Below, one piece after another: positions 1-64,000 of a stretch of DNA of 64,000 bases. Every line of letters begins with the position of its first letter. Position 1 is the stretch's first letter. A program made the position numbers and the translations under genes. Source of the stretch: Parabacteroides faecis. Lineage in GTDB: Bacteria; Bacteroidota; Bacteroidia; Bacteroidales; Tannerellaceae. Location of the stretch: NCBI RefSeq assembly GCF_014647375.1, contig NZ_BMPB01000003.1, positions 248,001 to 312,000 on the forward strand, in the 5' to 3' direction. The notes under the pieces are model-generated. The model was not told the origin of the DNA. It made no database searches and saw only the letters and a program-made list of their open reading frames with translations.

Positions 1-1
1 G

Positions 2-490
2 TTCTCTACCAACATCTTAGGAAACCGCGACGGTGAAGTATTGGATGATCCTGCAAACTTCAAGACAAAAGAAGTAAGTAAACTGTCAGTGATCGACAAC
101 ATCTTCGAACCTGAAAAATATCCGGATCTGTACGGTGACGTATATCATAAGGTACGTATCAACTACTACCCGCCCCGTAAAGACAACAAAGAAGCATGGG
201 ATAACATCGATATTTTCGGATGGATGGGTTACCCGATGGAAATCAAGGTAAACTTCCTTTGCCGCGACTCCATCCTCGCTGCTCCTATCGCCCTCGACCT
301 GGTATTGTTCAGCGATCTTGCCATGCGTGCCGGCATGTCTGGTATCCAGACCTGGCTGTCATTCTTCTGCAAGAGCCCGATGCACGACTTCGAACACCAG
401 CCTGTTCACGACCTGTTCCAGCAGTGGAGAATGGTTAAACAGACCTTGCGTGATATGATCGGAGAAAAAGCACCTAGCTATCTGGATTGA
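2..490 (+). CDS. ino1: Inositol-3-phosphate synthase (C-terminal part; 5' end outside window)
   Basis: The reading frame is already open at base 2, so only the last ~162 residues are present. Inositol-3-phosphate synthase converts glucose 6-phosphate to 1L-myo-inositol 1-phosphate with NAD+. The fragment begins at the family signature NILGNRDG, followed by FKTKEVSK; the later GWMGYPMEIKVNFLCRDS and the AAPIALDLV segment are typical of the C-terminal half of bacterial and archaeal enzymes. It is the first visible gene of a block with a nucleotidyltransferase, an ATP-grasp protein, a CDP-alcohol phosphatidyltransferase and a HAD phosphatase, so its product probably feeds inositol-phosphate head-group synthesis. 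A terminator-like hairpin follows. The TTG at 41 is an internal codon, not a start. Confidence 0.93.
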   Translation, partial: FSTNILGNRDGEVLDDPANFKTKEVSKLSVIDNIFEPEKYPDLYGDVYHKVRINYYPPRKDNKEAWDNIDIFGWMGYPMEIKVNFLCRDSILAAPIALDLVLFSDLAMRAGMSGIQTWLSFFCKSPMHDFEHQPVHDLFQQWRMVKQTLRDMIGEKAPSYLD

Positions 491-507
491 TACACACATA
501 TAAGAAA

Positions 508-560
508 GATTTCTTCTATCCGTTCAAAAAGTTTTTCCACGGATAGAAGAAATTCTTTTT
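508..560 (+). terminator. Rho-independent terminator after ino1
   Basis: A perfect 13-bp stem (TTTCTTCTATCCG at 510-522, complement at 540-552) with a 17-nt loop is followed by a T-run at 556-560. It sits directly after the synthase stop codon, so downstream genes may use read-through or their own promoter. Confidence 0.75.
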
Positions 561-601
561 CATATATCAATCATCTTTATTCAAATAGTTTCTGATAAAA
601 T

Positions 602-1303
602 ATGGATTATGCAATCATTGCGGCAGGCGAGGGTTCCCGGCTGGTGCAAGAAGGAGTAAAATGCCCCAAACCACTGGTACAACTGAACGGTACGACATTA
701 ATAGACCGGTTGATCGATGTTTTTCTGAAAAACGACGCATCGTCTATCAGTATTATCGTCAATGAAGAAATGACGGAAGTACAGGAACACCTGCGTAAGA
801 TGGAACTACCCGTTCCCTTTTACCTGCTGGTAAAGTCCACGCCCAGTTCCATGCACAGCTTTTACGAGCTAAGTCACTATCTGGACAGCGATAGCGTCTG
901 CCTGACTACCGTCGATACCATTTTCAGGGAAGAAGAATTCGGCGGATATATCCGTGAATTCCTGAAAGACAACCAACTGGACGGTTTGATGGCTGTAACG
1001 GATTTCATCGACGACGAAAAGCCGTTATACGTAGATACCGATGAAGATCTAACGATCCGCGGCTTTCTGGACAAACAGGGAGAACCGGCATGCACCTACA
1101 TATCCGGCGGCATCTATTGCCTGCGGCGTTCCGGATTGAAAGTGCTGAACAATGCCATTGAACAAGGCATGTCGCGCATGCGCAATTACCAGCGCCAACT
1201 GATAGCCGAAGGATTAAAGCTAAAGGCATATCCTTTCAGCAAGATCGTAGACGTAGACCATGCAGAAGATATCCAAAAAGCCGAAGAGTTTTTAAACAGT
1301 TAA
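602..1303 (+). CDS. MobA-like / sugar-phosphate nucleotidyltransferase
   Basis: A 233-residue protein of the NTP-transferase fold. Residues 5-13 (IIAAGEGSR) form the nucleotide-binding loop and CPKPLVQLNG (~22-31) carries the conserved Lys. A mid-protein TTVDTIF supplies a metal-binding Asp, and near the C terminus VDVDHAEDI is typical of cytidylyl/uridylyl transferases. Enzymes of this type join a sugar or polyol phosphate to an NTP. Because it lies between inositol-3-phosphate synthase and a CDP-alcohol phosphatidyltransferase, a plausible substrate is inositol phosphate, giving CDP-inositol as in archaeal/thermophile di-inositol-phosphate synthesis. That substrate is inference; the fold assignment is firm. 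Confidence 0.82.
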   Translation: MDYAIIAAGEGSRLVQEGVKCPKPLVQLNGTTLIDRLIDVFLKNDASSISIIVNEEMTEVQEHLRKMELPVPFYLLVKSTPSSMHSFYELSHYLDSDSVCLTTVDTIFREEEFGGYIREFLKDNQLDGLMAVTDFIDDEKPLYVDTDEDLTIRGFLDKQGEPACTYISGGIYCLRRSGLKVLNNAIEQGMSRMRNYQRQLIAEGLKLKAYPFSKIVDVDHAEDIQKAEEFLNS

Positions 1304-1392
1304 CAGTTGACAAGTGACAATTGACAGTTCGTTCGGTAACTCTCACTTGTCATCTGTCATCTGTCAACTATCAACTGTCAACTAAAAAAGTA
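1300..1392 (+). repeat. Intergenic repeat with TTGACA/TGTCAA-type units
   Basis: The gap between two operon genes is filled by short units such as CAGTTGACAAGTGACAATTG on the left and CTGTCAACTATCAACTGTCA on the right, which form an imperfect inverted repeat. Similar units recur at about 21675-21700, 22112-22143 and inside the primase gene (24975-25090). I read this as an interspersed Bacteroidales repeat family; its function is unknown. Confidence 0.6.
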
Positions 1393-2250
1393 ATGAGCAA
1401 ACTAACTATAGCAGGTATTCGTCGGGAAAATCAGTTTTCCCCCAATCATATCGGGAACGATGCCGCCATCTTTGCCCTGACCGTTCAGCACCTGCGCGAT
1501 CTGGGATGTGAAGTAAACGAATACATAGAATCAGACCTGATAGTCCGTCATTTCCAGGAATCAGCCATTTTCAATATGGTAAGGAACTGGACCTCTATCC
1601 ATAAACTCCAGCAAATGGAAGACCGGGGCTATACGGTTATCAACTCCGGTTATGGAATTGAGAACTGTACACGTGAGAAAATGACCCGCCTGTTAATGTC
1701 GAACAACATCTCACATCCTGCCAGCCTGATCCTTCCGACCGACGAAGATCCGACTGCCGCCATTGAAGAAGCGGGATTTTTCAACAGCTGGATCAAACGG
1801 GGTGACTTTCATGCCATCCACCGGGAAGACGTCACTTACGTCAGAAATCCGGAAGAAGCCAAAACGATCCTGAAAGAATACGCGATCCGCGGAATCAAAA
1901 CAGCCGTGATCAACGAACACCTGGTCGGCGACCTGGTCAAATTTTACGGCGTGACGGGAACAGATTTCTTTTATTGGTTCTATCCGTCTAACCAGCATCA
2001 CAGCAAGTTCGGTTTAGAACAAATAAACGGAACAGCCAAAGGCATTCCGTTTGACAAGCCAAAGCTGCAGCAGCTTTGTAGCCAGGCTGCGGAAGTACTG
2101 AATATACATATTTACGGAGGCGACTGCATTATATCCGAAGACGGTTCGATCCGTCTGATCGATTTTAACGACTGGCCCAGCTTTGCCCCTTGCCGTGACG
2201 AGGCTGCCCCCCACATTGCCCGCCGTATCTATAATTTAATCAGCAAATAA
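1393..2250 (+). CDS. ATP-grasp domain protein, possible inositol-phosphate kinase or ligase
   Basis: A 285-residue protein. I choose the ATG at 1393 because the upstream in-frame TTG lies in the intergenic repeat. The layout is ATP-grasp: an N-terminal substrate region, a central WIKRGDF segment (Lys likely contacts ATP), VINEHLVGDLVKFYGV as the adenine/hinge strand, and a C-terminal DCIISEDGSIRLIDFND with metal-binding Asp/Asn residues. ATP-grasp enzymes phosphorylate substrates or make amide bonds; inositol 5/6-kinases share this fold. Its stop overlaps the next start by one base. The position in an inositol operon suggests a kinase acting on an inositol compound, but a ligase role is equally possible. 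Confidence 0.72.
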   Translation: MSKLTIAGIRRENQFSPNHIGNDAAIFALTVQHLRDLGCEVNEYIESDLIVRHFQESAIFNMVRNWTSIHKLQQMEDRGYTVINSGYGIENCTREKMTRLLMSNNISHPASLILPTDEDPTAAIEEAGFFNSWIKRGDFHAIHREDVTYVRNPEEAKTILKEYAIRGIKTAVINEHLVGDLVKFYGVTGTDFFYWFYPSNQHHSKFGLEQINGTAKGIPFDKPKLQQLCSQAAEVLNIHIYGGDCIISEDGSIRLIDFNDWPSFAPCRDEAAPHIARRIYNLISK

Positions 2251-3167
2251 TGGAAGAGACAACAAAGAAACCTGATATAGAGTCCACACTCAAATCCCTG
2301 GATACCGAAGAGTTCATCGATATCCATTTCTATCGCCCGATCGGTTACCGTTGGGCGTTATTCTTCAATAAACTGGGAGTATCTCCCAATGCGATCACGG
2401 TCGCCAGCATATTCATCGGCATCGCCGCCGGTATCTGCTTCTATTACCAGAGCCTGACTATTAATATAATAGGTATGCTGCTGCTGATCTGGGCAAACTC
2501 ATACGACAGTGCCGACGGTCAGCTGGCACGTATGACCGGTAAAAAAACACCTCTTGGACGTATCCTGGACGGGACAGCCGGAGACTGTTGGTTTATAGCC
2601 ATCTACGCAGCTATCTGCCTTCGCCTGACACCGGAATGGGGCATCTGGATCTGGATATTTGCAGCCATCACCGGATTTTTCCACAGTAAACAGGCTGCTA
2701 TGGCAGATTATTACCGGAACATCCACCTGCTCTTCCTGAAAGGAAAGGCAGGCAGCGAACTCTCCCACTCTCCTGCCCTGAAAGAGAAATACAAGACCAT
2801 GAGCTGGAAAAAGGATTTCATCTACAAACTTTTTGAAACATTTTATATCAACTATACGGTCGGACAGGAATCGCTGTCGCCCAGGTTTCAGAAAATGATG
2901 CACATAATCCGCACCAAATATCACGACGAAGCGCCGGAATGGTTCCGTAAAGCCTTCCGTGAAAAAAGTCTGCCGTTGATGAAATACACCAATATGCTAT
3001 CTTTCAACACGCGTGTCATTGCCCTATTTGTCAGTCTGTTCATCGACATGCCGTGGTTGTATTTCGTATTTGAAATGACAGTATTGAATATTATGCTGGC
3101 ATATATGATCGTCAAACACGAACATATATGTACCGCATTCACCAAAGAGCTTGAATCAAAATCATAA
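2250..3167 (+). CDS. CDP-alcohol phosphatidyltransferase family membrane protein
   Basis: A 305-residue integral membrane enzyme. The CDP-alcohol phosphotransferase signature is at residues 86-112: DSADGQLAR, then G103, D107 and D112. In the classical motif the last Asp is four residues after the third; here that position is Gly and Asp comes at plus five. At least five hydrophobic segments are visible (about 45-65, 72-84, 113-140 and two near the C terminus). The family transfers a phosphoalcohol from a CDP-activated donor to an alcohol; in this setting inositol, inositol phosphate or CDP-inositol is likely involved. Translation is coupled to the ATP-grasp gene by an A shared between stop and start. 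Confidence 0.85.
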   Translation: MEETTKKPDIESTLKSLDTEEFIDIHFYRPIGYRWALFFNKLGVSPNAITVASIFIGIAAGICFYYQSLTINIIGMLLLIWANSYDSADGQLARMTGKKTPLGRILDGTAGDCWFIAIYAAICLRLTPEWGIWIWIFAAITGFFHSKQAAMADYYRNIHLLFLKGKAGSELSHSPALKEKYKTMSWKKDFIYKLFETFYINYTVGQESLSPRFQKMMHIIRTKYHDEAPEWFRKAFREKSLPLMKYTNMLSFNTRVIALFVSLFIDMPWLYFVFEMTVLNIMLAYMIVKHEHICTAFTKELESKS

Positions 3168-3171
3168 ATAT

Positions 3172-3894
3172 ATGTTCGAACCAGACAAGATAAAAGGAAT
3201 CATATTCGATTACGGCGGCACCATCGACAGCAATGGCATGCACTGGGCCGAAGTGATCTGGATGGCTTACCAGGCAGAGGAAGTTCCGGTCAGTAAAGAA
3301 ACTTTCCGGAATGCTTATGTGCACGGCGAACGGACGTTAGGTAAAAATCCGATCGTAAAACCCCATCATACTTTCCTCGACATGCTGCGCCTGAAAACAG
3401 ACATACAGATCGAATGGCTCAAAGCAGGTGATTTTATCCCGGAAGCATACGCAACATCCGGATTAAAACAACGGCTTGCCGACTGGTGTTACGCGTATGC
3501 ACGTAAATCCATCGACACAGCCCGTCCCATACTCGAGGCTTTATCGCAGAAATACCCGCTGGTACTGGTATCCAATTTCTACGGAAACATCGAATCGGTC
3601 CTGAAGGACTTCCATCTGGACAGCTATTTCCAGTCGATTGTCGAATCGGCCGTAGTCGGTATCCGCAAACCCGATCCTGCCATATTCGGATTAGGAGTAA
3701 AAGAGTTATCGCTTCCTGCTGAAGAGATCGTCGTTATCGGCGATTCCTACGACAAAGATATTGTCCCGGCCACTACTATCGGATGCCAAACAATCTGGTT
3801 GAAAAGCATCGGCTGGAGCGATTACGAAGGAAATGAAACTGCTGATCTCGTTATTACGGATTTCCCTGAGCTGGAAAAGGCTTTCGCCCTGTAG
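3172..3894 (+). CDS. HAD-superfamily phosphatase
   Basis: A 240-residue protein; the ATG at 3172 is preferred over an upstream TTG because FDYGGTID then falls at the usual distance from the N terminus. HAD motif I is FDYGGTID (nucleophile Asp, with Gly replacing the second Asp as in many YjjG-like members), motif II is the Ser in LVSNFYG, motif III the Lys in GIRKPDP, and motif IV GDSYDKD. The helical cap is inserted between motifs I and II. As last gene of the inositol block it may remove the phosphate left by the phosphotransferase step, analogous to phosphatidylinositol-phosphate phosphatase. The substrate is inferred. Confidence 0.82.
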   Translation: MFEPDKIKGIIFDYGGTIDSNGMHWAEVIWMAYQAEEVPVSKETFRNAYVHGERTLGKNPIVKPHHTFLDMLRLKTDIQIEWLKAGDFIPEAYATSGLKQRLADWCYAYARKSIDTARPILEALSQKYPLVLVSNFYGNIESVLKDFHLDSYFQSIVESAVVGIRKPDPAIFGLGVKELSLPAEEIVVIGDSYDKDIVPATTIGCQTIWLKSIGWSDYEGNETADLVITDFPELEKAFAL

Positions 3895-3944
3895 ACATTT
3901 TGACCATCAATGGTTCAATAAGAACCTTTCAGAAAATAAAAGCC

Positions 3945-3981
3945 GCCCTATCTTTGCATATAAAAAAGATAGGGCTTTATT
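3945..3981 (+). terminator. Hairpin terminator of the inositol operon, overlapping a candidate promoter
   Basis: An 11-bp perfect stem (GCCCTATCTTT at 3945-3955, complement at 3965-3975) is followed by TTTATTAT, fitting a terminator. The left arm also contains TATCTTTG (3949-3956), a match to the Bacteroidetes -7 box TAnnTTTG, with TTT 19 bp upstream in the -33 position, about 25 bp before the next start codon. One element may serve both roles. Confidence 0.55.
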
Positions 3982-4812
3982 ATGTTGAAAAGATGTGTTT
4001 TTTTACTATTCGTTCTACTCACCTCATGCGATCTGATAGACTACCATCCGTACGACGGAAGAATATCGTACAAAGAAGATAAAGATATTAATGAAACGAA
4101 TATCTTTAAGATACAGAATACCTGCCAAAATAAAGACACCATTCGTTTTGCCTTTACAGGCGACACACAACGCTGGTTGGACGAAACAAACGATTTCGTG
4201 AAGCATATCAATCAACAAGATTCCATCGATTTTGTCATTCATGGAGGAGACCTGACCGATTTCGGTATTAAGAAAGAATATATCTGGCAACATTCGATCC
4301 TGTCCAAACTGAAAATGCCTTATGTCGCCCTGATCGGTAATCATGATATTATTGGTAACGGGGAACTGGTATACGAAGACATGTACGGTCCCAAAAACTT
4401 TTCGTTCCGGGTCGGACCTTCACATAGTTATGGCGGAGGAGCCGCATTTCGTTTCATCTGCCTGAATACGAATGCCCTCGAATACGATTACTCTATCCCC
4501 GTACCTGATTTTTCCTTTATAAAGAGCGAACTGAACAGTACAACGGAAGATGATAAATGTACGATCTTTGTCATGCATGTCCCACCCGGAAGCGAGCAAT
4601 TCAATAATAATGTGGCAGATATCTTCCAGGAAAAGATTCGGGAATTCCCCAACCCTCTTTTTTGCCTGCATGCCCATGATCATAACTTTGCCGCCCGCGA
4701 GTTATTCAACGACGGGATTATTTATTATTGCTGCGACAATATCGGCAAACGTACCTATTTACTCTTTACCGTAACACCAGATAGCTACTCCTATGAAATC
4801 ATTAAATTTTAA
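3982..4812 (+). CDS. Calcineurin-like metallophosphoesterase lipoprotein
   Basis: A 276-residue protein with a short lipoprotein signal peptide ending in LLTSC (Cys16 lipidated). The dinuclear-metal signature is nearly complete: FTGDTQ, HGGDLTD, IGNHD, the His in VMHVPP, and HAHDH near the C terminus. It therefore probably hydrolyses a phosphoester in the periplasm or at the outer membrane; the substrate is unknown. It overlaps the next gene by 20 bp, so the two are co-translated. A Bacteroidetes-type promoter may lie in the upstream hairpin. There is no sequence clue linking it to the inositol genes. Confidence 0.86.
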   Translation: MLKRCVFLLFVLLTSCDLIDYHPYDGRISYKEDKDINETNIFKIQNTCQNKDTIRFAFTGDTQRWLDETNDFVKHINQQDSIDFVIHGGDLTDFGIKKEYIWQHSILSKLKMPYVALIGNHDIIGNGELVYEDMYGPKNFSFRVGPSHSYGGGAAFRFICLNTNALEYDYSIPVPDFSFIKSELNSTTEDDKCTIFVMHVPPGSEQFNNNVADIFQEKIREFPNPLFCLHAHDHNFAARELFNDGIIYYCCDNIGKRTYLLFTVTPDSYSYEIIKF

Positions 4813-5467
4813 AACATCCTTACTACTCATATTCATACTTTTATCATTTTACACAACAGCTCAGGACAGTATTCCGGCAATAACAGGGTATGAAAAACGC
4901 ATAGAAAGATACACGTCATTATGGGATCATCTGATTCCCCGATACAGCAAAATACAATTTGCCGGATCGATGGGAATGTTTTCCTTCGGAGTCGGCTGGA
5001 ACTATTACCGCCATCATTGGGAAACAGACCTTTTATTCGGCTTTGTCCCCAAAACCACCCGTAACCTGAAAGCAGAAAGTGCCAAAAAGCGTCATGCCAT
5101 GGCTACATTTACATTAAAGCAAAATTATATCCCCTGGAGAGTCCCATTGCACAAAAACATCGATTTCGAACCGTTAACAACAGGACTATACATAAACACT
5201 CTGCTCAACAGGCAGTTTTGGGTCCATAGCCCGGACAAATATCCCGAAGGATATTATTTTTTTTCAACCCGGATACGAACCCATATCTTTTTGGGCGAAC
5301 GTGTCACTTTCAAGTTCAATAATCCGGGACGCTGGCATAAATCTGTCACGTTATTTTATGAACTCAGCTCATGCGACCTATACATATTGAACAAAATCGG
5401 GAACAAATATCTAAAGCCGAAAGATTTTTTAAGTTTATCGTTTGGGTTAAAATTTCAGATACTGTAA
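4793..5467 (+). CDS. Outer-membrane beta-barrel-like protein of unknown function
   Basis: A 224-residue protein with a signal peptide (hydrophobic residues ~8-21, cleavage after YTTAQ). The mature part alternates aromatic and polar residues (SMGMFSFGVGWNYYRHHW, LLFGFV, FFSTRIRTHIFLG) and ends LSFGLKFQIL, all typical of small outer-membrane barrels. No family is recognised with certainty. The start overlaps the phosphoesterase gene by 20 bp, making the two a coupled exported pair. Confidence 0.68.
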   Translation: MKSLNFKTSLLLIFILLSFYTTAQDSIPAITGYEKRIERYTSLWDHLIPRYSKIQFAGSMGMFSFGVGWNYYRHHWETDLLFGFVPKTTRNLKAESAKKRHAMATFTLKQNYIPWRVPLHKNIDFEPLTTGLYINTLLNRQFWVHSPDKYPEGYYFFSTRIRTHIFLGERVTFKFNNPGRWHKSVTLFYELSSCDLYILNKIGNKYLKPKDFLSLSFGLKFQIL

Positions 5468-5619
5468 AAAGAAGTTTTTAATATATATAAAAAAGCGGCT
5501 CCTTATTGTAATATTTAACACATAATCACACTCTCCGAAAAACCGCAAAACTGTAACGACACTCAGTATTCATTTTAATAGATAAACAGCTATATCACAT
5601 AGATATAAGATACAAAGTA

Positions 5620-5653
5620 GTGACTAAAAAAAACGATCGTTTTTTTTAGTCAC
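5620..5653. repeat. Left palindromic repeat (IR-L) of the capsule promoter switch
   Basis: A perfect 34-bp palindrome: GTGACT, eight A, CGATCG, eight T, AGTCAC. Its right half (5635-5653) is the inverted copy of the left half of the second repeat (5761-5779) with 18 of 19 bases identical, as expected for recombination sites of an invertible segment. Confidence 0.8.
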
Positions 5654-5655
5654 AG

Positions 5656-5685
5656 CAAAGGTATACATTTTATTTATATCTGCAA
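5656..5685 (-). promoter_or_regulatory. Consensus promoter inside the invertible segment, pointing away from the capsule genes
   Basis: Read on the minus strand, TTG (5683-5685) is followed after exactly 19 bp by TACCTTTG (5656-5663), a full match to the Bacteroidetes TTG-N19-TAnnTTTG promoter. It reads leftward, away from the capsule operon. Inverting the 107 bp between the repeats would put the -7 box at about 5751-5758 reading rightward, roughly 100 bp before the first capsule gene. No comparable plus-strand promoter is seen in the segment, so the present orientation looks OFF. Confidence 0.75.
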
Positions 5686-5756
5686 CAAAGAAAAAGTAGT
5701 AAGATTCTAATAATCAAAAGATCCATAAAAATAATCCTAATTGTTAAAGCGAACAA

Positions 5757-5798
5757 AATAGTGACTAGAAAAAACGATCATTTTGGCTAGTCACTATT
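5757..5798. repeat. Right repeat (IR-R) of the capsule promoter switch
   Basis: An imperfect palindrome with 12-bp perfect arms, AATAGTGACTAG (5757-5768) and its complement (5787-5798), around AAAAAACGATCATTTTGG. The first 19 bases from 5761 match the inverted right arm of the left palindrome except for one A/G change. Confidence 0.78.
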
Positions 5799-5858
5799 TC
5801 GTCACCCTACCTCTGGGACTGACGAACTTTGTCGTATAAAAACAACTAGTATTAAATA

Positions 5859-6962
5859 ATGGCTTACCTACTTATAGCTATATCCTTACTTATATCAATA
5901 TTCCTATCAGCACTGATAATTCCGCGTGTTCTGGTAGTAGCATTCCGAAAAAAGTTATTTGACATACCTGATGAACGGAAAGTCCATAGTGGCATAATTC
6001 CCCGTTTAGGCGGTATCACTTTTGTCCCCACTATCCTCTTTGCCCTCTGTTTCACGACCGGTCTTCGTTATTTAATCGGTTATGAAATCCCTTCAGAGAG
6101 TCTACATTTCATAATTCCCGAATTTTATTTCATGGCCTGTGGCCTGACGTTATTGTATTTATCAGGTATAAAAGACGACCTAGTAGGACTACGCTATAGA
6201 AGTAAATTCGTCATACAGATCATAGCCGCCAGCCTCATTCCCCTATCCGGCTTATGGATCAACAACTTATACGGTATCTTCGGCATTAACGAACTTACCC
6301 CCTGGCTGGGAATCCCTTTTACAATCCTATTAACTGTATTTATCGTCAATGCAATCAACCTGATCGATGGCATCGACGGATTAGCCTCAGGACTCAGCAG
6401 TATATCGCTGTTAACTCTGGGTAGCATATACGTTTATTATAGTCAATGGATATACGCTACACTTGCGTTCTCCACTCTTGGAGTATTGCTTCCTTTCTTT
6501 TATTATAATGTATTTGGAAAAGTAGATCGCTGTAAAAAGATATTTATGGGTGATACCGGGAGCCTGACACTTGGTTATATTCTTGCATTCCTTGCCATAC
6601 GATATGCTTCATATAATCCTCAAGTCGCACCTTATTCAGAAGGAGCAATTATTGTAGCTTTTTCTACTTTAATTATTCCGATGTTTGACGTAATTCGTGT
6701 AGTGTTACTCCGTGCACGAACTCAGAAAAATCTATTTCAGCCAGATAAAAACCACATTCATCACAAATTCTTAGCCATGGGATTGAGCCCACGCAAAAGT
6801 ATGATTTTAATATTAGTAATGGCTGCAGGATTCAGTATTACAAATATTTTATTAATGCCATATGTAAACAATAACATATTATTTTTCACGGATATTTCAA
6901 TTTGGACCGGATTAAATATGTGGTTTGACAAAATTCGAAATATAAAAAATACAAATAATTAA
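5859..6962 (+). CDS. WecA/MraY-family undecaprenyl-phosphate sugar-1-phosphate transferase
   Basis: A 367-residue polytopic membrane protein (about ten hydrophobic segments) that starts glycan assembly by moving a HexNAc-1-phosphate from a UDP-sugar to undecaprenyl phosphate. Family motifs are in order: DERKVHSGIIPRLGG in the first cytoplasmic loop, KDDLVGL (DD motif), NAINLIDGIDGLASG, the FMGDTGSLTLGY aspartate loop, and HIHHKFLAMG. It is the first gene after the inverted-repeat promoter region, and its base composition is less AT-rich than the following genes. There is no UpxY/UpxZ-type regulator before it, unlike many B. fragilis capsule loci. Confidence 0.9.
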   Translation: MAYLLIAISLLISIFLSALIIPRVLVVAFRKKLFDIPDERKVHSGIIPRLGGITFVPTILFALCFTTGLRYLIGYEIPSESLHFIIPEFYFMACGLTLLYLSGIKDDLVGLRYRSKFVIQIIAASLIPLSGLWINNLYGIFGINELTPWLGIPFTILLTVFIVNAINLIDGIDGLASGLSSISLLTLGSIYVYYSQWIYATLAFSTLGVLLPFFYYNVFGKVDRCKKIFMGDTGSLTLGYILAFLAIRYASYNPQVAPYSEGAIIVAFSTLIIPMFDVIRVVLLRARTQKNLFQPDKNHIHHKFLAMGLSPRKSMILILVMAAGFSITNILLMPYVNNNILFFTDISIWTGLNMWFDKIRNIKNTNN

Positions 6963-6991
6963 TTTTTAAGATTCAAAAAAATAAATTCAAA

Positions 6992-8524
6992 ATGATAAAA
7001 TTACTCGATTGTACGCTAAGAGATGGTGGTTATTATACCAATTGGGATTTTGATAAGGATCTTGTTAATACATATATAGAAGCTACAAATATTTTACCTA
7101 TAGAATACCTAGAAATAGGATATCGAAATAATCCTTCTAAAGAATATTTAGGTAAATATGGCTATTGTCCTATCTTTGAATTAGAGGATTTACGAAAAAA
7201 ATCAAAAAAAAAATTAGCAATTATGCTAAATGAGAAAAATGTAAATCAAATAGATTTAAAGAAGCTTCTAAGTCCAATAAAAGAATTCATTAATATGATT
7301 AGACTGGCTGTTGACCCAGAAAATTTTGATCGCGCAGTACAACTGGCTGAATCAATAAAAAAAATGGGATTTGAAGTCGGGTTTAATACTATGTACATGT
7401 CAAGATGGAAAGAATATGATGATTTTATTCCAAAATTAAGAAATATAAATGGCATAGCAGATTTATTTTGCATGGTAGATTCTTATGGAGGAATAACCCC
7501 CTATGAAGTTCGTGAGACTATATCCATAATTAAAAATGAAATAAATTGTTCCATAGGTTTTCATGGACACAACAATTTAGAATTGGGATTAATAAATTCA
7601 TTGACCGCAATAGATTGTGATATTGATTATATTGATGCTACAATTTTAGGAATGGGAAGAGGGGCTGGAAATTTAAAAATGGAACTTATCCTTACTTATT
7701 TAAATAAAAGCAAAGGAATAGAAGTTGACTTTAATGTACTAGGAGAAGTTATATCAAATTTCAAAGAATTACATAAAAAATATGAATGGGGCACAAATTT
7801 ACCCTATATGCTTTCTGGCATTAATTCACTTCCTCAAAAAAATATCATGGATTGGGTTAATAATAGGGTATATTCTTTCAATAGTATTGTTCGTGCTTTA
7901 GATAATAAAAGAGAAAAAAAATTAGACAATGCAAAATACCCATTACTAAAAACTAATATTTTCAAAAAAGTTTTAATTATTGGTGGTGGTAAAAATAGCC
8001 TAGCACACTTAGCAGGCATAAATGCCTTTATAGAAAAAAATCATTCAATAGCTATCATTCATGCAACATCAAGATATGCATTCCATTATAAAAATATCAA
8101 TGTTCCACAATTTTATTGTTTAGTAGGAACAGAAGGTAAACGTTTATCAAAAAATTTAAGTGCCTATCCTTTTAATGGAACATGTATTCTTCCACCTTAT
8201 CCAAGAATAATGGGGACTGATGTTCCTGAGTTTGTTCAGAGTAATACTTTTGAATTAAAAAAAATCTGTTTCACGGACAACTATTTAGATTCATGTACTG
8301 CAATAGCCCTACAAACAGCTCTCGAATTAAAAGCAGAAGAAGTGTACATGATAGGATATGATGGATATCCAGATAATGTCTTATCAGAAAAAGAAATGGC
8401 TTTAACTAATGAAAATAGAAATTTATTTACAGATTTTTATCAAACTACAGGAAAAAAAATAATGTCATTAACTCCTTCATTATATAAAGAAATAGAAGTC
8501 AGATCCGTATATCAATATATTTAA
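6992..8524 (+). CDS. DRE-TIM aldolase-like enzyme with C-terminal Rossmann-like domain
   Basis: A 510-residue two-domain protein. Residues ~1-300 are an HMGL/DRE-TIM barrel: LLDCTLRDGGYYTNW at the N terminus and GFHGHNNLELG with the metal-binding His pair; relatives include 4-hydroxy-2-oxovalerate aldolase. Residues ~325-510 start with KVLIIGGGKNS and end with a YMIGYDGYP segment, resembling a nucleotide- or sugar-binding MptE/DUF115-like fold. Three bases separate it from a CMP-sugar synthetase gene, so it probably builds the keto-acid sugar that the synthetase activates. The barrel assignment is firm; the product and the C-terminal role are inference. The gene is strongly AT-rich. Confidence 0.75.
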   Translation: MIKLLDCTLRDGGYYTNWDFDKDLVNTYIEATNILPIEYLEIGYRNNPSKEYLGKYGYCPIFELEDLRKKSKKKLAIMLNEKNVNQIDLKKLLSPIKEFINMIRLAVDPENFDRAVQLAESIKKMGFEVGFNTMYMSRWKEYDDFIPKLRNINGIADLFCMVDSYGGITPYEVRETISIIKNEINCSIGFHGHNNLELGLINSLTAIDCDIDYIDATILGMGRGAGNLKMELILTYLNKSKGIEVDFNVLGEVISNFKELHKKYEWGTNLPYMLSGINSLPQKNIMDWVNNRVYSFNSIVRALDNKREKKLDNAKYPLLKTNIFKKVLIIGGGKNSLAHLAGINAFIEKNHSIAIIHATSRYAFHYKNINVPQFYCLVGTEGKRLSKNLSAYPFNGTCILPPYPRIMGTDVPEFVQSNTFELKKICFTDNYLDSCTAIALQTALELKAEEVYMIGYDGYPDNVLSEKEMALTNENRNLFTDFYQTTGKKIMSLTPSLYKEIEVRSVYQYI

Positions 8525-8526
8525 TC

Positions 8527-9213
8527 ATGGATAAAGTTGCATTTTTCCTACCTACACGAAAAGGTAGTCAACGCGTAAAAAATAAAAATACTCGTCCTTT
8601 TGCTCAAATAAAAGGAGGACTATTTGAAAATAAAATATCACAACTTATACAAACCAAAAACATTGATGAAATAATATTATCAACTAATGATGAAGACTGT
8701 ATTTTAATTGCACAAAAATTTCTATCACAATCAGAAAAAATCAAAATAGATATTCGCCCAACAAAGCTTTGTTTAGATTCAACTAATCTACAAGATTTAA
8801 TAGCCTATGTGCCAACACTTACAAATGCAGAGCACATTCTTTGGGGACATGTAACAACTCCAATGGTAGATGCACATATATATGACCAGGCTGTCAAATT
8901 ATATCTATCGAATCTAGAATTAGGATATGACTCACTAGTTGGAGTTGTTGGATTTAGGAACTTTCTATTAAATAATAAAGGAGAGATTATCAACAATACA
9001 ACCTCACTACCTTGGCCACGAACTCAAGATCTAGAAAAATTATATGAAATCAATCACTCTATTTTTTTAGCCAAACGACATATATATGAAGAACAATTAA
9101 ATCGTATTGGAAAAAAACCTTATCTATTTGAAATGAACAAAATAAGTTCATTTGATATTGATTGGGAAGAAGATTTTAAAATAGCAGAAATAATCTATAA
9201 TATCTTTAAATAA
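8527..9213 (+). CDS. NeuA-like CMP-sugar synthetase (acylneuraminate cytidylyltransferase family)
   Basis: A 228-residue enzyme. The N-terminal PTRKGSQRVKNKNTRPF matches the CTP-binding signature of NeuA/KdsB-type cytidylyltransferases; TTPMVDA and the C-terminal FDIDWEEDFKIAE carry the Mg-binding Asp residues. It activates a nonulosonic-type sugar with CMP. No sialic acid synthase (NeuB) is present nearby; the preceding aldolase-like gene may replace it. A GT52-type (sialyltransferase-like) gene two places downstream fits a CMP-sugar donor. Confidence 0.85.
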   Translation: MDKVAFFLPTRKGSQRVKNKNTRPFAQIKGGLFENKISQLIQTKNIDEIILSTNDEDCILIAQKFLSQSEKIKIDIRPTKLCLDSTNLQDLIAYVPTLTNAEHILWGHVTTPMVDAHIYDQAVKLYLSNLELGYDSLVGVVGFRNFLLNNKGEIINNTTSLPWPRTQDLEKLYEINHSIFLAKRHIYEEQLNRIGKKPYLFEMNKISSFDIDWEEDFKIAEIIYNIFK

Positions 9214-9241
9214 GGATATCACATAGTTGGTAATATATTAT

Positions 9242-10708
9242 ATGAATAAATATAGTAGATTAGGAAAAAATACAGGTCTAATAATAGTAGGGAATATAGG
9301 AAGTAGATTCATTTCATTCTTCATGTTACCCTTTTATACAACATGGCTATCAGTAAAAGATTATGGAATTATTGATTTAATTCAAGTTTATACATCTTTT
9401 ATATTAAGTATTATTTCATGCTGCATTTATGAATCTATTTTTGTATTTCCAAAGGGACAAAAAAAGGAAAAACAAACAACTTATTTTTCTTCAGGAATAT
9501 ATTATACTATCCTTTTATTTGCAATAACAGGAATATTATCTTTCATATTTCATTTCATATTAGTTAATAACCATGTTAAGAATTTTTACACTACATATTC
9601 CTTGTATTTATATATCATTATATTTTTATCTTTTACCCAAACTTACACACAACAGTTCTCTAGAAGTCTTAATCAAATGAATATATATGCATTATGCGGT
9701 ATCATTTATACAGCATCAATGGCTATTTCTTCTATTATCTTGTTACCAATATATGGAGTATATGGATTTTTAATTGCCCAAATAGTATCTTTAGCAATAT
9801 CTACTATATATACCTTTCTATTTGGAAAAATGTATAAGTTTATCAATTGGAGTTACATACAAAAAAGGGAATACATAGAAATGCTAAAATATGCACTACC
9901 TCTAATTCCTAATGCATTAATTTGGTGGCTTATATTAAGTTTTAATCGTCCTGTTATAGAAAGCTATATTGGACTAAAAGCTGTAGGGCTATTTGCTGTT
10001 GCATGTAAACTACCTAATATGATAGGAGCTTTCTATAACATGTTTGGTACATCTTGGCAAATTTCAGTTCTTGAAGAATTCAACAACTCGGATTATACAT
10101 ATTTCTTTAATAGAGTGTGTCGATTTATTGTTCTTGGATTAGTTTTTATTTCATCTTTAATGTGTATAACAAGTAAATGGATAATTTCTCTATTGACAAG
10201 TGTTGAATTTATTGATGCCTGGATCTACATACCGATTTTATCATTAGCTATACTTTTCTCAAATATATCAAATTTTATTGGCGCTACATTTTCAGCAGTA
10301 AAACAGAGTAAGTATTATTTCTATTCAGGTATATGGGGAGCCATATCTAGTATAGTTTTCAATTTCACTTTAATACCTACTTATGGATTATATGGTGCTG
10401 CAATATCAATGGTATTAGCAAATTTTATAATTCTCATTTCAAGAACGATATATTCATGGAAATATGTCAAAATACAAAATTTATTTTCATATGTGATAAT
10501 GATTGGTATCAATATTATAATTGCGATATCTGTTTGTATAATTGACAACTTATTAATAAAATCAATTTCAATAGTCATTTTTTTATCAATATTAATACTA
10601 GCAAACAAATCTGTTATTAGAGATCTATACAATAATCTAATATTACATTTTAATCAAAATAAAAAACAAATCCAAAATGAATCTATTCAAAAAAACTTCA
10701 AAGAATAA
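9242..10708 (+). CDS. Wzx-type polysaccharide flippase
   Basis: A 488-residue membrane protein with 12-14 hydrophobic segments, typical of MATE/MOP-superfamily O-antigen and capsule flippases. NTGLIIVGNIGSRFISFFMLPFYT at the N terminus resembles the first helix of the family. It would move the undecaprenyl-linked repeat unit across the inner membrane. The ATG at 9242 is preferred to an in-frame TTG at 9227. The end overlaps the next gene by 32 bp. AT-rich like its neighbours. Confidence 0.88.
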   Translation: MNKYSRLGKNTGLIIVGNIGSRFISFFMLPFYTTWLSVKDYGIIDLIQVYTSFILSIISCCIYESIFVFPKGQKKEKQTTYFSSGIYYTILLFAITGILSFIFHFILVNNHVKNFYTTYSLYLYIIIFLSFTQTYTQQFSRSLNQMNIYALCGIIYTASMAISSIILLPIYGVYGFLIAQIVSLAISTIYTFLFGKMYKFINWSYIQKREYIEMLKYALPLIPNALIWWLILSFNRPVIESYIGLKAVGLFAVACKLPNMIGAFYNMFGTSWQISVLEEFNNSDYTYFFNRVCRFIVLGLVFISSLMCITSKWIISLLTSVEFIDAWIYIPILSLAILFSNISNFIGATFSAVKQSKYYFYSGIWGAISSIVFNFTLIPTYGLYGAAISMVLANFIILISRTIYSWKYVKIQNLFSYVIMIGINIIIAISVCIIDNLLIKSISIVIFLSILILANKSVIRDLYNNLILHFNQNKKQIQNESIQKNFKE

Positions 10709-11744
10709 ATTTAATATAAAAAATGTATGTATAGTAGATACTGTATATGCTTTATTAATTTATTTATTAAAATCAGATATAAATGATATTCATGATACTT
10801 ATTTCTTTGTATCAGAAGGTATACATCCATCTATTCAAAACAATTTAACACATAAATATATCTATAAAAAAAAGCATTTACCGAATTTAATATCAGAAAT
10901 ATATGACTTAATTAGATTAAGAATATTCAAATACATTCGTTGGCCATTTATAAAAGATTCTTTAATATATTCGCAAGATCATTTACCCTATTCCATTCCA
11001 TTAGTTGGAAATAAATCTTATTCATATATTGAAGATGCTCCATATATTTATTCTATCATAAAAGCTAATAATTGGCTCGATAATAAAATCAAGTACTGGA
11101 ATGATCGATATTATATAAAAAAAATAAATCTTTATATATTTGGCAAAACATATAAAAAGCCAGTTGGACTCAGTAATTCTTGCAAAGAAATAATACTTTC
11201 AGTTAAAGATATAGCACCATTTTGGACAAATAAAAAAATAACGATTATTGATATTTTTAAAATTTGGAGTAATAGCCCAGAAGAAAAAAAAAAGTTAATA
11301 TATAAGATATATAATATTACAAATGAAGATATAGAAGAGCTAAAAAGTAAATCAATAATAATACTTACACAAAGATTTGTTACAGATGGAATATTAACAG
11401 AAGAAGAACAAATAAGAATCTATAAAAAAATAATTTCATATTATGATTCAAACAAAATCTTAATTAAACCACACCCTAGAGATAAGATAGATTACAAAAA
11501 ATATTTTAACAATATTTCATGTTTCAACAAAATTATTCCATCACAATTATTCGATCTATTAGGTATTAGATTTGATAAGGCTGTTACAATTTGTACTTCT
11601 GCTGTATTTGATTTTTCATATAAAATAGAAATAGATTGGTTTGGTTCAAAAATTCATCCAAAAATTTTTGATCAAGAAGGAGAAATAGACATCTCACAAA
11701 TCAACACATCAGGCAATAAAATAAATTTCATAAATATCAATTAA
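10677..11744 (+). CDS. GT52-like glycosyltransferase (sialyltransferase-like)
   Basis: A 355-residue GT-B-type protein. The N-terminal NVCIVDTVYALLIYLLKS strand-loop and the C-terminal ILIKPHPRDKIDY, followed by SAVFDFSYK, resemble family 52 transferases such as lipooligosaccharide sialyltransferases. Those use CMP-activated sugars, matching the CMP-sugar synthetase two genes upstream. Translation overlaps the flippase gene by 32 bp. I am fairly sure of the glycosyltransferase class and less sure of the exact family. Confidence 0.7.
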   Translation: MNLFKKTSKNKFNIKNVCIVDTVYALLIYLLKSDINDIHDTYFFVSEGIHPSIQNNLTHKYIYKKKHLPNLISEIYDLIRLRIFKYIRWPFIKDSLIYSQDHLPYSIPLVGNKSYSYIEDAPYIYSIIKANNWLDNKIKYWNDRYYIKKINLYIFGKTYKKPVGLSNSCKEIILSVKDIAPFWTNKKITIIDIFKIWSNSPEEKKKLIYKIYNITNEDIEELKSKSIIILTQRFVTDGILTEEEQIRIYKKIISYYDSNKILIKPHPRDKIDYKKYFNNISCFNKIIPSQLFDLLGIRFDKAVTICTSAVFDFSYKIEIDWFGSKIHPKIFDQEGEIDISQINTSGNKINFININ

Positions 11745-11813
11745 TACAACAATAAAAAGATAATTTAACATATTAAAAGTATTATACAATTATATTATCA
11801 CAAATAGTATTAT

Positions 11814-13040
11814 ATGAATAAAATAGCAATAATCAGCCCCTGTTTTTTACCTATACCGGCATTAAAAGGAGGAGCTGTAGAAACTCTCATAGAAATTTAT
11901 TTAAACAAAAATGAAGTGAATCCTTGCGCAGAATATGTTGTTTTCACTATCTATGATAGAAATGCAATAATTGAAAGTCGTAAATATAAATATAGCAAAT
12001 TTGAATATATCCACAGAAACACAATTAGGCACAAATTTTTAACAACATATAATAGGATATTAGACCTACTCTGGAATAGATATAAATTCAACATTCCATA
12101 TATTGGAGATGATTTTATTATTTCATGCATCAAAATAATGAAATACAAATACAAATTTGATACAATAATCATTGAAAATACACCTTTATATGCATTACTA
12201 TTAAAAAAACAATACAATATACCAATTAATCTACATTTACATAATGATATTTTATATGCCAATACATATCAGGCTAAAAACATCATAAAAAGTTTATCGC
12301 ATATTTGGAGTACAAGTAATTATATAAAAAAACGTGTTTGTTCAATTCCAGTTAATTCAAAATATAACTGTAAAATATCTGTCCTATACAATGGTATTGA
12401 TATCAATCGATTTAAATCACAAATAAGTATAAATGAAAAAAATGAATTAAAAAACAAATTATCTATAAGCGAAAAAGATAAAATCTTATTATTTGTAGGT
12501 CGAATAGATCGAACAAAAGGTGTAAAAGAATTAATAGAAGCATTTGTAAGATTACCTAAAAGCAATCTAAAACTATTAATATTAGGAGCATCTTTTTTTT
12601 CGAGCAAAGAAAAAACATTATATATCAAAGAGCTTGAAAAAATGATATATCCAATAAAAAATAATATTTGTTTCACAGGATATATATCCAATGAATATAT
12701 ACACAAATATTATCAAATTGCAGATATAGTTATAGTTCCATCAATCTGTGAAGAAGCTTTTTCATTAACTTGCTTAGAAGCATTAGCATCTGGATGTCCA
12801 CTTATAATATCAGATTCGGGAGGAATGATTGAAGTTGTAGACGAAGAATCTGCCATTATAGTTGATAGAAAAAAGGAATTCAGCAAAACGTTAGCTAAAC
12901 AGATATATGTTTTAATCAATGATAAGGAGAAAAGAGAAAAAATGAAAAAAGCAGCTCTATCGAGAGCTCAAATGTTCACAGATACAAATTATTATAGAAA
13001 TTTTCTTGAATTACTTTCAGACATTGTTTATTTTAAATAA
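11814..13040 (+). CDS. GT4-family glycosyltransferase
   Basis: A 408-residue GT-B enzyme. The N-terminal IISPCFLPIPALKGGAVETL forms the acceptor-side glycine loop; the C-terminal domain has FVGRIDRTKGVKELIEAF and the donor-binding EX7E segment in EEAFSLTCLEALASGCP. It adds one sugar of the capsule repeat unit on the cytoplasmic face of the inner membrane; the sugar cannot be told from sequence. It is preceded by a 69-bp AT-rich gap and followed after 8 bp by a GT8 gene. Confidence 0.88.
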   Translation: MNKIAIISPCFLPIPALKGGAVETLIEIYLNKNEVNPCAEYVVFTIYDRNAIIESRKYKYSKFEYIHRNTIRHKFLTTYNRILDLLWNRYKFNIPYIGDDFIISCIKIMKYKYKFDTIIIENTPLYALLLKKQYNIPINLHLHNDILYANTYQAKNIIKSLSHIWSTSNYIKKRVCSIPVNSKYNCKISVLYNGIDINRFKSQISINEKNELKNKLSISEKDKILLFVGRIDRTKGVKELIEAFVRLPKSNLKLLILGASFFSSKEKTLYIKELEKMIYPIKNNICFTGYISNEYIHKYYQIADIVIVPSICEEAFSLTCLEALASGCPLIISDSGGMIEVVDEESAIIVDRKKEFSKTLAKQIYVLINDKEKREKMKKAALSRAQMFTDTNYYRNFLELLSDIVYFK

Positions 13041-13048
13041 TTAATATA

Positions 13049-13996
13049 ATGATTATTGCATGTGCAACAGACGATAATTTTATACAACATTGCAGTGTAA
13101 TGTTGACATCTTTATTCGAAAATAATAAGAAAGAAGATATCGTAGTCTACTTACTAACAGAAGGACTGAAAGAAATTAGCCAAAGATATATTAAGAATAT
13201 TGAACTAATTTATAAATGCAAAATACAAATTTGTAATATTAATATAGCACTTTTAAATGATTTTCCATTATTTCCTGGTGATCATGTGTCTATTGTTACA
13301 TATTTTCGATTATTATTACCAGATATCATAGATAACAAAATATCAAAAATATTATATTTAGATTCTGATATAATAATAACAGGCTCTTTAAAACCCTTAT
13401 GGGATATAAAGTTAACAGCTCCAATTGCTGCTGTTCCTGAGTCTACAAGTTATCAACCTGAAAACTATAAACGGTTACAGTATGATAGTAAATACTCATA
13501 TTTTAATGCAGGAGTCATACTCATCAATTTAGAATACTGGAGATCACATCAATTGATTGATCGCTTTCGCGATTATTTAATAAAATATCCTGAGAGAGTT
13601 CGCTGGCATGATCAAGATATCCTTAATGCTGTATTACACAACAATTGGCTTAGACTTCCTATTAGGTGGAATGCTCTAGAAGGTTATTTTCATACATCTT
13701 TTTACAGAAATACTAAGTTAAATAAAAAGAATAAAATAGAAATAATAAATGAAATAACTAATCCAATAATTGTGCATTATTGCGCAAAAAACAAACCTTG
13801 GTGCTGGGGAAATAATCACCCACTAAAAAATTTATATTTCACATATTTAGAAAAAACTGAATGGAAGTATTATAATCCTAAACTAACAATATCAAAGGAT
13901 AACATTAAAATAATCATTAGAAACATATTAGTTTTATTAAGAATTAAAAAGACATTATTTATAAACATCCAACAAAAGGATAATAATCAGATATGA
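13049..13996 (+). CDS. GT8-family (LgtC-like) glycosyltransferase
   Basis: A 315-residue GT-A enzyme. MIIACATDDNFIQHCSVMLTSL is the nucleotide-binding first strand, ILYLDSDIII (~101-110) contains the DxD metal site, FNAGVILINLEYWR follows, and HYCAKNKPW is the conserved C-terminal His/Lys region. GT8 members usually transfer galactose or glucose from UDP-sugar with retention. It lies within the capsule operon. Confidence 0.9.
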   Translation: MIIACATDDNFIQHCSVMLTSLFENNKKEDIVVYLLTEGLKEISQRYIKNIELIYKCKIQICNINIALLNDFPLFPGDHVSIVTYFRLLLPDIIDNKISKILYLDSDIIITGSLKPLWDIKLTAPIAAVPESTSYQPENYKRLQYDSKYSYFNAGVILINLEYWRSHQLIDRFRDYLIKYPERVRWHDQDILNAVLHNNWLRLPIRWNALEGYFHTSFYRNTKLNKKNKIEIINEITNPIIVHYCAKNKPWCWGNNHPLKNLYFTYLEKTEWKYYNPKLTISKDNIKIIIRNILVLLRIKKTLFINIQQKDNNQI

Positions 13997-14029
13997 TAAT
14001 ATGTACAATAACCATTATGTAATAATCAA

Positions 14030-15268
14030 ATGATAAAAAAAATATTATTTTTAGCCCCATACAGTGTTCCAGTAAATAATCCTGAAGCAATATGTAACGC
14101 TAAATTATTAAAAATATTAAGCGAAGCAGGATATGAGATTGATGTTATAAGTAAAAATAATAATCATGTTTATATACCTAATACCAATGACAATATTTTT
14201 ATTGAAAATGTTTTTTATATAAAACAGTTCATTTTAAAAAACAAAATAAATATCAAAACAATTATTGATCATATCAAAGTATTTATAAAAACTGGATATG
14301 TATACAAGGGAGCACATTGGGCTTTATATGCTATAAATCATTCTGAAACACTAATAAAAGATAAAAAATATGATTTAATAATGTCTCGAAGTCCCTCTGC
14401 TGAATTAGCAGCTTTATATCTTTCTAAAAAATACAAAATTAAATGGATCGCCAATTGGAACGATCCTTATCCTGATATTTGTTATCCTCCTCCCTATGGA
14501 CATGGTCCTAAGGCAAAACTAGGAGGTTTACAAAAAAAATTATTACAAAAGGTTTCACAGCAAGCTAATATTCATACTTTTCCATCCAAGAGGCTAAGAG
14601 ACTATATGTTTCAATACATGAGTATAAAAGATATAAATAGTACTTTTATAATACCACACGCATGCATAGATAACCTATTTAATTATAAAGAAAAGGAAAA
14701 ATCATCCATATTACGTATAATTCATTCTGGAAATATAACATACCCTCGTTCTCCAATATCGCTATTTAAAGGCCTTAATTTATTTAAAGAACAAGCTCCC
14801 AACGCCAATATAGAGATAACCTTTATTGGAAAACAAGATGAGAATTTTACAAATCTAATAAAAAATTACAATCTTGATGACAATATAAATATCATTACTC
14901 CTAAAGATTATATTACAAACCTAGAAATAATGTCCAAATTTGATTTAGCTCTATTAATTGAAGCAAATATGGAAGAAGGCATATTTTTACCGACCAAATT
15001 AGGCGACTACATGCAATGCAGATTACCAATATGGACAATTAGTCCAAAAACAGGTGAAGCAAATGATTTATACAAAGACAGAAGTATATTATACTTTTCA
15101 GATGTTTCATCACATGAAAGTATTGCAGACTCTTTAAAAATAATTTATTCTGATTATCTTACTAAGAAAAGTCATTTTCAAAGAAGAAATATAATAGAAG
15201 AATATCAGCAAGATTACATTTTAAATTTATACAAAAAAATATTTAATATAATTGAAAATAATCAATAA
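14030..15268 (+). CDS. Glycosyltransferase, GT4-like GT-B fold
   Basis: A 412-residue protein. It starts KKILFLAPYSVPVNNPEA, typical of the GT4 N-terminal domain, has the WNDPYPDICYPPPYG stretch seen in some capsule transferases, and a C-terminal domain with IIHSGNITYPRSP and a donor site around LPTKLGDYMQCRLPIW. The EX7E motif is less clear than in its neighbours. Likely one linkage of the repeat unit; specificity unknown. Confidence 0.78.
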   Translation: MIKKILFLAPYSVPVNNPEAICNAKLLKILSEAGYEIDVISKNNNHVYIPNTNDNIFIENVFYIKQFILKNKINIKTIIDHIKVFIKTGYVYKGAHWALYAINHSETLIKDKKYDLIMSRSPSAELAALYLSKKYKIKWIANWNDPYPDICYPPPYGHGPKAKLGGLQKKLLQKVSQQANIHTFPSKRLRDYMFQYMSIKDINSTFIIPHACIDNLFNYKEKEKSSILRIIHSGNITYPRSPISLFKGLNLFKEQAPNANIEITFIGKQDENFTNLIKNYNLDDNINIITPKDYITNLEIMSKFDLALLIEANMEEGIFLPTKLGDYMQCRLPIWTISPKTGEANDLYKDRSILYFSDVSSHESIADSLKIIYSDYLTKKSHFQRRNIIEEYQQDYILNLYKKIFNIIENNQ

Positions 15269-15271
15269 TTA

Positions 15272-16423
15272 ATGGAATACTATTTATTGATAACAATCTG
15301 TTTCTTGGCACATTATATACAAAATAGTATAAGAGAAAATTTAAGAAACACATTCAAAAGTACAATAACATTACTTATTGCTATTTTTTTATGTTTTGGT
15401 TATATGACAGGAACAGACTGGAGGACTTATGAAAATAGTTATCAATGGATTACATTTGATAAATTTCTTTCAATTATACTATTTTGGGAACCTGGATTCA
15501 TAATTTACACTGCTATATTTCACTTATTAGAAATTGATTTTTGGATATATTTAATATTTACAAAATTACTAACATTCAGCATATTTTACTGGTTTTTAAA
15601 TAAATATAGTGAAAAACGTTATTATTTTCTTATAATGACATTCTTTGTAACTTTATATGGATTATATTTTTGGATTGACAACCCATTAAGGAATTTGATA
15701 GCATTTTCCATTTTTTTGCTAAGTATACCAGCCATATTAGAAAAGAATAAATGGAAATATTTTTCTATTATATTTATAGCTATAACATTCCATTATTCGT
15801 CAATATTATTAATTCCACTATATTGGATTTTATCATCAAGAATAAAATCAAAAACAATAATTATATTTTACATAATATTCAGTTTAATCTTTTTAGATAT
15901 AAAAATATTATTTTCAATAATTAACACTGCATTCAGTTGGTTTCCAATAATAACAAACAAAATTGTATTTTATTCCCAAAATATAAATGAAGAAAGTGGT
16001 AAAATTATTTCATTTGGATATTTAATACATAATATATTCTTTATAATATTATTACTTAGCAGAAAAAAAATTGAAACAATTAAATACGGACATCTCATAT
16101 TTAATTCATCGATTTTATACATTTTTTTATTTAGACTTGGACTTAGTTTTAATGTATTCATGAGAATTGCAATGTATTTTGCTTTAATATATAGCATTTC
16201 TGTTATATATATTCTTTATAACTTAGAGAATAAATCAAAAATAATTTACCAATTATATCTATTACTAATTATAACAATGATCACATGGTCTTCTATAACT
16301 AAAGATAGTAGATATATACCATACTCTAGTTATCTAAGTTACATTTTTAGAGAGAAACCTAGTTATTATTATCGTTATTACTATAATGACAACAATAGTT
16401 CTTATCCACGAATTTACCAATAA
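15272..16423 (+). CDS. EpsG/Wzy-type polysaccharide polymerase
   Basis: A 383-residue, very hydrophobic protein with about ten membrane segments. GYMTGTDWRTYENSYQ after the second helix is the hallmark of EpsG-family proteins, which polymerise lipid-linked repeat units in the periplasm. A Tyr-rich tail (YYYRYYYND) ends the protein. It starts 3 bp after the previous gene and shares one base with the next. Among the most AT-rich genes here. Confidence 0.83.
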   Translation: MEYYLLITICFLAHYIQNSIRENLRNTFKSTITLLIAIFLCFGYMTGTDWRTYENSYQWITFDKFLSIILFWEPGFIIYTAIFHLLEIDFWIYLIFTKLLTFSIFYWFLNKYSEKRYYFLIMTFFVTLYGLYFWIDNPLRNLIAFSIFLLSIPAILEKNKWKYFSIIFIAITFHYSSILLIPLYWILSSRIKSKTIIIFYIIFSLIFLDIKILFSIINTAFSWFPIITNKIVFYSQNINEESGKIISFGYLIHNIFFIILLLSRKKIETIKYGHLIFNSSILYIFLFRLGLSFNVFMRIAMYFALIYSISVIYILYNLENKSKIIYQLYLLLIITMITWSSITKDSRYIPYSSYLSYIFREKPSYYYRYYYNDNNSSYPRIYQ

Positions 16424-17505
16424 TGAAATTAGCAATTGTAATTAATGATATAACTCCTGCTGCAGGAACAGAAAGAATTACGATTATGTTATGTAACACT
16501 TTTATAAAAAAAGGGCATGACGTAGTTATTATATCTTGTTATAAAGAATTTGAAAAAATATCCTATGAAGTATCAAGTAAGGCAAAAATAATTTATATAA
16601 ACAAAAATAAACCAAAGAATAAAATAATTTATTGGACATTAGATCGAATAAAAATAATAAATAGATTAAATAAGATATTAAAAAATAATAACCTTGATAT
16701 TATTATAGGACAAAGTTTTCCGATAAATTTTCTTCTGTATTTTTGTAATATTTCTCACAAAATAATCGCATGTGAACATATATTTTATAATTATTATCCA
16801 AAAGCAATAAGAATACTAAGAAAATATATATACAAATCATTTTACAAAGTAGTTGTTTTAACAGATAAAGATAAATTAAAATTTAGCGAACATATAAATA
16901 ATGTATATGCAATTCCAAACATCAATTTATTCAAAAGTGATAAAAAATCAGATTTAAAAAATAAAAAAATAATATCAGTAGGAAGACTAGTTAAACAAAA
17001 AGGATATGATATACTAATCAATGCAACTAAAGATATTTTCATAGAACATCCTGATTGGGAACTAAACATTTATGGAACAGGTAAATGTTTTAATGAATTA
17101 AAATCTCAAATTGAAGATTTATCATTACAAAATAATATATTCTTGAGAGGAAAATCAATAAATATAAAAAATGAATACTTAAAGTCATCCATATATGTTA
17201 TGTCATCTCGTTTTGAAGGTTTTGGATTAGTTCTTGTAGAAGCTGCAGTGTGTGGATTACCTATTATTTCATTTGATTGTCCTAATGGACCTAGTGATGT
17301 TTTATCTCCAGATTTGGGAATATTAGTCAAAAACGGAGATATTGATGGATTAAAGAATGCAATTTCTGAATTAATAAACAATGAAGATTTGAGAATTAAA
17401 TATGCAAAAAAGAGTAAAATAATTGAACAAAAATATTCCGAGGAAATCATATATAAGAAATGGGATATTTTATTCAGCTCTTCAGAGCAACAACAAGACT
17501 TTTAA
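16423..17505 (+). CDS. GT4-family glycosyltransferase
   Basis: A 360-residue GT-B enzyme. The N-terminal IVINDITPAAGTERIT is the usual loop of capsule GT4 enzymes; ISVGRLVKQKGYDILI and SSRFEGFGLVLVEAAVCGLP (EX7E) mark the donor domain. The start codon overlaps the polymerase stop codon by one base. Probably adds an internal sugar of the repeat unit. Confidence 0.9.
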   Translation: MKLAIVINDITPAAGTERITIMLCNTFIKKGHDVVIISCYKEFEKISYEVSSKAKIIYINKNKPKNKIIYWTLDRIKIINRLNKILKNNNLDIIIGQSFPINFLLYFCNISHKIIACEHIFYNYYPKAIRILRKYIYKSFYKVVVLTDKDKLKFSEHINNVYAIPNINLFKSDKKSDLKNKKIISVGRLVKQKGYDILINATKDIFIEHPDWELNIYGTGKCFNELKSQIEDLSLQNNIFLRGKSINIKNEYLKSSIYVMSSRFEGFGLVLVEAAVCGLPIISFDCPNGPSDVLSPDLGILVKNGDIDGLKNAISELINNEDLRIKYAKKSKIIEQKYSEEIIYKKWDILFSSSEQQQDF

Positions 17506-17590
17506 GCACCAGTGTTGATGTTTTCAAAGTTTATTCAAAACACATTTTTCTCTCAATATATATTTACAAACAACATAATACGATAATTTC

Positions 17591-18742
17591 ATGAAGAAAA
17601 TAATGTTTATTTTCGGTACTCGCCCTGAAGCAATAAAGATGGCACCTCTAATAAAGAAATTACAGAAGTGTCCAGATCAGTTTCAAACTATCGTCTGTGT
17701 AACAGGCCAACATCGTAAATTGTTAGATCAAGTTCTTAATATATTTGACATACATCCTGATTATGATCTAAATATCATGAAACAAGGACAGGATTTATAT
17801 GATATTACAGCTAAAGTGTTAACAGGTATGCGCGATATTTTGAAAAAAGCACAACCAGATGCAGTTATTGTACATGGTGATACAACAACTTCGATGGCAT
17901 CATCACTTGCAGCTTTTTACCTGCAAATACCTGTTGGGCATGTTGAAGCTGGACTTAGAACGCATAATATCTACAGTCCTTGGCCTGAGGAAATGAATCG
18001 TTTAATAACAGGAAGAATAGCTACATTGCATTTTGCACCAACAACATTAAGCCATCAAAATCTTCTTAATGAAGGAATAAATAAAGATTCCATTTTTATA
18101 ACAGGAAATACAGTAATTGATGCGTTGTATATGGCTATTGATAAAATAAAAAAGAGCGAAGAATTAAAAAATAAATTAATAATAGAATTAAAAAATGCAG
18201 GATATGAAATAAAAGATCGTCCTCTAGTTCTTATTACAGGTCATCGCCGCGAAAACTTTGGAGAAAATTTTATTCAAATATGCAAAGCAATAAAAACTCT
18301 TGTTGAAAAATATCCATGTGTAGATTTTGTATATCCTATGCATTTAAATCCCAATGTACGTAAACCTATTTATGAAATTTTCGGAAACTCCAATCTACCC
18401 AATATATTCTTTATAGAACCTTTAGAATATTTACCCTTTATATATTTAATGAAAAGTTCTACAATAGTACTAACTGACAGTGGTGGCATTCAAGAAGAAG
18501 CACCAGGGCTAGGTAAACCAGTATTGGTAATGCGTGATACAACAGAACGTCCAGAAGCAGTGGAAGCTGGGACAGTAAAATTAGTAGGAACAGATTACGA
18601 AAAGATAGTGAAAGAAACATCTCGTTTACTAGATGATCCAATTTATTATAATCATATGAGTAAAGCAATCAATCCCTATGGAGATGGATTTGCTTGTGAT
18701 AGAATTATAAATATATTCATAAAAGAAATAGTAAATAATTAA
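17591..18742 (+). CDS. wecB: UDP-GlcNAc 2-epimerase, non-hydrolysing
   Basis: A 383-residue enzyme that interconverts UDP-GlcNAc and UDP-ManNAc. Family signatures are clear: FGTRPEAIKMAPLI at the N terminus, VHGDTTTSMA, GHVEAGLRTHNIYSPWPEE, TGHRRENFG and the UDP-binding TDSGGIQEEAPGLGKPVLV. The length is standard. Its composition is closer to chromosomal average than the flanking transferases, consistent with a conserved housekeeping-type module. No WecC dehydrogenase is present, so ManNAc itself or a derivative may enter the capsule. Confidence 0.95.
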   Translation: MKKIMFIFGTRPEAIKMAPLIKKLQKCPDQFQTIVCVTGQHRKLLDQVLNIFDIHPDYDLNIMKQGQDLYDITAKVLTGMRDILKKAQPDAVIVHGDTTTSMASSLAAFYLQIPVGHVEAGLRTHNIYSPWPEEMNRLITGRIATLHFAPTTLSHQNLLNEGINKDSIFITGNTVIDALYMAIDKIKKSEELKNKLIIELKNAGYEIKDRPLVLITGHRRENFGENFIQICKAIKTLVEKYPCVDFVYPMHLNPNVRKPIYEIFGNSNLPNIFFIEPLEYLPFIYLMKSSTIVLTDSGGIQEEAPGLGKPVLVMRDTTERPEAVEAGTVKLVGTDYEKIVKETSRLLDDPIYYNHMSKAINPYGDGFACDRIINIFIKEIVNN

Positions 18743-18863
18743 ACTATAGCCAACTTTTATTACAAAATGATATAATTATTTTGAAAATTTCTCAGATAAA
18801 TAATATCTAATACATTAATTAACAACATAAACTGTCTTTAATTATTGATGAATATTTAATCAT

Positions 18864-20000
18864 ATGATAAAAGTAAAAATATTACATATCTCAAAATACT
18901 ATCCGCCATATCGTGGTGGCATTGAAGATGTTTGTTATAATATTGTAAATAATACATCTAACCATTTTGAACAAAATGTTATTTGTTTCAATAACAATAA
19001 TCATAATGAGGTAACTAAAATAAATGGAATAGAAATCGTTCGAGTCGGAATTTTAAAAAAAATAGCAAATCAACCCATATCTATTTCCTTTTATAGAATA
19101 TTAAAAGAATATATCAAAACATACAATCCTGATATAATTCATCTACATCTTCCTAATCCATTAATTAGTTTATTTGTTCTCATATTAATACCTAAATCTG
19201 TAAAATTACTACTTCATTGGCATTCTGATATTGTTGCACAAAAGAATATATACAGATTATTCTCACCAATTGAACAATATTTATTAAGAAGAGCAAATAA
19301 GATTTTAGTTACAAGTCCACTGTATCTGGAAGATTCAAAACCATTATCCAAATTTCATAAGAAAACAGTCATTATACCGAATATGATTTCATTGGAAAAA
19401 ATGAGATTAGATAAAGAATCTGAAGAGAAAATCAACAAACTGATTTCTTCATATGATAGAAAAAAAATAGTATTCTTTTTAGGACGACATGTAGCTTATA
19501 AAGGAATTGAATATCTTATAAAATCAGAAAAATATATAAAATCAGATTGTATAATTCTAATAGCAGGTGAAGGACCTATAACTCCTCAATTAAAAAAAAT
19601 AACAAATTCTAACAGAATAAAATTCATTGGTCGCATTACAGATGAAGATATAAAAATATACATGAATGCAGCATCTGTATTTGCATTTCCTTCAATAACA
19701 AAGAATGAAGCTTTCGGTGTTGTTTTAGCTGAAGCGATGTATTCAAAAGCTGTACCTGTAACCTTTACTATAAAAGGTTCTGGAGTAAATTGGGTTAATA
19801 TAAATAATATAACAGGAATTGAAGTCGAAAACAGAAATGAAAAAGAATTTGGTAAAGCTATTGATCTATTATTGAAGAATGACAAATTGAGATCAAAATT
19901 AGCCAACAATGCATATAAACGAGTACAAGATAATTTCACTATGGAAACTATTAAGAATAAAATAGAATTCATCTACTCTACTTTACTAAAAGAAATATAA
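18864..20000 (+). CDS. GT4-family glycosyltransferase
   Basis: A 378-residue GT-B protein. ILHISKYYPPYRGGIEDVC is the N-terminal loop; FFLGRHVAYKGIEYLIKS and FGVVLAEAMYSKAVP (EX7E) mark the donor domain. It is the last capsule biosynthesis gene before a hairpin terminator, separated from wecB by 121 bp of AT-rich DNA in which I see no gene. Confidence 0.9.
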   Translation: MIKVKILHISKYYPPYRGGIEDVCYNIVNNTSNHFEQNVICFNNNNHNEVTKINGIEIVRVGILKKIANQPISISFYRILKEYIKTYNPDIIHLHLPNPLISLFVLILIPKSVKLLLHWHSDIVAQKNIYRLFSPIEQYLLRRANKILVTSPLYLEDSKPLSKFHKKTVIIPNMISLEKMRLDKESEEKINKLISSYDRKKIVFFLGRHVAYKGIEYLIKSEKYIKSDCIILIAGEGPITPQLKKITNSNRIKFIGRITDEDIKIYMNAASVFAFPSITKNEAFGVVLAEAMYSKAVPVTFTIKGSGVNWVNINNITGIEVENRNEKEFGKAIDLLLKNDKLRSKLANNAYKRVQDNFTMETIKNKIEFIYSTLLKEI

Positions 20001-20137
20001 AATTCTCAAAATCATCTATATCCATATATTCTTTACATTTGGCTTTAATTATAAATAGAAATATTTACTTTACCTATAAGATTACAGAAAAATTAGTCGT
20101 ATAAGTGAGTTAATAAGAAGATTCTCTATATTTATAT

Positions 20138-20182
20138 AAAAATACCTATCGTCATACAATACGATAATAGGTATTTATTTTC
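20138..20182. terminator. Bidirectional terminator between capsule operon and minus-strand accessory genes
   Basis: Arms AAATACCTAT (20140-20149) and ATAGGTATTT (20167-20176) form a hairpin with A/T runs on both sides, suitable for the plus-strand capsule operon and for the minus-strand small gene ending at 20181. Confidence 0.7.
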
Positions 20183-20318
20183 AAATATCTTTCTGTTCTT
20201 TCTCCTCTTCTTTTGGATAATATCCTTCAATCATAACATAGAACAGATGGTATTTACAAAGAATATGAAGAACCCAGTCTTCACTAACTAATATTTTTGC
20301 TGCTCCAAGAAATATCAT
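20181..20318 (-). CDS. Small hypothetical protein (45 aa) or gene remnant
   Basis: The minus-strand frame reads MIFLGAAKILVSEDWVLHIL, then a Cys/Tyr/Phe-rich stretch, and ends in a charged GYYPKEEEKEQKDI tail. It is immediately followed by the bidirectional terminator, which supports expression. The same frame continues upstream as hydrophobic sequence (CYLSLFVAGLSKVLLP) but is interrupted by a TAA at about 20330, so it may instead be the 3' end of a broken gene. No family recognised. The ~110 bp between it and the next minus-strand gene holds nothing else that I can support. Confidence 0.35.
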   Translation of the reverse strand: MIFLGAAKILVSEDWVLHILCKYHLFYVMIEGYYPKEEEKEQKDI

Positions 20319-20430
20319 GGGCAGAACTTATGGTAACAATACTTTTGATAAGCCTGCAACAAACAATGATAGATAGCAAACCCTGTTGCCTTGTTCCGCC
20401 GTATCATCTGGTAATAATTATCATGCCAGC

Positions 20431-20745
20431 TCATACAGCGAACAGTTTATACAGGCAACCGATACCTCCGACCGCCATCAGGCAATAACCGGCAATATCT
20501 ATGGGCTCGATATCTGATTTTATTCCCCGGTCGCTCTGGTGCAAAGCGAGAGTATCGCTCCGATCGCAGTCAGGGTTACCTCCGTTTCCTTCAGGAGAAG
20601 CGAGAGGACGATGATCGCCATCAGGAAGAGGACCAGGAAAGGGATCAGGACAGGGACAGTCACCGGCTGCCGGCTTTTGCTTGCGGGGAAAGATGATCCG
20701 GGCAAGGGTGGTGAGAAAATTGAGTATGGTTTCAAGAATATTCAT
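20431..20745 (-). CDS. Small membrane protein, reading frame possibly broken
   Basis: A 104-residue frame whose ATG overlaps the stop of the glucosaminidase gene (ATGA), good evidence for the start. The N terminus (MNILETILNFLTTLARIIF) and C terminus (IDIAGYCLMAVGGIGCLYKL) look like membrane helices. The middle (GDCPCPDPFPGPLPDGD) is low-complexity, while the overlapping frame over 20520-20660 encodes a convincing helix (IPFLVLFLMAIIVLSLLL) followed by KETEVTLTAIGAILSLC. A pair of compensating indels, or two overlapping genes, would explain this. A holin-like role beside the glucosaminidase is speculation. Confidence 0.5.
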   Translation of the reverse strand: MNILETILNFLTTLARIIFPRKQKPAAGDCPCPDPFPGPLPDGDHRPLASPEGNGGNPDCDRSDTLALHQSDRGIKSDIEPIDIAGYCLMAVGGIGCLYKLFAV

Positions 20746-21203
20746 GATAACTGATTATTAATACTTTTGCAAATTGACACTAACATCCGCTGGTAAGCCG
20801 CACGATTATCGCCGTTTACTTCACTGATGTACTTACTGTAAGCGATCTCTTTAGCATAAGCGGCAGGATGATCACTGAGCGAAGCTGCTACCGGATAAGC
20901 GGTATGGATCAAACGGGCAAAGTCCATGAAACTATCTGCAGGTGAATCGTAAGAACGATACCAGAGGGAGACTTTGGAGGAATCATCTCCGGACAAATTC
21001 GTTTTTACTCCCTTCCAGAAAGCATTGGAACGGCCATAAGCTGTGATACCGAAGAAATTATTATACTCCTTTGCCAAGGTGCTTTCCCCCCACCCTGTTT
21101 CGATGGCGGATTGGGCAAGGATAACGACCGGATTGATTCCGAAACATCCCCCCGCCTTTTGGGCGGGAGAGTGATATAGTTTGATAAATTCCTGTTTTAA
21201 CAT
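20742..21203 (-). CDS. Glucosaminidase-domain peptidoglycan hydrolase (FlgJ/GH73-like)
   Basis: A 153-residue single-domain protein. INPVVILAQSAIETGWGESTLA carries the catalytic Glu of GH73-type N-acetylglucosaminidases; YNNFFGITA and the Trp/Tyr-rich WYRSYDSPADSFMDF are family segments. It lacks a signal peptide, as phage-type lytic enzymes that depend on a holin do. Its stop overlaps the next small membrane protein (ATGA). Upstream, 20 bp away, is the HU-like gene. Comparable HU plus cell-wall hydrolase pairs sit next to capsule loci in Bacteroidales. Confidence 0.88.
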   Translation of the reverse strand: MLKQEFIKLYHSPAQKAGGCFGINPVVILAQSAIETGWGESTLAKEYNNFFGITAYGRSNAFWKGVKTNLSGDDSSKVSLWYRSYDSPADSFMDFARLIHTAYPVAASLSDHPAAYAKEIAYSKYISEVNGDNRAAYQRMLVSICKSINNQLS

Positions 21204-21223
21204 GACGGATGATTGATACGTTA

Positions 21224-21667
21224 CTATTCGATTTCCGGACGGTCCGAACCACCTCCTGTAGGCGGAGTGACGGTTTCGGTATCCATCTTTTCGTATTTGG
21301 CATTTTTGCGGATCTCGTTGAGCATGGTACCCGGTGAGAAGACGATACGAGCCTTATTGAAGAGAGAGACATTGAAGTCCTTTTCGTTTTCAGTTCCTTT
21401 GCTGCCTGCAACCATACGGAAGTTACCCAGGCGGCCCATCTGGATTACATCGCCTTCTTCCAGGCGTTCTTCCATGACGGAAAGAAGACCTTCGATGACG
21501 AGCATCACATCACCGATAAAAGCGGTGCTTCGAACGGCAATCAGATCACAGAGCTTGTTGAAATCGAGTTTCTTCAATGAACGGACCTGTGCATAAAATA
21601 ATTTAGAACCGGCGGCAGCGTCTTTGCGCATGTCGGGGCGTTTTACTAAGTGGAAACTTAAAGCCAT
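21224..21667 (-). CDS. HU-family DNA-binding protein (Bacteroidetes histone-like type)
   Basis: A 147-residue protein starting MALSFHLVKRPDMRKDAAAG, diagnostic of the Bacteroidetes HU-like family that is longer than classical HU. FIGDVMLVIEGLLSVMEERL and GDVIQMGRLGNFRM follow, and the C-terminal tail is Thr/Pro/Gly-rich (TPPTGGGSDRPEIE). It probably binds and bends DNA. First gene of the minus-strand group; the upstream gap shared with DUF4248 contains short repeat units. Confidence 0.9.
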   Translation of the reverse strand: MALSFHLVKRPDMRKDAAAGSKLFYAQVRSLKKLDFNKLCDLIAVRSTAFIGDVMLVIEGLLSVMEERLEEGDVIQMGRLGNFRMVAGSKGTENEKDFNVSLFNKARIVFSPGTMLNEIRKNAKYEKMDTETVTPPTGGGSDRPEIE

Positions 21668-21674
21668 AATTTAT

Positions 21675-21700
21675 TAATTGAAAGTTGATAATTGAAAATT
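21675..21700. repeat. Short AATTGAAA-type repeat unit
   Basis: TAATTGAAAGTTGATAATTG followed by AAAATT, in the divergent region between the HU-like and DUF4248 genes. The same kind of unit occurs at 1300-1392, 22112-22143 and inside the primase gene. The rest of 21701-21883 is AT-rich without a clear promoter. Confidence 0.5.
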
Positions 21701-21883
21701 ACTGATTGGTTATCGATAACATGACAAAGATATGAACCCAGAAAAGCGGCTGTGACATGAAATGATGTTAGCGGTTATAAAAAGTTTAATAAGGGAGAAT
21801 AAATATACAAATAACACACATAAACCTTGATTTTCATTTCTTTATATAAGATTTATTCCTTATCTTAGAGGTAATTAATACAT

Positions 21884-22114
21884 ATGGAAATGGAAGAAGA
21901 AAAATTTAAAATCCGCAGTTACGGATGGACGGAACTGGCACTTTGTTATAATCCGAATCTGCATCCAAACTCGGCATCACGCTTGTTACATCGTTGGGTA
22001 GTAAGAAACGAAAAACTGGTTATAACATTAAGAGCAGTCGGGTTCTGCGAACGACAACGGAAACTGACACCGAAACAGGTTGGGGTGATTGTCGATTTTT
22101 TAGGGGAACCGTGA
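21884..22114 (+). CDS. DUF4248 family protein
   Basis: A 76-residue protein. FKIRSYGWTELALCYNPNL, then SASRLLHRWVVRN and the closing RKLTPKQVGVIVDFLGEP, match the DUF4248 family, common in Bacteroides beside capsule loci and integrated elements. The helix-turn-helix-like pattern suggests DNA binding; the function is not established. Confidence 0.85.
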   Translation: MEMEEEKFKIRSYGWTELALCYNPNLHPNSASRLLHRWVVRNEKLVITLRAVGFCERQRKLTPKQVGVIVDFLGEP

Positions 22115-22144
22115 TTAAATTGAGAATTGAAGATTAAAAATTTG

Positions 22145-22202
22145 AAAGTCCCTTATTTTGGATGCGAAAGATATATGTTTTGAAGATGAAATAAGGGACT
22201 TT
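22145..22202. repeat. Long stem-loop downstream of DUF4248
   Basis: A perfect 14-bp stem, AAAGTCCCTTATTT (22145-22158) with its complement at 22189-22202, and a 30-nt loop. It ends in TTTT, so it may terminate the DUF4248 transcript. The loop motif GAAAGATATATG is repeated directly just after the stem (about 22209-22220). Confidence 0.6.
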
Positions 22203-22288
22203 TAAAGGTGAAAGATATATGCTTCAAGGAAAAGGAGGTCGGTTTAGCTAACATAGAATGTTGTTTTGCAGCATAATACTCAATAATT

Positions 22289-22580
22289 ATGCGTAAACCG
22301 ATTAATAAGAATAAAAAAAAAGGATGATAAACATGTTCCTGAAGAGTATGTGACTTTTATGACCGCACTCTTTGCCGGGCTGAAGCAGAACGGTCTGTTC
22401 GGTGGTTATTCATACAAGAAAATTACCGAATTCATAAATCCGTTTTTCAAATTTAAGTATGCAGCGAGTACCGTTTGCAAAAACATGAAACTATTCGACA
22501 AATATTCAGACTATTATACTGAAATACAAGAATTTATAACAATTATAAAAAACAAAGCCAAACCAACCGGGAAGAAATAA
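22289..22580 (+). pseudogene. Hypothetical gene disrupted or switched at a poly-A tract
   Basis: From the ATG at 22289 the frame reads MRKPINKNKKKG and stops at 22325-22327, just after a run of nine A (22313-22321). With eight A the frame would continue as KKKDDKHVPEEYVTFMTALF to the stop at 22580, about 96 residues, including GLFGGYSYKKITEFINPFF and a Lys-rich end. The continuation looks like real protein, so either one A was gained, the tract is phase-variable, or polymerase slippage corrects it. A shorter product from GTG 22350 or ATG 22359 is possible. Family not recognised. Confidence 0.5.
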
Positions 22581-22896
22581 CAATTTATTAACCAGCTGTA
22601 AAACAACATTTTAAGAAATACAAAACGGGTTAAATTGGTACTACAATCCGGGGATGTTCATATTTACCTTTGTATCAGCAAAATGAAATACGCTCTTTGA
22701 TTCCTTTTAAAAGCTGAAAAAATGCCGGAGGCCTTATAGTTCTTTATAAAGAATATTCTTTCTATATTTAAAGAGAAAAATAAAGCCGTCATCGAAGTCA
22801 AATATGGACACCTATTAAACCATTTGTAATCAACCAATTAAAGGAAGTAATCCGTAATCATGCGCTAATAAGAATATTAACTAAAAAATTAGTATC
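22581..22896 (+). promoter_or_regulatory. Non-coding leader with candidate promoter before the helicase-primase genes
   Basis: A 316-bp gap without a gene. TACCTTTG at 22665-22672 matches the Bacteroidetes -7 box, but no TTG lies at the expected distance (one occurs 27 bp upstream). If used, the transcript has a leader of about 215 nt. Confidence 0.4.
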
Positions 22897-23396
22897 ATGA
22901 AAGGTATTAAAATCATTGAAAATGAAAGTGTTGCATTAGACTACATGGGAAAGGCCTTTATAAAGATTCCCAGAAGTATAATGGACCGGTTAGACAGTAC
23001 CCGGTTGGTTGAACGCCAGATGGCCCGTCTGCATTTATGTCTGTTCGGGTTGTGTTATCACACTGACGGTTATGTGATGCTGGACAATCGCAAAGTCAGT
23101 TGCCGACGGGGGAATATGTCGGTACACAACGCCAGTTGGCCGAAGCCGCAGGGATCAGCCTCGGGTCACTGAGCCGGTTGATCGACAAAATGGTGAAATT
23201 ACAACTGATCTCCGTCACCCATATACCGGGAGGAAGCCGTATATTAGTGAAGGGGTATACTGTTTTTACCTGGATACAGGAAAGCAAAGAGACTCAAAAG
23301 AATACACCGTCCACAGATGCAGCCGTCCAAATGGCGGAAGCTGAAAGAAACATGGGAGGACGAAGCATGCAGGATTCTACAAACTTACCTAACTAA
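22897..23396 (+). pseudogene. Winged-helix replication/regulatory protein with a frameshift in a G run
   Basis: Two frames join into one protein. The first (from 22897) gives MKGIKIIENESVALDYMGKA through HTDGYVMLDNRKVSCRRG; the second continues EYVGTQRQLAEAAGISLGSL, SRLIDKMVKLQLISVTH and ILVKGYTVFTW, a helix-turn-helix and wing, ending at 23396. The break is at five G (23108-23112): six G would restore CRRGEYVGTQ. The protein would be about 167 residues. Its stop overlaps the next ATG (TAATG), so it belongs with the helicase-primase pair. Either a real single-base loss or an assembly error. Confidence 0.65.
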
Positions 23397-23542
23397 TGAC
23401 GATTATGGAAGCAATAGAATCTGTACACCAGGTGGAAGAAGCGGTGATTTGTACACTCCTATCTTCCGAATCTGCCATATGGCAGGTGGCTCCGATACTC
23501 CTTTGTTTACTCCGCAATCTGTTCGCTGAACAGCCGGGGTGA
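23396..23542 (+). pseudogene. DnaB N-terminal domain fragment, out of frame with the helicase
   Basis: The ATG overlaps the preceding stop. The frame reads MTIMEAIESVHQVEEAVICT LLSSESAIWQVAPIL, the usual start of a DnaB N-terminal domain, then runs into an unrelated tail and stops at 23542. The helicase frame resumes as FVYSAICSLNSRGEKADLV from about 23502. Roughly ten residues normally found between these parts appear missing, pointing to a small deletion that also shifted the frame. Confidence 0.6.
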
Positions 23543-23555
23543 AAAAGCGGATCTG

Positions 23556-24728
23556 GTGACTACCGACATCGAGATGCGGTGCCTGAATGAAAAACGCTGG
23601 AAGGAGATGAACGGGATCACGGTGATCAATGCGGCCATGACGCAGATACGGCATACCGGAAATCTGAAACAATATGTCGAAGAAGTGAAACGCCAGTATA
23701 TGCTTCGTTTGCTCGCCACGCTATTCTCTACGTTGCAAGCAAAAGCCAACTGTTTCGATTCTTCTTATATGGCTCTTGTTGAAGAAGCTGAATCGTCTTT
23801 AATGGCACTGCGGGAAACCGGTATTGCAGGCAAACAGATCTGCCGGATCGGTAAAACGGCCAATGAAGTCTTGAAGATGCACCGCGACAGGTTGGAAAGC
23901 GGTATCAATAATATGTGTGTCCGGACAGGCATCGAGGAATTCGATTACGTGACCGGAGGCCTTTACAAAGGGGAGCTTACTGTTGGGGCGGGACGTCCCG
24001 GTGACGGTAAAACGGCTGTCGCCATGCAGATTGCCATGAATGCGGCCCTGGCAGGGAAGCATGTTTGTTTCTTCAGCCTGGAGATGACGGCTTTGCAGAC
24101 GATGAACCGCTTGTTTGCCGGTTACGGGGGTGTGGATGCCAATCATTTGCGTATTGACGGCGCTAATCCGGCGGATTTGACGAAGATGGAGAAAATGGCG
24201 GATGAGTTCCAGAACCTGCCGTTATATTTTGACCATACCTCGGCGAACAGCGTGGAAAATATCCGTGCCCAGGTGATGCTTCAGAAACGTAAAAATCAAT
24301 GTGACCTGGCAGTGGTCGATTACCTACACATGATGAAAATAGAGAATCATGGAAAGGAGACGATGGATCAGATGATAGGGCGCAATATACAGGGACTGAA
24401 ACAACTGGCGTTGGATGCCGATATTCCGATACTCGTTCTTTCGCAGATGAACCGTAACAGTGTGAACCGGACGGATAAAGCTCATATCCCAGACCTGCAT
24501 GACTTGCGCGACTCAGGCGTGATCGAACAGGTGGCGGATTGTGTGTACTTCGTTTATATACCGGAACGGAATGGAATCGAGAAGGATGAAATCACCGGAG
24601 AAAGCCTGCATCTGGTAGGGAAATTATATATCAGGAAAACACGTAACGGGTCAACCGGGATTGCCCGTTATCGCTATAATGAGAGTTACACCCGCATCAC
24701 TAACTATAATACCGGCAGACGATCATGA
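23556..24728 (+). CDS. DnaB-type replicative helicase core (N-terminal domain out of frame)
   Basis: A 390-residue frame from a GTG; the natural start is probably the ATG at 23396 in another frame. Residues 1-55 are the end of the DnaB N-terminal domain and linker; the RecA-like core follows with Walker A GRPGDGKTA (~147-154), CFFSLEMTALQTMNRLFAG, Walker B LAVVDYLHMM, VLSQMNRNSV (motif H3) and DLRDSGVIEQVAD. It would unwind DNA as a hexamer. The stop overlaps the primase start (ATGA). This is an accessory helicase of element or phage type, not necessarily the chromosomal DnaB. Activity without the intact N-terminal domain is doubtful. Confidence 0.85.
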   Translation: MTTDIEMRCLNEKRWKEMNGITVINAAMTQIRHTGNLKQYVEEVKRQYMLRLLATLFSTLQAKANCFDSSYMALVEEAESSLMALRETGIAGKQICRIGKTANEVLKMHRDRLESGINNMCVRTGIEEFDYVTGGLYKGELTVGAGRPGDGKTAVAMQIAMNAALAGKHVCFFSLEMTALQTMNRLFAGYGGVDANHLRIDGANPADLTKMEKMADEFQNLPLYFDHTSANSVENIRAQVMLQKRKNQCDLAVVDYLHMMKIENHGKETMDQMIGRNIQGLKQLALDADIPILVLSQMNRNSVNRTDKAHIPDLHDLRDSGVIEQVADCVYFVYIPERNGIEKDEITGESLHLVGKLYIRKTRNGSTGIARYRYNESYTRITNYNTGRRS

Positions 24729-26251
24729 CAAAGTTGGAAATAGAACAATTGAAATCGTCTGTCTGTATCAAAGAGGTAGTCGAGGGGTATGTGACGCTGG
24801 AACGGAAGGGGAATAACTATATGGGACTTTGTCCGTTTCACGAAGATCATCATCCGTCGCTCATGGTGAATCCTGAAAAACAAACTTTTCATTGCTTTGC
24901 CTGTGGAGAGCATGGGGATGCGATCGGGTTTATACAGAAGATGGAACATTGCACTTTTATGAGTGCAGTGGGGAAATTGAAAATTGAAAATGGAGAATTG
25001 AAAATAAATGAGAGAAAGATAAAGCCTGTCGACAAGAATAGCGATGCGAAGCAACTGTCCACTGTCACTTGTCAACTTTCAACTGAAAAAAACTTGCAGT
25101 TTTTTTCCTCCCTTCTGCCTTATGCTTGCGGTAACTCAGAATTAACACCTGCGTATCTGGATTTTGAAGTAGGACAATCTCCTGTAAACGTTCCGAAGGA
25201 ATGGTATGCCATGCGTAACCGTGTCATTTTCCCGATCCGTAACGAAGCCGGACAGCTGATTGCTTTTGCTGCCCGTAAATTAACGGATGACAATCCGGAT
25301 GAACCGAAATATATCAATACTTCGACAGCCAATGGATATAAAAAGAGTGAAAACCTGTATGCCCTTTACCAGGCAAAAGAGGCTATTACCAGACAGGGTT
25401 TCGTTTTTGTGGTGGAAGGTTACAAGGATGCGATCGCCATGCATGCAGCAGGTTTCACCAATACGGTTGCCTTATGCGGTACGGCACTGACCACCGGACA
25501 GATCGCTTTGCTGCAAAAATATACAAACCGGATTTGTCTGTTACTGGACGGGGATAAGCCGGGACGGGAGGCGGCACGTAAAATATCCTTGTCGCTCGAT
25601 CCGGTTTCGATGGAGGTACAGACGATTTTTCTGCCGGAAGGGGAAGATCCTGATTCTCTCTTTCGCAGATGTGGCAAAGAGGCATTTGTTTCCCTGATCG
25701 GCAGGTATCAGTCGAAGCCTCATTTATCGGAAGAATTGTTGTTGACGGCTTGCCTGTTGTTTCAGGAAACTTATTATATGTTCAAAGGTTCGCTTTGTCT
25801 TTTTACCGAATTATTGAACAGCATTCTCCGAACGGACGACCTGCTTTTGGAGAATAAAGAGAACCGGGCGATATTGGCTCATTTGGCGGAAGGCCATCCG
25901 GAGTCAGGTTTGTCACCGGTATTGAAAAGGGTTGCGGATGAGTTGCATGCAGAATACGATCAGGCGATCTATCAGGAAAAGGAGCAGTTCGGTTCACTTT
26001 ATCCCGAAGCTGCCAATGTGATGGAGATGTTTCTGATCCGGTTATTCTTTTTGTATGCGGAAAACCGTATCCTCCGGGATATACAAAAACAGGTTCGCTT
26101 GTTATTGGAAACTGTTCCCGAAAATAAAGAGAAACGCCTCGCCATCCTTATCCATATTGCCAAACGCCGTGAACAGTTACGGCATGTCTCGGAGAATCTG
26201 GATAGGCCCGGGGCGGTAATTGTGCCAATATGCCAATGGGGATGGCAATAG
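24725..26251 (+). CDS. DnaG-like primase (CHC2 zinc finger plus TOPRIM)
   Basis: A 508-residue protein. The CHC2 zinc ribbon is C36-x2-H39 ... C57-x2-C60 (CPFHEDHH, FHCFACGEHGD). The TOPRIM domain has the catalytic Glu in FVVEGYKDAIAMH (E231) and LLLDGDKPG (Asp275, Asp277). A primase-core segment (RVIFPIRNEAGQLIAFAARK) precedes it. Residues 84-122 are encoded by interspersed-repeat sequence inserted in frame (separate entry). The start overlaps the helicase stop, so the two probably work together priming and unwinding DNA of an accessory element. The C-terminal 180 residues are less conserved. Confidence 0.88.
   Translation: MTKLEIEQLKSSVCIKEVVEGYVTLERKGNNYMGLCPFHEDHHPSLMVNPEKQTFHCFACGEHGDAIGFIQKMEHCTFMSAVGKLKIENGELKINERKIKPVDKNSDAKQLSTVTCQLSTEKNLQFFSSLLPYACGNSELTPAYLDFEVGQSPVNVPKEWYAMRNRVIFPIRNEAGQLIAFAARKLTDDNPDEPKYINTSTANGYKKSENLYALYQAKEAITRQGFVFVVEGYKDAIAMHAAGFTNTVALCGTALTTGQIALLQKYTNRICLLLDGDKPGREAARKISLSLDPVSMEVQTIFLPEGEDPDSLFRRCGKEAFVSLIGRYQSKPHLSEELLLTACLLFQETYYMFKGSLCLFTELLNSILRTDDLLLENKENRAILAHLAEGHPESGLSPVLKRVADELHAEYDQAIYQEKEQFGSLYPEAANVMEMFLIRLFFLYAENRILRDIQKQVRLLLETVPENKEKRLAILIHIAKRREQLRHVSENLDRPGAVIVPICQWGWQ
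24975..25090 (+). repeat. Interspersed repeat units embedded in frame in the primase gene
   Basis: The left part is AATTGAAAATTGAAAATGGA followed by GAATTGAAAATA; the right part is CAACTGTCCACTGTCACTTG followed by TCAACTTTCAACTG. Both types occur in intergenic regions of this window (1300-1392, 21675-21700, 22112-22143). Here they encode KLKIENGELKINE and QLSTVTCQLSTEK, between the zinc finger and the TOPRIM core, without breaking the frame. Confidence 0.65.
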
Positions 26252-26276
26252 ATTCAGTATTTATCAAAATTGAATG

Positions 26277-26730
26277 TTACTTTTCTCTTGAAAGAAAAGT
26301 AACCAAAAGTTCAAGGCTGCACCTGCCTCGCTACTTCGCATCCTACGTTCGCTGTCGCCTCCGAAACTCGCTGCGCTCAAACAGCGGATGCTCCGGACGC
26401 TCTCTACGGCTGCTGCGTTTAACGCTCACCAGCTGATGCCTTTCAGAGAACGCAAAGCGTTCTTTTGTGATTGCCGACACTGCCTGTTAAAACAGAAAGT
26501 ACTGTTATATTATTATATAGGTGTCGGTATCGGCAATCTTTAAAGGAAGCGGAGCTTCCTATGAAAGGCCTAAGCGGGTGAACGTCCGCGAAGGGGGAAG
26601 ACGAAGCGGTTAAAAAAATCCGTTGTCTGAGCGTAGCGAGTTTCGGATTTTTCAGCGGAGTCTTTCGCCGAAGCAGTGAAGCCGGTTAAGCCTTGATCTT
26701 TTGGCTACTTTTCCATCAAGGGAAAAGTAG
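26277..26730. mobile_element. Non-coding palindromic element with 42-bp terminal inverted repeats (MITE-like)
   Basis: The left end (26277-26318) and right end (26689-26730) are imperfect 42-bp inverted copies, sharing cores such as CCAAAAG and TCAAGGCT; each end is itself a small hairpin (TTACTTTTCT...AGAAAAGTAA on the left). The interior is GC-richer, full of short palindromes (GGAAGCGGAGCTTCC, GAACGCAAAGCGTTC), and has no convincing gene. It separates the primase from the capsule assembly genes and fills most of the 505-bp gap. Similar ends are familiar from Bacteroidetes genomes. No target-site duplication was established. Confidence 0.72.
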
Positions 26731-26756
26731 TTCAATTATTTCTAATCAAATAATAA

Positions 26757-28220
26757 ATGAAATTTATATCTAAACTAATTATTGGGGGAGGTATTTTACT
26801 GCTTCCCTGGAATACGTATGCTCAGTTTACCAAAGGGCTGAGTTATCAGGCAGAAACTGGGATTAGCTTTAGCGGAGGGGAACATACACCTTTCTGGCTG
26901 ACTGCGAACAAACAAGGGCTTTCCTCTATCGAAAAGAATAACGGTTATCTGCGTGCCGGGATTTTTCGGGAGATGGAAGAGGATAAACGCTTTTCGTATG
27001 CTTTCGGAGCAGATCTGGCTGTAGCCTATAATTTTACGTCGACATTCATTGTTCAGCAATTATATGCCGATTTGAAATATCGTTGCCTGGGACTGAGTAT
27101 CGGCAGCAAGGAACGGTATAGTGAATTTAATAATCCGCTTTTAAGTAGCGGAGGATTGACGTTTTCAGGGAATGCCCGACCGATTCCACAAGTGCGTATC
27201 GGTATTCCGGAATATACTGTTGTGCCGGGGACAAAAGGGTGGCTGGCCTTCAAAGGACATATTGCTTATGGCATGTTTACGGATGATGGTTGGCAGAAGA
27301 ATTTTGTAGCTCCGGGAAATAAATATACGGAACATGTGCTTTATCATTCCAAAGATCTGTATGTGAAGGTTGGCAATCGGGAGAAATTCCCACTGATCTT
27401 TGAAGGAGGACTGGAAATGGCTGCTCAGTTCGGAGGAAATGCATTTATTGGGAATGAAAAGATAGATATGCCGAATGGGATAAAGGATTTCTTTAAAGTG
27501 TTTATTCCGAGCGGAGGTGGTAGTGAGACTCCAACGGGGGAACAAACAAATGTTTACGGGAACCATTTAGGTAGTTGGAATTTTTCACTCACCTGGTATG
27601 CTCAGCAGGACTGGACGGTTCGCCCTTATTATGAACATTATTTTGAAGATCATTCACAAATGTTTGGGGAATATGGCTGGAAGGACTGCCTGGCAGGAAT
27701 AGAAATAACGTTCCCTAAAAATCCAATTATTAGCAGTTTCGTTTACGAATATATTTCAACAAAGGATCAGACAAGTCCTGTCTATTGGGATCATACTCCG
27801 GAGATACCTGAACAGGTAAGCGGTAAAGATAATTATTACAACCACTATATCTATACCGGTTGGCAACATTGGGGAATGGGTATCGGAAATCCTTTAGTGA
27901 TGTCTCCTGTTTATAATGACAATGGAGAAATTATTTTTAAAAGTAATCGTATACAGGGACATCATTTTGGAATAATGGGAAATCCTTGTGCCGATCTGCA
28001 ATATCGTATTCTCTTATCAGTTACTCGCAACTGGGGTACTTATGATTTACCATTTTATGAGATCAAAAAGAATGGAAATGCGTTGGTCGAATTAAAATAT
28101 ACTCCCCATAGATTGAAAGGCTGGGATTTTACCGCATCATTGGGTATAGACCGGGGTGCTATGTTGGGTAAAAGTGTTGGTGGTATGTTAACAATCAGAA
28201 AAACAGGATGGATACGATGA
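26757..28220 (+). CDS. Wzi-family capsule assembly outer-membrane protein
   Basis: A 487-residue protein with a signal peptide (cleavage after NTYAQ). GEHTPFWLTANKQGLSS, then RAGIFREMEEDKRFSYAFGADLA, LSIGSKERYSEFNNPLLSSG and PIPQVRIGIPEY are typical of the Bacteroidetes Wzi family. The rest is a run of amphipathic beta strands (an 18-strand barrel in known Wzi). Wzi helps attach or organise capsule at the cell surface. It starts 27 bp after the palindromic element and opens the assembly/export operon, overlapping the next gene by 13 bp. Confidence 0.88.
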   Translation: MKFISKLIIGGGILLLPWNTYAQFTKGLSYQAETGISFSGGEHTPFWLTANKQGLSSIEKNNGYLRAGIFREMEEDKRFSYAFGADLAVAYNFTSTFIVQQLYADLKYRCLGLSIGSKERYSEFNNPLLSSGGLTFSGNARPIPQVRIGIPEYTVVPGTKGWLAFKGHIAYGMFTDDGWQKNFVAPGNKYTEHVLYHSKDLYVKVGNREKFPLIFEGGLEMAAQFGGNAFIGNEKIDMPNGIKDFFKVFIPSGGGSETPTGEQTNVYGNHLGSWNFSLTWYAQQDWTVRPYYEHYFEDHSQMFGEYGWKDCLAGIEITFPKNPIISSFVYEYISTKDQTSPVYWDHTPEIPEQVSGKDNYYNHYIYTGWQHWGMGIGNPLVMSPVYNDNGEIIFKSNRIQGHHFGIMGNPCADLQYRILLSVTRNWGTYDLPFYEIKKNGNALVELKYTPHRLKGWDFTASLGIDRGAMLGKSVGGMLTIRKTGWIR

Positions 28221-28597
28221 AAAGATATATAATAGCCGTGCTGCTAATATTGATAGTTAGCGCTTGCGGGAAAACACCGATTAATGGAGATTTGGACGGT
28301 CGTTGGCAGATCATGAAAATAGAATATGCTTCCGGAGAAGAAGAAACACCGGAGCGGGCTTATTATAGTGTGGCTTTGCATACGATCAACCTGATGCAAG
28401 TAGGTGTAACGAGCCAGACAGGAAATATGGAATATACCGGAGATTCGTTATTTGTCGAAATGCCGGTCAGTAAAATTGAAGATTTATTGCCTTTCGGCAT
28501 GAACGGGACGGAGCAACGTTTCAGAGTAAAAGAATTAACATCAAAACATCTGGTATTACAATCAGATTATGCCCGGCTAGAGTTTCGGAAATTTTGA
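28208..28597 (+). CDS. Lipocalin-like lipoprotein
   Basis: A 129-residue protein with a lipoprotein signal ending LLILIVSAC. The mature part (DLDGRWQIMKIEYASGEEE, later MEYTGDSLFVEMP and a final VLQSDYARLEFRKF) has the GxW and strand pattern of lipocalin-like domains common in Bacteroidetes. The start may be the ATG at 28208 or at 28217. Its place between Wzi and the export protein suggests a role in capsule assembly at the outer membrane; the exact function is unknown. Confidence 0.75.
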   Translation: MDTMKRYIIAVLLILIVSACGKTPINGDLDGRWQIMKIEYASGEEETPERAYYSVALHTINLMQVGVTSQTGNMEYTGDSLFVEMPVSKIEDLLPFGMNGTEQRFRVKELTSKHLVLQSDYARLEFRKF

Positions 28598-28621
28598 GAA
28601 TAACAAAAAACAAATAACAAT

Positions 28622-31018
28622 ATGAATACCGTAATCAGAAATGTTTTATTAGGGGGATTGCTGTGGCTGGCTGTACCATTGTCGGCACAGGTATCCCAGG
28701 ACGTGATTGACAAAGCGAAAGCTGCTGGTATGACAGAAGATCAGATCCGGCAGGAGATAAATAAACGAATGGGACAATCAGGGGCAGAACAGGCAAGCCA
28801 AAAGGCTTCAGATGCAGTAGTTTCTGACCGTGTCGTCACAACAAAACCGGGTAAAGACAGCATCTCGCCAGAAGAACAACGCCAAATGAATCTCCCGGAA
28901 AACGATTTGAAACAAACTGTTTTCGGACGGGAAATCTTTTCAAATAAAAACCTGTCTTTTGAACCTGATTTGAATATACCGACTCCAAAAAACTATGTTT
29001 TATCAGCAGGAGATGAATTACTGATCAATGTCTGGGGCGATTCCGAACTGAATCTGAAACTGAAAGTTTCTCCGGAAGGGACAATCCTGATCCCTAACCT
29101 GGGACCGGTATCCGTTAGCGGGCTAACCATTGAAGCTGCGGAAAGCCGTATCCGTCAGGAACTGGGACGTATCATGGCTACTTTATCCGGTAATACGGAT
29201 GGCGGTAATACGTTCGTATCCGTCAGCCTGAGTCAAATACGTAGTATCAAAGTAAATATTGTCGGAGAAGTCGTTGCGCCGGGGACATATACATTGCCTT
29301 CCTTTGCTACTCTCTTCAATGCTTTGTATGCAGCAGGTGGAGTAAATGAGATCGGTTCTCTTCGTAATATTAAAGTATATCGTAACAGTAAAGAAGTAGC
29401 ACAACTCGATGTGTACGATTACTTATTAAACGGAAAATATAAAACTAATATCCGCTTGGAAGAAAATGATATGATTATTATCCCTCCATACGATCAACTG
29501 GCGGTAGTACAAGGTAAAGTAAAACGTAACCGCATTTTTGAAACAAAAAAGGGGGAAACTTTACAGCAAGTGTTGAACATGGCAGGAGGCTTTACCGGGG
29601 ATGCTTATACGAAAGATGTCCGTGTAAAACGTAAAGCAGGCAGCCGGTATCAGATCGCCACTGTTACGGAAGATAAATATCCAACCTTTACCATGATGGA
29701 TGCGGACTCTCTGATGGTCGACTCTGTTATTCCTTTCTATGAGAATCGTCTGACTATCACAGGAGCAGTCTGGCGTCCGGGTGAATACGAGCTAAGTTCA
29801 ACAGTACACACCGTAAAAGAACTGATCAAACAAGCTGCCGGACTGAAGGGAGACGAATTTGCAGGTCGTGCCCAGATCACCCGTCTGAATCCGGATTTTA
29901 CGACAACAGTTATTGCTGTGGATATCCGCGGGATACTCAACGGTACATCTCCGGACATAGAACTCAAACCGGAAGACCAACTCAACATACCGTCTTTGTT
30001 CGATCTTCGTGAACCTTATACGATCAAAATAAGCGGAGCGGTCAATTCTACAGACACGGTACTCCCCTATCGCAACAGTCTGACGATAGAAGATGCTATC
30101 ATCATGGCTGGCGGTTTGAAAGAATCGGCTGCTACAGTCAATGTAGAAGTAGCTCGACGGATCAAAGACCCGAAAGCAGAACAGAATAGTAATATCACTG
30201 CTAAAGTATTCAATTTTACACTGAATGATGATCTGGGATTAATTTCAGCAGACGGAACAACTTCTGAAAACGTTTTTACTCTCGAACCGTTTGATGAAGT
30301 ATATGTTCGTTTCTCTCCGGGTTATCAGGAACAACAGGTAGTAAAGGTGGATGGAGAAATCACTTTTGCCGGTGATTATGTATTGGCCGAAAAGAATTCC
30401 CGTCTGAGTGATATCATTGCTAAAGCCGGAGGAATAACCCCGGATGCTTATGTAAAGGGAGCCAGTTTGAAACGTAAACTAACAGATGATGAAATGCGCC
30501 GTCTTGAAACTTTGATGGAATTGAGTTCTAATAAACAAAGCCGCGACTCGGTTGGATTATCGCTAGCAAATATCAAAGATTATTCAGTCGGTATCGATCT
30601 GGAAAAGGCATTGGCTCATCCGGGAAGTGCACATGATGTAGTACTTCGTGATGGAGATAAACTTTATATTCCACAATTGCAAAGTACTGTGAAGATCAAT
30701 GGGGCAGTTACTTACCCGAACAGTGTCACTTATACTAATGGTATGTCAGTGGGTAAATGCCTATCTCAGGCAGGAGGTTATAATGATATCGCCCGTAAAT
30801 ATCCGATCGTGATCTATATGAACGGAAAGGTAGCAACCACGAAAAAGACTTTTATCTTCTTCAAACGTTATCCGAAGGTAGAACCCGGTTGTGAAATTGT
30901 AGTTCCAACCAAGACACAGCGCGATCGGAAGACCAGTCTGGCGGAAGTCTTGAGTATTGCCAGTTCAACGACTTCGATGGCTGCTATGGTAACTTCTATT
31001 ATTAATTCAATGAAATAA
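28622..31018 (+). CDS. Wza-like polysaccharide export protein with multiple SLBB domains
   Basis: A 798-residue protein with signal peptide (cleavage near PLSAQ). After a charged linker, NYVLSAGDELLINVWGDSELN is the poly-export (PES) domain, followed by SLBB repeats recognisable by INVVGEVVAPGTYTLP-like units: KVNIVGEVVAPGTYTL, AVVQGKVKRNRIFETKKGE, LTITGAVWRPGEYELS, IKISGAVNSTDTVLPYRN, VKVDGEITFAGDYVLAEKN and VKINGAVTYPNSVTYTNG. It probably forms the periplasmic/outer-membrane channel for capsule export. It is longer than E. coli Wza because of extra SLBB units, as usual in Bacteroidetes. Confidence 0.92.
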   Translation: MNTVIRNVLLGGLLWLAVPLSAQVSQDVIDKAKAAGMTEDQIRQEINKRMGQSGAEQASQKASDAVVSDRVVTTKPGKDSISPEEQRQMNLPENDLKQTVFGREIFSNKNLSFEPDLNIPTPKNYVLSAGDELLINVWGDSELNLKLKVSPEGTILIPNLGPVSVSGLTIEAAESRIRQELGRIMATLSGNTDGGNTFVSVSLSQIRSIKVNIVGEVVAPGTYTLPSFATLFNALYAAGGVNEIGSLRNIKVYRNSKEVAQLDVYDYLLNGKYKTNIRLEENDMIIIPPYDQLAVVQGKVKRNRIFETKKGETLQQVLNMAGGFTGDAYTKDVRVKRKAGSRYQIATVTEDKYPTFTMMDADSLMVDSVIPFYENRLTITGAVWRPGEYELSSTVHTVKELIKQAAGLKGDEFAGRAQITRLNPDFTTTVIAVDIRGILNGTSPDIELKPEDQLNIPSLFDLREPYTIKISGAVNSTDTVLPYRNSLTIEDAIIMAGGLKESAATVNVEVARRIKDPKAEQNSNITAKVFNFTLNDDLGLISADGTTSENVFTLEPFDEVYVRFSPGYQEQQVVKVDGEITFAGDYVLAEKNSRLSDIIAKAGGITPDAYVKGASLKRKLTDDEMRRLETLMELSSNKQSRDSVGLSLANIKDYSVGIDLEKALAHPGSAHDVVLRDGDKLYIPQLQSTVKINGAVTYPNSVTYTNGMSVGKCLSQAGGYNDIARKYPIVIYMNGKVATTKKTFIFFKRYPKVEPGCEIVVPTKTQRDRKTSLAEVLSIASSTTSMAAMVTSIINSMK

Positions 31019-31027
31019 TATAGCAAC

Positions 31028-32140
31028 ATGGATATGATTCAAATGAATACTCCTGATGCGGATAATACTCAGGAGATAGACTTGATTGAACTTGCCAAAC
31101 GGCTGTGGGGGGAACGCAAATTCATTTTTAAATGCTGCGGAGTAGCAATTGTTGTTGGTTTGGTGATAGCTTTCAGTATTCCGAAAGAATATAGTACAAC
31201 TGTAAAACTAGCACCCGAGACTTCTGACCCATCCAAGAAGATGGGAAATTTGGGAGGTTTGGCAGCGATGGCTGGTATTAATCTGAATACTTCATCCGGA
31301 ACAGATGCTATTTCTCCGGATCTGTACCCGGATGTGGTACAGAGTATTCCTTTTTTGTTGGAGTTATTTCCGGTAGAGGTGATAGATGAAAACGGGACAC
31401 TTTCTACTTCTTTATATGAATATATGGATGAGCATCAAAGAAGTGCGTGGTGGAGTTATATTTTACAGGCTCCATTCAAATTAGTGGGTGTACTGAAAGA
31501 TATATTCTCTAAAGAAGATGAAAAAAGCAACAATAAAGCTTCTTATTTCCGCCTAACTCCCAGACAATTAAATGTCATTAATGGTTTGCAAGAACGTATA
31601 TCAATATCTATTGATAAAAACACATCGATCATTACCGTATCCGTTCAGATGCAGGACCCATTGATATCAGCTAACATCACCCAGGTAGTTTTGAATAACC
31701 TTCAGAGTTATATCACCAGTTACCGTACCCAGAAAGCCAAACAGGACCTGGAGTTTACTGAAAAAGTATTCAGTGAAGCACGCGAATCTTATTACAAAGC
31801 ACAACGTGCGTATGCAGCCTTTGAAGATGCCAATAAGAACATCATCTCCGCCAGCTACCGGACAGAACAGGAACGGCTAAAGAATGAGATGACACTGACC
31901 TTCAATGTCTACAACACATTAGCCCAGAAGCTGGAACAGGACAAACTTCGGGTACAGGAGCAAACACCGGTTTATACCGTCATACAGCCTGCCACTGTCC
32001 CATTGAAAGCGGCATCTCCAAACAAACCGCTGATATTGATCGGCTTTGTATTCTTAGCCATCTTCGGTGCTATAGGATATTTATTCATCAAAGACCTCTT
32101 CAAACCTAAAGAAGAAAATGAGGTTTTCGATATTGAATGA
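31028..32140 (+). CDS. Wzz/GumC-like chain-length determinant
   Basis: A 370-residue inner-membrane protein. The N-terminal Wzz domain IDLIELAKRLWGERKFIFK precedes TM1 (CCGVAIVVGLVIAFSI). A periplasmic coiled-coil region (about 230-320) follows, then the Pro-rich VIQPATVPLKAASPNKPLIL and TM2 (LIGFVFLAIFGAIGYLF). It has no C-terminal tyrosine kinase, and none is encoded nearby. It sets polymer length together with the Wzy-type polymerase and the export protein. Its stop overlaps the helicase start by four bases. Confidence 0.92.
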   Translation: MDMIQMNTPDADNTQEIDLIELAKRLWGERKFIFKCCGVAIVVGLVIAFSIPKEYSTTVKLAPETSDPSKKMGNLGGLAAMAGINLNTSSGTDAISPDLYPDVVQSIPFLLELFPVEVIDENGTLSTSLYEYMDEHQRSAWWSYILQAPFKLVGVLKDIFSKEDEKSNNKASYFRLTPRQLNVINGLQERISISIDKNTSIITVSVQMQDPLISANITQVVLNNLQSYITSYRTQKAKQDLEFTEKVFSEARESYYKAQRAYAAFEDANKNIISASYRTEQERLKNEMTLTFNVYNTLAQKLEQDKLRVQEQTPVYTVIQPATVPLKAASPNKPLILIGFVFLAIFGAIGYLFIKDLFKPKEENEVFDIE

Positions 32141-34407
32141 TTTCAATGTCCCTTCGCGATCTTTACCATTCTTATAATTACTTTGTAACTGAAGAATCCG
32201 GCTGTCTGCTGGTTGGCTTCAGGGAAGATTCTGTAACTTTCATTGTGAAAGAGATATGGAATAAAGAACCTCTTTGCCTGGCGGATGTGGACGGTCTGTA
32301 CGCTGAAATGCAACAGGTCGGAGAAATGTGCAGCTGCAACCAATTCCGCATCCTGGCACATGGCGGATACTTGCCGGAGGCTCTTTCTTTTGAACTGCAT
32401 GGTTTGACAGTATCCGACGAAAGCTATCTGAAAAGCCTGGAAAGCGGAAAACACATCGAACTCTTCTCCCATAATGAAGCCGCTTACCGAGCTATTGAAG
32501 AAGGCTTTCAAAAGAACCGTATCGGAGCTGTCGTGCAGGCTACCGGGACAGGTAAATCCTACCTGATCGCACGTTATATCATCAATCATCTGGAAGATAC
32601 GATCCTCGTCATTGCCCCTAACGTGACGATCATTGCCGAGATCGAAAAAGCGGTCGGAGGAACCATGCAGCATGTGACCTACCGCACTTTCCAGGCACTG
32701 GTCCTGAACAAGGCCGACAGCGAACAACTCAGAGCGGACCATATCATTATCGACGAGTTCCATCATTTCGGTGCGGAGGTATGGGGAAAAGCCGTACAGG
32801 ATGTGATCGATGCCAATCCGGAAGCCCGCGTATTGGGAATGTCGGCCACCCCGATACGGCCTGAAGAGATGCTCGACACCGTAGAGGTCTATTTTAAAGG
32901 CAACCTGTTCCATGAGTTATCCCTCTCGATGGCCTGGTATTACAAAATCCTGCCTGTCCCTGTTCTCGTACAAAGTGTGTTCGACCTGAACAATCAGTTG
33001 GATAAGGTGCAGCAACTACTGAACCGGAGCGACTGCACCTCCGAAAGAAGGCAACATATCCAGGAAAAGATAGACTTCGCCCGCCTGGACTTCCGCGGTT
33101 CATGGAGTGCTTCGGAACTGATCAGGCGGTATCTGCCGAAAGAGGTCAAAAAGATGCTTGTCTTCTGCAAGGATAAAGAGGATTTGAAGAATATGATCCC
33201 CGAAGTATCCCGCTGGCTAAACCAGGCAGGACTCGAAACGGAAACATTCGAGATCCACAACGGACAGAGCAACCGGGCCAACGAAAAAATACTCCGGAAT
33301 TTCCGGCAGGACACAGGTAAACTGCATGTTCTTTTCTCTATCAATATGCTGATCGAAGGACTGCATGTGGAAGGGGTGGATGCCGCCATGTTCCTGCGCC
33401 GTACCGAATCGTACGTAGTTGCCCTGCAACAGTTGGGACGCTGCCTGAAAGCCGGTTCCAACCATCACCCGGTCGTGCTCGACTTTGTCAACAACCTTTC
33501 CGGACGTTCCGTGTATGAAGTGATGACGAGAGACCTGGCTTACCGGCCGGCTATCCGAGCGCCGAAGACATTCAAAGGATATACCGAGTTTCAGGTGACC
33601 GGATTCCTGTCGGATATCCGCGCCCAGGTGGATGATATGCTGGCCGAACTGGATGCCTGGCCCGTCATGTACGAACGGTTGGTCGAATTCAAAGAACGGG
33701 AAGGCCGGTGGCCGCAGGCTGCCGAAGGGAAACTGGGCAATTGGTGTAACACGCAACGGATCGCGTATAAGAAAGGGACGTTATCGAAAGATTATATTTC
33801 GCACCTGGAACAGATCGGTTTTGAATGGGAGGTACAGGACAGCCGGTGGATGAGTTGTTTCGAGGAGCTGAAAGTCTTTATGGCAAAAGAGCACCGTTGT
33901 CCCAAGCGGGGTGAACACAAACTGAATACCTGGTGCAACACCCAACGACAGGCACGTAAAAAAGGTCTGTTGCCGAATGAAAGGATCCGCTTGCTCGATT
34001 CGATAGGCTTCTGGTGGGAACAGGACCTGGATTCGTTATGGATGGAGAACTGGCAGCAGGTACTTACCTATTATAAAAAGCATAAACGCTGGCCGAAAAG
34101 CAACGAAGGGAAAGCCGGTGCCTGGTGTAACACACAACGAAAAAACCGGAAGCAAGGTCTGCTTTCGGCTGAACGTATCGCCCTGATGGATGCCGAAGGT
34201 TTCATCTGGACCATCGACGACGTCTGGATGGAGAACTATGGAAAACTACAACAATTCTTCCTTGAAAACAACCGTTGGCCGACCGCCCGTGAAAACAAAT
34301 TGGGCAGCTGGTGCTTCGTACAACGGAGAGCCTTGAAAAAAGGCGAGTTATCCCCTACCCGCAAAGATCTCCTGGACAAGATCGCATTCCCCTGGACACT
34401 GAAATAA
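32137..34407 (+). CDS. DEAD/DEAH-box (SF2) helicase with C-terminal helicase-associated repeats
   Basis: A 756-residue protein. SF2 motifs: VVQATGTGKS (I, ~132-141), IIDEFHHF (II, ~204-211), GMSATPI (III), VLFSINMLIEGLHVEGVD (V) and QQLGRCLKAG (VI). From ~500 on, four helicase-associated repeats of 65-70 residues each contain a W(P/C)-rich start and GxWCNTQR or GSWCFVQRR, followed by KKGxL. Such repeats probably bind nucleic acid. The start overlaps the Wzz gene (ATGA), so it is translated with the capsule export genes although no role in capsule assembly is known. A defence or DNA-repair role is an alternative. Confidence 0.88.
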   Translation: MISMSLRDLYHSYNYFVTEESGCLLVGFREDSVTFIVKEIWNKEPLCLADVDGLYAEMQQVGEMCSCNQFRILAHGGYLPEALSFELHGLTVSDESYLKSLESGKHIELFSHNEAAYRAIEEGFQKNRIGAVVQATGTGKSYLIARYIINHLEDTILVIAPNVTIIAEIEKAVGGTMQHVTYRTFQALVLNKADSEQLRADHIIIDEFHHFGAEVWGKAVQDVIDANPEARVLGMSATPIRPEEMLDTVEVYFKGNLFHELSLSMAWYYKILPVPVLVQSVFDLNNQLDKVQQLLNRSDCTSERRQHIQEKIDFARLDFRGSWSASELIRRYLPKEVKKMLVFCKDKEDLKNMIPEVSRWLNQAGLETETFEIHNGQSNRANEKILRNFRQDTGKLHVLFSINMLIEGLHVEGVDAAMFLRRTESYVVALQQLGRCLKAGSNHHPVVLDFVNNLSGRSVYEVMTRDLAYRPAIRAPKTFKGYTEFQVTGFLSDIRAQVDDMLAELDAWPVMYERLVEFKEREGRWPQAAEGKLGNWCNTQRIAYKKGTLSKDYISHLEQIGFEWEVQDSRWMSCFEELKVFMAKEHRCPKRGEHKLNTWCNTQRQARKKGLLPNERIRLLDSIGFWWEQDLDSLWMENWQQVLTYYKKHKRWPKSNEGKAGAWCNTQRKNRKQGLLSAERIALMDAEGFIWTIDDVWMENYGKLQQFFLENNRWPTARENKLGSWCFVQRRALKKGELSPTRKDLLDKIAFPWTLK

Positions 34408-34410
34408 AAA

Positions 34411-34446
34411 ACGGGAAGCCGCCGCTGCAGCTCCCCGCTTTCTAAT
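34411..34446 (+). terminator. Terminator at the end of the capsule export operon
   Basis: CGGGAAGC (34412-34419) pairs with GCTCCCCG (34430-34437) with one mismatch, preceded by an A-run and followed by CTTTCT. It lies between convergent genes. Confidence 0.5.
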
Positions 34447-34483
34447 AAACTACATAAAACACTTAAAAGAACAAACTTCTATT

Positions 34484-35113
34484 TTAGAATGCAACACCGA
34501 AGCGTACGCCCCAGTTATTTATACCGTCCATGGTATAAGTCAGGACTTTGCTTTTGTTTGTTGCATAGTTGTAATAAGCGGCTACATGTAAACCGAATTT
34601 CTTTTCCGGAGTAAAGAAGATATTCATACCGACTTCAGGAGCTACATAGAATCCCCACTGGCGGTCGTATACTTTCAATACATTCATATAAGTCGACATT
34701 TCGCTGTACTCGGCACCTAACTTAGCTGATACATAAGGTTCGAACTGACCTTCGCGGGTAAAGCTGTAACGGAATGCCGCACCGAAAGGCAACTGGAACA
34801 AAGAATGCTGCTGGTCGGAAGTGATTGCAGATGTTCCGCTGATATCAAGTGTCTGACGATCAATATATTTATTGTTCGTATGATAAGAAATGAACGCACC
34901 TACTGCGAAATTAGGAACTACATAATAACCGGCTTCACCATGAGCACCCCAACCGCTTGTCTTATCGGCAAAGTTGTTTCCGAACGGAGTGTTAAGATCC
35001 CAGTCAATATTAAAATACATGTTGTTTACAACCTGGGCGCCAGCCAGTGAAGGAATCGCTAAACAGGCGATAAGTAAAGCGACTAATTTTATTGATTTAT
35101 TTATCTTTTTCAT
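34484..35113 (-). CDS. Outer-membrane beta-barrel protein (porin-like)
   Basis: A 209-residue protein; the ATG at 35113 is preferred to an upstream TTG. The signal peptide ends near SLAGAQ. The mature part has alternating strands (AGYYVVPNFAVGAFISYH, LPFGAAFRYSFTREGQFEPYV) and closes with NWGVRFGVAF, whose terminal Phe is typical of barrel insertion signals. It matches the general Bacteroidetes outer-membrane beta-barrel family. It follows a DUF4136 lipoprotein gene by 30 bp; the two are likely co-transcribed. Confidence 0.8.
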   Translation of the reverse strand: MKKINKSIKLVALLIACLAIPSLAGAQVVNNMYFNIDWDLNTPFGNNFADKTSGWGAHGEAGYYVVPNFAVGAFISYHTNNKYIDRQTLDISGTSAITSDQQHSLFQLPFGAAFRYSFTREGQFEPYVSAKLGAEYSEMSTYMNVLKVYDRQWGFYVAPEVGMNIFFTPEKKFGLHVAAYYNYATNKSKVLTYTMDGINNWGVRFGVAF

Positions 35114-35143
35114 AAGACTCAAATTTTACTGATTCGCGTTTAA

Positions 35144-35818
35144 TTATTTCCTGATATATGGTGATTGAACAAATGCCTGATCAATCGCACGGATTGATAA
35201 CTGAGTATCGATCTTATCCGAACCGGACAATAAACCTGCCATATAAGCAGTCCAGACAACCGGTAATTTAGTATCTGCTGTTTTAGGAGTCGGAGATTTC
35301 AAATCTACCATTTCAGCAAGCAGTGAACCTACGCTATAGCTGTAAACAACAGGGTACGGATAATACCAATCGTGCCAGTCGTAACCCCATGTCGGTCCCC
35401 ATCCCGGTCTCCAGTAATTAGGTGCCCAATATCCTGGGTAACCCCACCACCAGTAGTTGTTGTTATAATCATTATACCAATTTGTAAAATAATTTACATT
35501 TTCTACAAAAGAAACCTGCAAACCGAGATCTGCATCTTCTTTATCCATTGTGCGTGTATAACCACGACTTTCCATATTGCCGATCACTGTAGAAATAATA
35601 TTATCAGCTTCTGTTGCTGTCCAGTACTGAGGTTTTTCACTACTACCGATTACCAACACGCTATCAGGTACATAGAATGTGGTGAACGATTTGAAATCCG
35701 TTTTGCTATCATGGTTTGTGTACACCACGAAATCATTATCCAGCTTTGACATATCCGGATCTTTCTGACAAGACGCCAGTAAAAGGATCAACAAGAAAAA
35801 AGGAATAATCTTTTTCAT
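35144..35818 (-). CDS. DUF4136 family lipoprotein
   Basis: A 224-residue lipoprotein (signal ending LLLASC). The DUF4136 domain begins at DFVVYTNHDSKTDFKSFTTF; DNIISTVIGNMESRGYTR and LGLQVSFVENVNY are typical. An aromatic loop rich in Tyr, Trp, Pro and Gly (about 116-160) is inserted in the middle. The function of the family is unknown; it likely faces the periplasm. First gene of a two-gene transcript with the barrel protein. Confidence 0.85.
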   Translation of the reverse strand: MKKIIPFFLLILLLASCQKDPDMSKLDNDFVVYTNHDSKTDFKSFTTFYVPDSVLVIGSSEKPQYWTATEADNIISTVIGNMESRGYTRTMDKEDADLGLQVSFVENVNYFTNWYNDYNNNYWWWGYPGYWAPNYWRPGWGPTWGYDWHDWYYPYPVVYSYSVGSLLAEMVDLKSPTPKTADTKLPVVWTAYMAGLLSGSDKIDTQLSIRAIDQAFVQSPYIRK

Positions 35819-36017
35819 CTCATTTTAACGTTTAAAACAGTTTATACTATTATTTGTGCTTATATATAAGTTACACATGAAACAGCAAATAATAAAAAAA
35901 GGTTCTCTTTGATGTTATTTTGGCCGTGTTAATTAACTTGTTGTAAGACTTATGAACGCTCGTAAACGATAGTTAACTACGAATGAAAATATTGAATAAT
36001 AAAGGTCTGGAAAGATA

Positions 36018-36060
36018 AATGGATGACCCACACGGTGTTTTCCGTCTGCGTCATCCACTT
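36018..36060 (-). terminator. Terminator after the GH106-like gene
   Basis: A long imperfect hairpin, TGGATGAC (36020-36027) with its complement at 36050-36057 plus inner CACACGG/CCGTCTG pairing, follows the stop of the minus-strand gene. The rest of 35819-36078 is AT-rich with no gene that I can support. Confidence 0.6.
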
Positions 36061-36078
36061 TTTTCAATACGGACTTTT

Positions 36079-38511
36079 TTAGTCGTAAACCTTAAGACTT
36101 TGCTCTACCACCCGTACGGGACCGACCAGTCCGGCAGGCTGAAGGGGAGAATTTTTCCGATGGTAACACCATATATAAAAGGCTTTCCGTTCTTTGGAAG
36201 GGCGAGGTTGTTTCCGGATGAACCAGTCCGGGAATGCTTTCATTGCCCTCCCCTTTTCTACGCCACGATCTTGCCCCCATTCAAAATCGGCCGGATACTG
36301 TTCGTCTCCGATCAGACGGTTTGCCCAATTGTTGGTTACCGCTATCTCCAACCGGTTACTTCCGGGTTTCAGCCATGAGGTAATATCTGTCTGATAAGGA
36401 GGATACCACAGGACACCGGCATTTTCTCCGTTGACCTTTACTTCCGCGATATCGTTCAATTCACCTAAATCGAGGATGATCCGTTTATTCCCGCCTATCG
36501 AGGAAGCGTCGACTTCGATCTCTTTTGTATAGGTCGCCGTACCGGAGAAATATTTTATCGAAGGATCCGGATGACGGCTAAAATCGGATAACACTGAAAA
36601 ATCCTGCTCGAAAGCGGCATCCAGCTTAGGCTCGAACCGGACTTTCCAATTCCCTTCCAGCACACGGCCGGACTCCTGTATTACATCGACAGCCGGTAAA
36701 ACCAAATCCGGATAACCGCCATGCTTATTTTTCGGGAAAACAACGAAGACGGATTCATCCGGGTGAAGGGTCAGATCGACATAAGTGGAATCGCCCGACT
36801 CTTTCCAGTCATGTACCCGCCGGATAATCCCCCGGTCGGCATACCATAATTCGGGAACCCTGTTTTTCACCCCAAAGGCAAAACGACCATTCAAATCCGT
36901 GTCTGCCGGATTGATCACAAAATAGATCTCTGCGTCCGGCATGCTCCGGTGCAGCACATTCTCCTTCGTAGAGACAAAGGCACTCTCTTGCAACAACATC
37001 TGGCAACGGGCGAGATAAGTAAAATAGGCTTTTCCCGGTTTGATCCAGGTTTGGTTCCTCCCAAAATGAGTACCCCACCAGCCCATGCCCATACCCGGCT
37101 GATACTGGTCGTCAAAAGGCTGATGAACCCAATGATGCAAGAATAACAGGTTCACGCCGGAAAGGAAACTGCCGTCCGTCGAATGTTTCAGGAAAGCCGG
37201 ATCTTCCGTATACTGACTGATCTCCGGACGTCCGGTAAATGCCTCGGCGCCAACCAATCTTTTTCCGGCCTCCTTTGCGCCATTTGTTATTTCCGGAGAA
37301 ATAGCCCCATCCCCACCGGTCCAGAATTCTCCCATAGGCAAATCCGGGATCGAGACACATTCCGCCGTATTAAAAGGCCCGTAGTAAGGCTCCCAATAAA
37401 ACTGCAAACCGGCTTTATTTATCATTTCTTTGGCTACCTTCCAGCCATTGTCGACATACAAACGGTTGACGACCTCTTTAAAATCTTCGTCAAACTTCCC
37501 GATCTGCTCATTTTCTTCAGAGGATTGTTTCAAGGCGATCCACGGAAGCGGGTCGTATCCTTTCTGCCGGATAAAGTCATCCCTGAATCCGGGTGTCCAG
37601 TTCTGGTCGCCCGCTTCATAACTGTCGATCAGGATATGGGTGAAAGTCGTACCTATATAATCGTGCAGATGTTCGACCAGAGGGTCCAGGATATTTTGCC
37701 AGTGATACAGGCTTTGTTCTTTGCTCATCTTGTCCGCTTCAAGAACTTTTCCGATCAGGTCGTCCGGCAGCGGGTGCGGGTTCGCCATCGTCGGGGCATG
37801 CCCGATACGATAAACGGTCCATGTTCCCGCCGGAGCATTCCATTTCAGTAAACCATTTGCATCCATGGAACCGGATATGTCTATCACTTCACCGACCGCC
37901 GCATTCTTTTTATCCGGAACAGCCATGACGGCGATATCCCGGTAATAGGTGGCCTGTTTGTTACTGGCCCCCCACCCTTTATACACCGGTAATTCAGGTT
38001 TCTCCAAAGAGAGCTCGACCAGCCGGTCACCTGTTATCTTTGTCTGGCTGGAGACTAATGTCTGCATGCCTCTTTCCTCGGTGATCCAGGGACCTCCGGT
38101 CGTCGAATATCCCGGGGTATTCTGCATACCCAGCTTCAAGCCCAGACGTTTTGCTTCTGAAGCGGCATGTTCCAAGGCTTCCCAGTAGGCTTCACTACGG
38201 TATGTCTGTTCAGGCCAGGGATTATTCTCTATCGGGGCCTGCGATTCCTGGACGGCAGAAGTCAGGTTGAAGATAGTCGCGCCTCCGATACCTGCCTCCT
38301 TCATGGCTTCCAGGTCTTTGGTTATTCCTTCCTTCGAGAAATTACTGCCCATCCAGTGCCACCAGACATAAGGGCGATAATCCACAGGCGGCTGCCGGAA
38401 CATACCGGCAAGTTCTTTGATCGTTAAGTCCTTTTCCTGCTGCCGGTTGCCGGAAGCGGAACAGGAAGATAATAAGAACGATACTGATAGTATATATATA
38501 AGTTTATTCAT
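36079..38511 (-). CDS. GH106-like glycoside hydrolase (putative alpha-L-rhamnosidase), lipoprotein
   Basis: An 810-residue protein with a lipoprotein signal (FLLSSC). PPVDYRPYVWWHWMGSNFSK and AMKEAGIGGATIFN are characteristic of the GH106-type N-terminal barrel. LIDSYEAGDQNWTPGF and RLVGAEAFTGRPE carry two conserved Glu residues, candidates for the catalytic pair. A C-terminal galactose-binding-like domain (TYTKEIEVDASS ... LDLGELNDIAEVKVNGENAG) follows. It likely removes L-rhamnose or a related sugar from a plant or microbial glycan. It lies downstream of a SusC/SusD pair, separated by a hairpin terminator, forming PUL 1. Confidence 0.82.
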   Translation of the reverse strand: MNKLIYILSVSFLLSSCSASGNRQQEKDLTIKELAGMFRQPPVDYRPYVWWHWMGSNFSKEGITKDLEAMKEAGIGGATIFNLTSAVQESQAPIENNPWPEQTYRSEAYWEALEHAASEAKRLGLKLGMQNTPGYSTTGGPWITEERGMQTLVSSQTKITGDRLVELSLEKPELPVYKGWGASNKQATYYRDIAVMAVPDKKNAAVGEVIDISGSMDANGLLKWNAPAGTWTVYRIGHAPTMANPHPLPDDLIGKVLEADKMSKEQSLYHWQNILDPLVEHLHDYIGTTFTHILIDSYEAGDQNWTPGFRDDFIRQKGYDPLPWIALKQSSEENEQIGKFDEDFKEVVNRLYVDNGWKVAKEMINKAGLQFYWEPYYGPFNTAECVSIPDLPMGEFWTGGDGAISPEITNGAKEAGKRLVGAEAFTGRPEISQYTEDPAFLKHSTDGSFLSGVNLLFLHHWVHQPFDDQYQPGMGMGWWGTHFGRNQTWIKPGKAYFTYLARCQMLLQESAFVSTKENVLHRSMPDAEIYFVINPADTDLNGRFAFGVKNRVPELWYADRGIIRRVHDWKESGDSTYVDLTLHPDESVFVVFPKNKHGGYPDLVLPAVDVIQESGRVLEGNWKVRFEPKLDAAFEQDFSVLSDFSRHPDPSIKYFSGTATYTKEIEVDASSIGGNKRIILDLGELNDIAEVKVNGENAGVLWYPPYQTDITSWLKPGSNRLEIAVTNNWANRLIGDEQYPADFEWGQDRGVEKGRAMKAFPDWFIRKQPRPSKERKAFYIWCYHRKNSPLQPAGLVGPVRVVEQSLKVYD

Positions 38512-38534
38512 AAGTGCTTCTTTCTGTTGATTAT

Positions 38535-38566
38535 GAAAAAGGGTAATCCGTTATGACTACCCTTTA
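38535..38566 (-). terminator. Hairpin between susD and the GH106-like gene
   Basis: AAAGGGTA (38538-38545) and TACCCTTT (38558-38565) form an 8-bp perfect stem, followed on the minus strand by a T-run. It may attenuate transcription between SusC/SusD and the enzyme gene. Confidence 0.65.
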
Positions 38567-38575
38567 TACGATTAT

Positions 38576-40363
38576 TTACCAACCTTGATTTTGTTCCAGG
38601 TCTACATCTTTATTCGTATCGATTACGGATTGCGGAATAGGCCATACGCTAAACGCCTTGTTCAATGTCGTACGCGGATAATCCCAATAAGAATATTTCT
38701 TGATACGGTCGATGGCAACCGTTCCGCCCATACGTAATAAAGTATTCCAACGGCTTTCTTCGTAGATCAGTTCACGGGCACGTTCGTCCAATATAAGGTC
38801 GATGCTCACATCTGAAGCCGTTACCAGATAGCTACATTTTGCCCGCGAGCGCAACATGTTTATATCAGACGCCGCACCGGCATTGTTGCCGACACGCATC
38901 TTGGCTTCCGCCCGTAAAAGAATTGTTTCGGGCAGACGGATCAGGTAATCGTCGCGGAAGATACTGCGTAACGTCCTTCCGTCTGCAGCAAGTGTATAAA
39001 AGTCAGGGCCGATCTTACAAGACAAAGGGTACAACATCGTATAGGCTGCATCGGCGGGTTTGCCGCTTCCGTCCATTCGGTACAGGACATCCCAGGGGAT
39101 TTTTTTTCCGTAATATTCCGAGGTCTTTACATTTCCCAGGAACGTACGGTGCAAAACCGCTTCCGAGTTGCGCAAGTCATCCCCCCATTTGTCGGCATAG
39201 ATCTGGTCGCGTGCATAGGGTGTCGGGGTGATCTGGCACATACCGAAACCTCCTACATCTTCACGGTCGCCTGTAATGTGGGCAGCGCCCTGGTCCCTGA
39301 ATACCGGTCCGTAAATACCCGGATAATCCAGACAGGCTTTATTTCCGTCCGATTTATAGACTTCATAGTCAGACTGGGCACACCAGATGGCCTCCTTGTT
39401 TCCATCCTGATAATCCTGATTACCGATCTGGAACAAATCCCAATACAGGTTTCCTTCGATCGGATAGCCTGCAGAGGTATAGGTATGGTCAGGTGTCTGG
39501 TCGGCTACGGAAGAAGCATAATAAAATTCAGGATTTTCATCCTTACGCGATCCGAACCGTTCGGTCATAAGGCTATAAGTGCCTGAATCGATCACATCAT
39601 TGGCATACGAGATCGCTTTATTATAGGCAGTCGCGGCATCTCCTCCTTCGGCTTCCAGCAAGACTCCTTTATCCATATATAACTGGCAAAGGTTATGCTG
39701 TGCCGCCGCTTTCACCAGACGTCCGGCATCGGCAGTCGTCACAGGCAGGTCATTCAATATGGCTTCCATCTCATCGATAGCGTACTGGTATGTTTCCATC
39801 CGGGTAGAACGGGCATAATCGTATCGCGGAGTGGTCGTCCTTTCGGTAACCAGCGGGACACCTCCGAATAATTCGCCTAAATTACGGTATGCAAAAGCCC
39901 TGAAGAAACGGGCCTGTGCGATGATATACACTCTTTCCGCCTCCGAATTCCACACGATGTCTTCCCGGTCTGCAGCATACAATGCCGTATTGGCAGAATT
40001 GATCAGGTAATAGAAAGCGGCATACGTATCCTTGAAGACGGCATTCTCCGAATTGATGATACTGTAATCATTGAAACGGTAGCTGAAACGGATCGTCGGA
40101 ACATCGAAGATATCGGTGCCGTTCCCCATACTATACGACCACACATTTAACTCGGAAGAATTATCATAAGGACAGTAGATATTACTTACCCGGTGATAGC
40201 AGGTCGTTATAACCTGGGCAACCTGTTCAGAGGTAGAAAATACATTGTCGATTGTATAAAACGTCTCCGGATCTTCTTTCAGAAAACCTGCATCATCGCA
40301 ACCTACGAAAAGAAACATTGCCAACAGTGACGACGCGATATGTTTACTATATATTTTTTTCAT
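38576..40363 (-). CDS. SusD/RagB-family glycan-binding lipoprotein (PUL 1)
   Basis: A 595-residue outer-membrane lipoprotein (signal ending FLFVGC). DDAGFLKEDPETFYTIDNVF is the typical start of SusD proteins; ARFFRAFAYRNLGELFGGVPLV is the conserved TPR region. The C-terminal RLPETILLRAEAKMRVGN and LILDERARELIYEESRWNTL are RagB/SusD signatures. It captures oligosaccharides at the cell surface and works with the adjacent SusC transporter, 18 bp upstream. Confidence 0.93.
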   Translation of the reverse strand: MKKIYSKHIASSLLAMFLFVGCDDAGFLKEDPETFYTIDNVFSTSEQVAQVITTCYHRVSNIYCPYDNSSELNVWSYSMGNGTDIFDVPTIRFSYRFNDYSIINSENAVFKDTYAAFYYLINSANTALYAADREDIVWNSEAERVYIIAQARFFRAFAYRNLGELFGGVPLVTERTTTPRYDYARSTRMETYQYAIDEMEAILNDLPVTTADAGRLVKAAAQHNLCQLYMDKGVLLEAEGGDAATAYNKAISYANDVIDSGTYSLMTERFGSRKDENPEFYYASSVADQTPDHTYTSAGYPIEGNLYWDLFQIGNQDYQDGNKEAIWCAQSDYEVYKSDGNKACLDYPGIYGPVFRDQGAAHITGDREDVGGFGMCQITPTPYARDQIYADKWGDDLRNSEAVLHRTFLGNVKTSEYYGKKIPWDVLYRMDGSGKPADAAYTMLYPLSCKIGPDFYTLAADGRTLRSIFRDDYLIRLPETILLRAEAKMRVGNNAGAASDINMLRSRAKCSYLVTASDVSIDLILDERARELIYEESRWNTLLRMGGTVAIDRIKKYSYWDYPRTTLNKAFSVWPIPQSVIDTNKDVDLEQNQGW

Positions 40364-40381
40364 TGCCTTACAATTTAATTA

Positions 40382-43300
40382 TTAGAAACTAAGATTTAAT
40401 CCTAAAGATACACTGGTCATGATCGGATAGGTTCCGCTCAGAGCCGTACTACCTGATTCAGGATCTCCCCCTTTCCAGCCGGTGATAGTTGCCAGGTTTT
40501 TCCCCGTAAGGAATAATTTGAAATTATTTATTCCGGCATTTTTCACCCAAGGCTGATCAAATGTGTAGGACAGCGTCACATCCTGCAAGCGTACATAAGC
40601 ACGGCTCTGCAGCCCCAGGAAATAACCGTCGCCGGTAAAGGAGGCCGACGGATATTCATTGCTGGGATTCGCTTCGCTCCAGTAAGGGACGTATAGGCCA
40701 TTCGAAGCAAACTGGCTTCTGTCGCCGGAAGTGATATAGGCATTCGTATTTCCTTTCCGGAAATATCCGTTACCACCAAAGACTCCGGCAATCATCACAT
40801 ACAATTCCCAATTTTTATATTGTACGGTATTACTCAGGTTGAGCTTGAAATTAGGATCTGTATTTCCTAAAATGGTACGGTCCTTGGCATTGATCTCTCC
40901 GTCACCGTTCCTGTCGACATATTTAGGGGTACCGGCAGAAACGCCGTTCGCTTCCATGTATTCCGTATCACCGGTCTGAACGATGCCATTCTGTTCATAG
41001 CCGAAGATAGAATGGATGGACTCACCGATAAACAAGCCATTTCCGATATCGTCATCTTCCTTTCCGTCGCCATCCAGATCTTCACCATAGAGGTGGATCA
41101 ATTTGTTACGGTTCAGCCAGAAGGTCAGGGAGGAACTCCAGGTCCACTCTTTATTCTGAATATTAATGCTGCGGATAGTCGCCTCAACGCCCCTGTTCTT
41201 CACTTCGCCCATAGAGGAATACATACTGCTGAAACCTGTCATAACAGGGATCGTACGGGAAAAGATCTGGTCGTATGTTTTGGAGAAATAGACATCGAGG
41301 TCTACAAACAGACGGCTGTCGAGCCATGCCGATTCGAAACCGACATTCCATGCTTCCGTTGTCTCCCAACCCAGGTCTGCATTACCGATCGAACTCTGGT
41401 TGATCCCGTAGGAAGGTTTTCCGGAGTTATCGAAAGGATAATATATGCCTCCCGACTGGCCGTTACTTACTTTTGAAAGCGTGGAGTACTGACTCAGCCC
41501 CTGGTTACCGTTTTTACCCCAGGAAAGTTTGAGTTTAATATCATTCAGAAAATCGGCTTTCTTCATGAACGTTTCATTGGTGATACGCCATGCAGCTCCT
41601 ACAGCCCCGAAGTTACCCCATTTGTTATTGACACCGAAAACGGAAGAACCGTCACGACGGTAAGAGGCTGTAAGATAGTAGGTATCACTGAACGAATAGG
41701 ATGCACGTCCGAAATAGCCGATGTTGGTCTGCTTCCAGTTATTCAGCGATATCTTTTGGGTGGTAGCGTAATGAATGCCGTTCAATCCCAGTACTGTATT
41801 TCCGTTTGCTGCGAAATCGGAACCGGATAAATTCTGGTATTCATATTTCTTATAGTCACGAGTGGCTACGGCAGTCAAATCGATGTTATGTTTTCCGAAT
41901 GTCTGATTATAATTCAGAATATTATCGATCACGTGGCTGGTTGTCCTTTCATTCGTGATGTTACCACCCGCACTGCTTAAATAACTGTTCTGGGTGGCGA
42001 CCGAATAACGGTTGTCGTCATCATATGTACCGTTCGGGACAAAGGCCGATTCATGGGTAAAGTCTCCGGCTTTCCTGTAGTTCAGGTTGCCTGCGAAATT
42101 GAAACGGTAGCTCAACCCGGAAATCCAGGGACATTTTACTACGGCGTACGCATTGGCACGAAGGTTATCGCGGTAATCGACATTTTCTTTCTTGGCTTCG
42201 TCATAGATACCCCATAACGGGTTTCCATGCCCGCGAGTACCGTCAGGAGTTGCTTCCAGCAGACCGTTGGGCCTGTACATCATGCCGTAGGGAGACAATA
42301 TCGTCGCACTTCCCACACTTGCCGCCAGACCGGAATAATCGGATCTCGTATAGGCGGCATCCAGACCGATCTGCAACCAGCTCGTGATATCCGTATTCAC
42401 CTTTGCCAATACAGAGACACGGTTGAAATCATCGCCTTTGATAACTCCTTCGTTCTTTGTGTAAGCGGCAGACAGATAATAATTCATTTTCTCGCCGGCT
42501 CCGGAGATAGCGGCCTGGTAATCCTGTATCCATCCGGTACGTGAGATTTCGTCCAGCCAGTTTATCTCATTGCCTGACTTCATATTCAGTTCTTCCTGGG
42601 GAGTCAGGAAACTGTAATCCGAATATCCATTGGCAGCAGCCACGGCGTTCAGCCATTGCTCTCCATTCATCAGGCTCGGTTTAAGATGCCATGTCTGCAT
42701 GCTGCCACTCGCATTAAAATGAATGACCGGTTTGCCTGTTTTCCCTTTCTTGGTCGTGATGATGATCACACCATTAGCAGAGCGGGAACCGTAGGCTGCT
42801 GCCGATGTCGCATCTTTCAATACATCATAAGAAGCAATGTCGTTGGGATTAATATCGTTGATATTTCCCATAAAAATAACTCCGTCCACTACGATCAGCG
42901 GATCGTTCGATCCTGAAATAGAGTTCTGACCGCGCACCTGCATGGAAGGTGTTCCTCCGGCAGAATTGGTAAAACCGATATCCAGGCCGGATACATTTCC
43001 TTTCAGCGATTCGAGAGCATTCAGGTTGGTTGCCAGCGCTATCGGAGAGTTTTCCAGTTTGACCGAGGCTACAGAGCCTGTAAAATCTTTCCTTTTTGCC
43101 GTACCGTAACCGATAACGATCACTTCATCCAAAGCCTGGGTATCTTCTTTCAACCGGATAAACAACTGGCTTTGAGAACCGACCTTTACTTCTTCGGGCA
43201 GATAACCGATATAAGAGATATTCAGCGTACTGTTTTCCGGTACGGACAGAGAGAAGGTACCGTCGATACCTGTTATTGTCCCGTTCGTTGTTCCTTTTTC

Positions 43301-43504
43301 TACGACGTTGGCTCCAATGACCGGCTCCCCGTCTTTGTCGAGAACTGTTCCTGTGATCTTTTTCTTTACTTCTGCAGAAATATCCCCTATGTCAGTGGTG
43401 GTATGAGCTTCTGCACGGACGTCGGATATAGCATATCCCGAACTTAAAAATACAGATAACAATACAGTTTTAATACATAGATTACTGTATCCAGATTTGT
43501 TCAT
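40382..43504 (-). CDS. SusC/RagA-family TonB-dependent transporter (PUL 1)
   Basis: A 1040-residue protein. After a signal peptide come a carboxypeptidase-regulatory-like domain (ITGTVLDKDGEPVIGANVVE, ~50-130), the TonB box region (DEVIVIGYGTAKRKD), the plug domain (PLIVVDGVIFMGNINDINPN, then DVLKDATSAAAYGSRSANG) and a 22-strand barrel ending SVSLGLNLSF. It imports glycan fragments bound by SusD. No sigma/anti-sigma or hybrid two-component regulator is near; instead a pair of perfect inverted repeats lies upstream. Confidence 0.94.
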   Translation of the reverse strand: MNKSGYSNLCIKTVLLSVFLSSGYAISDVRAEAHTTTDIGDISAEVKKKITGTVLDKDGEPVIGANVVEKGTTNGTITGIDGTFSLSVPENSTLNISYIGYLPEEVKVGSQSQLFIRLKEDTQALDEVIVIGYGTAKRKDFTGSVASVKLENSPIALATNLNALESLKGNVSGLDIGFTNSAGGTPSMQVRGQNSISGSNDPLIVVDGVIFMGNINDINPNDIASYDVLKDATSAAAYGSRSANGVIIITTKKGKTGKPVIHFNASGSMQTWHLKPSLMNGEQWLNAVAAANGYSDYSFLTPQEELNMKSGNEINWLDEISRTGWIQDYQAAISGAGEKMNYYLSAAYTKNEGVIKGDDFNRVSVLAKVNTDITSWLQIGLDAAYTRSDYSGLAASVGSATILSPYGMMYRPNGLLEATPDGTRGHGNPLWGIYDEAKKENVDYRDNLRANAYAVVKCPWISGLSYRFNFAGNLNYRKAGDFTHESAFVPNGTYDDDNRYSVATQNSYLSSAGGNITNERTTSHVIDNILNYNQTFGKHNIDLTAVATRDYKKYEYQNLSGSDFAANGNTVLGLNGIHYATTQKISLNNWKQTNIGYFGRASYSFSDTYYLTASYRRDGSSVFGVNNKWGNFGAVGAAWRITNETFMKKADFLNDIKLKLSWGKNGNQGLSQYSTLSKVSNGQSGGIYYPFDNSGKPSYGINQSSIGNADLGWETTEAWNVGFESAWLDSRLFVDLDVYFSKTYDQIFSRTIPVMTGFSSMYSSMGEVKNRGVEATIRSINIQNKEWTWSSSLTFWLNRNKLIHLYGEDLDGDGKEDDDIGNGLFIGESIHSIFGYEQNGIVQTGDTEYMEANGVSAGTPKYVDRNGDGEINAKDRTILGNTDPNFKLNLSNTVQYKNWELYVMIAGVFGGNGYFRKGNTNAYITSGDRSQFASNGLYVPYWSEANPSNEYPSASFTGDGYFLGLQSRAYVRLQDVTLSYTFDQPWVKNAGINNFKLFLTGKNLATITGWKGGDPESGSTALSGTYPIMTSVSLGLNLSF

Positions 43505-43615
43505 AATATTAAAATTTAGTTTAACAATTCAGAATGGATTAACTCTTTCTACTTACATTTTGAGATTAAATCATTTTTTAAACCATAGGCCATCTTTTTT
43601 AAGGTTAATAACTTC

Positions 43616-43634
43616 GTTCTGGTAGGACTCAGGT
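43616..43634. repeat. Left inverted repeat of the PUL 1 switch
   Basis: GTTCTGGTAGGACTCAGGT, perfectly repeated in inverse orientation at 43842-43860 (19 of 19). It contains the dyad core GTTCT-N3-AGGAC, also found in the PUL 2 repeats as GTTCT-N3-AAGAC. Confidence 0.85.
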
Positions 43635-43841
43635 TATCCCAATCATTAATCCATTCATCCGTAAAAGGCTTTTATTCTGGTTATTATGGTTTATTCACCG
43701 ATTAATTATATTTAGATAAAAAAGGTATACGGAACTATTTGGCCAAAGTGTCATTTTTATCAGAATAAATATCATTTTTATAACTATCGATCAAATTTAT
43801 ATTCCGATTTTTGCCCCGGAGGGTCAGATAAGGCATAATTT
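43635..43841 (-). promoter_or_regulatory. Candidate invertible promoter segment upstream of susC (PUL 1)
   Basis: A 207-bp AT-rich segment between two perfect inverted repeats, in the 536-bp gap between susC and the ompA-like gene. Read toward susC (minus strand), TAAATTTG at 43792-43799 matches the -7 box, but there is no clear TTG 19-21 bp upstream. No better promoter reads the other way. The present orientation is probably ON, with low certainty. Confidence 0.55.
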
Positions 43842-43860
43842 ACCTGAGTCCTACCAGAAC
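43842..43860. repeat. Right inverted repeat of the PUL 1 switch
   Basis: ACCTGAGTCCTACCAGAAC, the exact reverse complement of 43616-43634. Confidence 0.85.
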
Positions 43861-43941
43861 TCTGATATGCCGGAAGGAAGTTCTTTTATTCGCTAAAGAG
43901 AAGGGAGACAGCCAGTTTCAGTCTTTACACAATACCAGATA

Positions 43942-43973
43942 TAAAAAAAGCCCCAGGTAAAAAACCTGAGGCT
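43942..43973 (-). terminator. Terminator after the ompA-like gene
   Basis: AGCCCCAGGT (43949-43958) pairs with ACCTGAGGCT (43964-43973) with one mismatch; on the minus strand a run of seven T follows. Confidence 0.75.
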
Positions 43974-44040
43974 ATCGATTGCACCCTTACCGGGTTTATC
44001 TGCATGATCTTTTTCTAATTTATCACAGAATACGTATACA

Positions 44041-44721
44041 TTATTTTAATGTTCCCTGCTGTGCATCCTGTATCATCTTTTCGTTGGCAAGGATCAGAAT
44101 CTCTACACGGCGGTTCAATGCACGTCCTTCCGGCGTGTCGTTGCTGGCAACAGGGTCATGAACGCCTTTGCCTTCGTATTCCATACGACGTCCGCTTACG
44201 CCCTGGTCGACCATCATATAGTCGTAAACGCTTTTGGCACGTTTTTCAGACAATGTCTGGTTGTAATCGACCTTACCGGTATTGTCGGTATAACCAACGA
44301 TCTTGATATCGGTATCCGGGTTTTCATTCAGGCTGACAGCCAGTTTACGCAATGCACTGCGTGAAGCGTCGCTCAACGTACTGGAGTTGGTAGCAAACAA
44401 AATACCTGAATCGAAAGTGACTTTCAGAGCCTCACCATTATTGATCGTTTCAACAGTGGTTTCGGGCGGTAAAGTAGCTTCCAGCTCTTTTTTCTGTTTG
44501 TCCATCTTCTTTCCGATCAATGCACCGGCAGTTCCTCCTACAGCAGCACCGATAACAGCACCTAAAGCCGTATTACCTGCCAAAGCACCGATACCGGCAC
44601 CTGCAGCGGCACCACCACCTACACCGATTGCAGTTCCTTTTGCTGTGTTATTCCATGTTCCACAACTCGTAAATACCACCGCCATACATAACAGTATGGA
44701 TAATAACTTAAAATGTTTCAT
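44041..44721 (-). CDS. OmpA-family lipoprotein with glycine zipper
   Basis: A 226-residue lipoprotein (signal ending VVFTSC). Residues ~30-70 are a glycine-zipper membrane segment (IGVGGGAAAGAGIGALAG). Residues ~95-215 are an OmpA C-terminal peptidoglycan-binding domain: FDSGILFATNSSTLSDAS, IKIVGYTDNTGKVDYNQTLS, SEKRAKSVYDYM and the closing GRALNRRVEILI. It probably ties the outer membrane to the cell wall. Not obviously linked to the neighbouring PULs. Confidence 0.92.
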   Translation of the reverse strand: MKHFKLLSILLCMAVVFTSCGTWNNTAKGTAIGVGGGAAAGAGIGALAGNTALGAVIGAAVGGTAGALIGKKMDKQKKELEATLPPETTVETINNGEALKVTFDSGILFATNSSTLSDASRSALRKLAVSLNENPDTDIKIVGYTDNTGKVDYNQTLSEKRAKSVYDYMMVDQGVSGRRMEYEGKGVHDPVASNDTPEGRALNRRVEILILANEKMIQDAQQGTLK

Positions 44722-44763
44722 CTTTTTGCTCTTTTATAAACTTTATATGAATATAACAGTTTA

Positions 44764-45090
44764 TCAATCGAACATGTTGATAGAATCGCAATATTCAAGT
44801 TCTCCCTGCACAATAAAACCGATTGCTTCGGGATCGAATTTACCGACACCATCCTTCTGCGCATTCTTCACTACATATTCAATCAATTCATCTTCATCTA
44901 TTTCGACATCGGCATCATCGTCTGCATCGTCGTTCAGATAGCCGCGTGATTCATAGAAATCGTAGATCAGGTCTACAATGTAGTTAATATCGTCATTACT
45001 GAATTTGCCTTTCAATTCCTGGGGAAGATAGTTCTGAATAAATTTTACAGATTCGTCTTCGTCGTAAATTAAATCGTCTTTGTCGCTCAT
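44764..45090 (-). CDS. Acidic conserved hypothetical protein
   Basis: A 108-residue cytosolic, strongly acidic protein (DKDDLIYDEDESVKFIQNYL; a run of Asp residues near position 55, DDADDDADVEIDEDEL). It is predicted to be mostly helical, with no signal peptide. I do not recognise a characterised family. It lies 42 bp upstream of the ompA-like gene on the same strand and 74 bp after a small lipoprotein gene. Confidence 0.75.
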   Translation of the reverse strand: MSDKDDLIYDEDESVKFIQNYLPQELKGKFSNDDINYIVDLIYDFYESRGYLNDDADDDADVEIDEDELIEYVVKNAQKDGVGKFDPEAIGFIVQGELEYCDSINMFD

Positions 45091-45164
45091 AACTTTTTCA
45101 GTTTAATTGGTTACATACTCATGCAAAGATATTGCTTTAATTGATATTTTAAAATAATTGCAGG

Positions 45165-45506
45165 CTATTTGATCAATAAGTCCAAAGCATTATTTCCATC
45201 TTTCAGTATGTTGTCGATGATGCCGTGCTTGGTCTGGATCGTCAGATAAGTGGCTTTCAATTTGGTAAGACCGATCATCTCGTCTGTAGAAAGTTCGGAA
45301 CTATACTTGTCATATTTCGTTTCGGCAAATTCGATGTATTTCTTTTCCACCTCTTTCCAGTCTTCTTTCGAATACTTATCGGCACCAGCCTGTACTTTTT
45401 CTACAAACTTTGTGAAGTCTTTTATATACGAATCTTTCGATTCTCCACAACTACTCATGACAAAAAGAGCCATCACTGCAAACATCATCATTAAAAACCT
45501 TTTCAT
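45165..45506 (-). CDS. Small helical lipoprotein of unknown function
   Basis: A 113-residue protein with lipoprotein signal (ALFVMSSC). The mature part is Lys/Glu-rich and helical (YIKDFTKFVEKVQAGADKYS, EDWKEVEKKYIEFAETKYDK), like the DUF6565-type lipoproteins of Bacteroidales. It may sit at the inner leaflet of the outer membrane; the role is unknown. Confidence 0.78.
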   Translation of the reverse strand: MKRFLMMMFAVMALFVMSSCGESKDSYIKDFTKFVEKVQAGADKYSKEDWKEVEKKYIEFAETKYDKYSSELSTDEMIGLTKLKATYLTIQTKHGIIDNILKDGNNALDLLIK

Positions 45507-45594
45507 ATCTTTTCCTTTTTAGATTAATTGCAACAAAAGTAAACAAAAAAAGAGGATCTGCACTGTCCGGCAGAATGAAACTGCCGGACAGGTA

Positions 45595-48282
45595 TTAATC
45601 GGCTGTAGCTACGATCCGGTCTGCCGTCCAACTATCAGCTACTATCTGTATCCGGTCTGCGGGTAAAGAAGAGGTAAAACTGATCGTCAAAGTACAGTAG
45701 TCACCCGGCATAAGCGTGATATAATTATCCGAATAATGTACGGGGAGGATACGCTTGCCGGTTTCCTTATCCAATACCTTGATGCGATTGAAAAAAGAAA
45801 TATTCGTTTTCGAATGGAGCGATACCATACCGGAATAGGTTGTTCCTTCCCGTTGAAGAGATACTTTCACCTCCGGCTTTGCTTCAGGCAAACGGGATAA
45901 GCCGGAATAATCTTTCGGAAGCGTGGTCAGCCAATAGATATTCGGGGCATCCGGTAATGCGACAGCTACGTTGAAAGGCCGGGCAGGATCAGCCGGTTGC
46001 ACAGACAGGCGGAGGAAGTAGACTCCTTGTATTTCTTCCGGGACGGGAACATCAAACAAGGGTGCTACGGTATTGGCTTTGGCATCCGACTTTATTTCTT
46101 TTTCCCAACGGATCTTACCGCTGGTGTCGTAGATACGTGCATTTACGATCAGATCCGGGTAATCGGACAAGGATGTATTCAACAGTTCTACCTGCCGGGT
46201 GACGGGGTTGTAAAACGGATGCAGGGGTTCGCATCCTTTACGTGTACCGTACAGGGAAGCATTTACATCGAGGAACCAATCGTACATCTGTCCGCGCAGG
46301 GAAGTCCACGGGTTCTGTGTTTTCCAGATCAGTATGCCTGTGTACCAGTCCCAAAGGTGGGAACCCCAGCCTTCCATAAAGCTACGGTATTGATCGTAAT
46401 TCACAACCTGAGCATATTTACAATAGGTTTCGATATCCTTTACCTCGCCGTAACGTTCCAAATGATCCTGATATCCCAGATCCCGATGATATCGCCAGGT
46501 CGCATTACGGGTAAAACCTTTTCTCGGGAATCCATTCAGATCTTTCTCCGTCATCATTTCCCGCATACTTTCCACCTCCGGCGAACCGACGGAGCCTGCC
46601 TCCGGATTAAACGGATGTGAACGGAAAGTAAAGAACCATTCCGGCTCCTGAATACCGTAAGGACCGTCGCCGTTATCGCCCAGCAGGTTGCGGGTAAAAA
46701 GGGAGTCGGTAGAATAACTGACGAACAGGCGTTCGGGATCAAGCTCCGGGAAGACTTTTTCTTTCAGTTGCTTGTCGATGTTTTTTGCCAACGGCCATTC
46801 GTTGGCCCCGCACCAAAGACACAGGCTCGGGTGGTTACGTATCATCTTTACCTGGTCTTTTACCGAAGCGATAAAAAGATCGTGGTTGTCGGGGTATTCC
46901 CATCGCCGTTCACGAGAGTCCATCTTCATCGGGTCTTCCCAGGCGCCGTTACAATCGCCGCTGCCCCATAAATCCTGGAAAACGAGTATTCCGTATTCAT
47001 CACAGGCATTATAAAACTCCGGACGTTCGAGCAAAGCGCCTCCCCATACGCGGATCATACGCAAATTCATTTCGGCATGGAAACGGACTTCATCGCGGTA
47101 ACGTTCAGGGGAAAGACGCAGTAACCAGTCGGAAGAGATATAGTTACCACCAGTCATATAGATCTTCTGCCCGTTCACAAAGAAACGGCGTCCCCCGTTG
47201 TCGGGACATTTATCTGTCGTGATCTCACGGATACCGTATTTGAATTGCTTGCTATCGCTGATCCGGTTATCTGCCTCAAAATAGATATGCATATCGTATA
47301 AAGGTTGCTCCCCTACTCCGTTGGGCCACCACAGACGCGGATTTTTTATTTTCAAAGGATCGAAACGGACTTCCCTCTTTTCGTTCGGAGATAAGGTAAG
47401 TGGTTGCGTTAAACGGATTCCGTTTGTCTCACAGACCAATACGCCTTTACGCGGAGTATCGGTTATATTCTCCACCTCAACCGAAGTCTTTACAAAAGCA
47501 TCCTCCTGCATTTTCTTTTCCGGAGAACGGACACCCGGTACTTTCGTCACAACATAAGGCGACCGGACAGTCACTGCACCGGAGGTAGTTACGGATACCT
47601 CATCCCAGATACCGGTATTACGATCCCTGATCGGCTGAACCCAGTCCCATCCGGGCGTATATTGCATGGTATTATTACGGGCGATCTGTCCGTCACCGCC
47701 TTGTCCGCCGTTCGGATTTCCCGGATAGTCAGGAGGATACACCAGGACAGCCAGCACATTTGCATCTTCTTTCCGAAGAAGTTCCGTTATATTAAAAGAT
47801 TTCCGCAGGAACATTCCTTCATGGGTGGTATTATTAAGCCGTTTGCCGTTCATGAACAGTTCGGCTTTATAGTTTATTCCCCGGAAGTTCAGCCAGACAA
47901 TCCGGTCATCCGGTACCTCCGGCGTTTCAAACCGGCAAACAAACCAATAGGTGTAAAAGTCATTGCCGACTTCATAAATATCGGGGATCAGGTTATTGTT
48001 CATTCCAAACTCCGGTGCAGGATACAGGCCGTTTCCCAATAAAGTGGTCAGCACTGTCCCGGGCACACGGGCAGGCATCCAGCCCGTTGTTTCCAGAGGT
48101 GTGGAGCTTAACAGGTTTCCGTCTGTCTTTATCTCACTGGCTCTCCGTGCCATCCAGCCGGAAGTAAGCAAAGTCTTTTCCCCGGGTTCAGGGATCGTCA
48201 GTGTATTTTCCTGTGCAAAGAGGGATAACATGTTGTTAACCAAAAACAACAAGAATATGAAAGATAGAGATTTATGATTCAT
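45595..48282 (-). CDS. GH2-family beta-mannosidase-like enzyme (mannosylglycoprotein endo-beta-mannosidase type)
   Basis: An 895-residue exported enzyme (signal peptide to about LFAQ). GH2 layout: sugar-binding jelly roll (WMPARVPGTVLTTLL, then MNGKRLNNTTHEGMFLRKSF), immunoglobulin-like domain, TIM barrel, and C-terminal beta domains. LCLWCGANEWP carries the acid/base Glu and HPFNPEAGSVGSPEVES the probable nucleophile, in the spacing seen in plant endo-beta-mannosidases and exo-beta-glucosaminidases. It likely cuts beta-mannosyl or beta-glucosaminyl links, for example in N-glycan cores. It follows a SusC/SusD pair as PUL 2. Confidence 0.87.
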   Translation of the reverse strand: MNHKSLSFIFLLFLVNNMLSLFAQENTLTIPEPGEKTLLTSGWMARRASEIKTDGNLLSSTPLETTGWMPARVPGTVLTTLLGNGLYPAPEFGMNNNLIPDIYEVGNDFYTYWFVCRFETPEVPDDRIVWLNFRGINYKAELFMNGKRLNNTTHEGMFLRKSFNITELLRKEDANVLAVLVYPPDYPGNPNGGQGGDGQIARNNTMQYTPGWDWVQPIRDRNTGIWDEVSVTTSGAVTVRSPYVVTKVPGVRSPEKKMQEDAFVKTSVEVENITDTPRKGVLVCETNGIRLTQPLTLSPNEKREVRFDPLKIKNPRLWWPNGVGEQPLYDMHIYFEADNRISDSKQFKYGIREITTDKCPDNGGRRFFVNGQKIYMTGGNYISSDWLLRLSPERYRDEVRFHAEMNLRMIRVWGGALLERPEFYNACDEYGILVFQDLWGSGDCNGAWEDPMKMDSRERRWEYPDNHDLFIASVKDQVKMIRNHPSLCLWCGANEWPLAKNIDKQLKEKVFPELDPERLFVSYSTDSLFTRNLLGDNGDGPYGIQEPEWFFTFRSHPFNPEAGSVGSPEVESMREMMTEKDLNGFPRKGFTRNATWRYHRDLGYQDHLERYGEVKDIETYCKYAQVVNYDQYRSFMEGWGSHLWDWYTGILIWKTQNPWTSLRGQMYDWFLDVNASLYGTRKGCEPLHPFYNPVTRQVELLNTSLSDYPDLIVNARIYDTSGKIRWEKEIKSDAKANTVAPLFDVPVPEEIQGVYFLRLSVQPADPARPFNVAVALPDAPNIYWLTTLPKDYSGLSRLPEAKPEVKVSLQREGTTYSGMVSLHSKTNISFFNRIKVLDKETGKRILPVHYSDNYITLMPGDYCTLTISFTSSLPADRIQIVADSWTADRIVATAD

Positions 48283-48310
48283 AATGTATTCTATTTAATA
48301 GCCGTAATAT

Positions 48311-48356
48311 ACAATAAAAAAACAAAAGGCTTCCTCCGGAAGCGGAAGAAGCCTTT
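48311..48356 (-). terminator. Terminator between susD and the GH2 gene
   Basis: AAAGGCTTC (48325-48333) and GAAGCCTTT (48347-48355) form a strong stem with further inner pairing (TCCGG region); the minus strand then runs into a T-rich stretch. Confidence 0.75.
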
Positions 48357-48394
48357 CTCTTTATACATTATTAATATAGTCCGTTACTATCCGG

Positions 48395-50083
48395 TTAGAA
48401 GTTTCTTCCGGTATCCCACCATATACGTGTTGCCGGGCTATCCGGGCCATTCAGCAAACTGACTGCTTTTTCCACCTCTTCCGCATTCGAATCTTTATCG
48501 TTCTTCGGATATGGTAAACGTTTGATAAATTCACCATCAGGAATTTTCCATGTATCGGCACTCAGGTTATTAGCCACAGGGAAGATATTCGGATAACCTG
48601 TACGGCGGAATTCCGACCAGGCTTCCTGTCCTTCCGGATACATCGCGATCCATTTCTGGTTAATGATCTTATGAAGTTTTTCTTCATTCGTTGCACCGTC
48701 ATTCCATTTAACCGTACATTTATCAATACCTTTTATGCTATTGGCTGCATTATGAGGATCTTCGAAATCTGCACAGACACCGGTTTCGTTTGCAATATAT
48801 TTTTCATATTCAGATGCCGGGATAGCATATTCGTCGAAAGAGACTTTGATACCTTGCTCGTACAGGTCTTTGGCAGAACCACCCATATTCCAACCGCGGA
48901 GTGCACCTTCTGCACGCAGGAAGTAAGCCTCGGCAACTTTCATCCAGGGTAAATGGTTCGATATCTGAGTTTTGTTTCCTGTATAATCTGCCATCTTGGT
49001 TTCTGTTGAAAGATTGACAGAAGAATATACCTGATACACATTCTTATCGACAATAGTTCCCTGGCGGATACCTATATATTGACCGATCTTATTCAATGCA
49101 TTACCATTCTTATCGACAATATCCTGTTGTTTACCGTCGATTTTAAACCAACCGACCGGAGTTACATAAACCGGCAAGCGGGGATCGTCGTACCCTTTCA
49201 ACATACAGACCATAGAAGCGCTGGCACGCATATCATTGTAGTTGACTACAATTTCATTCAACGGATTCTGTAAAGAAGCATCGATGACCTGTACATTCGG
49301 GTTACCGGCAACCAGGACACCATATTTATGGTTCACGGCAGCTTCAGCAGTAGACTTGGCCAATTCCGGTTTTACAACAGACAGACGCACGGCTAAACGC
49401 AAACGCAATGTATTGGCAAAACGGATCCATTGTTTAAAGTCCGAACCGCAGACAATATCGAAACTATTCAAACGGTTTGCTTCTGCTTCACCTGCATCCA
49501 CCAAAGAGGTCAGGTCGTTCACAGCTTCTTCCAGCTCGGAAAGGAAAGTGGTATATAGAGTTTCCAAATCATCGTAAGGAACGGACGAACCTCCCTGCAT
49601 AGCTTTTGAATAAGGAATAGCCCCGTAAATATCAGCTACACGATGCATACCCTGTACACGGATGATCTTGGCAATCGCTGTATAGTCTTTCGCATCCGTC
49701 GATTTCAGGATTTCACTGATCGGTTTCATTACATATAACATACCGTCACGGAATGCCTCGCCATTCCAGCCGTCCATCATTGCATACATCGCATTGTTAG
49801 AGTTACCGTTGAATGCCGTACCGGTCGCCATATAACCGGAAAACATATCCGCATTCAGATTCTGTTGCAACTGGAACTCGTAATTCTTGTTCTGATAGTT
49901 ATTATAGACACCTACTATCGGCTGGTTGAAACGGGAAGTTACTTTCACCTGAGAAACATCCATCCCGTTCGGATTGGTATTGATATTTTCAAAATTATCC
50001 GTACAAGCCGTCACTCCTACCATGAAAGCTACAGCCCACAATGGTAATGTATTTTTTACTTGTTTAATTATATTCTTTTTCAT
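48395..50083 (-). CDS. SusD/RagB-family lipoprotein (PUL 2)
   Basis: A 562-residue lipoprotein; the ATG at 50083 (MKKNIIKQVKN) gives a proper signal peptide ending MVGVTAC, so the upstream in-frame start is rejected. DNFENINTNPNGMDVSQV is the start typical of the SusD-like subgroup 2; IIRVQGMHRVADIYGAIPYS is the TPR region and WIAMYPEGQEAWSEFRRTGYP the C-terminal signature. It binds the glycan for the partner SusC, encoded 14 bp upstream. Confidence 0.92.
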   Translation of the reverse strand: MKKNIIKQVKNTLPLWAVAFMVGVTACTDNFENINTNPNGMDVSQVKVTSRFNQPIVGVYNNYQNKNYEFQLQQNLNADMFSGYMATGTAFNGNSNNAMYAMMDGWNGEAFRDGMLYVMKPISEILKSTDAKDYTAIAKIIRVQGMHRVADIYGAIPYSKAMQGGSSVPYDDLETLYTTFLSELEEAVNDLTSLVDAGEAEANRLNSFDIVCGSDFKQWIRFANTLRLRLAVRLSVVKPELAKSTAEAAVNHKYGVLVAGNPNVQVIDASLQNPLNEIVVNYNDMRASASMVCMLKGYDDPRLPVYVTPVGWFKIDGKQQDIVDKNGNALNKIGQYIGIRQGTIVDKNVYQVYSSVNLSTETKMADYTGNKTQISNHLPWMKVAEAYFLRAEGALRGWNMGGSAKDLYEQGIKVSFDEYAIPASEYEKYIANETGVCADFEDPHNAANSIKGIDKCTVKWNDGATNEEKLHKIINQKWIAMYPEGQEAWSEFRRTGYPNIFPVANNLSADTWKIPDGEFIKRLPYPKNDKDSNAEEVEKAVSLLNGPDSPATRIWWDTGRNF

Positions 50084-50097
50084 GATTGATCGCGTTA

Positions 50098-53000
50098 TTA
50101 GAATGTTACTTTCAAGTTGATACCATAGCTGCGTGTTGCAGGCAAACCAAACGAATCGAAGCCTTTCCAACCGTTATTCGTTGAAACAGACATATCCGGA
50201 TCGGTCGGAGCATCTTTATAAATGAAGAACAGGTTACGAGCAACGAAAGACAGATTCAGGTTCTTGGAAGCTCCTAACAGGTTGCGGAATGTATATCCTA
50301 AAGAAAGTTCACGTAAACGGAAGTTCGTTGCAGAATATACATAGAGGTCTTTTGCACCTTCCTTACCGGCTGTTGAAGTATAGAATGTCTGTGCATCCAT
50401 TTTCTGTCCGTTACCAAGGTCTACACCACCGTTATCGCGTGCATCGGCTGTTGCTTCCGTTACACCGTAAGCATCCAGATAACTTTGTGTCTGGCTGGCT
50501 ACATTGCCACCGATCTTTCCGTCGATCAGGAAGTATAAGCTGAAATCTTTATAGGTAAAAGTATTACCCCATCCCAACTGCCAGTTCGGGTTTACATTCC
50601 CTAAATGACGTTCGTCTGTAGAGATGACCAGTTTACCGTCTTTATCCAACATGAAAGCTCCGTTCTCATCGCGTTCTGCCACTTTACCGTAAATATCGCC
50701 GTATGAACCACCTTCAACCAGCTTGAAGTTAAGACCTGCACCCGAACCTAAAGATACACCGTTCTTCAATTGATCGGTAAGTTCCTTGATCTTATTCTGG
50801 TTGTAGGAAATGTTGAATTCGGGTTTCCAGCTCCAGTCTTCTGCAAAATCCCAACGATAATTGATGGAAGCCTCAAAGCCCTGATTCTGGATATTACCGG
50901 CATTGATATAATAGCTATCGTAACCGGAAGCCAGCGGAGATGAAATAGAGAAATACTGGTTCTTGTTGTTTGTCTTATAATAAGTGATATCAAAATTCAA
51001 ACGGTTATCCAGCATAGTCAGATCCAGACCAAATTCCATTGAATGCATCTTTTCTGGTTTCATTTCGGTAAACGGTTCCTTGGTATTCGGTTCCAGGCCT
51101 CCCAGGTTGATACCATCCATCGGATGAGTGATATAAGCAGGAACGTCGTTACCCACGATTGAGTAAGAACCTCTGATCTTCAATAAATTGATCTTATCTG
51201 TCATCGGGATCATCTCATTCAACAGAGCTGTCAGACCGAAGGAAGGATAGAAATAGGAGAAGTTGTCGGTGAAAGCCAAAGCAGACGACCAGTCGTTACG
51301 TCCCGTCACATCCAGATAGATCATCCCGTTATAACCGAACTGAACTGTTCCGAATACGGAATTCAAACGTTTACGAGGGTTGGAAGTACGTTGGTTTCCA
51401 TTGCCGTTGATATTTTCAGGAACGAAGAAGTTTGCTTCCATCAATCCCAGCTTGTCGCTATCCAGAATGACATTTTGTACCTTATTGTCCTGGAAGCTGG
51501 TACCTAAAGAGGCATTCAATTCCCATTTTTCATTCCAGGTCTTGTTAAAATTCAACATCAAGTCACCATAGAACTGCTTTGCATCGAAACGTTCCTGACG
51601 ATAACGTCCGTTCCCGCCGGGAGCCCATGTAGCAGTTGTTGTTGCATGCCATTTACGTTCAAAACGGTCGAAAGTATTATCCACGCTTAAACGTCCCTGC
51701 ACATTCAACCAGTCGGTGATCTTAAATTTTGCACTGGCGGAAGCCATTACACGGTCACGTCTCTCAGTCGATTTAATCCGGTTTAATATCCAATAAGGAT
51801 TGGCTGAAAAATCGTCATCCGGAAGATACCAGTTGTGAGCCATCAGGTTACGATCTTCATTGAATTTTTCGAAGTTATCCTTATAATAACCGAAATCACC
51901 GTTTACCGGGAATGTATACAGACCTGTCAACGGGTTGATATAAGTACCTCCGTGAGGACGATTGGTTCCTTTCTGGCTGATATACGACAAAGAAGCATCG
52001 ATGGTCAGTCGGTTGCCAAACAAGTTGAAAGTTTCGCGGGTCGACATGTTATGACGCTGAAAGTCATTTGTCGGCATAATACCAAAAGCCGTCGTATTAG
52101 CGTACGACATAAAGCTTTGTACTTTTTCAGTACCGCCATTGATCGTTACGGAATTAATAAAAGTAGAACCTGTACGGTAAAAATCGTTCACATTATCCAT
52201 CGCATGGTTATCGTTGTCGGCCACCTTGTCACCCCAACTCATGTTATTTAACTGATCACCTACTTTGACAGCCCCATAACGTCCTTGTAATTTAGGAAGA
52301 GACATAGGACTTTCAAGTGTTATATTGGAAGAGAAATCTACTCTTGCGGCACCCTCACGGCCCTTTTTTGTAGTGATCATGATCACACCATTCGCAGCCA
52401 TACTACCATATAAAGCCGCTGCTGATGCACCTTTCAGGACATTCATGCTGGCAATGTCATCCGGGTTCAGGTTACCCAATGCGTCACCACCGTCGCGTCC
52501 CTCATATTCACCCGCCAACTGAGTTGTTTCCGGACTATTCATCGGAACACCATCGATAACAATAAGCGGCTGGTTATTCCCATAAGCGGATTTATTACCA
52601 CGCAAAATAATCTTGGACGAGCCTCCTGCACCGGTTGCATTCGGAGAAATAAGCATACCGGCTGCTTTACCTTGCAAAGCATTGATCAGGTTGGCATCTT
52701 TTGCACGGGTCAATTCCTGTCCTGCAACCTGTTGAGTAGCATAGGTCAATGACTTTGCCTTACGTTGGATACCCATGGCTGTGACAACGACTTCTTCAAT
52801 CTTCTGGGTATCTGAAAACATATCTACATTAATTACGGTACGATCGTTAACCGGTTCTTCGACCGTTGTCATACCTAAAAAAGAGAATTGTAAGATTGCA
52901 TTCTCCGGAACTTCCAATGTATAGTTACCATCCAAATCGGTAACGGTTCCATTTGTGGTTCCTTTTTCTACGACATTACACCCTATAAGCGGCAGATTGG

Positions 53001-53103
53001 CACTTTGGTCCATCACAACACCACTTACTTTCTTCTGTGCCCATAGCACATTTGTACATGTCCCTATACAAAACAGTACAAATAATAATAAGCCCTTCTT
53101 CAT
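50098..53103 (-). CDS. SusC/RagA-family TonB-dependent transporter (PUL 2)
   Basis: A 1001-residue protein from the ATG at 53103 (MKKGLLLFVLF signal, cleavage near VLWAQ); an in-frame ATG at 53154 would add 17 residues. Domains: carboxypeptidase-regulatory-like (VSGVVMDQSANLPLIGCNVV), TonB region (EEVVVTAMGIQRKAKSL), plug (PLIVIDGVPMNSPE, then NVLKGASAAALYGSMAANG) and a barrel ending ATRSYGINLKVTF. Imports oligosaccharides captured by SusD. A consensus promoter between perfect inverted repeats faces it, about 130 bp upstream. Confidence 0.93.
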   Translation of the reverse strand: MKKGLLLFVLFCIGTCTNVLWAQKKVSGVVMDQSANLPLIGCNVVEKGTTNGTVTDLDGNYTLEVPENAILQFSFLGMTTVEEPVNDRTVINVDMFSDTQKIEEVVVTAMGIQRKAKSLTYATQQVAGQELTRAKDANLINALQGKAAGMLISPNATGAGGSSKIILRGNKSAYGNNQPLIVIDGVPMNSPETTQLAGEYEGRDGGDALGNLNPDDIASMNVLKGASAAALYGSMAANGVIMITTKKGREGAARVDFSSNITLESPMSLPKLQGRYGAVKVGDQLNNMSWGDKVADNDNHAMDNVNDFYRTGSTFINSVTINGGTEKVQSFMSYANTTAFGIMPTNDFQRHNMSTRETFNLFGNRLTIDASLSYISQKGTNRPHGGTYINPLTGLYTFPVNGDFGYYKDNFEKFNEDRNLMAHNWYLPDDDFSANPYWILNRIKSTERRDRVMASASAKFKITDWLNVQGRLSVDNTFDRFERKWHATTTATWAPGGNGRYRQERFDAKQFYGDLMLNFNKTWNEKWELNASLGTSFQDNKVQNVILDSDKLGLMEANFFVPENINGNGNQRTSNPRKRLNSVFGTVQFGYNGMIYLDVTGRNDWSSALAFTDNFSYFYPSFGLTALLNEMIPMTDKINLLKIRGSYSIVGNDVPAYITHPMDGINLGGLEPNTKEPFTEMKPEKMHSMEFGLDLTMLDNRLNFDITYYKTNNKNQYFSISSPLASGYDSYYINAGNIQNQGFEASINYRWDFAEDWSWKPEFNISYNQNKIKELTDQLKNGVSLGSGAGLNFKLVEGGSYGDIYGKVAERDENGAFMLDKDGKLVISTDERHLGNVNPNWQLGWGNTFTYKDFSLYFLIDGKIGGNVASQTQSYLDAYGVTEATADARDNGGVDLGNGQKMDAQTFYTSTAGKEGAKDLYVYSATNFRLRELSLGYTFRNLLGASKNLNLSFVARNLFFIYKDAPTDPDMSVSTNNGWKGFDSFGLPATRSYGINLKVTF

Positions 53104-53193
53104 AAAGCCAGATTGTTTAGGAAAGTTAATAAATTCGACATTTCTCATACTCATTTTGCGTTAAGTATTGTGTTTTTGCATAAAGGAAACGAC

Positions 53194-53213
53194 TTAGTCT
53201 TCTTAGAACTATG
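53194..53213. repeat. Left inverted repeat of the PUL 2 switch
   Basis: TTAGTCTTCTTAGAACTATG, perfectly repeated in inverse orientation at 53372-53391 (20 of 20). On the opposite strand it contains GTTCT-N3-AAGAC, the core shared with PUL 1. Confidence 0.87.
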
Positions 53214-53236
53214 CTGTTTTTTACACTTGTTAAATG

Positions 53237-53266
53237 CAAATATAGAGATTATAACATTAATACCAA
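53237..53266 (-). promoter_or_regulatory. Consensus promoter of PUL 2 inside the invertible segment, ON orientation
   Basis: On the minus strand TTG (53264-53266) is followed after 19 bp by TATATTTG (53237-53244), a full match to the Bacteroidetes promoter, directed at susC. The bracketed segment is 53214-53371 (158 bp). Transcription would start near 53230. Confidence 0.78.
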
Positions 53267-53371
53267 ACAAATTTCCAACAAAATATACTCCATGCATTCG
53301 TTTTAACACATAAGTGCTGACATATTGTCAAAAGCATACCCTTGCTATATATATAACAAGTATTAACTCAC

Positions 53372-53391
53372 CATAGTTCTAAGAAGACTAA
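53372..53391. repeat. Right inverted repeat of the PUL 2 switch
   Basis: CATAGTTCTAAGAAGACTAA, the exact reverse complement of 53194-53213. The following 53392-53485 is AT-rich with no gene seen. Confidence 0.87.
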
Positions 53392-53485
53392 AGAAAATTA
53401 GATTTAAAATAATTTTTATCTCTAAAACTAAAAATCCACATTGTCAGATTTTATCGGCTACCAGTCATATAACCTCGTGGCTAAA

Positions 53486-53520
53486 CAAAAAAAGGGGCTG
53501 TCCAAAGTCGGATAGCCCCT
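53486..53520 (-). terminator. Terminator of the pre-crRNA transcript
   Basis: GGGGCTGTCC (53494-53503) pairs with GGATAGCCCC (53510-53519, one G-T pair); on the minus strand a run of seven T follows. It lies about 90 bp beyond the last, degenerate CRISPR repeat. Confidence 0.75.
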
Positions 53521-53611
53521 GCCAAATGTATTATTTTTGTCCAATAACTGTAACGGTTATTTAGGACTAGACAATTTATAGAAGATAGACGTTTTGACAC
53601 ATCAATCCATA

Positions 53612-55255
53612 CCCTGTATTCCGTTAGGTTCTATTTATAGATATTAGCATCAATAGTGGCAGAGGCACCGGTAATAGTGTTTCAATTCCGTTAGGTTCTA
53701 TTTATAGATTATGATGAAGTAACCCACAATGGCTCATCCTGGTTAGTTTCAATTCCGTCAGGTTCTATTTATAGTTGTGTAAAGGCTGATAAGGTTAAGC
53801 GAACAATGTTGTTTCAATTCCGTCAGGTTCTATTTATAGCGCCGAGAAAATTTCGGATATAAAGCAGATTACGTCGTTTCAATTCCGTCAGGTTCTATTT
53901 ATAGCATTATATCCGACCGTAGATGGAACTCCAGGAATAGGTTTCAATTCCGTCAGGTTCTATTTATAGTCATGATGTTTTCGTGTAATAAAGAAAAGTT
54001 TGTTGAGTTTCAATTCCGTCAGGTTCTATTTATAGCTTCGAATGCGAATGTCTCGGCTCCCCTATACTTGTTTCAATTCCGTCAGGTTCTATTTATAGTA
54101 TTTCACTCTTTGAATGTCTGTGGCCGGTCTTGGAATTTCAATTCCGTCAGGTTCTATTTATAGTAAGGTAGCCTCGTGCATTTCGCATATTTTTACAACA
54201 ATTTCAATTCCGTCAGGTTCTATTTATAGACTTGTCAGAAAAGGAAGTTGCGCGTATTTATTAATTTCAATTCCGTCAGGTTCTATTTATAGGGTGTCCC
54301 CATCGGGAACTATCTTTCCCAATTTTTATTTCAATTCCGTCAGGTTCTATTTATAGATGCGACGCAACGCACAGCCGGGGGCAAAGACCCTCATTTCAAT
54401 TCCGTCAGGTTCTATTTATAGAGTCCCTCCAAACATGCGGCGCGTGTGTACTCCCCTATTTCAATTCCGTCAGGTTCTATTTATAGACCAGCAATACTCC
54501 CATTTTATTGAAAGCATCCAAATTTCAATTCCGTCAGGTTCTATTTATAGTTGCACCATATTGGCGCTTGTTACCGGATAAACTGATTTCAATTCCGTCA
54601 GGTTCTATTTATAGAAGATGCCCGCGCAGACATAGAAGAGTTCAAGGCTTATTTCAATTCCGTCAGGTTCTATTTATAGCTCTACCATTTTCAACTCGAC
54701 TCATGCCGGCAACAAATTTCAATTCCGTCAGGTTCTATTTATAGCGTCGAGGAAATGATGGGCTTCCCTTTGATGTGGATTTCAATTCCGTCAGGTTCTA
54801 TTTATAGAAGAAGCAGCCATAAAGGGACATTTTGCTGCAATTATTTCAATTCCGTCAGGTTCTATTTATAGATATTAGTAGACTTGCCAGCGGACTTATT
54901 TCCGGCATTTCAATTCCGTCAGGTTCTATTTATAGATACATGTTAAACATATCAGGCAACATCATCCATAATTTCAATTCCGTCAGGTTCTATTTATAGA
55001 AAAATAGCGAAGCACCCGAAATTCACATTCCAGAATTTCAATTCCGTCAGGTTCTATTTATAGCCGGACCCGGTCGGCAGAAAGTATGCTTTGAATTTAT
55101 TTCAATTCCGTCAGGTTCTATTTATAGCGACACCGGGATAGCGGATATCATCAGCGTGGGAAATTTCAATTCCGTCAGGTTCTATTTATAGCCTTGTACA
55201 GTTTCAGATCGACGAAGGGGAACTGGATTTCAATTCCGTCAGGTTCTATTTATAG
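53612..55255 (-). CRISPR. Type I-B CRISPR array, 26 repeats and 25 spacers
   Basis: The repeat is 29 bp; on the plus strand it reads RTTTCAATTCCGTCAGG then TTCTATTTATAG. Intact copies start at 53679, 53746, 53811, 53876, 53941, 54007, 54070, 54135, 54201 and so on to 55227; a degenerate copy occupies 53612-53640. Spacers are 34-38 bp, mostly 35-36. Transcription is on the minus strand from the leader at 55256, so each crRNA carries an ATTGAAAY handle. The oldest (low-coordinate) repeats differ: the first two have CCGTTAGG, and repeats 2-8 begin with G while 9-26 begin with A. No spacer match inside the window was noticed. Confidence 0.98.
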
Positions 55256-55478
55256 TCGTTACAAAAATAGCTATTATCAACGAAAATACAAGGCTTTTCA
55301 CGATACTCACCTGGCATTTTTTTGTAAATAAAGTTGTCGACCCCCAATTATATAAAAATAACAGGGAATCGACAACTTATATTATTGATCTGATTTTCAG
55401 CATGTCAAAGAACGTCTTGAAACACAGAGAAGTTTTATATACTCACTTTTTACTCATAAAAACTGACATCGACAACTT
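55256..55478 (-). promoter_or_regulatory. CRISPR leader
   Basis: A 223-bp AT-rich gap between cas2 and the first repeat. It holds an inverted pair GTTGTCGA (55333-55340) / TCGACAAC (55369-55376), a third TCGACAAC at 55469-55476, and a 13-bp direct repeat TCATAAAAACTGA (55455-55467) that recurs at the end of cas2 (55479-55491). These may be sites for spacer integration or regulator binding. Confidence 0.8.
55262..55291 (-). promoter_or_regulatory. Consensus promoter for the CRISPR array
   Basis: On the minus strand TTG (55289-55291), 19 bp, then TATTTTTG (55262-55269): a full match to the Bacteroidetes promoter. Its start site would fall at or just inside the first repeat (about 55255). Confidence 0.75.
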
Positions 55479-55742
55479 TCATAAAAACTGATCAATACTA
55501 GATCGCTCTTTTCCAATCACTTCCCGATCCATCCACTTATCCCAGCGATTTGAAAAAATAATTAAGCTATCCTCATTCTTATCCATTATTTCTCCAGCCT
55601 GAATCTTCAGTTCTTTCAATTTAACATCGCTCAATTCTCCTTCAAATACAGAATTCTGAATCCAATTTAAATATTTTCGACAAAGACGAAGCATTTTTGC
55701 AACTCTTTTCTCTCCCATATCATATACAAGAATAATATACAT
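55479..55742 (-). CDS. cas2: CRISPR-associated endonuclease Cas2
   Basis: An 87-residue ferredoxin-fold protein. MYIILVYDMGEKRVAKMLR places the conserved Asp at position 8; YLNWIQNSVFEGELSD is the second signature. Cas2 dimers bridge Cas1 dimers in the spacer-integration complex. Adjacent to cas1 with no gap and directly next to the leader. Confidence 0.96.
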   Translation of the reverse strand: MYIILVYDMGEKRVAKMLRLCRKYLNWIQNSVFEGELSDVKLKELKIQAGEIMDKNEDSLIIFSNRWDKWMDREVIGKERSSIDQFL

Positions 55743-56759
55743 CTACCACCACATTTTAAAAGGTTTATATTCTTCCATTCCCAATAAATGCTTACTAAGC
55801 TTATAACATTCCAATTTTACAAAATGCCTATAGCTGACATTACGTTTAAGACTACGATGCTGAATTGTTTCAGACATACGATCTTCAATCGCTTTAACAA
55901 AAACTTTTTTTCCTGCCTCATTTAAAATACATTTATTTAATGAGGTATTAAAATGTTTGCTTTGAAGTTCCTTTCTATTTAAAACTTTAAAAATTGTACG
56001 ATCTACAATAATCGGTTTAAATATCTCTGCTAAATCTAAGGCAAGTGAATAACGACGCTCTCCCGGAGTATGCAAATAACTAATCGTAGGATTCAGTTGC
56101 GTCTGATGAATAGCTCGCAGACAAAAACTATAACACATCATATTCCCAAATGAAATCAAAGCATTAACCTCATTCTGAGGTGGCTGTTTGCTTCTCCCGT
56201 TCATTTGAAAATCATTCAATATCAAATTAAACGACTCATAATAAACCTGACGGATATTACCCTCTAATCCCATCACCTCCTGCACACTCTGAGCTTGGTC
56301 CAATTTAGAAGCATAACTTTTCATTTGTTCAATCATGGGCTCCATATCCTTCCCCCTACGATTATAATATTGAAGATTCTTTATCATATTATATGATGCT
56401 CCCTCAATGAATTTTTGTGCCACAACCAAACGTTTAGGACAATTTTCATAATTAGACGTTTGAGCTAATAACATTTTACCGGACAGCATATAATCTTTAG
56501 GCATAAAAGATCCGGTATAATTTTCATAATAATCAAAAAAGTGTACAGCGATATCATTTTGTCCTAAAAAATTAAACAAAGCACTATTTGCGACCAATGA
56601 TCCGAAAACAAAAAATTCACTGACACCTTCTATAGGTATAAATCTAGGTTGCCCATCGTGTTCAAGACCATTTTCATCTTCTGTTACAGGAACAAACTTC
56701 AAAGTATTATCTTTTCTACTGAGTTTACCAGGATTAAATAAATAATAAGTTTTCTTCAT
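55743..56759 (-). CDS. cas1: CRISPR-associated endonuclease/integrase Cas1 (I-B type)
   Basis: A 338-residue protein. The N-terminal beta domain (KKTYYLFNPGKLSRKDNTL) is of the Cas1b type. The catalytic helical domain has Glu in GLEGNIRQVYYESFN, His in ISYLHTPGERRYSLALDL and Asp/Glu in DLAEIFKPIIVDR. With Cas2 it inserts new spacers at the leader end. The start overlaps cas4 by four bases. Confidence 0.97.
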   Translation of the reverse strand: MKKTYYLFNPGKLSRKDNTLKFVPVTEDENGLEHDGQPRFIPIEGVSEFFVFGSLVANSALFNFLGQNDIAVHFFDYYENYTGSFMPKDYMLSGKMLLAQTSNYENCPKRLVVAQKFIEGASYNMIKNLQYYNRRGKDMEPMIEQMKSYASKLDQAQSVQEVMGLEGNIRQVYYESFNLILNDFQMNGRSKQPPQNEVNALISFGNMMCYSFCLRAIHQTQLNPTISYLHTPGERRYSLALDLAEIFKPIIVDRTIFKVLNRKELQSKHFNTSLNKCILNEAGKKVFVKAIEDRMSETIQHRSLKRNVSYRHFVKLECYKLSKHLLGMEEYKPFKMWW

Positions 56760-57274
56760 ATTTCATCCTCCTCCGTAATATAACAAAATTCATAATAACT
56801 ACAATTTTTACATCGAACACTTTTTATAAGTGACGGACAATCCTCAGACTGAATAATTCTCTTGATTTCTGATACCATCCGATCTATTTCAACCACATCA
56901 TCTGAACTAAGTTCTATTTTATGTGTCTTACGCTCTGTCGGATATTCCAAAATACCTGTCACACCCTCCATTCCATTTTTCAGTAAAACATACATATAGT
57001 ATTTCAACTGCCAAATATGTGTTTGCTCAAATTTAGGAGATTTTTTAGTTTCATGTATAACCCGATTCTTATGATCATAAAAATCAATCTTAATGCCATC
57101 CAATTCTACTTGTTCATAGTTACTGTCACGTTGTAAATAAGTAGAATCTTCAATAAGACGCCCCATAGCCACATCATCCGAAGTATCTTCAAAACGAATA
57201 TCATTGGCATGAAGCCACATTCTACGTTTACAATAGAAATAATAAGAAATCAATGTACCTGTTACATGCCGCAT
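56756..57274 (-). CDS. cas4: CRISPR-associated exonuclease Cas4
   Basis: A 172-residue RecB-like nuclease. The iron-sulphur cysteines are in YFYCKRRMW near the N terminus and CKNCSYYEFC near the C terminus. The nuclease core has IDFYDHKNRVIHETKKS (Asp and ExK) and QLKYYMYVL. Cas4 trims prespacers and helps choose those next to a PAM. It overlaps cas1 and touches cas3. Confidence 0.95.
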   Translation of the reverse strand: MRHVTGTLISYYFYCKRRMWLHANDIRFEDTSDDVAMGRLIEDSTYLQRDSNYEQVELDGIKIDFYDHKNRVIHETKKSPKFEQTHIWQLKYYMYVLLKNGMEGVTGILEYPTERKTHKIELSSDDVVEIDRMVSEIKRIIQSEDCPSLIKSVRCKNCSYYEFCYITEEDEI

Positions 57275-59691
57275 TATAGTAATAAGTTATTTGTTCCTAA
57301 CTCTAAACCTTTTTCAAATGAATAATTATTCAAATCAGATAAGACGCGTATATCAAAATAAGTTTTTTCATTTCGATAAGCAGGAGCCACTTGATCTTTC
57401 TTCAAATTCAAACGCACATTTATTATCCTATCACTTAACTCCTTAAGTCTATTATTAATTTCTATCCGAACTTTTCTACTCTCTTCAAATCCTGTTGTAC
57501 TTAAAGACTGTATCACTAAGTCGGCCAACTCTTCACAACTAAAATCATTTTCATCTTTTGGAATATAATATTTATACTGTTCACCAAACAGATCATTATC
57601 TATTAATTGAAACTCTCCCAAACGTTCAAACTCAGCATTATTGACACATTCAATCATATTTATTGATTTGTTTCCCTTCTTAAAATCACCTATAGAAAGA
57701 GAATCCCGAATAGAAGAAAAGAAATCAGACTGGACAGCATATAATTTATTTTCTTCTATCCCATCAGTAATATATTCCTTACAAAAACGAAGAAACTCTG
57801 CAGCCTCTCCTTTGTAGATTACTTCTGAACTAGCTTTTCCTTGTTCCTTTTTTAATTGGAAGAAATAAACATCTCCCATTTCCGGAAAAGTATTATTCCT
57901 ATTACATCTTCCGGCACTTTGAATAAGACTTGGCAACGGACATAAATCCCGATATACTACAGGAAAATCAATATCAACACCAGCCTCGATCAATTGAGTA
58001 GATATCAAAATAACCTTTTCATTCGCATTCAAAAAGGCTTTTGCCATTTTTATTTTTTCACTCCGATCAGAAGGGGTAAAGTGAGTATTTAGTAGGATGA
58101 CATGAGATAATTCTTCCAGTTTCTCATATAGCTCCTTTGTATCACCGATAGTATTCAAAATCACCAGACAAGATTTAGTCTGACTCAAAACATGGTCAAC
58201 CAAATCCTGTAGCATAAATTTGTCATTATCTACCAAATGTATTTTATACCGATTAAACGTTTTATCCGAGAAATATCTTTCAGGAGTTATCAATTCTATT
58301 GGCTGATTATCAGAATATTCTTTAAACAACAGATATGGGTCAACCGATTCATCGGTATAATCCTTTACCGGAAAATCTAATTTGGGCATAGTCGCGGTAG
58401 ACAATATAACATACGAATTATTTTTACGGCAAAAAGCTTCCAGCCATGCAGAAAAAAAGATATATAGACGTGGAGGCAATGCTTGCAACTCATCTATGAG
58501 GAATATTCGATTTGAGAAATTAGGTAATTTCAATAGCGTTGCATTCTTATTACTTACCAGGGTTTCAAAAAATTGAACAAAGGTTGTTATAATAAAAGGA
58601 TGGTCAAATGAATGTTCAGCAAAATCTTGTTGAAGTATCTTTTGCAAATTTTCTAAAGTCGGATTTACCTCATACAGCTCCAAGGCTGTAACCAATTCTT
58701 GATTATTTACTTTCGAATTCACTGGCAAATAATCAATACCATCTTCATCCAATATCCGTTGAACTTGTTCGGTGATAGAGAGGAAAGGTAAAGCATATAT
58801 GATACCCAACGGTCCTTTTTGACGTTGTATTTCTTTAGCAACAGATAATAACGTATAAGTTTTTCCCGCACCAGTTGGAGCTGTTATAGTGAATACTCTC
58901 CCGGATGATAATAAATGGCGAGAAATATTCTTTGTAGCCTCTACCCGAATGGCCGTTCTCAAACGATTTAAATCAGATGAAACTGGCCCTTGATCAAACA
59001 GTTGAAATTTCCGAGCTAACGCCAAATCCATATCTTCGATAGCCTGTGGAATCCGATCCTCAAATTGATACCAAACATTATTTCCGGCATCTCTTTTATC
59101 TGCATGTATTAACGATGCAAATCCGAATTGGGTATCCATAAAATACTGCAAAGCATTTACACGCCAAAATTTCAAGTGTAGATGTTTTACAAACCTACTA
59201 GAATTTTGAAAGTCAAATTCATCATAATTTATTGAAAACAGGTTATGTTTGATTGACAATTGCTTGGACAGAAAGGAAGAAAACGGCAACTCATTCTTTT
59301 CGACAAACATAGCCGCATTAGTTATTTCTTCCCAATTCAATAAATCTACAAAATTAGGTAAATCTCCATGATGATGGGCTATCAATGCGATTACCTGCCG
59401 AAACTTAATCTTATAGTCAGAAGTATTTTCAGCCTTAAGCAACTGTCGGCAGGCTTCCCCATTTGTCTTCGCAAAATAAACAAATGCAAATACAGATAAA
59501 TAAGAATGATTTGAATATCTCCCGCCATTAACACCTGCTAGTTTTTTCTGAAAATTAGGATTTATCTTTCCAAAATCATGAAAAAGAGCAGCCGCTTCAG
59601 TGATCGATAAAGAAGTATATTTGCGGGATTTTTCAATAACTCCGCAAATATGAACTTCTAATAGCTTGTCTATATGCGACCAATAATTCAT
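57274..59691 (-). CDS. cas3: CRISPR-associated helicase/nuclease Cas3 with HD domain
   Basis: An 805-residue protein; the ATG at 59691 overlaps the cas5 stop (ATGA) and is preferred to GTG codons slightly upstream. The N-terminal HD nuclease has ALFHDFGKINPNFQ and LIAHHHGDLP. The SF2 helicase has TAPTGAGKTYTLL (I), FLIDELQALP (II), LSTATMP (III) and SAGRCNRN (VI). It degrades DNA marked by Cascade. The HD domain is fused, as in most I-B systems. Confidence 0.96.
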   Translation of the reverse strand: MNYWSHIDKLLEVHICGVIEKSRKYTSLSITEAAALFHDFGKINPNFQKKLAGVNGGRYSNHSYLSVFAFVYFAKTNGEACRQLLKAENTSDYKIKFRQVIALIAHHHGDLPNFVDLLNWEEITNAAMFVEKNELPFSSFLSKQLSIKHNLFSINYDEFDFQNSSRFVKHLHLKFWRVNALQYFMDTQFGFASLIHADKRDAGNNVWYQFEDRIPQAIEDMDLALARKFQLFDQGPVSSDLNRLRTAIRVEATKNISRHLLSSGRVFTITAPTGAGKTYTLLSVAKEIQRQKGPLGIIYALPFLSITEQVQRILDEDGIDYLPVNSKVNNQELVTALELYEVNPTLENLQKILQQDFAEHSFDHPFIITTFVQFFETLVSNKNATLLKLPNFSNRIFLIDELQALPPRLYIFFSAWLEAFCRKNNSYVILSTATMPKLDFPVKDYTDESVDPYLLFKEYSDNQPIELITPERYFSDKTFNRYKIHLVDNDKFMLQDLVDHVLSQTKSCLVILNTIGDTKELYEKLEELSHVILLNTHFTPSDRSEKIKMAKAFLNANEKVILISTQLIEAGVDIDFPVVYRDLCPLPSLIQSAGRCNRNNTFPEMGDVYFFQLKKEQGKASSEVIYKGEAAEFLRFCKEYITDGIEENKLYAVQSDFFSSIRDSLSIGDFKKGNKSINMIECVNNAEFERLGEFQLIDNDLFGEQYKYYIPKDENDFSCEELADLVIQSLSTTGFEESRKVRIEINNRLKELSDRIINVRLNLKKDQVAPAYRNEKTYFDIRVLSDLNNYSFEKGLELGTNNLLL

Positions 59692-60386
59692 ATCAGACAC
59701 CACTGTGTTTCTCCATTAAACAAATAATGTTCACCTCGAACCTTAATCGAATGACCGGCAGATGGATAAACGATTGAGACATAACCTTCAGGTAAGTTCC
59801 AGAAATCATTATTCTGAAAACAGGGTATCCGGTCAAAACCTATACGTAACGTATTCGTTTCCAATCCCTCCGGAATATGTTTGCTTGTAACAAACCCTTT
59901 TGTAGAAAACACACCATCGGCCACACATTCAATTTCACCGTCTTCCTCCCATCGGATTTCTGCAGGACAATTGTGTAATCCTAACACAGGATTATAACAA
60001 GCTTTTCCCTCCTTGCAATAATCGACAAATGATGTAAATAAAGCTTCCGAACGCTGATTAACAAGGCAAAGTATAACTTCATACTCAGGATTACGAAGAA
60101 ACTCCATCTGCTTCGGTACTTTATCCCAATCATTTGTTGCACTTCGAAAAGTAAACCCCCATGATTGCTTCTTTACCTCATTCTTTACCTGTACCCCATA
60201 TTTCAAGTCATCACACAAAATAGGGAACAGGCATCTCATTTCCTCCCGATTCTTACCAAGCACAGCTCCGATCATACCAACGAGTGCCGTCTTTGTTATC
60301 AAATCATGAGAGAGCGGATTATTATTGGTCTCAGATCGTCGAAACTGTGCCCAATTTCCTTTTATATTTAATCGAACACCTTTCAT
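59688..60386 (-). CDS. cas5: Cascade subunit Cas5 (I-B type)
   Basis: A 232-residue RAMP protein. VRLNIKGNWAQFRRSETNNN and PLSHDLITKTALVGMIGAVLG are the N-terminal signatures of Cas5b; the C terminus has EGYVSIVYPSAGHSIKVRGE. It binds the 5' handle of the crRNA and caps the Cas7 backbone. It overlaps cas3 and lies 8 bp from cas7. Confidence 0.95.
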   Translation of the reverse strand: MKGVRLNIKGNWAQFRRSETNNNPLSHDLITKTALVGMIGAVLGKNREEMRCLFPILCDDLKYGVQVKNEVKKQSWGFTFRSATNDWDKVPKQMEFLRNPEYEVILCLVNQRSEALFTSFVDYCKEGKACYNPVLGLHNCPAEIRWEEDGEIECVADGVFSTKGFVTSKHIPEGLETNTLRIGFDRIPCFQNNDFWNLPEGYVSIVYPSAGHSIKVRGEHYLFNGETQWCLI

Positions 60387-60394
60387 ACCCCAGA

Positions 60395-61348
60395 TTATTT
60401 TGTAAATATATCGATTGACTTGATTTTCTCATTTCCCAAAGCAAGAAGTGCATTTTTTATAGACTCTATTTCCGTATAGAAGCGTACTTCTTTCACTTTT
60501 GGGGAATCTACCACGGCTTTTAACCCATTAAAATCAAACTGAAAATCAGCCATTCCACGTATTTGCTCTTCTTCTTTCTCGGATGTTATCGTTACTAATT
60601 TATCGACACCATACAATTTATCATTCGGAGTATGATAAACAATCTGAAGCAACAGCACTGAATTCTGATTGGATTTACTTCGGGTATTTGCATTATTTAT
60701 ACTGTTCCAAAGTGCTTTAAACATTTCCTGCACATCTTCAGTAGTCAGTCCACTATTCTTTGCCGAATAAGGATTAATCCAACCGTGAATCTGATTAAGA
60801 GCATAAGGCACTACTGTTGTCGTACCAATTGCTCCCCCCGATTTATCTGCACTGGATGAAAAAACTGACGTATTTTGATGAATACGCAAATCGATCTTAT
60901 TCATAGATGGATTAAGAAGAGCAAATTGTACCGGGCCTGTAATATTTACAGCTGCATCTTTTTCAGTGGAGATCCCACCGAATAAACGAACATCGATACA
61001 ATGTTTTATTAAATTCAGTGCTTCCTCTTCCGGTTTCTTCTTATCTAATTTTTCACATTTATATTTTACTCTCAGAGATTTCATCCTGGCAGAAGAACCT
61101 GATTCTTTACTACCTTCTGCAATCTGTGACTTATCATTGAAAACATATATATCATATTTATCTTTCTCTATTTCATTCTGTTGAATAAAATAATCCCGGA
61201 TAAAACGCTTAATACGAACGTCACTTACTAAAATACGTTTTGTTTCATCATCATAACGTTGTTCCCCTGTAAAAGGGTCACCATTAGGTATTGAATAAGT
61301 ACTATCGTACCAAAAAAGAATTTCTGATTTTTCCTGTTGATTTTCCAT
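60395..61348 (-). CDS. cas7: Cascade backbone subunit Cas7 (Csh2-like)
   Basis: A 317-residue RAMP protein of the Csh2 group: EILFWYDSTYSIPNGDPFTG and DVRIKRFIRDYFIQQNE at the N terminus, later CIDVRLFGGISTEKDAAVNI and TGPVQFALLNPS. Several copies form the filament that holds the spacer part of the crRNA. Confidence 0.96.
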   Translation of the reverse strand: MENQQEKSEILFWYDSTYSIPNGDPFTGEQRYDDETKRILVSDVRIKRFIRDYFIQQNEIEKDKYDIYVFNDKSQIAEGSKESGSSARMKSLRVKYKCEKLDKKKPEEEALNLIKHCIDVRLFGGISTEKDAAVNITGPVQFALLNPSMNKIDLRIHQNTSVFSSSADKSGGAIGTTTVVPYALNQIHGWINPYSAKNSGLTTEDVQEMFKALWNSINNANTRSKSNQNSVLLLQIVYHTPNDKLYGVDKLVTITSEKEEEQIRGMADFQFDFNGLKAVVDSPKVKEVRFYTEIESIKNALLALGNEKIKSIDIFTK

Positions 61349-61361
61349 TTATATTCATAAT

Positions 61362-63155
61362 TTAATTAGCATCCGTTATTTCTTCTTTTTCCTCAATAGG
61401 TTTTCTCGAATCGTAATAACTTTCAAAAAAACCAAGTGAGCAATTATATTTGCTATACTTCTCTCCGCCAAAATCTTTAACGATATCAGCAAACTCCATA
61501 TAGGCTTCTTTTACCCACTTTTTAGTCAAACCATGCATAACCAACTTTTCATTAAGAAAAGCAGCAAACTTTACCAACTCGTCCAACGAAGCTGTTCTCC
61601 GGGAAAGATTCCCTACATAAGATTTCTCAAATGATTTAATCGGACAATCTTTCTTCCATGACGCAAACTGTTGAGCCATTATACCTAGTTGTTTACCTAA
61701 AGCATAACTTTTTGAATCTTTAATCGTCATAAGCGTATTCTTTTTTTGTATTTTCATTAGAAAATAAAAATCATATTTCAGTAGATTAAAATTTGTATTA
61801 TCGTTTCGGATATTATATTCTACCTTTTCCAAAAATGCAGGTAGCAAAATAGGATCTTCATAATAAGTATCCGTATAAATTTGAGGCAAAGCTTTCAAGA
61901 TATGGGACTGGAACTTTTTCTTATCTTTCGTCACATCACCCAATAAATTCTGAAAAGAGTTACGGATATGATATTTAAAACCCTTAGCATTAGGAAATTC
62001 AGCATAAGCCATTTCCTCAACTTCCAGTCTACATTCAACAATCCGTTTATGAACCCTTCTTAATAGAGATTTCTGTACATCTGAAAATTCTATCAAGTCT
62101 GAAAAAACACCAGCCGGAGAAGCCGGAACATTTGTAAAAATGATATCAAATTTAACAGAGTCATCAAAATCGTTTCTCAATAAACCTCCAAAGGATGAAT
62201 CACATGAATCTTCCTCATCCACAAATGTCATATCGGCTTCTTGCTTATCTTCCTGCTCCAATGTGTTTTTATCCCGTTCAAAAAAACAAACAACCATATC
62301 TGATGTCAGCTGCTCTGAATGAGGCAAAGCTATTATACCTATTCCTCCTATACGCATCAGTGGCTTCTCTGCTGCATTTCCCGCATACATTAAACTGATG
62401 ATATCATCACGCGTAAACAAACGATTCTTATATCCTGTTTCTCCAAATCCGGGAGTAACACCACCCAATGTTTTATATAGATACTTATCCAACATAACCT
62501 TATCAGTATCCGGAAGGCGTTTTACAAGACTTTCCGTCAGAATAACATCTATATTATCAACTATACCATCCATATCTTGCCAGCTTTTCCCTTCGAAGTT
62601 AAAGTGTAGCACAACAGAGGTCTGATTTTTAAGAAATTGCTCAATATATTCAGCCTTTCTCCTGAATTCGGAACGAAACTTTTGAATAAATGGATTATCC
62701 ATACGGCTTGCAGCATCTTCGCTCAACCAAAAAGAAGATTTCTTTTCTACAATTCCATTTTTTTCTTTATCAGCCCATGTTCCATACATCCTATAATTTC
62801 CGCCTTCTACCAGCATCCCCTTTTTATCTTCATAACAAGAATATACCAAATCTCCTAACAAGTAACGCTTGGAAGAATCTTTTTTCGATGTCTTGAAATT
62901 TAGATAATAAATAGACTTGATCTTATCTTCGTCTATAATACGTGACATAGAATCGAAGTCAAAAGAAAAACGATCCCCATCATCAACAACATTCACTTCA
63001 TAGAATGTGGTAGTAATGGTATTTCCTTCTTTATCTTTCTTCTTTTCTAACGCTTTTACGTCATTTATCGCCCAATTTATCTGATCATGGTATTTCCACG
63101 CTTTTTTGGTTTTACGATAGAATTGACCTATTTTTATTACTGTATCTAAGCTCAT
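61362..63155 (-). CDS. cas8b: Cascade large subunit Cas8b (Csh1-like)
   Basis: A 597-residue protein. A position between cas6 and cas7, and sequence such as YLLGDLVYSCYEDKKGMLVE and LGGVTPGFGETGYKNRLFTR, fit the Csh1/Cas8b family. The large subunit recognises the PAM and supports R-loop formation; a small subunit may arise from internal translation in some I-B systems, not visible here. No zinc-finger cysteine cluster is evident. The middle contains an acidic linker (EQEDKQEADMTFVDEEDSCD). Confidence 0.9.
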   Translation of the reverse strand: MSLDTVIKIGQFYRKTKKAWKYHDQINWAINDVKALEKKKDKEGNTITTTFYEVNVVDDGDRFSFDFDSMSRIIDEDKIKSIYYLNFKTSKKDSSKRYLLGDLVYSCYEDKKGMLVEGGNYRMYGTWADKEKNGIVEKKSSFWLSEDAASRMDNPFIQKFRSEFRRKAEYIEQFLKNQTSVVLHFNFEGKSWQDMDGIVDNIDVILTESLVKRLPDTDKVMLDKYLYKTLGGVTPGFGETGYKNRLFTRDDIISLMYAGNAAEKPLMRIGGIGIIALPHSEQLTSDMVVCFFERDKNTLEQEDKQEADMTFVDEEDSCDSSFGGLLRNDFDDSVKFDIIFTNVPASPAGVFSDLIEFSDVQKSLLRRVHKRIVECRLEVEEMAYAEFPNAKGFKYHIRNSFQNLLGDVTKDKKKFQSHILKALPQIYTDTYYEDPILLPAFLEKVEYNIRNDNTNFNLLKYDFYFLMKIQKKNTLMTIKDSKSYALGKQLGIMAQQFASWKKDCPIKSFEKSYVGNLSRRTASLDELVKFAAFLNEKLVMHGLTKKWVKEAYMEFADIVKDFGGEKYSKYNCSLGFFESYYDSRKPIEEKEEITDAN

Positions 63156-63166
63156 AATATATCATT

Positions 63167-63946
63167 TTAAGGATGATTTATTTTCTCTACCATTCCAAAG
63201 CCACTACTACCTTTTTCTGCAATTCCTGATTCATACATTATATTCATTAATTCTTTTGGTCCCTTCATTCTGAATTTACAAAGAAAACCTTTGACCCTTG
63301 TTTGTTGAGAAGTATCCGCTTTAATTGTTATTAATTTAGGTTTAGGCTCATTTGTTACAATAAAATCATAATTCAGTACACCTTGATAAGGTTTTCCATA
63401 ATAAGCCACATACCGATTAAGCAAACTCACTAGAATAGCACCTTTCGCATAAGGATCTGCAGGAGAAAGATATACCGTTTTACCATTTTCCTCTCGACGG
63501 GAAATGCACATGGGTGATAATGTCTTAAACTCAGCTTCCTCTTCGCAGTTCAAAGCAGGTAACATCTCTACACTCTGTACCTTGAATTGAACAACGTTCT
63601 GCCTATTACCCAATTGAAATGTTTGTTCCATAAAAATACCTTGAATAAATTGCCGTGTTGATTTTTCGGGAAGGAAAGATATATACCATTCTACTGTATC
63701 GCTGTTTATATACAGACACCCATGCTCCTTATCCAACCCTAGAGACGGTATAATCAAAGATGAATATGTGAATAGCTTGAATTGTTTTCCCTCCAGTTCA
63801 AACCCATTATCATGTAACCAGTTTGCATAAGATTCATTCGACAACGAAAGAATTTTGTAGATAACCGCCATCTGCTCATACTGATAATTAAAAGGCAAAC
63901 GATTCCCGTATTTCTTGTCAACTTGTAATACTATTTTAAATCTCAT
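63167..63946 (-). CDS. cas6: CRISPR RNA endonuclease Cas6
   Basis: A 259-residue RAMP protein. The C-terminal Gly-rich loop GIAEKGSSGFGMVE is diagnostic; KGFLCKFRMKGP precedes it. A Tyr/His pair in the N-terminal RAMP fold (NYQYEQM, NWLHDNGF) may be catalytic. It cuts pre-crRNA at the base of the repeat, leaving the ATTGAAAY handle. First gene of the cas operon; 54 bp upstream remain in the window. Confidence 0.94.
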   Translation of the reverse strand: MRFKIVLQVDKKYGNRLPFNYQYEQMAVIYKILSLSNESYANWLHDNGFELEGKQFKLFTYSSLIIPSLGLDKEHGCLYINSDTVEWYISFLPEKSTRQFIQGIFMEQTFQLGNRQNVVQFKVQSVEMLPALNCEEEAEFKTLSPMCISRREENGKTVYLSPADPYAKGAILVSLLNRYVAYYGKPYQGVLNYDFIVTNEPKPKLITIKADTSQQTRVKGFLCKFRMKGPKELMNIMYESGIAEKGSSGFGMVEKINHP

Positions 63947-63964
63947 TGCGTTTTCTTTTGACTG

Positions 63965-63972
63965 TAAAGCTA
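63965..63972 (-). promoter_or_regulatory. Candidate -7 box of the cas operon
   Basis: TAGCTTTA on the minus strand, one change from TAnnTTTG, about 20 bp before the cas6 start codon. No clear TTG at -33 is visible before the window ends. Confidence 0.3.
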
Positions 63973-64000
63973 AGTAATTAACATACCCGATATCCTAAAT

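Follow-up and report, generated by a model that had tools for sequence, protein, structure and literature searches.

The window analysed here, the whole 64-kb stretch of Parabacteroides faecis DNA (G000:C3:248001-312000), very probably carries a capsule promoter of the Mpi-invertible type whose present copy is OFF, as judged from its sequence. The palindrome pair that brackets this promoter is one of a genome-wide family of paired sites, and the element joins a kind already known in related bacteria, the Mpi-type invertible promoters. The original prediction, which placed a capsule promoter in an invertible segment and called it OFF, is upheld by the paired-site family, by the presence of Mpi in the genome, by a central dinucleotide rule that holds in 74/74 pairs among the matches listed, and by flipped homologues. 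G000 denotes the P. faecis genome itself (6.66 Mb), C3 the contig of the window, and L numbers the loci that were fetched.

The predicted switch and the capsule operon

The features of the locus are as follows.

4793..5467, plus strand: gene before the switch, no Pfam family
5620..5653: predicted left recombination site, a perfect 34-bp dyad (17/17), centre AT at 5636-5637
5637..5777: segment expected to invert, between the site centres; inferred from the two-base overlap rule and inverted in silico
5656..5685, minus strand: Bacteroidales-type promoter TTG-N19-TACCTTTG, 2 nt from the left site and directed away from the capsule operon (OFF)
5761..5794: predicted right recombination site, an imperfect 34-bp dyad with 3/17 half-site mismatches, centre AT at 5777-5778
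5859..6962, plus strand: first capsule gene, a WecA-like PNPT transferase (PF00953, 118 bits)
5859..20000, plus strand: polysaccharide (capsule-type) operon, the expected target in the ON orientation; extent predicted from strand and spacing

The original description of two related palindromes bracketing 107 bp, the left one a perfect 34 bp, agrees with the coordinates and with the 17/17 count, and the sequence likewise gives 18 of 19 inverted matches between the right half of the left dyad and the left half of the right dyad. In the 64-kb window, 5620-5653 is the sole spacerless palindrome with an arm of at least 10; the longest arm in 20 mononucleotide shuffles of the window was 7-11. What had been overlooked is that the unit is the whole dyad, which recurs across the genome.

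A strict promoter pattern (TTG-N17..23-TAnnTTTG) matched 14 times in the whole window on both strands (12 distinct -7 boxes) and only once within 5400-5900, at 5656-5685, where the -7 box also pairs with a second TTG three bases further up. This single strict match, on the minus strand, confirms the earlier claim of a full-consensus promoter (TTG-N19) that reads away from the capsule genes. In the present orientation it would read antisense towards the 3' end of the gene at 4793..5467. When the segment was inverted in silico, the promoter came to lie 100 nt upstream of the start codon of wecA, aimed at the first capsule gene as had been proposed, and there was no second strict promoter within 5600-5870. 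Weak -7 boxes with one mismatch are present at 5808 and 5824, between the right site and wecA, so that low transcription in the OFF state is possible. A sigma-70 (-35/-10) scan gave no match, and the only Rfam match was an unrelated S15 leader on the minus strand within wecA, which at 23 bits falls below the gathering score of 39.5.

The right site ends 64 bp before the wecA start codon. The operon also encodes a cytidylyltransferase, a flippase, EpsG, glycosyltransferases and a UDP-GlcNAc 2-epimerase. Pfam families for the synthesis of polysaccharides or sugar nucleotides matched eight of the nine operon genes scanned; the second gene is HMGL-like. No NusG/UpxY-family gene was found on C3. 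The genome contains two such genes, NusG on C9 and a UpxY-family gene on C2 (119.2 bits, cut-off 100); no other member of the UpxY family was found in the genome. In capsule loci of the UpxY/UpxZ type upxY heads the operon, whereas here the switch itself adjoins wecA. The absence of an UpxY-type gene from the locus was seen correctly in the original prediction, but it is not unusual: annotated UpxY is reported in 2 of 12 capsule loci of P. distasonis (PMC12118408), and the absence is thus likely to characterize the group and not this locus in particular. A switch directly before wecA suggests that no UpxY layer is needed at the locus for the capsule to switch. In gut Bacteroidales, sensitivity to phages is governed by capsule switching (PMC12118408).

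In the mechanism that we favor, Mpi would bind each 34-bp dyad as a dimer and bring the two sites together. It would cut at the central AT (5636-5637 and 5777-5778), and rejoining after rotation would invert the segment. In the present orientation the promoter at 5656-5685 would face away, leaving the wecA operon with no other strict consensus promoter nearby (OFF); in the inverted orientation it would face wecA from 100 nt upstream of the start codon (ON). We infer that Mpi acts at this switch, that the copy flips in cells, that transcription follows orientation and that one enzyme serves all regions of the family.

Paired sites, their central two bases and the invertase

A search of the P. 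faecis genome with the dyad pattern gave 17 forward and 19 reverse matches, compared to 0 and 0 for a reversed control pattern. The dyad pattern was present in 17 of 39 genomes of the genus, none of which matched the control, and in 2 of 149 genomes drawn from the order, both of this genus; in the order-wide search the control gave one forward and one reverse match, in G061. Sites were then scanned in 100 fetched loci (583,619 bases), chosen by match to the window's sequence or to the pattern, with a consensus whose middle was left free. The central two bases were N in both the scan and the genus pattern. Since the scan consensus is dyad-symmetric, the symmetry of the pairs is partly by construction. 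The scan yielded at least 74 distinct site pairs in 17 genomes of the genus, at a spacing of 104-152 bp, and at least 18 of these are in the P. faecis genome. Shuffled loci passed through the same scan gave 2 single sites and 0 pairs.

Other likely targets of the switch family include sigma-70-like factors, a TonB-dependent receptor and a DUF6261 protein (L054, L058, L059, L066), as well as large proteins starting MNKKFSTL, one of which ends in DUF6383. The consensus promoter was not found in the L054 and L059 segments. In L057 (4954-5137; G000:C13:233953-234136) one promoter segment has a wecA operon to its left and a WbpM-type operon to its right, and to judge from this layout inversion would turn expression from one capsule operon to the other; in relatives, the wecA loci L074, L083 and L092 lack the sites. 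One site sequence reads out a whole regulon in Parabacteroides, with orientation callable from assemblies alone.

Unpaired sites occupied 12 distinct places (13 rows) among the matches listed, and 8 of the 12 have a degenerate partner with a matching centre. One lone intact site, L061:2686-2719 (G000:C12), has a relative in G019 in which the pair is present. The left flanks of the two are non-homologous, the promoter segment is absent or replaced in L061, and the gene that neighbors the G019 pair sits elsewhere in the P. faecis genome. The left side of L061 was not found in three relatives, in a search run without a positive control. We considered whether deletion between polarity-free sites leaves lone sites behind, and do not claim this.

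Among the matches listed, the central two bases of the partners match in inverted register in 74/74 pairs. The centre is self-complementary (AT or TA) in 41 of these 74 and is then uninformative on polarity, as is, by itself, the AT of the window's own sites. All 33 pairs with a non-self-complementary centre (TT 20, GT 6, AA 6, AC 1, among the matches listed) match in the inverted register and none in the direct one; 10,000 permutations of the same matches gave a mean of 14.3 and a maximum of 25 inverted matches. By homology the listed pairs form 22 clusters, of which the largest has 39 pairs. Informative centres occur in 13 of the clusters, and the matching count is therefore not one inherited event. 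Neighboring positions agree less (position 15 in 64/74, 16 in 72/74, 19 in 68/74 and 20 in 67/74), and positions 17 and 18 are the sole variable ones to agree in all 74 pairs among the matches listed.

A strict match confined to two bases fits a serine recombinase, with its two-base overlap, and not a tyrosine recombinase, whose invertons have an overlap of 6-8 bp identical between partners; such an overlap was not seen here. In hix, a single core change blocks joining in the inverted orientation (PMC4817059). Palindromic recombination sites had been called unusual in the original prediction, and this we would revise: serine recombinases bind partly palindromic crossover sites as dimers, for which a dyad is normal (PMC11607074). 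The two-base rule was not found in print for Mpi sites in the literature searched, which excludes supplementary files and most subscription papers. The central dinucleotide provides a sequence test for the class of enzyme that flips a switch. Self-complementary centres raise the question of how deletion is avoided; base pairing of such an overlap would not distinguish inversion from deletion, and the choice of inversion would then depend on some other factor.

The genome encodes one protein that exceeds the cut-off of the Mpi model, a serine invertase of 200 aa at G000:C13:214216-214815 (NCBIfam NF009949, 323 bits, cut-off 272). Two paralogues, R51 (G000:C2:147145-147729) and R52 (G000:C7:327450-328034), score 188 and 185 bits, below that cut-off. 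In the alignment both carry T or Y at what we take to be the position of the catalytic serine in Mpi, and they may bind similar sites without being active. Besides these three, which were compared with Mpi or its model, the genome encodes a large serine recombinase (a 621-aa frame on C20).

Proteins related to Mpi (E of 0.001 or better) were detected in 36 of the 39 genomes of the genus, at 60% identity or more in 26. Of the 17 genomes with sites 16 have a match at this level, and of the 22 without sites 10 do (Fisher p 0.0018, in a test that ignores relatedness, with a 60% threshold set after the data were seen and with partial matches in G003 and G009). This co-occurrence weakly favors Mpi as the enzyme of the family. 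G004, an assembly of 490 contigs, has sites and no good Mpi match, while G017 and G050 have Mpi and no site match by pattern, possibly because their sites are divergent.

The same promoter might be inverted by a different recombinase, either R51 or R52 or a tyrosine recombinase. This alternative overlaps with the Mpi reading in everything save the enzyme, and we consider it unlikely. Both paralogues are present in the genome and match the Mpi model, albeit below its cut-off, yet neither has the serine at the assumed catalytic position, and in G002, G023 and G047, which have sites, a single Mpi-like protein was the only match of the Mpi search. Tyrosine recombinase Tsr19 does flip other Bacteroides promoters (PMC4747536), but the restriction of strict matching to two of the variable positions argues against an enzyme of that class.

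A lone dyad with one side of its core broken was observed 56-57 bp before the start codon of mpi (L056:4873-4906, G000:C13). It is identical in G000, G024, G022 and G019 (L056, L115-L118), and a weaker resemblance occurs 56-58 bp before mpi in G041, G014, G013, G021, G042 and G012. Among 30 mpi loci, 9 were without a start by the ORF filter, and the readable 21 comprised 4 with the intact dyad, 6 with a weaker one and 11 with none. The intact dyad has 3 mismatches to the consensus. The weaker ones have 7-8, near the chance level of the script (8-11), so what speaks for these six is their equal distance and shared letters. From its position the lone dyad may serve self-regulation of Mpi, which was not found in print in the same literature (supplementary files and most subscription papers excluded). 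Tentatively, and with some doubt, we suggest a Parabacteroides Mpi regulon that regulates itself, Mpi binding the lone dyad without recombining, that uses polarity-free sites and in which L057 swaps capsule operons.

Orientation of the switch and its homologues

The original prediction had pointed to related genomes for the flipped state. That state was found for homologous switches, including one capsule locus, but not for the window's own switch, whose orthologue in P. goldsteinii is likewise OFF (scores of 64.5 as is and 17.0 inverted). Switching of the window's copy would follow from the behavior of its family. The promoter points away from wecA in all six site-bearing Parabacteroides loci examined (the window, L057, L060, L073, L146 and L166).

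Orientation was the same in 17 of 23 homologous comparisons and flipped in six; three of the flipped cases depend mainly on a single homologous flank. At a WbpM-like capsule locus, the inner segments of L253 (G014) and L105 (G013) scored 89.0 inverted and 19.5 as is, and those of L104 (G021) and L105 scored 91.0 and 9.5; both flanks were homologous in each comparison. L249 is opposite in orientation to L240, L241, L250 and L251 (91.0 inverted and 2.5 as is against L240; 147.0 and 7.0 against L250), with three of the four comparisons resting mainly on one flank. L065 of P. faecis and L087 of G022, which fell below the threshold of the script for the 23 comparisons and were scored separately, gave 105.5 inverted and 10.5 as is. 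This switch sits between what we take, by resemblance, to be surE and an MNKKFSTL-type gene. Two wecA loci on one contig of Bacteroides cutis (L159 and L160) have right flanks identical in 200/200 positions and unrelated left flanks, and their invertons are in opposite orientation (222 inverted, 29 as is).

Forty-five pairs among the matches listed have a promoter and a single target, and by simple ORF finding 40 of these were OFF and 5 ON (40:2 for strict promoters). The other 29 pairs were left out for a two-sided target (15, including L087, which is ON relative to L065), the lack of a consensus promoter (9) or the lack of a gene (5). The ON calls with a weak promoter were L067, L104 and L105, of which L104 faces a doubtful ORF and points away from its WbpM gene.

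These counts bear on whether the window holds a formerly invertible switch now locked OFF, for example by decay of its right site. Such a history, which shares all but present activity with the active Mpi switch, seems quite unlikely. In the right site the half-sites differ at 3 positions and the family consensus is missed at 3, and the P. goldsteinii orthologue is OFF as well. Many family sites have as many mismatches, however, the match between the window's two centres is retained, and most of the family is OFF (40 of the 45 scored among the matches listed).

It is very unlikely that a DNA-binding regulator uses the dyads as operators and that nothing inverts. Perfect dyads beside a promoter do resemble repressor sites, and the lone dyad upstream of mpi may well be an operator, but flipped homologues and a pair-specific inverted match of the centre (33/33 among the matches listed) are unexpected of operators. 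Transcription terminators or 5' hairpins flanking a promoter of fixed orientation seem extremely improbable: the minus strand does have a single terminator-like match, at 5653-5620 (shuffles average 0.1), but its stem is A/T-rich, with 4 G-C pairs of 15, the transcript would be expected to start inside the dyad and leave the stem incomplete, and flips in homologues speak against a fixed orientation.

Comparison with known invertible promoters

The Mpi-type switch to which we assign the element has inverted sites that bracket a promoter, an Mpi-family gene in the same genome and matching central two bases. In B. fragilis one serine invertase, Mpi, serves 13 regions including seven capsule promoters, PSA and six others (PMC4747536). 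The window resembles these capsule promoters in that inverted sites flank a promoter heading a capsule operon and in the -7 consensus TAnnTTTG (PMC4747536).

An AAACG-NN-CGTTT-like core whose centre TT is matched in inverted register precedes wecA in 5 of 18 further loci (L149, L150, L151, L159 and L160). All five are from Bacteroides, L149 and L150 from B. fragilis, and the remaining 13 of L147-L164 showed no pair. The outer arms of the sites differ, being TGAC in the Parabacteroides switch and TGTTT-like in Bacteroides. In the five Bacteroides loci the switch is followed by an upxY-like gene, then by another small gene, presumably upxZ by position, and then by wecA, whereas in the P. faecis window wecA comes directly after the switch. 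UpxY was confirmed for all three proteins tested (L149, L151 and L160), each above the cut-off.

In the Hin system the invertase gene lies inside the invertible segment, unlike mpi, which is far from the window's switch. The likeness to the Hin/hix flagellar switch of Salmonella is in the small serine invertase and in core bases that must match (PMC4817059, PMC11607074).

Phase-variable glycoprotein promoters were described in P. distasonis (Fletcher et al. 2007, as cited in PMC10773633). They share genus and principle with the family analysed here, many pairs of which precede large MNKKFSTL-type proteins; we would guess that these proteins are the published glycoprotein family. The window's member differs from those promoters in its target, which is predicted to be a capsule operon.
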